Assembly (NCBI GenBank): GCA_003660555.1
Contig: QMUK01000014.1
Span: 1 to 18,783, forward strand
Length of the DNA stretch: 18,783 nt
From: Thermococci archaeon
Lineage (GTDB): Archaea > Hadarchaeota > B88-G9
Reading direction: 5' to 3'
In this document: piece after piece, positions 1-18,783 of the stretch
How the letters are laid out: each line of letters starts with the position of its first letter
Position numbering within the stretch: the first letter of the stretch is position 1
Notes under the pieces: model-generated
Seen by the model: only the letters and a program-made list of their open reading frames with translations
What the model was told of the DNA's origin: nothing
Database searches by the model: none
Position numbers and translations under genes: made by a program

Positions 1-1473
1 AACGCAAACCAAAGTAGTAATTAAATACGTCGGAGAGAGCGATTCAGACTTACGAGGTCTCTCTGTCTCTCTTCCTGCTAGTACTCTCCCTATCAACTTC
101 ATGTATACTATCACGCTCACTGCACTCCCGAAAACTAGAAGAAAGAGAGTGGGGTACTGCTTAGAAATAACTGCTGCCTGTATGAGTATCCATTTTCCTA
201 TGAACATTCCGAATGGTGGTAGAGCCATCGCAATAGCACCGAAGGTTATCATCCATGCTGTAATTGGTCCCTTGGTTATCAGACCGAATAGTTCCTCTAG
301 AGTCTTCGCGTGGAACTCCTTCTCTGATATTCCAGCTTCCAAGAAGAGGAAAGCCTTGGACACAGCATGAAAGACTAAGAGAGTAATGCCAGCAGTTATG
401 GCCAGAGGTGTGCCTATTCCTCCACAAAGTATCATTGCTCCTAGGCTAGCTATTGTGGAATAAGCCAGCAACCTCTTGAATTCTATCTGAGATAAGGCCA
501 TGACCAAGGCGGAAGTGAATGTGAATGCTCCTGCCAAAGCAACAACAGAGCCTAGAGTAGTTCCATCCATTACATCTGAGACCCTAAATACCAAATAGGG
601 ACCTATCTTCACCATAGTGCTTGAGTGTAATAGGGCGCTAACTGGGGTAGGTGCTACCATTGCGCCAAGGAGCCAGCTCTGAAATGGAACTTGGGCACTC
701 TTAACCATGGCTCCTATGACTATCAGAGAAATGGGCAAGAGAGCTCCTGTTTTAATCAACTCCTGGACTAGAATTGTTCCATGGATATAGGCAGAGGAAA
801 TTGCTGAGAGAAGTATTGCTATTCCTCCTATCTGGTTCATCCACAGAGCTAAAAGAGAATTTCTAATGCTCAATTCGTCTCTTCTGTATCCTATCAGATA
901 ATAGGATGTAAATGTCGTGCATTCGTAGAAGAAAAATATCCACTCCAGGTTATCTGAGAAAACTAGGGCATTCATCGCTCCTAGGAAGAGAAATATAACC
1001 GATAGGAATCTATTCTCTCTATTGAGGTCTTCTCCCTCTTCCATATATCTAGTGGAATACACAGCTATTGTCGATCCGACCGTTCCAACTATTAGAGCCA
1101 TTACTGCCGAGAGCCTATCGACTATGAAGTAGGTGCTTTCCGTGTGGAAGTAAGCTACCAAAATACTCAGTAAGACAAGTTGTACCGTGGTCAATGACAC
1201 TATCGTCCTGTGCTTGTAGACGATACCCTCCTTGAGAAAGTAGAATATGAGTGCATAGTCCAAAAGGATGATCAATGAATTTACATTCGGATGTAAACTG
1301 ACTTGAATTGGTGTTTTTAACCAAAGTAGAAACGATAATAGGGCTATCACTCCTCCTCCAATATAAGTGACGATTTTCCTAGCTTTATGGCTAGGAATTG
1401 CTAAGTTTAAAAGGGAGAACAACACAGGGATCAGAACTAGGGATATTGGGATCATTGCTCCGTCATTCATCAT
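1..1473 (-). CDS. Proton-conducting membrane subunit, NuoL/HyfB/EchA family (partial, runs off left edge)
   Basis: The reverse strand is open from an ATG at 1473 to the window edge, giving 491 codons without a stop. The product is a multi-pass membrane protein of the family shared by complex I antiporter subunits and energy-converting (group 4) hydrogenases, which moves H+ or Na+ coupled to a membrane-bound oxidoreductase. Visible signatures are VDRLSAVMAL near residue 120, the TM5-type glutamate in FFYECTTFTSYYLIGY, the lysine in MVKSAQVPFQSWLLGAM, the APTPVSALLHSSTMVKIG block, and the lysine in FHAVSKAFLFLEAG. All the charged residues expected along the proton path are present. A second in-frame ATG at 1470 is equally possible; GGAGG touches the first ATG, so 1470 has the better spacing. 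It is intact, unlike the hydrogenase remnants that diverge from it. Which complex it belongs to cannot be decided because its 3' neighbours lie outside the window. Confidence 0.85.
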   Translation of the reverse strand, partial: MMNDGAMIPISLVLIPVLFSLLNLAIPSHKARKIVTYIGGGVIALLSFLLWLKTPIQVSLHPNVNSLIILLDYALIFYFLKEGIVYKHRTIVSLTTVQLVLLSILVAYFHTESTYFIVDRLSAVMALIVGTVGSTIAVYSTRYMEEGEDLNRENRFLSVIFLFLGAMNALVFSDNLEWIFFFYECTTFTSYYLIGYRRDELSIRNSLLALWMNQIGGIAILLSAISSAYIHGTILVQELIKTGALLPISLIVIGAMVKSAQVPFQSWLLGAMVAPTPVSALLHSSTMVKIGPYLVFRVSDVMDGTTLGSVVALAGAFTFTSALVMALSQIEFKRLLAYSTIASLGAMILCGGIGTPLAITAGITLLVFHAVSKAFLFLEAGISEKEFHAKTLEELFGLITKGPITAWMITFGAIAMALPPFGMFIGKWILIQAAVISKQYPTLFLLVFGSAVSVIVYMKLIGRVLAGRETERPRKSESLSPTYLITTLVCV

Positions 1474-1504
1474 CCTCCACTCCGCCACCCCCTCTCCACA
1501 TCCC

Positions 1505-1514
1505 CTTTAAAATA
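1505..1514 (-). promoter_or_regulatory. Putative TATA box of the antiporter-like gene
   Basis: On the reverse strand the sequence TATTTTAAAGGGG lies about 35 bases upstream of the ATG at 1473. This suits an archaeal TATA box giving a leader of roughly 10 bases. It is a motif reading only. Confidence 0.4.
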
Positions 1515-1611
1515 GTTTGCGTTTTTAGAGAACTGATAGATTGTTAGGCTACCTGCATGAGTCAATGTTGTACGTAGATAAGTGACTTTGTATTCCCAGT
1601 GGAGTTCCACA

Positions 1612-1622
1612 ATTCTTTTATA
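1612..1622 (+). promoter_or_regulatory. Putative TATA box of the dead hydrogenase locus
   Basis: TTCTTTTATAG sits just upstream of the HdrC-like pseudogene, whose reading frame begins at an ATG at 1634. It may be a surviving archaeal promoter, back to back with that of the antiporter-like gene. The spacing to the ATG is a little short for a canonical leaderless start. Confidence 0.3.
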
Positions 1623-1633
1623 GAACGTTCTTA

Positions 1634-2313
1634 ATGCATTAGAGCCCCCTTAAAATCGATGAGGAGTTCCTCGATGAGTTAATTTCCCCCAGTGGGGAAG
1701 GAATAAAGAGATGTTATCAATGCGGCTCTTGTACAGCGACTTGTCCTCTGTCCGAGGATGGAATAATCCCATTGAGAAAGATGATAAAATATTCACGACT
1801 TGGTCTGAAAGAGAAGGTACTAGAGAACCTAACCCCATGGACTTGATATTACTGCGAGGAATGCTCAGATACCTGCCCCAAGGATGTAGATCTAGGAGAA
1901 GTGATGATGGTTCTGAGGAGATACCTAACAACAGAATACGACTGGACTGGAATTTCAAAGAGGATTTATCATTCGAAGAGCTTTGAGGTGATGGCCTCTT
2001 TAGTCTTAGCCCCCTCACACTCGGATTGGTATATCTACTTCATGGACCAGTGGTGACAGAAAAGTTGACCTAGAGGGTCTCAGAACTGTTGAGATAGGGG
2101 GGCATGTAATCTTAGTAGTCCTCAGTGCTCTAGTAATGAGCAACTGTACAGAATGTACAAGTTCACAGTGGGAGACTCAGCGAGGAGGGTACCCCTATCA
2201 AGAAACTCTCTGAGTTCTTTAAGACTGTCCCAGTTCACTTCTTGACCCAATTCGCAGATACACCTGATTCTCGTTCAAAATACGCTTCAGCATTACTATT
2301 TGCTATTTGCTGA
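1634..2313 (+). pseudogene. HdrC-like iron-sulfur membrane protein, broken by stops and frameshifts
   Basis: Following homology across frames gives a protein with two 4Fe-4S motifs, KRCYQCGSCTATCP and then x-YYCEECSDTCPKDVDLG. These are followed by a stretch typical of HdrC-like subunits (YDWTGISKRIYHSKSFE), a hydrophobic segment leading to LLHGPVVTEK, VDLEGLRTVEIGGHVILVVL, YRMYKFTVGDSARRVPL, and KKLSEFFKTVPVHFLTQF. The lesions are a TAG at codon 3 (1640), a TGA at 1844-1846 where the first Cys of the second cluster belongs, and net -1 shifts near 2010 (C run), 2062 (A run), 2145 and 2194. A final TGA at 2311 ends the traceable homology. Such proteins carry electrons between a hydrogenase or reductase and a membrane partner. 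The family assignment comes from motif recognition. The gene cannot make this protein as read. Confidence 0.8.
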
Positions 2314-2356
2314 GACGGACTTTAACGAATGAGATTTACTCCATCACACTAACCCT

Positions 2357-3075
2357 TTGAGAATACTTGGATATTACTCGTCTGTAGCTTTGATATACGT
2401 CAGTCTAGACTGTATAATAGTAGAACACGTAGAGCCGTGGACTTACGTTAAATTTCCTTACCCAAGGGGAGTGGGATGGAATGGATTCACAGACTGTGAG
2501 AAGAGTGGAATATTCAGTGTAGCTCCACTCGCGAGATTAAACGTAGCAGATGGGATGGCCACTCCTAAGGCTCAAGAGGCTTATGAGGAGAGTTGGAAGC
2601 CCTAGGAAAACCAGCTCATCACACATTGGCTAACCACTGGGCTAGAGTAATAGATAATGGTGTATACGGCAGAGAGGATAAAAGAGGTATTAGAAAATCC
2701 AGAATTGACGAGTGAGAAAGTGAGGGAAATACCTACTTCTGTCCCGAGAGAAGGGTTTGGAGTAGTTGAAGCACCAAGAGGGGTTTTGATACATCACTAC
2801 ATTACAGATGAAAGAGGCATAATAAAAAGAGCTAATCTACTCGTTGCCACTCAGCATAACGCAGCTAGAATCTCTCTGTCCATAGACGAAGCAGCGAAGA
2901 GCTTCATCAGGAGAGGTGAAGTGGACGAAGGGATACTAAATATGATAGAGATGGCATTCAGGGCGTATGACCCTTGCTACGCCTGTGCTACGCATTCGCT
3001 TCTAGAAGATACCATTGACAATAGAATTGATGAGCGAAGATGGAGAAAAAAATTGGTGAGCTCACCAGAGGATAG
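2357..3075 (+). pseudogene. [NiFe] hydrogenase large subunit, C-terminal half only, frameshifted
   Basis: The segment contains VEPWTYVKFPYPRGVGW, APLARLNVADGMATPKAQ, KPAHHTLANHWARVID, EAPRGVLIHHYITDE, and the C-terminal nickel-ligand motif DPCYACATH, all diagnostic of [NiFe] hydrogenase catalytic subunits (closest in style to group 3). The N-terminal half with the RxCGxCxxxH nickel motif is absent, and no small subunit is visible. Frames change near 2591 (net -1), 2659 (net +1), about 3028, and in the A run 3046-3052 (+1). After the last shift the text reads IGELTRG and stops at 3073-3075, one base before the ATG of the protease, which looks like the ancestral end. A TGA at 2330 blocks the upstream frame. 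Two surviving open stretches are 2357-2605 and 2657-3100. The 5' limit of homology is uncertain (somewhere between 2313 and 2420). Confidence 0.85.
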
Positions 3076-3076
3076 C

Positions 3077-3507
3077 ATGAAGAGGGTTCTCGTAGTCTAG
3101 CTGGGTAACGAGATAATGGGAGATGACTGCATTGGCCTATCAGCCTCAAGAAAGTTGAGAGATGAATTAGAAGAAGTTGACGTGATAGAATGGCCTTTTT
3201 TTCCAATAAGTTTGATAAACATTGTGGCAGAATACGATGAGGTGTTCATAATAGATAGCTTCGAGAGCGATAAAGCTGGTGAAGTCAGAATCCTAAATCC
3301 AAGTGAAAACTACTCGATCTCAACTCATTACTCGGGAGTGCCTACCCTAATCAGAGTGGTCTCATCCCTAGGGGTGAAGTTCCACGTCATCGGAATCGGT
3401 GTGAGGAACGTGTCCATGGGAGAAGAATGTCAAAAGAGCTGAGAGAGAAGCTAAATGAGATAGTCTCCAGGGTATTGGAAGTAATAAGTAAGAAAAATAG
3501 GCAATAG
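3077..3507 (+). pseudogene. Hydrogenase maturation protease (HyaD/HycI/FrhD family), broken
   Basis: The ancestral start appears to be the ATG at 3077 (MKRVLVV), followed by an in-frame TAG at 3098-3100, then LGNEIMGDDCIGL, the N-terminal signature of the endopeptidase that trims the hydrogenase large-subunit C-terminus after nickel insertion. Further family-like text is VFIIDSFESDKAGEV and FHVIGIGVRNVSMGEE. A net -1 shift near 3427 truncates the frame at 3442. Reading on in the other frame gives MSKELREKLNEIVSRVLEV and a stop at 3505-3507, a normal-looking end. An internal ATG at 3116 leaves a 108-residue open stretch, but it would lack the N-terminal strand and the usual C-terminal helix. 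It sits directly behind its substrate gene, as in intact hydrogenase operons, and its end meets the convergent ligase gene 2 bases away. Confidence 0.8.
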
Positions 3508-3509
3508 TC

Positions 3510-4790
3510 TTATCCTTCCACTATCCTCTTAGCTTTGCCTTCACTCCTAGGTATTTCCCCTGGACTAGCTATTTCCACCTCCACCCTAAGGCCAACTATC
3601 TTTTGTATCTCCTCTTCTATCTCTCTCTTGAGGTCGTCTAGGTTACCCTTGCTGAACCTCTCTGCAGTCGGCTCAACTCTAACCTTTATTTCTGTGAAAG
3701 GTCCCCTCTTATACTTAACTATCTGATAATTCTCACTAGCCCCTCTTACAGAGACTATTGCTTCCTCTATTTGACTGGGGAACACTATGACTCCTTTGAC
3801 CTTCATCATGTCGTCTGCTCTCCCTATTATTCTAGAATGCTTGGGAAAGGTTCTTCCGCATTCGCATTCCTCCATTGAATAGACTAGATCCCTAGTTCTG
3901 AATCTTATTACAGGAAAAGCCTCTTTCGTTAAGCTAGTGAAAACTAGCTCTCCCTTTTCTCCTTCTCCCACTTGTTCTCCAGTTTCAGGATCTATTATTT
4001 CCATCAGGAAGTGGTCCGAATTAACGTGCAAACCGTCTTTTGCCTCGCACTCAAAGGAGACTCCTGGACCTATCACTTCGGTGAGTCCATAGTGATCCCT
4101 AGCGTCTATGTTCCACTTCTCCTCTATCTTCTTTCTAATTTCTTCGCTCCAAGCCTCTGCGCCGAAGAGTCCGACCCTCAAGCTGAAGTCCTCTCCTGGA
4201 TTATAGCCTTCTTTTTCTGCGACCTCTGCCATATATAAGGCATAACTCGGGGTGCAAGCTAGGGCAGTGGTCTCGAAGTCCTTCATTATCTGTATCTGCC
4301 TCTTAGTGTTCCCTGAGCTGGTGGGAATCACCATAGCTCCTATTGCTCTGGCCCCTCTTTCGAATCCGTGAGCCCCCGTGAATAGGCCGTATCCATACGC
4401 GTTTTGTATTCTATCTCCTTTCCTTATACCATCGGCCCATAGGCATCTAGCCATTACCTCGGTCCAAATTTCTAAGTCTCTCTGTGTATATGTTCCAACT
4501 ACAGGTTTTCCTGTGGTACCAGAAGAGGCGTGTATCTCTACTATTTCGTCCATTGGTACCGAAACTAATCCAAAGGGATAATAGTCTCTCAACTCCGCTT
4601 TACTCAGGAAGGGTAATTTCCTAATGTCGTCTAAGCTCTTTACATCTCCTGGTTTTACTCCAGCTTCTTCCATTTTTCTGTGATATATCTCGTTGTTAGA
4701 ATAGGCGTGAGAAATAGTCCATTTCAGTCTCCTCAATTGTAATTTCTCCAATTCTTTTCTGTCCATGCTCTCTTCTTTGCTCCAAAACAT
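3510..4790 (-). CDS. paaK: Phenylacetate-CoA ligase-like AMP-forming enzyme
   Basis: The 426-residue product has the length and motifs of the PaaK branch of adenylate-forming ligases, which join an aryl (often phenylacetic) acid to CoA using ATP. The P-loop SSGTTGKPVVGTYT is at about residues 89-102. The PaaK-type block YGLFTGAHGFERGARAIG is at about 133-150, followed by IPTSSGNTKRQIQIM. The adenine-site motif DHYGLTEVIGPG and the C-terminal hinge region RTRDLVYSMEE...GRADDMMKVKG follow. I chose the ATG at 4790 because AGGTG lies six bases upstream; a GTG at 4799 in frame is the longer alternative. It lies a few tens of bases downstream of acetyl-CoA synthetase on the same strand, so the two are probably co-transcribed. 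The exact acid is not predictable; organisms with 2-oxoacid:ferredoxin oxidoreductases also use such enzymes for aryl acids. Confidence 0.85.
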   Translation of the reverse strand: MFWSKEESMDRKELEKLQLRRLKWTISHAYSNNEIYHRKMEEAGVKPGDVKSLDDIRKLPFLSKAELRDYYPFGLVSVPMDEIVEIHASSGTTGKPVVGTYTQRDLEIWTEVMARCLWADGIRKGDRIQNAYGYGLFTGAHGFERGARAIGAMVIPTSSGNTKRQIQIMKDFETTALACTPSYALYMAEVAEKEGYNPGEDFSLRVGLFGAEAWSEEIRKKIEEKWNIDARDHYGLTEVIGPGVSFECEAKDGLHVNSDHFLMEIIDPETGEQVGEGEKGELVFTSLTKEAFPVIRFRTRDLVYSMEECECGRTFPKHSRIIGRADDMMKVKGVIVFPSQIEEAIVSVRGASENYQIVKYKRGPFTEIKVRVEPTAERFSKGNLDDLKREIEEEIQKIVGLRVEVEIASPGEIPRSEGKAKRIVEG

Positions 4791-4826
4791 GTTTAACACC
4801 TGAAAACAATAAAATGTGGAAGGGAA

Positions 4827-6734
4827 CTAGTCCTCCAAGGTTGAAGTGTCTCCGACGGGTAACCCTAGCTCTTGGGCTTTGAGGAGCCTCCTCATTATCT
4901 TACCGCTTCTCGTCTTAGGAAGACTTTCTCTGAACTCTATCTCAGAAGGCATAGCTATAGGTCCCATTACTTCCCTGACATGCATCTTTAGTTCCTTAAC
5001 GAGATCATCTGATGGTTCATATCCCTCTTTCAGTACAACGAAGGCCTTGATAGCCTCTCCCTTTACCGGGTCTGGCTTGCCTATTACTGCAGCCTCTGCA
5101 ACTGCTTCATGGGAGACTAAGGCGCTCTCTATCTCTGCAGTTCCTAGCCTATATCCAGAGACCTTGAGTACATCGTCTGCTCTTCCCAGTATCCAGAAGT
5201 ATCCATCTTCGTCCATTTTGGCCATGTCTCCAGTGTGGTAGGCATTTGGAATTGTTTCCCAGTAGCTATTGTATCTATCTGGGTCCTTGTATATAGTTCT
5301 CATCATCGCAGGCCATGGTGTCCTTATCACTAGGTATCCTCCCTTATTCGGCTCTGTTATCTTGTTTCCATCCTTATCCACTATCTCAGCTACTATTCCT
5401 GGGAATGGCTTAGTAGCAGATCCTGGTTTTAGTGGGACGCATGGAAGAGGAGATATCATTATCATCCCAGTCTCAGTCTGCCACCAGGTATCCATTATGG
5501 GGCACCTATCCCCCGTTACTTTCCTGAACCACAGCCAAGCCTCTGGGTTTATCGGTTCGCCTACGCTACCTAGAATTCTCAGTGAAGAGAGGTCATATTT
5601 TCTTGGCCACTCTTCCCCATACCTCATTAATGCCCTTATAGCCGTGGGCGTTGTATAGAATATCGATACCTTGTACTTCTCTATTAGTGACCACCATATC
5701 CCAGGATGCGGGTAATCTGGGGCCCCTTCCCACATCAATGAAGTTGCTCCGTTTATAAGCGGACCATAGACTATGTAACTGTGTCCCGTTATCCATCCTG
5801 CATCAGCAGTGCACCAATAAACGTCATCGTCCTTGATATCGAATATCCATTTCATAGTCCTGTACACACCGACCATGTATCCTCCGTGGACGTGTAGAAC
5901 TCCCTTCGGCTTCCCTGTAGTTCCAGAAGTATACAATATGAAGAGTGGATCTTCGGAATCCATTTCCTCTGTTTTACACTCTACTGGTTTGTCCTTTACT
6001 AGTTCGTTCCAATCGATGTCTCCCTCTTTTTCCCTTATGTCCTTCCCGGTCCTTCTTACCACTACAACGTGCTCCAATGTTGGGCACTCATCTCTTATTT
6101 CATCAACTGTGTCCTTTAGAGGAACTATCTTGTTTCGATAATAGCCTCCATCAGCAGTTACTACCACCTTAGCCTCTGCATCTATTATCCTGTCCTTGAG
6201 AGCTCCAGCACTGAATCCGGAGTAAACTACACTGTGTATTGCACCTATCTTAGCTGTGGCTAACATGGCTATCATTTGCTCTGGTATCCTAGGTAAGTAA
6301 ATCGTTACTCTGTCTCCTTTTTTAATTCCAAGCTCTTTGAGAGCATTGGCGAACCTATTCACCTCTCTGTATAGGTCAGCGTAACTGAGGGTCCTAGAAG
6401 AGCCATCTTGTCCCTCCCAATAGAGAGCGACCTTGTTCCTCCTCCACGTGTTCATGTGTCTATCCAAGGCGTTATGGACTATGTTCACTTTCGCGCCTAG
6501 GAACCACTTCGCTTTAGGATAGTCCCACTCTAGCACCTTGTTCCATTTCTTAAACCACTCCAATTCATTTGCTGCTTCCTCCCAGAATTTCTCTGGGTCC
6601 TTGATTGCTGCCTGATAGACTTCATCATAATTTTTTACGTATGCCTTCTCAACTATTTCTTTTGGTGGCTCGTAAATCTCTTTTATTTCTAGCAATCCCT
6701 CAACCGTCTCCTTCTCATCAGAAGCCATGTGCAT
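4827..6734 (-). CDS. acs: Acetyl-CoA synthetase, AMP-forming
   Basis: This 635-residue enzyme converts acetate, ATP and CoA to acetyl-CoA, AMP and pyrophosphate in the cytoplasm. The N-terminal ACS domain covers roughly residues 30-95. The P-loop [18 protein letters not shown] is at 268-285, [16 protein letters not shown] at 305-320, and the substrate-pocket motif DTWWQTETG at 415-423; the tryptophan there fits a small acyl substrate. The hinge motif [20 protein letters not shown] follows at 517-535. The conserved C-terminal lysine, the usual acetylation site, is K612 in [10 protein letters not shown]. Length and motifs are complete. In-frame ATGs occur at 6734 and 6728; the first suits a nearly leaderless transcript from the TATA-like element near 6766. 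The aryl-CoA ligase follows in the same direction, and the acetyl-CoA made could feed the thiolase/HMG-CoA synthase operon nearby. Confidence 0.95.
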
Positions 6735-6760
6735 CCCCCCAGGCCTAAATTCCCGGACCT

Positions 6761-6770
6761 CTTAAAAACG
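6761..6770 (-). promoter_or_regulatory. Putative TATA box of acs
   Basis: On the reverse strand CGTTTTTAAG is centred about 32 bases upstream of the first acs ATG. That places transcription start within a few bases of the start codon. The rest of the 6735-6856 spacer shows nothing else I recognise. Confidence 0.4.
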
Positions 6771-6856
6771 TTGACTGCTCCTCAGATTGGCTGACGTTTG
6801 AAGGAATCGTCCCTTTGTGTGGATTTAAAATTCATCTGCTATTTAGCAGGTATTAG

Positions 6857-7423
6857 TCAATCTTGCAGTGGGAATTTGTGGAGGTCCTCGTATATTGGTC
6901 CCTTCGATGTCAGAGTGCTTTTCTTGAGAGACAAGCAATTGACCTCCTCTACCCCTACCTCTAAATCCCTTAGGGCTTCTATCAGAGACCTTATCTTCGA
7001 GATGTTCCTAGGCGTTTTCACTCTGCAAACCGTGATGTGAGGATGAAATCTCTTTCTTTCTCTTTTAAATCCAATTTTATGTAGCTCTGAATCTATTTCT
7101 GAGGCTAAGTTGTGTAACTCTTCTCTCCCATCTTCTACCCCAATCCAGACCACTCTCGCAGACCTACTGTTAGGGAATGCTCCCAATCCGTGTAGTCTCA
7201 TTGAAAACTTCTTTTTCTCAGATGATATTCTCTCTAGAACTTCTTTAACATCAGAAACTCTTCTCTCATGAATTTCTCCTAGGAACTTTAATGTCAGGTG
7301 TAGATTTTCCTTTTCCACTAGTTTCACGTCAACATCTATTTTCGATATCTCGTCTAAGACTTTTGATTCTATTATATCCTTTGTTTCCTGCCCTAAGTCT
7401 ATTGCTATGAACGTTCTGACCAT
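6857..7423 (-). CDS. thpR: RNA 2',3'-cyclic phosphodiesterase (2H family, '2'-5' RNA ligase')
   Basis: The 188-residue product carries the two H-x-T tetrapeptides of the 2H phosphoesterase family, HLTLKFLG (His42, Thr44) and HPHITVCRV (His129, Thr131). Such enzymes hydrolyse 2',3'-cyclic phosphate RNA ends to 2'-phosphates and can join tRNA halves in vitro. I start it at the ATG at 7423 (MVRTFIAIDL) because this is the family's usual N-terminus and GGAGG lies eight bases upstream; the frame remains open further upstream, but only inside the preceding gene. The start overlaps the end of the CCA-adding enzyme by 19 bases, implying translational coupling, and the pairing of these two genes recurs in archaea. 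Both act on RNA 3' ends. Confidence 0.93.
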   Translation of the reverse strand: MVRTFIAIDLGQETKDIIESKVLDEISKIDVDVKLVEKENLHLTLKFLGEIHERRVSDVKEVLERISSEKKKFSMRLHGLGAFPNSRSARVVWIGVEDGREELHNLASEIDSELHKIGFKRERKRFHPHITVCRVKTPRNISKIRSLIEALRDLEVGVEEVNCLSLKKSTLTSKGPIYEDLHKFPLQD

Positions 7424-8817
7424 TTCCAAGCCTCCAACCAGGGTGGTTTGCCCCTCAGGAAGTCCGACAACCACTCCAAAAGGCTAACGTCCTGCACGTT
7501 TATCAGCTCAGATGAAACCAATATATCAAAGTTTTCAATTAGGTCTTTCTTTAAATGCTTCCCTCCGGAGAATCTTCCTTCACTTATTACTTCATTTAGG
7601 AGGAACTTAGCTGACTTTGGTCTACGGATTATATTTAGACCCATGAGCCTGTCTCCCTCTACCCAAGGACCGCATTCTAAATTCTTCGTGATGTATCCTA
7701 CTATATTATCAATTGGAACTCTGGAAGGAGGACCTTCATCTCCTACTACACTCTTCTGGTAGAAATCGTCTAGTTCGAAGAGTATCAAAGCCAAACCTCT
7801 CTCATTAGACCACACTCCACTCCTGATCACATTGAATCCCTCTTCCCTAAGTACATTTGACAGTGACTCCAAAGTCTTTCTCAATTGCGGCCAGAGTAGG
7901 TCCGGTATGTATAAGCTAGTCTCGAAGAGGATTCCAACCAAGTTTCTCTTAGACAAATTATCGAGTAGTTCTTTAGTGGAGAACTTCCTTCTCGGGGGAA
8001 AGAAGAATAACTTGGATGGCCTATCCAGGAAAAGTTTAGTCGCAAATATCGCCTCATGGAATTTTTCTCTAGAGACTGCCGCAGCTACATTTCTCCTTTC
8101 ATCTGTTGGATCTGGAAATATCAGCGGGGAGCTAAAGGAAGTAGTTACTCTTTGTTCCGGAAAAGAGACTACTTGTCCCTCTCTCCACTTAGAGATTGCC
8201 TCAACTGTTGAGAGGAAATCTCCATACCTCAGCACTAGGAGTTCACAGAGATATCCACTGAAACCTCCTATTTTGGCTTCCGCCCCATATAGTCCACAAC
8301 CCTTCATGAATGCCTTGAAAAGTACTATCTCTTCCTCTAAACCCTTGATTCTCTCCTTCAAAAACTCGTGATGAAGCACAGACCTATCTACTGGTGTCTT
8401 TATCTCGTTTGAATGTTCCACTTTGTAAGCAGGTACGACGTCTACTTCTATCCCTTCCTTACTTCCATGTGCATAAGGATGAGAAGCATATCTTCTTTCC
8501 GTTGAGTAGCCCATACTGGATAGTATCTGCTCGCCTACTCTAAATCCTCTCGATCTAAGCTCATCTATCGGAACCTCTAGTGGAAATAACAGGAAAAGGT
8601 CTATGTCTACCTCTCCTCTGAGGTATGTGTTCCTAGCAACTGAACCTAGCACCTTGGGCTCAACTTCTGATAGACTTTCCTCCCCTAGGATTTCCTTGGC
8701 CCTCTGTATTAGCCTGTTGCACTCTAATTCTACTTTTTCTCTCTCTTCTTTGCTTGGATAGACTTCCTTCAGTATTTCCTTCTTGAGTCTCTCTATTTTC
8801 CCATACCAAGACCCCAT
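7405..8817 (-). CDS. cca: tRNA CCA-adding enzyme, archaeal class I
   Basis: This 470-residue nucleotidyltransferase adds or repairs the 3' CCA of tRNAs without a template. The class I active site is clear: LGSVARNTYLRGEVDIDLF at residues 57-75, with GS and the two metal-binding aspartates D71 and D73, and the third carboxylate D126 in GIEVDVVPAY. The following GGFSGYLCELLVLRYGDF (about 184-201) is the usual helical-domain signature. Length is slightly above the common range for archaeal enzymes. The ATG at 8817 follows a short A/T-rich leader. The gene is divergent from the HMG-CoA synthase and overlaps thpR downstream, so the two RNA-end enzymes form one transcription unit. Confidence 0.95.
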   Translation of the reverse strand: MGSWYGKIERLKKEILKEVYPSKEEREKVELECNRLIQRAKEILGEESLSEVEPKVLGSVARNTYLRGEVDIDLFLLFPLEVPIDELRSRGFRVGEQILSSMGYSTERRYASHPYAHGSKEGIEVDVVPAYKVEHSNEIKTPVDRSVLHHEFLKERIKGLEEEIVLFKAFMKGCGLYGAEAKIGGFSGYLCELLVLRYGDFLSTVEAISKWREGQVVSFPEQRVTTSFSSPLIFPDPTDERRNVAAAVSREKFHEAIFATKLFLDRPSKLFFFPPRRKFSTKELLDNLSKRNLVGILFETSLYIPDLLWPQLRKTLESLSNVLREEGFNVIRSGVWSNERGLALILFELDDFYQKSVVGDEGPPSRVPIDNIVGYITKNLECGPWVEGDRLMGLNIIRRPKSAKFLLNEVISEGRFSGGKHLKKDLIENFDILVSSELINVQDVSLLEWLSDFLRGKPPWLEAWKWSERS

Positions 8818-8890
8818 CTCAATTTCTTCCTAGTTAAGTAAATGAGTTTTCAGACGTTCGTCTAACTTCCATACTGCGAGCACCGAAATT

Positions 8891-8899
8891 GATTTAAGC
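8891..8899 (+). promoter_or_regulatory. Putative TATA box of the mevalonate operon
   Basis: GATTTAAGC is centred about 32 bases before the TTG start at 8928, implying a leader of only about six bases. Leaderless or near-leaderless messages are common in archaea and would explain use of TTG without a well-spaced ribosome site. Confidence 0.4.
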
Positions 8900-8927
8900 T
8901 GGACTCATTATCCCCCGTGGGTCGAGG

Positions 8928-9971
8928 TTGAAGGCGGGGATTGTCTCCTATGGCATATACATACCCATGTATAGGATTACTGCAAGAGAAATCGCTAAAA
9001 TATGGGGGAAAGATCCCAAAGAGATAGAGAACGGACTACTAATAAAAGAAAAGTCAGTACCTGGGATAGACGAGGACACAGTAACTATATCTGTTGAAGC
9101 TGCTAGGAATTGCATCAAAAGAGTTAGAGTTGATCCTTCGGAGATAGGAGCTATATTCGTGGGTTCTGAGTCTCATCCATATGCCGTTAAGCCTACAGCT
9201 ACAATAGTAGGGGAAGCAATAGGTGCTACTCCCGAGATGACTGCTGCAGACTATGAGTTCGCTTGTAAAGCAGGGACTGCCGGAATACAAACCTCTCTCG
9301 GTTTAGTCAATTCTGGAATGATAAAATACGGATTGGCAATAGGAGCAGACACTGCCCAAGGTGCTCCAGGAGATCCATTGGAGTACTCGGCATCCGCGGG
9401 AGGTGCTGCCTTCCTAATAGGATCCAAGGACAAGATAGCTGAAGTGTTAGACACTTACTCATTCACGACAGATACGCCGGATTTCTGGAGAAGAGAGGGG
9501 AAAGCGTATCCAAGACACGCTGGTAGGTTCACAGGTGCACCAGCATACTTCAAGCACATAATATCTGCCTCGAGAGGTATAATGGAAAGGAACTCCATAG
9601 AACCAAAGGAAATAGACTATGTAGTCTTTCATCAGCCAAATGGGAAATTCCCCATGAGAGCCGCGAAGTTATTAGGATTTGAAAAGGAACAGTATCTCCC
9701 CGGGATTGTGGTGACGCAAATAGGAAATACTTACTCAGCCTCTTCGTTGATAGGGCTCTCAGCAGTCTTAGACGTTTGTAATGGTGGCGAAAAGGTTTTA
9801 CTAACTTCTTTTGGATCTGGAGCTGGAAGTGACTCTTTTCTCCTAGAAGTCACAGACAAGATAGTAGAGATTAAAGACAAGGCACCTAAATTCTCTGAAT
9901 TCATTCGCAGGAAGAAGTATCTGAGCTATGGAGAGTATCTGAAGCTATCAGGGAAAATTAAGTTGAGTTAG
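8928..9971 (+). CDS. Hydroxymethylglutaryl-CoA synthase, archaeal type
   Basis: The 347-residue enzyme condenses acetyl-CoA with acetoacetyl-CoA to HMG-CoA, the committed precursor of mevalonate and archaeal lipids. Catalytic residues are visible: Glu81 in [13 protein letters not shown], the nucleophile Cys113 in [13 protein letters not shown], and His235 in [10 protein letters not shown]. Length matches archaeal HMG-CoA synthases, which are shorter than eukaryotic ones. The start is a TTG at 8928, chosen because [17 protein letters not shown] matches the family N-terminus exactly in register; the next ATG would remove the first strand. The thiolase follows 10 bases later and the DUF35 gene after it. 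In archaea these three proteins form a complex that passes acetoacetyl-CoA between active sites. No lesions or odd residues are seen. Confidence 0.95.
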
Positions 9972-9981
9972 GTGTCAATCC

Positions 9982-11148
9982 ATGAGGAAAGTCTACGTAG
10001 TAGGAGTTGGAATGACGAAATTTGGAGAACTATGGGAAAGGTCCTTCAGAGACCTATTCGTAGAAGCAGGAATACGAGCAATAGAGGATGCAGGAGTAGA
10101 CGGTAAGGAAATAGAGGCTCTATACATAGGCAACATGTCAGCTGGATTACTAGTCAAACAGGAACACGTGGCCTCTCTAATAGCGGACCACTCGGGACTC
10201 GCCTCTCTTCACATACCTGCTACTAGAGTTGAAGGTGGAGACGCATCGGGCGCCTTAGCTCTAGTCCAAGGGTTTTCGTCCATAGCCTCTGGAATGTACG
10301 ACGTGGTCGTAGTTGGAGGTGTGGAGAAGATGAGTGACGTTATGGCAGAGAAGGCCAGTGAAGTACTCGCTACTACATTAGATCAGGAATGGGAGGCCTT
10401 TTTTGGAATGACTTACGCTTCAGCCTATGCCCTAATGGCAAAGAGACACATGCATGAGTTCGGCACAACTGAGGAACAAATGGCACTAGTATCAGTAAAA
10501 AATCATAGTAATGGGTCCAAAAATCCAATGGCTCACTTTAGATTCGAAGTATCTCTTGAGAAAGTTTTATCTAGCCCAATTGTCAGCTATCCGATAAAAT
10601 TGCTTGAATCCCATGCAGTAAGTGATGGCGCATCAGCTTTAGTTCTCTGTTCTGAGAAAAAAGCAAAGGAGTTTGAATCTCCAGTGGAAATATCTGGAAT
10701 AGGGCAGGCTAGTGACTACATCGCTCTCCACGACAGAGACAACATAGTTTCAATGGCTTCCACAATAGAAGCTAGTAAAAGAGCTTACGAAATGTCTGGA
10801 GTGAAACCCGAAGAGGTAGATGTGGCTGAAGTGCACGACTGCTTCACCATATCAGAAATAATTGCAATAGAGGATCTAGGATTCTTCAAGAAGGGGAAAG
10901 GAGGACAAGCAACAGAGGATGGAGATACTGAAATAGGAGGAAAAGTTGCGATAAATACTAGCGGTGGATTGAAAGCTAGGGGACATGCCCCTGGAGCCAC
11001 AGGAATAGCACAAGTATGTGAAATCGTCCTCCAACTTAGAGGCGAAGCTGAGAAAAGGCAAGTAGACAATGCAGAAATAGGTCTCACACATAATCTCGGA
11101 GGATCGGGAGGTACCTGCGTAGTTTCAATTCTCAGAAGGAGGAGGTAA
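9982..11148 (+). CDS. Archaeal acetoacetyl-CoA thiolase (SCP2/SCPx-like), with Asp at the usual nucleophile position
   Basis: The 388-residue protein is a thiolase of the archaeal type that partners HMG-CoA synthase, expected to join two acetyl-CoA to acetoacetyl-CoA. It has the family N-terminus VYVVGVGMTKFGELWERSF, GVEKMSD, the SCP2-thiolase motif VHDCFTISE (His285, Cys287), GGLKARGHAPGATG (His335), and the C-terminal GGSGGTCVVSI. The segment aligned with the nucleophile loop (commonly EAACASGG) reads RVEGGDASGALA, so Asp87 stands where cysteine is expected. The codon is GAC at 10240-10242 in an otherwise intact gene. Either another residue serves, the reaction differs, or this is a known variant in some archaea. 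AGGTG precedes the ATG by seven bases. It lies between HMG-CoA synthase and DUF35 in one operon. Confidence 0.9.
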   Translation: MRKVYVVGVGMTKFGELWERSFRDLFVEAGIRAIEDAGVDGKEIEALYIGNMSAGLLVKQEHVASLIADHSGLASLHIPATRVEGGDASGALALVQGFSSIASGMYDVVVVGGVEKMSDVMAEKASEVLATTLDQEWEAFFGMTYASAYALMAKRHMHEFGTTEEQMALVSVKNHSNGSKNPMAHFRFEVSLEKVLSSPIVSYPIKLLESHAVSDGASALVLCSEKKAKEFESPVEISGIGQASDYIALHDRDNIVSMASTIEASKRAYEMSGVKPEEVDVAEVHDCFTISEIIAIEDLGFFKKGKGGQATEDGDTEIGGKVAINTSGGLKARGHAPGATGIAQVCEIVLQLRGEAEKRQVDNAEIGLTHNLGGSGGTCVVSILRRRR

Positions 11149-11149
11149 A

Positions 11150-11560
11150 ATGACAGAAGGTGTAGCTAGATTCTGGAGGGAAATACCTCACAGATACAGG
11201 TTACTTGGGTCTAAGTGCGACAGCTGTGGCAGGGTGTTTTTCCCCCCTAGGGTGCTCTGTCCAGAGTGTAGGAGGAAAGGTAACATATCCAGAGTGGCTC
11301 TAAGTGGCAAGGGTAAAATATACAGCTACACAATAGTTAAAGACGGGGCTAATGGATTCGAGAGACAAGTACCATACGTCATCGCTCTAATAAAACTAGA
11401 AGAGGGACCACTAGTTGCTGGGCAGATAGTAGATTGCTCTCCAGACGAAGTGGAAGTGGGAAAACCCGTGGAATTGGTGTTCAGGAGAGTCAGTGAAGAC
11501 GGGGAAGAGGGAATAATATACTATGGATACAAATTCAGATTGGCAGAAGAGGAGAACTAA
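11150..11560 (+). CDS. DUF35 zinc-ribbon/OB-fold protein of the thiolase-HMGS complex
   Basis: The 136-residue protein has an N-terminal helix (ARFWREIPHRYRL), a rubredoxin-like zinc ribbon with Cys23, Cys26, Cys37 and Cys40 (KCDSCGRVFFPPRVLCPEC), and an OB-fold C-terminal half (GKIYSYTIVKDGANGFERQ, PYVIALIKLEEGPLVAGQI). In archaea this family bridges acetoacetyl-CoA thiolase and HMG-CoA synthase and contributes to a shared CoA-binding channel. Here it directly follows both genes. The ATG sits one base after the thiolase stop, with GGAGG just upstream inside the thiolase end, so the two are coupled. Its stop overlaps the end of a convergent small gene by four bases. Confidence 0.92.
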   Translation: MTEGVARFWREIPHRYRLLGSKCDSCGRVFFPPRVLCPECRRKGNISRVALSGKGKIYSYTIVKDGANGFERQVPYVIALIKLEEGPLVAGQIVDCSPDEVEVGKPVELVFRRVSEDGEEGIIYYGYKFRLAEEEN

Positions 11561-11829
11561 TCCGGAACTACCACCATAGTCATAGTTCCAGTGACTCCAT
11601 CTACTTCTCTCACTTTGTTCATTATTATCCTACTCAACGTCCTTATGTCCTCCGCCTCTACCTCCACTATCAGATTATACGGTAAACCTTCCCCCCCAAA
11701 GGCGGGCTTGGAAAGCACCCTACTTATTACATGCACCTGTTTTACCCCATCTATCTTGGATATCTCCTCTCTTACTTTCTCTTCCTTTCCCTTCCTCGCA
11801 CTAACTAGTACGTAAGCACATATCTCTAT
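11557..11829 (-). CDS. Stand-alone RAM (Lrp/AsnC ligand-binding) domain protein; no canonical in-frame start
   Basis: The reverse strand encodes about 90 residues reading ICAYVLVSARKGKEEKVREE, then SKIDGVKQVHVISRVLS, YNLIVEVEAEDIRTLSR and VDGVTGTMTMVVVPD. This is the alpha/beta ferredoxin-like RAM domain that binds amino acids in Lrp/AsnC regulators, here without a DNA-binding helix-turn-helix. The frame has no ATG, GTG or TTG before the first strand. The coordinates given assume an ATA at 11829, nine bases after GGAGG. An ATG at 11836, well placed for a leaderless start from a TATA box near 11864, is one base out of frame; removing one C of the CC at 11831-11832 would join it as MCIEICAYVLV. 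So this is either an AUA start, a recent frameshift or a sequence error. The domain itself is clean. Confidence 0.65.
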   Translation of the reverse strand: MEICAYVLVSARKGKEEKVREEISKIDGVKQVHVISRVLSKPAFGGEGLPYNLIVEVEAEDIRTLSRIIMNKVREVDGVTGTMTMVVVPD

Positions 11830-11860
11830 GGCACATCCCCTCCATCCAGTCCTGTCTTGC

Positions 11861-11870
11861 TTTTAAAAAC
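11861..11870 (-). promoter_or_regulatory. Putative TATA box of the RAM-domain gene
   Basis: GTTTTTAAAAG on the reverse strand is centred near 11865, about 28 bases before the out-of-frame ATG at 11836. This fits a leaderless message starting at or just before that ATG. Confidence 0.4.
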
Positions 11871-12103
11871 TTAATGGAGATTTAGTGTGTGTCTCTAATC
11901 TCTCTACTGCTTCCTCTGGATTAGTTGTTAGGTGAAACTAATTGGTTCCTGAATGTGCAATGACTTTTGTCCCATCCAATCTAATTCCTGACGGCAGAGA
12001 CACTGGCTATTGGATTAAATAGACTCTGAAGCTTCATTCAGCGGGTCTGAGTTAACATGATAATAATTTAGACTGCCCACGCGATGTTCTTCGCCTCATC
12101 CCT
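11871..12103. other. Intergenic spacer, no gene recognised
   Basis: No convincing reading frame in this spacer. It holds a 7-bp inverted repeat, ATTAGTT at 11920-11926 and AACTAAT at 11936-11942, separated by nine bases. Scattered CTGA and ATGA tetramers nearby loosely recall C/D-box guide RNAs, but the C box does not fit. A/T-rich runs around 12010-12070 could be downstream terminator sequence of the zinc-ribbon gene ending at 12104. I assign no function. Confidence 0.4.
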
Positions 12104-12358
12104 CTATATTTTGATCTTCCAGTACCTTTTTCCCTCCCTTTCGTCTATGGAGTACTCCTCGAGAGCTTTTCTTGCCTTTTCCTTGTCTCTTAATAGTTCT
12201 AGGAACTTCTTCTTACCTAATTTGTGTAATATCACTTGGCACGGCGCACAAATGTAATAGAACTTTCTCTTACCTATCTCTCTGACGACAGTTCCCTTTA
12301 ATTTCCCCATGGAATCGACGTCTATTTCCTTTTGGCATAGATGACATCTCAATTTCAA
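12104..12358 (-). CDS. Small zinc-ribbon protein of unknown function
   Basis: The product is 84 residues. It has paired cysteines C5xxC8 (RCHLCQKEI) and C37xxC40 (YICAPCQVI), the pattern of a single four-cysteine zinc ribbon, followed by a lysine-rich helix (KLGKKKFLELLRDKEKARKALEEY). I do not recognise the family; it could bind nucleic acid or act as a partner protein. The start is a TTG at 12358, whose bases overlap the TGA of formate-tetrahydrofolate ligase (TTGA), which suggests translational coupling; a second TTG two codons on is possible. The coupling hints at a shared expression level with the ligase, not necessarily a shared function. Confidence 0.75.
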   Translation of the reverse strand: MKLRCHLCQKEIDVDSMGKLKGTVVREIGKRKFYYICAPCQVILHKLGKKKFLELLRDKEKARKALEEYSIDEREGKRYWKIKI

Positions 12359-13935
12359 CCCAAGATCCCTCTTATCTCTCCGTGCTCGTCTATATCCACT
12401 CTCTCAGCATTAGGTCTCTTTGGCAAGCCAGGCATCAGTAGTATGTCTCCTGCTATCGGGACTAGCAGTTTGGCCCCTCCATACACCCAGATGTCTCTTA
12501 TCCTTATCTCAAAGTCTTTCGGTGCTCCCTTGAGATTAGGATCGTCGCTAAGTGAGAATTGAGTTTTAGCTATGCATATCGGATAGTTTAGCCTGTTTCC
12601 AATTTTTTTAATTCTATTCTCAGCTGTTTTAGAGTAAGTAGATCCTGAGCCACCATACAGTCTAGATACTTTCTCTATCTTTTCTTTCAGATTTTCATCT
12701 AGAGAGTAGGTGTACTTCGGTTTTCTTCCTCGCTTTTCAGCGACTATCTCTGCCAAAGACGTTCCACCCTTGGATCCCTTACTATAGAAGTGTGTCTCAC
12801 TGTAATCTACTCCCAAATCCTCACATTTACCGAAGAACGTCCTTATGTCGGATTCAGTATCCGAATCGAATACGTTGAGAGAAACTACTGGTTCTAAACC
12901 TAGTTCCCTGACTATTCTCACGTGTTCCTCTAAGTTAGATAGACCCCTGGCCAAATCTCCGTTTCCTTGTTCTTTCAAAGCCCTTATGCTAGACACTATG
13001 ACTGCACAACATATGTTATCGAACTTCGATATTCTAGAGACTATGTTCACGAACTTCTCTGCACCTAAGTCTGATCCGAATCCACTCTCTACCACCACGT
13101 AATCTGATAGTCTGAGTCCCAATTCCATGGAGATCAAACTACTAGTACCATGAGATATGTTTGCAAATGCCCCTGTATGCACGAAAGCTGGTATGCCATC
13201 TGTTGTTTGTACTAGGTTAGGTTTCAAAGCGTTCTTGAGTAATGCAGTAATTGCGCCCTCAACATGGAGATCCCTAACTCGTACCTCCTCTCCATCGGAA
13301 TTAAAACCAACTATTATCTCTGCTATTCTCTCTTTTAACTCGGAATAGCTTCTGGACAAAGACAATATAGTCATGATCTCAGAAGCTGCCGTTATTACGA
13401 ATTTGTCCTCTAGTAGATGACCATTCCTATCTAGTCCTACTATGACTTTTCTCAGTGATCTGTCATTCATGTCTAACGTCCTAGGCCAAGTTACTTCCTT
13501 TATCTCGAGTTCGTTTCCTTGGAAGATGTGGTTATTTATTATCGCCGAGAGGAGATTATGAGCACTGGTGATTGCGTGGAAGTCTCCGGTGAAGTGGAGG
13601 TTTATTTCTTCGCTTGGAACTACCCTACTCTTACCCCCTCCCGTGGCTCCTCCTTTTATTCCGAATACTGGACCTAGTGACGGTTCCCTTATACTTAGAG
13701 TTGACGAAAATCCTATTTCGCTTAGTGCACCAGCTAGTCCTATAGTTGTGGTGGTCTTGCCTTCTCCAAATCTAGTCGGGGTGATGCCAGTCACTAAGAC
13801 TAACTTGCCTCTCCTCTTCTCACCCAGCATCTCAGATACTTTCTCCCAAGACACCTTGGCCATGTACTTTCCATACAGTTCGAGATCTTCCAATTCAAGC
13901 CCTATTTTTTTAGATACTTCCCATATCGGCTTCAT
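12355..13935 (-). CDS. fhs: Formate-tetrahydrofolate ligase
   Basis: The 526-residue enzyme activates formate with ATP and couples it to N10 of tetrahydrofolate, feeding one-carbon units into biosynthesis. The nucleotide-binding loop TGITPTRFGEGKTTTT is at residues 49-64. Further family blocks are SLGPVFGIKGGATGGGKS, the formate/folate segment LHFTGDFHAITSAHNLL, TWPRTLDMNDRSLR, and VHTGAFANISHGTSS. Length is slightly below the common 550-560 residues but no domain appears missing. GGGAGGT lies five bases before the ATG at 13935. The gene is uncommon in archaea, many of which carry one-carbon units on tetrahydromethanopterin, so the true pterin carrier here is uncertain. A small zinc-ribbon gene overlaps its stop codon. 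Confidence 0.95.
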   Translation of the reverse strand: MKPIWEVSKKIGLELEDLELYGKYMAKVSWEKVSEMLGEKRRGKLVLVTGITPTRFGEGKTTTTIGLAGALSEIGFSSTLSIREPSLGPVFGIKGGATGGGKSRVVPSEEINLHFTGDFHAITSAHNLLSAIINNHIFQGNELEIKEVTWPRTLDMNDRSLRKVIVGLDRNGHLLEDKFVITAASEIMTILSLSRSYSELKERIAEIIVGFNSDGEEVRVRDLHVEGAITALLKNALKPNLVQTTDGIPAFVHTGAFANISHGTSSLISMELGLRLSDYVVVESGFGSDLGAEKFVNIVSRISKFDNICCAVIVSSIRALKEQGNGDLARGLSNLEEHVRIVRELGLEPVVSLNVFDSDTESDIRTFFGKCEDLGVDYSETHFYSKGSKGGTSLAEIVAEKRGRKPKYTYSLDENLKEKIEKVSRLYGGSGSTYSKTAENRIKKIGNRLNYPICIAKTQFSLSDDPNLKGAPKDFEIRIRDIWVYGGAKLLVPIAGDILLMPGLPKRPNAERVDIDEHGEIRGILG

Positions 13936-14307
13936 ACTATACCTCCCAATTAACCTAGAGACTCGGTTTTTCTGTTTTTCTTCTTTCCTATTTTGGCTTG
14001 AGTACCCAGACTTCTCGAAGGAGTAGTAGTAATAGTCTTGTTTTCACAGCTTAGACACTTCAATATATCAATCATTCGATTTGAGTAAACTAATCTAATA
14101 CCTCCTTGTTTTCTCTAACAATGATTGATAACCATGTTATTCCTAAGCTGTGACTCCTGTAACTTCGTTTTCTGTGGATTCTCTCTACAGTTTGCTTGTT
14201 CCCGACTCATCGACCCTGAGGGAGTCTCTATTAGGAGTCCATTCGGAAGTGTTACTTGATATTCCACTAGTCCAATAGACTAGCTGCTACTAATTGGAAG
14301 CCCGAAT
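13936..14307. other. Structured intergenic spacer with several inverted repeats
   Basis: No gene is recognised in these 372 bases. The FTHFS leader takes the first tens of bases. Beyond it lie nested inverted repeats at 14044-14153 (listed separately), a 7-bp pair GACTCCT at 14152-14158 and AGGAGTC at 14233-14239, and a compact hairpin CTAGTC-caata-GACTAG at 14267-14283. The compact hairpin is about 25 bases beyond the stop of the gene ending at 14308 and could end that transcript. The density of pairing suggests a structured RNA, an operator region or the remains of a small palindromic element. Confidence 0.5.
14044..14153. repeat. Nested perfect 11-bp inverted repeats
   Basis: Outer arms TCACAGCTTAG (14044-14054) and CTAAGCTGTGA (14143-14153) are perfect reverse complements. 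Inside them TATCAATCATT (14066-14076) and AATGATTGATA (14120-14130) are also perfect. The unpaired gaps are 11 and 12 bases and the central loop is 43 bases, so the element could fold as one long two-part stem. It contains no reading frame of note. It could be an RNA structure, paired protein-binding sites, or a MITE-like remnant. Confidence 0.7.
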
Positions 14308-14895
14308 TCAATATCTAAGATACAATCCGCATCTGGAACACTGTATTTCTTCTCCCTTATTGATCTTTACTTCTCTCCTACATTCCGGGCATAACAATCT
14401 CCATTTCCTTCTCCTAAGGTTGTATTCTCTTTCAACTTGTCCAAAAAGATATAGTGTCTCTCCCTTGTTCGAGAAGAGCTTTTCTCTGGACTTGAACCCA
14501 GAATAAGTGACACTCACTCCCGAGTCTCTTATTTCTATTTCTCTCTCAGATATTATCTGTACCTCGTGTGGATCATAGACTTTTATGTGATATTTGATTC
14601 CGTTTCTCTCTAGCTGGTCTACTATTTCTCTCACTCTTTTCCTGACCTCTGGAGTTCTTATTCTCCTGGCAGAAATCGAATAAATTGGAAACTTCTCTAG
14701 TTCCTCTCTCTCTACACTATGGCCGTACTCCTCTACGATTCTCTCTATTTCTCTGAAGTCGTCTATGTCTTCTCTAATCTCTAACTCCCATTTCTTGAAT
14801 TTCCCTGTAGTCTCGAACTTTCCGTACTTCAATAGTTTCTTAAAATCTTCCTCTGGAAGGAAACCTGTAAGGAACTTGTATCTAATTCTCTTCAT
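14308..14895 (-). CDS. Conserved-looking protein with C-terminal zinc ribbon, function unknown
   Basis: The 195-residue protein is not one I recognise. Residues 1-130 are charged and alpha/beta in character (REDIDDFREIERIVEEYG, RTPEVRKRVREIVDQLERNG). The C-terminus is a four-cysteine zinc ribbon, C169xxC172 (LCPECRREV) and C186xxC189 (IQCSRCGLYLRY), preceded by a basic run (NLRRRKWR) that could touch nucleic acid. GGTGGAG lies a few bases before the ATG at 14895, and the nitrilase stop is only 18 bases upstream, so the two form an operon. No transmembrane or signal segment is seen. A role in nucleic-acid or ribosome-related work is possible but unproven. Confidence 0.75.
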   Translation of the reverse strand: MKRIRYKFLTGFLPEEDFKKLLKYGKFETTGKFKKWELEIREDIDDFREIERIVEEYGHSVEREELEKFPIYSISARRIRTPEVRKRVREIVDQLERNGIKYHIKVYDPHEVQIISEREIEIRDSGVSVTYSGFKSREKLFSNKGETLYLFGQVEREYNLRRRKWRLLCPECRREVKINKGEEIQCSRCGLYLRY

Positions 14896-14913
14896 TGATC
14901 TCCACCTAGTGAA

Positions 14914-15693
14914 CTAGACCTCATAGAATTCGGGTCTTCTGTCCTTTAATACATCATTATTATCCGTTATTTTCTTATCTCTGGCCTCTCTTGGGTCTAT
15001 TTTTACCTCCCTCACCTCTTCTCTTTCTCTTGAAGCCCTAGCGAGTATTTCTCCTTTAGGACTGGTAATTTGACTCATGCCGGTGAACTCCAAGCTACCC
15101 TCTCTCCCAATTCTATTAGCTGTTACAGTATAAATCCTGTTCTCAATGGATCTAGTTATCATTGCTCCTTGACAGTATGGTAAGACTAGATTCGCTGGAT
15201 GTGCTATCAAGTCAGCTCCCTTCAAAGCTAGTGTCCTAGCGGCCTCTGGAAATATCCAATCAAAACATATCATTAACCCCACCCTAACACTGCCTAAGTC
15301 AAAGACCCTGAATCCGGTATCTCCCGGAAGAAATAGCTCTTTCTCTCTGTGAAATAGGTGTGTTTTTCTGTATTTCCCTATCAAGCCATTGGGTCCTACT
15401 AATACTGCGGAATTGTACAGCCTTCTCCCTTCCCTCTCGGAAACACCTGCCACCAAGTATTTGTTCTCCTCTCTACACACTTCAGTCCACTCCTCGGTTG
15501 CCTTTCCAGGTATCTCCTCAGAAATTTCCAATAATTTCCTCCTACTCTCGAAATTGTAACCAGTAAGACACATTTCGGGAAACACTATCAGGTCTGCCCT
15601 ACTTCTCTCCAGTATGGAGAGAGTTCTCTCCAGGTTCTCATCGACTTCTCCGTATTGAGGATGTGTCTGAGCGAATGCTACTCTCAATTTCAC
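14914..15693 (-). CDS. Nitrilase-superfamily carbon-nitrogen hydrolase
   Basis: The 259-residue enzyme has the complete Glu-Lys-Cys triad: Glu40 in IVFPEMCLTGY, Lys110 in GKYRKTHLFHREKELF, and Cys143 in VGLMICFDWIFPE. Blocks such as PGDTGFRVFDLG, ALKGADLIAHPANLVLPY and the ending DRRPEFYEV strongly resemble the Pyrococcus nitrilase of known structure, active on small dinitriles. A role as nitrilase or amidase on a small substrate is likely; the natural substrate is unknown. I chose the GTG at 15693 (VKLRVAFAQT) because it matches the family N-terminus, and the longer frame reaching 15813 would run through the divergent promoter into the prenyltransferase gene. An operon partner, the zinc-ribbon gene, follows 18 bases downstream. 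Confidence 0.9.
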   Translation of the reverse strand: MKLRVAFAQTHPQYGEVDENLERTLSILERSRADLIVFPEMCLTGYNFESRRKLLEISEEIPGKATEEWTEVCREENKYLVAGVSEREGRRLYNSAVLVGPNGLIGKYRKTHLFHREKELFLPGDTGFRVFDLGSVRVGLMICFDWIFPEAARTLALKGADLIAHPANLVLPYCQGAMITRSIENRIYTVTANRIGREGSLEFTGMSQITSPKGEILARASREREEVREVKIDPREARDKKITDNNDVLKDRRPEFYEV

Positions 15694-15757
15694 ACCTCTT
15701 CTCCCAAGTACATATTCTGAAGTGTTCTGAAAAATCTTTTTCCCCGTCTCATGGGTC

Positions 15758-16639
15758 ATGATGGGGTCACGGATGAAGAAGTACTTAGAGCTAATCAAGA
15801 TTAAACAAACCATTCTCTTAGTTTTCTCGGCAGTATCAAGCTATTTAATCTCTTGTTATGCCAAACCGGATGCCGAAATTATTATTAAACTGATCGGATG
15901 GGCATTCCTCTCTGTATCTGGAACCACTGCCATGAACATGGTGCTAGATAGAGACTTAGATGCCAAAATGTTCAGAACCATGTATAGGCCAATACCAAGA
16001 GGAGACATAAGTACTAAAGATGCTCTGCTGTTTTCAATACCTGTGTTGGTCCTGGGATTGGCCCTAGGATTTTCCATCAATCCAATTGTAGGTACCTCTG
16101 GAATATTGGGCTTCTCGGTGGACATATTCCTATATACTTACCTGCTAAAAAGAAAAAGCGTCCTAAACGTTATTGTCGGTAGTTTCGCTGGAGGATTCCT
16201 CGCTCTCGGTGGATGGAGTGCCCATACTGGATCTCTCGATTTGGAGGGGTTGCTATTCTTCTTGTTGATCTCATCTTGGTCAATACCACACATATGGTCT
16301 CTCTCAATTTATTACAAGGAGGATTATCTGAGAGCAGGAGTACCAATGCTGCCTGTGGAATTGGATGACGTAAGCGCTTCTAAATCTCTCACTATTTCAG
16401 TGCTTGTCCTAGGTGTCGTTACCATATCCATAATGGTAATTGGATTAGCGGGTCCAATCTCTGCTATAATCTCAATCCCTTATCTTTGTCTTTTAATTTG
16501 GAGATGCTTCGTCCTCCAAAATAGCCTTAAGAGAAGTGATTCTCTAATAGTATTCAAGCTTCTCAGTCCGTATTTAGGGATATTCTTGATATCTATGATT
16601 ACGGAGAGAGTCATATGGCCGGAAGTATTTTATTCTTAG
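15758..16639 (+). CDS. ctaB: UbiA-family prenyltransferase, heme O synthase-like (protoheme IX farnesyltransferase)
   Basis: The 293-residue polytopic membrane protein has the first Asp-rich motif of UbiA enzymes, N60xxxD64xxxD68 in AMNMVLDRDLDAKMFRT, followed by YRPIPRG. The second region reads LKRKSVLNVIVGSFAGGF, and later comes HIWSLSIYYKEDYLRAGVPMLPV, which matches the heme O synthase (CtaB/Cox10) branch, not the quinone or lipid branches. It would attach farnesyl (or a longer prenyl) to heme B to make heme O for a heme-copper oxidase. About eight to nine hydrophobic segments are visible. In-frame ATGs at 15758, 15761 and 15773 are all possible; MKKYLELIKIKQTILL from 15773 is the typical family start. 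No oxidase genes lie in the window. A small unknown gene follows 25 bases downstream. Confidence 0.85.
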   Translation: MMGSRMKKYLELIKIKQTILLVFSAVSSYLISCYAKPDAEIIIKLIGWAFLSVSGTTAMNMVLDRDLDAKMFRTMYRPIPRGDISTKDALLFSIPVLVLGLALGFSINPIVGTSGILGFSVDIFLYTYLLKRKSVLNVIVGSFAGGFLALGGWSAHTGSLDLEGLLFFLLISSWSIPHIWSLSIYYKEDYLRAGVPMLPVELDDVSASKSLTISVLVLGVVTISIMVIGLAGPISAIISIPYLCLLIWRCFVLQNSLKRSDSLIVFKLLSPYLGIFLISMITERVIWPEVFYS

Positions 16640-16664
16640 ACGTGTCATAACTCATGGGGAGAGA

Positions 16665-16940
16665 ATGAGGAGCAGAATTCTTAGACTGAAGGAGATAATC
16701 GGGGACCTGAGTTCCCCTCTCCCCATACAAATAGACTTTACTCCAGATGTATATCTCGAGATAACTTGGAGGAGGATAATCCCGAAAATCAGTAGAGCTA
16801 GGGCCATACACTTAATTACGCTTGCAGTGTCTGAAAAACGTATCAAAGCAGATATGGCCTTGAGGTTAATTGATAGGATTCGCAAAATGGAGAGCCCGGC
16901 TTCAATATACCTGCTACTGAGGGAGTATAAAGTAGTATAA
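16665..16940 (+). CDS. Small basic helical protein, unknown
   Basis: The 91-residue frame follows the prenyltransferase by 25 bases with GGGGAGAG upstream of the ATG. The product is predicted to be largely helical (RAIHLITLAVSEKRIKADMA, LRLIDRIRKMESPASIYLLL) with a short strand-like segment (PIQIDFTPDVYLEITWRRI). It has no cysteines, signal peptide or membrane span. I do not recognise a family. Reverse-strand frames overlap it, but they lack ribosome sites and fit the gene layout worse. It may be co-transcribed with the heme O synthase-like gene. Confidence 0.6.
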   Translation: MRSRILRLKEIIGDLSSPLPIQIDFTPDVYLEITWRRIIPKISRARAIHLITLAVSEKRIKADMALRLIDRIRKMESPASIYLLLREYKVV

Positions 16941-16962
16941 CAATCATTGAAAGTAAAAAAGA

Positions 16963-17010
16963 AGAAGAAGAGGTGGAGGAATTAATCCTCTTCTTCTACT
17001 ATTTTTATTT
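16963..17010 (+). terminator. Possible terminator between convergent genes
   Basis: AGAAGAAGAGG (16963-16973) and CCTCTTCTTCT (16987-16997) form a perfect 11-bp stem with a 13-base loop, followed on the plus strand by the T-rich ATTTTTATTT. The right arm is also the acidic C-terminal coding end of the reverse gene, so the pairing may partly reflect GAA/GAG codon bias. Confidence 0.35.
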
Positions 17011-17833
17011 CCATTTCCCCGTAACCTGGCGTAAAGACGTGTAAAACCCAAGTACCCTCTTCTGGATGTAGTATAAAGTACTCATGCACTAACTGAGCTT
17101 CTTCTATCGAATATACGTCGTCTCCCTCAATTCTTATCTCTCTGGTCCTGTAGATCTTTTCTGGATAGTACTTCTCACCAGTTGGAGATTCCAAGAAACT
17201 CTCTATCTTCCCCGCTCTATTTCCGGTCCAAACGACTTTCAGTATTAATGGTTCCTCTCCACTCACATCTATTTCTTCTGTGTATTCCTTCTCCTCGTCT
17301 TCTTCCTCTTCCATGAGCTGTGGTACCCGTATTGATATTAGTGAAAAGGCATTCGCTACTTCGTACTCCTCCTTGTACGCTCTGGCTACCAAGGCAGCTA
17401 TGTAAGTCTTCCCTGTCTCTATGTTTTCCGGAAGTTCCACCCTGACTTCTATGTCTCGTTTCCCAGGGTACATCGTGAATCTATCTGGTTCTACAGTAAC
17501 CCAGGATGGATCCAATTCGGTCACGTCCTCTGGAAATGCCATGTCTACGTCTGTAGTTACTTCCCATGTAACTGCTCTGGGACTTGGGCGTGGCAAAAGA
17601 TCCATCGGACTAACTACTTCTATTTCCACGGTTACATCTCCAAGCCCATCGTATCCCAGAGTAACAACCCAACCGATTCTCTCTCCTGGATATGCTACTG
17701 CCTCTAGGGTGTATGGCATTAACCTGAGCACGTATGGTTTGTTCTGGATTGGGTCTACCCAGATAATCTTTTGACCTAGAGCGGGTATTGCTAGTAGTAC
17801 TATAGCCAATGCAAGTATTACACCCCTCCTCAT
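16982..17833 (-). CDS. Secreted beta-rich protein of unknown function
   Basis: The 283-residue product begins with a clear signal peptide (MRRGVILALAIVLLAIPALG, cleavage probably just before Gln). Two beta-rich domains follow, about residues 22-172 and 195-278, joined by a very acidic linker (MEEEEDEEKEYTEE). The first resembles Ig-like or S-layer-associated folds in style (ERIGWVVTLGYDGLGDVTVE, VEPDRFTMYPGKRDIEVRVE); the second ends in EEGTWVLHVFTPGYGEMEI, as in pre-peptidase or jelly-roll domains. There is no C-terminal membrane anchor. GGAGG lies upstream of the ATG, and TTTATATTATA near 17880-17892 is a plausible TATA box giving a leader of about 25 bases. An extracellular or envelope-bound role is likely; nothing more can be said. 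Confidence 0.75.
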   Translation of the reverse strand: MRRGVILALAIVLLAIPALGQKIIWVDPIQNKPYVLRLMPYTLEAVAYPGERIGWVVTLGYDGLGDVTVEIEVVSPMDLLPRPSPRAVTWEVTTDVDMAFPEDVTELDPSWVTVEPDRFTMYPGKRDIEVRVELPENIETGKTYIAALVARAYKEEYEVANAFSLISIRVPQLMEEEEDEEKEYTEEIDVSGEEPLILKVVWTGNRAGKIESFLESPTGEKYYPEKIYRTREIRIEGDDVYSIEEAQLVHEYFILHPEEGTWVLHVFTPGYGEMEIKIVEEED

Positions 17834-17879
17834 ATTTATCCCCCTCCGATCATTTCACATGCTCGTATTTCTATGCCAG

Positions 17880-17892
17880 TATAATATAAAGT
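17880..17892 (-). promoter_or_regulatory. Putative TATA box of the secreted-protein gene
   Basis: On the reverse strand CTTTATATTATAC lies about 50 bases upstream of the ATG at 17833, compatible with a leader of roughly 25 bases that contains the GGAGG ribosome site. Confidence 0.4.
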
Positions 17893-17933
17893 TTACTAGA
17901 CATATGCAGATAAGAATAACGTATTCCAATCGG

Positions 17934-17955
17934 AAAAAAAGAATAAAAATAATTG
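17934..17955 (-). terminator. Poly-T terminator of the histone gene
   Basis: Thirty to fifty bases beyond the histone stop, the reverse strand reads ATTATTTTTATTCTTTTTTT. This is the oligo-T pattern at which archaeal RNA polymerase terminates without a hairpin. Confidence 0.5.
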
Positions 17956-17983
17956 GGGGCGAGGGGCTCTTGACTTCTCTCAG

Positions 17984-18187
17984 CTATTTCTTGAGAGCCA
18001 ACTTTATGTCTGAAGCCTTTACTGTTTTTCTTCCGGCATGCTCAGCTAGCCTTATGGCCTCTCTAGCTATCATCTCGGCGTGCTCCTCTAGGTGTTCCGC
18101 TAGAACTCTCTGCGCTTCTGCACTTACTCTCTCAGCCCCTGCCTTCTTTATTATTCTACCTATGGGTGCCAGAGGTAGCTCGGGCAT
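17984..18187 (-). CDS. Archaeal histone
   Basis: The 67-residue protein is a single histone fold of the HMf/HTz type: helix 1 ([14 protein letters not shown]), the RVS turn, the long central helix ([20 protein letters not shown]), and the loop [16 protein letters not shown] with the DNA-binding R-T pair. It dimerises and wraps DNA into hypernucleosome-like particles. Length is typical and there are no tails. GGGAGGTGA lies five bases upstream of the ATG. The leader contains a perfect 9-bp hairpin near its predicted 5' end. The gene diverges from a coiled-coil protein gene, sharing a 100-bp promoter region. Confidence 0.96.
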
Positions 18188-18209
18188 CTAACTCACCTCC
18201 CTAGTTGAA

Positions 18210-18235
18210 GAGAGGGACTCTATACTGTCCCTCTC
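18210..18235. repeat. Perfect 9-bp inverted repeat in the histone leader
   Basis: GAGAGGGAC (18210-18218) and GTCCCTCTC (18227-18235) flank the eight-base loop TCTATACT. On the histone strand the repeat lies 23-48 bases upstream of the ATG. It would form the very 5' end of the message if transcription starts about 26 bases from the TATA element at 18258-18266. It may be an mRNA-stabilising hairpin or an operator. Confidence 0.6.
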
Positions 18236-18244
18236 ACTCCTGCC

Positions 18245-18267
18245 TTGAGATATAACCCATATATATC
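18245..18267. promoter_or_regulatory. Divergent TATA elements for histone and coiled-coil genes
   Basis: GATATAACC followed by CATATATATCC lies midway between two divergent genes. The ATATATAT core is palindromic and could serve both directions. To the right it predicts transcription start near 18288, matching a leaderless ATG at 18291. To the left it predicts a start near 18236, just before the leader hairpin. Confidence 0.5.
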
Positions 18268-18290
18268 CTTTTCTCTGATTTGTCTCCCTT

Positions 18291-18783
18291 ATGGGGCTAG
18301 CGGGGTTACAGGAATACCTCGAGACTCGTGAGAGTATTGTCTATTGCACAGAGTGCTACCACAAAGGTTATCTCCCAATAGTTAGGAAATGGGTTCGAGG
18401 AGGTAGTCATGGCCCTAATGCCCAAGGACATAGAGCACATGAAGAGGCAATTGAAAAAAGAGGAGGAAAGAAGAAGAAAGGCAGAGGAAGAACTTAGAAA
18501 AATATCCAAAGAATACAACAGGTTAAAAGAATTAGTAAAAGATCTAGAGAAGGAGAGGGAAAAAAGAATTCAGTTAGACAGAGAGTTAGACAGAATTAAA
18601 AGAGAAAAAGACAGGTTAGAAAGAGATTTGAAGGACAAAGAGAGGAAGATTGGAGATCTAAAGAGGAAACTAGAAGACGCCCAATCCAGAATCTCGGAAC
18701 TGAAAGAAACAATAGGGAAAATTAAAGAGAGTCAAAGAGAGGAGAAGAGAAAATACGAGGATTTGCTAGAGAGTGAAAGGAAT
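18291..18783 (+). CDS. Coiled-coil protein with N-terminal CxxC segment; apparent +1 frameshift; partial at right edge
   Basis: The ATG at 18291 opens MGLAGLQEYLETRESIVYC, with a CTECYH pair that could bind zinc. That frame continues only to 18497 and turns into low-complexity basic text (GGKKKKGRGRT). From about 18388 the +1 frame instead encodes NGFEEVVMALMPKDIEHM and then a long heptad-rich coiled coil (KRQLKKEEERRRKAEEEL, DRELDRIKREKDRLERDL, KLEDAQSRISELKETI) open to the window edge. Dropping one A from 18387-18389 joins the two as PIVRNGFEEVVMALM. Alternatively the coiled-coil gene starts on its own at the ATG at 18409, which has GGAGGT four bases upstream, and overlaps a small upstream gene. 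SMC-like or Rad50-like arms, or a structural filament protein, are possible; no ATPase motif is in view. Confidence 0.6.

Follow-up and report, generated by a model that had tools for sequence, protein, structure and literature searches.

Positions 1634-3507 (+) of the window, the 18,783-nucleotide stretch of DNA analysed here, are best read as a pseudogenised operon with an ancestor of the Mvh-Qmo-Hdr type (probability about 0.9). Proteins of intact relatives were aligned to positions 1500-3600 with a protein-to-DNA aligner that tolerates frameshifts, and shuffled DNA served as the null. Three genes were recovered in order, encoding a QmoC-like protein, a hydrogenase large subunit and a maturation protease (Table 1). 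An earlier note had described a dead hydrogenase locus, readable across frames, with similarity to hydrogenase and HdrC families; the alignment found this homology across the joined frames, far above the level of shuffled DNA, and each of the remaining genes is broken. The operon from which it derives is of a known kind, and the location of this pseudogene alone is new. No archaeal hydrogenase pseudogene in a metagenome-assembled genome (MAG) turned up in a literature search.

Table 1. Coordinates of the remnant, its principal lesions and the adjoining gene in the window.
Feature	Position	Strand	Remarks
Antiporter-like subunit (Nuo/Mrp/hydrogenase-4 type)	1-1488	-	cut by contig end
QmoC-like remnant	1634-2404	+	residues ~1-280 of ~383; 3' end deleted
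In-frame TGA	1844-1846	+	replaces first Cys of the ferredoxin-domain 4Fe-4S motif
Cluster of ~7 frameshifts, membrane domain	2008-2360	+	~2012, 2059, 2145, 2201, 2279, 2305, 2348; mostly net -1
Deletion junction	2399-2410	+	QmoC residue ~280 joined to large-subunit residue ~268
Hydrogenase large-subunit remnant, Mvh/group-3c type	2405-3076	+	C-terminal half only
Maturation protease remnant	3077-3507	+	ATG 3077, TAG 3098 (codon 8), shift ~3425, stop TAG 3505-3507

The source genome is an archaeal metagenome assembly of 1.295 Mb (150 contigs, 91% complete) and the sole genome of its family in the comparison set, in which the phylum is represented by 28 genomes. The remnant sits between the antiporter gene and a gene for a PaaK-like ligase, and the genes flanking it are open. 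Further open genes on the contig encode an acetyl-CoA synthetase, a CCA-adding enzyme, an HMG-CoA synthase-like protein, a thiolase and a formate-THF ligase. The antiporter-like subunit adjoins the dead operon and could be part of a group-4 or complex I-like cluster. A UbiA-family gene at 15758-16639 (+) scored above the NCBIfam cut-off for haem O synthase (TIGR01473; 221 bits against 210.3). Neither tRNA genes nor Rfam families were found in the window.

Gene remnants and their lesions

The first gene combines an HdrC-type 2x[4Fe-4S] domain with a cytochrome-b-like membrane domain, and the alignment spans both across the shifts. The previous assignment as HdrC-like is correct for the first domain; the gene as a whole is QmoC-like, with a membrane domain, and not a plain HdrC. 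Compared with the intact protein of Ca. Geocrenenecus huangii (locus L059), 127 of 272 positions were identical (score 550). The alignment score of 545 contrasts with a maximum of 50 in shuffled DNA, and the membrane part alone scored 214 against a maximum of 45. The joined reading of the window matches itself and is not independent; independent support for the QmoC-like assignment comes from the intact proteins. In NCBIfam the joined reading matched qmoC with E=1.9e-21 (77 bits, below the curated cut-off of 300 bits; NF038018). Since the intact L059 protein itself also stays below this cut-off (202 bits, E=1.6e-59), only the name QmoC-like is used here. A reading as plain HdrC followed by remnants of HdrB, MvhD or a small subunit was rejected, as the proteins of locus L036 scored 36 to 46, about the shuffled-DNA level seen with other queries.

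At the TGA at 1844 the remnant reads PWT*YYCEEC where relatives have PW-L-C-YYCGEC. Whether TAG 1640 is an in-frame stop depends on ATG 1634 being the native start. Apart from the shifts listed in Table 1, two ambiguous ones were placed at 1645 and 2255, and about 10 codons are deleted near 2260.

The large-subunit remnant keeps the second Ni-ligand motif, DPCYACATH (DPCxxCxxH). Residues 1 to about 268 are absent, including the N-terminal motif RxCGxCxxxH that is found in the L059 protein; RxCGxC supplies half of the Ni ligands. Shifts at 2591 (-1) and 2657 (+1) cancel each other and are followed by two more at about 3005 and 3046. Between 2657 and 3100 the frame is open for 147 aa and matches Pfam PF00374 above cut-off (E=1.8e-7). 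Automatic annotation of this frame as a hydrogenase large subunit would nevertheless be wrong: the remnant is a pseudogene of the family and not a working member. The protease remnant aligned to the proteases of L059 and of an Archaeoglobaceae genome (L063) with scores of 143 to 161 (159 against a shuffled-DNA maximum of 41). It matched the Pfam family HycI (HycI/HyaD type) over 3116-3442 with E=1.8e-5, in a frame that is not open.

The frameshift positions given in the earlier note (2010, 2062, 2145, 2194, 2591, 2659, 3046-3052 and 3427) agree with the aligned shifts within a few bases, and the shifts in its HdrC-like gene are indeed mostly net -1. Its count of about nine shifts was too low, at least 12 being found, and its count of about four in-frame stops too high, with two firm stops and one that depends on the start. 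The nearly clean state of the neighbouring genes was seen again in the long open reading frames (ORFs) of the contig.

Continued partial function, in which the large-subunit tail or the protease is made as a short protein or the lesions are bypassed by recoding (frameshifting, or selenocysteine at TGA 1844), might be argued from the open 147-aa frame and its mostly kept conserved residues. We regard it as having almost no chance of being correct: the large subunit is without its N-terminal half and the RxCGxC motif, no small subunit is encoded, the protease frame is interrupted at codon 8 by a stop and close to the end by a shift, and recoding would have to overcome every one of a dozen shifts. 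Because this locus lacks every flavin subunit, the small subunit and the N-terminal Ni-ligand motif, it cannot give rise to a functional hydrogenase.

Deletion junction and comparison with intact operons

The largest lesion, overlooked in the earlier note, is the junction at 2399-2410. Intact operons were located by scanning named genomes. In L059 the order is QmoC (383 aa), HdrA-like (432), HdrA-like (649), MvhD (139), small subunit (326), large subunit (497) and protease (158), and the operons L060, L062, L063 and L077 are similar as far as their contigs extend. The window has the first of these genes fused to the sixth. Scaled on the L059 operon, about 5.8 kb is missing: the QmoC-like gene has lost its 3' end, the large subunit its N-terminal half, and the genes for MvhD, the small subunit and two HdrA/Qmo-type flavoproteins are gone. 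The normal operon order that had been claimed is true for the ends of the operon, whereas its interior genes are gone. MvhD, the small subunit and the HdrA/Qmo flavoproteins that mark the Mvh-Qmo-Hdr cluster are not beside QmoC and MvhA in the window: alignment detected no remnant there of MvhD or of the small subunit, and the aligned pieces lie too close together to leave room for the two flavoprotein genes.

The published Mvh-Qmo-Hdr cluster of Ca. Methanoglobus hypatiae / nevadensis consists of MvhAGD, two HdrA copies and a QmoC fused to HdrC, and has been hypothesised to link the oxidation of H2 with menaquinone and ferredoxin (PMC10945360). In published gene content it matches the intact relatives of the window locus. 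Relative to this cluster the window retains the QmoC-HdrC front and the MvhA tail, but the copy is dead and lacks the two HdrA-like genes, MvhD and the small subunit. Operons of Ca. Geocrenenecus huangii (L059) and of Archaeoglobaceae/Archaeoglobales (L063, L077) have the end genes and their order in common with the window; they are intact and have other neighbouring genes. The Hdr-Mvh operon of Ca. Scotarchaeum otlingeri (L058), which carries the large subunit closest to the remnant, differs in having separate HdrC and HdrB in place of the QmoC-like membrane subunit. A related hydrogenase, Mvh:Hdl, is present in Archaeoglobus fulgidus (PMC3949148). In the methanogen HdrABC-MvhAGD complex (PDB 5odc), MvhA is similar to the L059 large subunit (E=1e-112) and HdrC to the N-terminus of the L059 QmoC-like protein (E=6.8e-11); that complex is soluble, with HdrB and without a membrane subunit.

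From the intact operons of other phyla we infer an ancestor that would have encoded a QmoC-like membrane subunit, two HdrA/Qmo-type flavoproteins, MvhD, the small and large subunits and the maturation protease. In its intact form, H2 would have been oxidised at the [NiFe] site and the electrons passed via the flavoproteins to menaquinone and perhaps ferredoxin, as in the published hypothesis. One or more deletions, about 5.8 kb in total, would then have joined the 5' part of qmoC to the 3' half of the gene for the large subunit, and the sequence left behind would have gathered stops and small indels. The gene content and the order of events in this scheme are both reconstructed.

An assembly artefact, i.e. 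an intact operon mis-assembled so that deletion and indels are false, deserves consideration given the fragmented state of the MAG and the location of some shifts at CCCCC or A runs. Sequencing errors may account for a few of the shifts in C or A runs, and the junction could be an assembly chimera, yet independent lesions lie on both sides of it. The lesions all fall within 1.87 kb; elsewhere on the contig, and in three further stretches of the genome (L033, L034, L035), the long ORFs are open. Stops 1844 and 3098 and shifts 2145, 2305, 2591 and 2657 lie outside long runs, several shifts of the remnant are outside any run, and 32 homopolymer runs of at least 5 are harmless in 13.2 kb of open neighbouring ORFs. 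No second QmoC copy was found in the genome, and the GC content of the remnant (0.437) equals that of its flanks (0.434). An artefact as the source of the lesions is therefore very improbable, and decay of a real operon is the preferred explanation.

Origin and age of the remnant

The nearest intact large subunits are 67-77% identical to the remnant. Over 194 aligned columns, identity was 77% to Ca. Scotarchaeum otlingeri, 73% to Geocrenenecus (L059), and 71% to the large subunits of a Geoarchaeota MAG and an Archaeoglobaceae MAG (L063). Same-phylum copies reached about 61% at best. In a tree that is rough, with a short fragment and unsettled bootstrap values, the remnant fell within a nine-member archaeal group (support 98/90), apart from the same-phylum copies. 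With the intact QmoC-like protein as query, no QmoC-like protein was found elsewhere in the 28 genomes of the phylum, where matches outside the window were confined to HdrC domains of at most 35% identity.

On these sequence comparisons lateral gain followed by loss fits best and is likely; differential loss of an older copy is a possible alternative. The more specific proposal, that a lineage outside the known carriers received an H2:quinone (Mvh-Qmo) electron-transfer operon from thermophilic archaea by lateral transfer and later lost it, is put forward tentatively, at somewhat less than even odds. If this gain and loss are real, the cluster is a dispensable module that passes from one archaeal phylum to another. 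The remnant widens the past range of the Mvh-Qmo-Hdr cluster to a phylum in whose 28 genomes no intact copy was found, and as a fossil it offers a means of tracing how H2-quinone coupling was gained and lost. In another genome of the phylum (L030; G020:C95) the large subunit groups with bacterial copies and not with its own phylum, which suggests repeated lateral movement of this hydrogenase.

The view that the loss is recent was upheld in part. Motifs are mostly preserved, with 3 of 49 near-invariant large-subunit positions changed (median 0 in 94 intact copies). Against this stand a dozen shifts, a multi-gene deletion and a long end branch (0.50 against 0.12 for the nearest relative, about fourfold). 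The remnant appears to have evolved unconstrained for a while, though too briefly to blur its motifs.

Hydrogen metabolism of the organism

A recent change of energy metabolism, as had been suggested, is not supported, because other hydrogenase gene sets remain. The genome retains a complete Hdr-Mvh set in the order HdrA-MvhD-small-large-protease-HdrC-HdrB (L033), a group-4-type hydrogenase with both Cys motifs (L034), a complex I-like cluster (L035) and HypD. A switch away from, for example, H2- and quinone-linked electron transfer would be compatible with the pseudogene reading. It could draw on three observations: (i) it is the membrane, quinone-linked hydrogenase in particular that was lost; (ii) no QmoC-like protein is left in the genome; (iii) the contig also carries a haem O synthase-like gene. 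In view of the retained gene sets, and of the failure to find a haem-copper oxidase in the genome or the phylum, such a switch is unlikely. The loss concerns a single H2-to-quinone branch rather than hydrogen metabolism.

McrA, COX1 and MqnA/D were examined and yielded no metabolic reason for the loss. An aerobic switch, considered on account of the haem O synthase-like gene, was rejected as no COX1 was found in the 28 genomes of the phylum. Loss of menaquinone was likewise set aside: MqnA/D are absent phylum-wide, but most carriers of the intact operon, including those in Caldarchaeales, lack them too, so that their absence is uninformative. Loss of methanogenesis was dismissed, McrA occurring only in three genomes of another family and not in this genome. 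The operon was probably lost through redundancy with the other hydrogenases or because a quinone-linked electron sink disappeared, a reason that we again infer. The Mvh-type large subunit retained in L033 (7742-9163; G000:C1) has a first motif AICGFCSWAH, with AICGFC in place of RxCGxC and the cysteines present; its tree branch is very long (1.94), though the gene lies in the complete Hdr-Mvh set.
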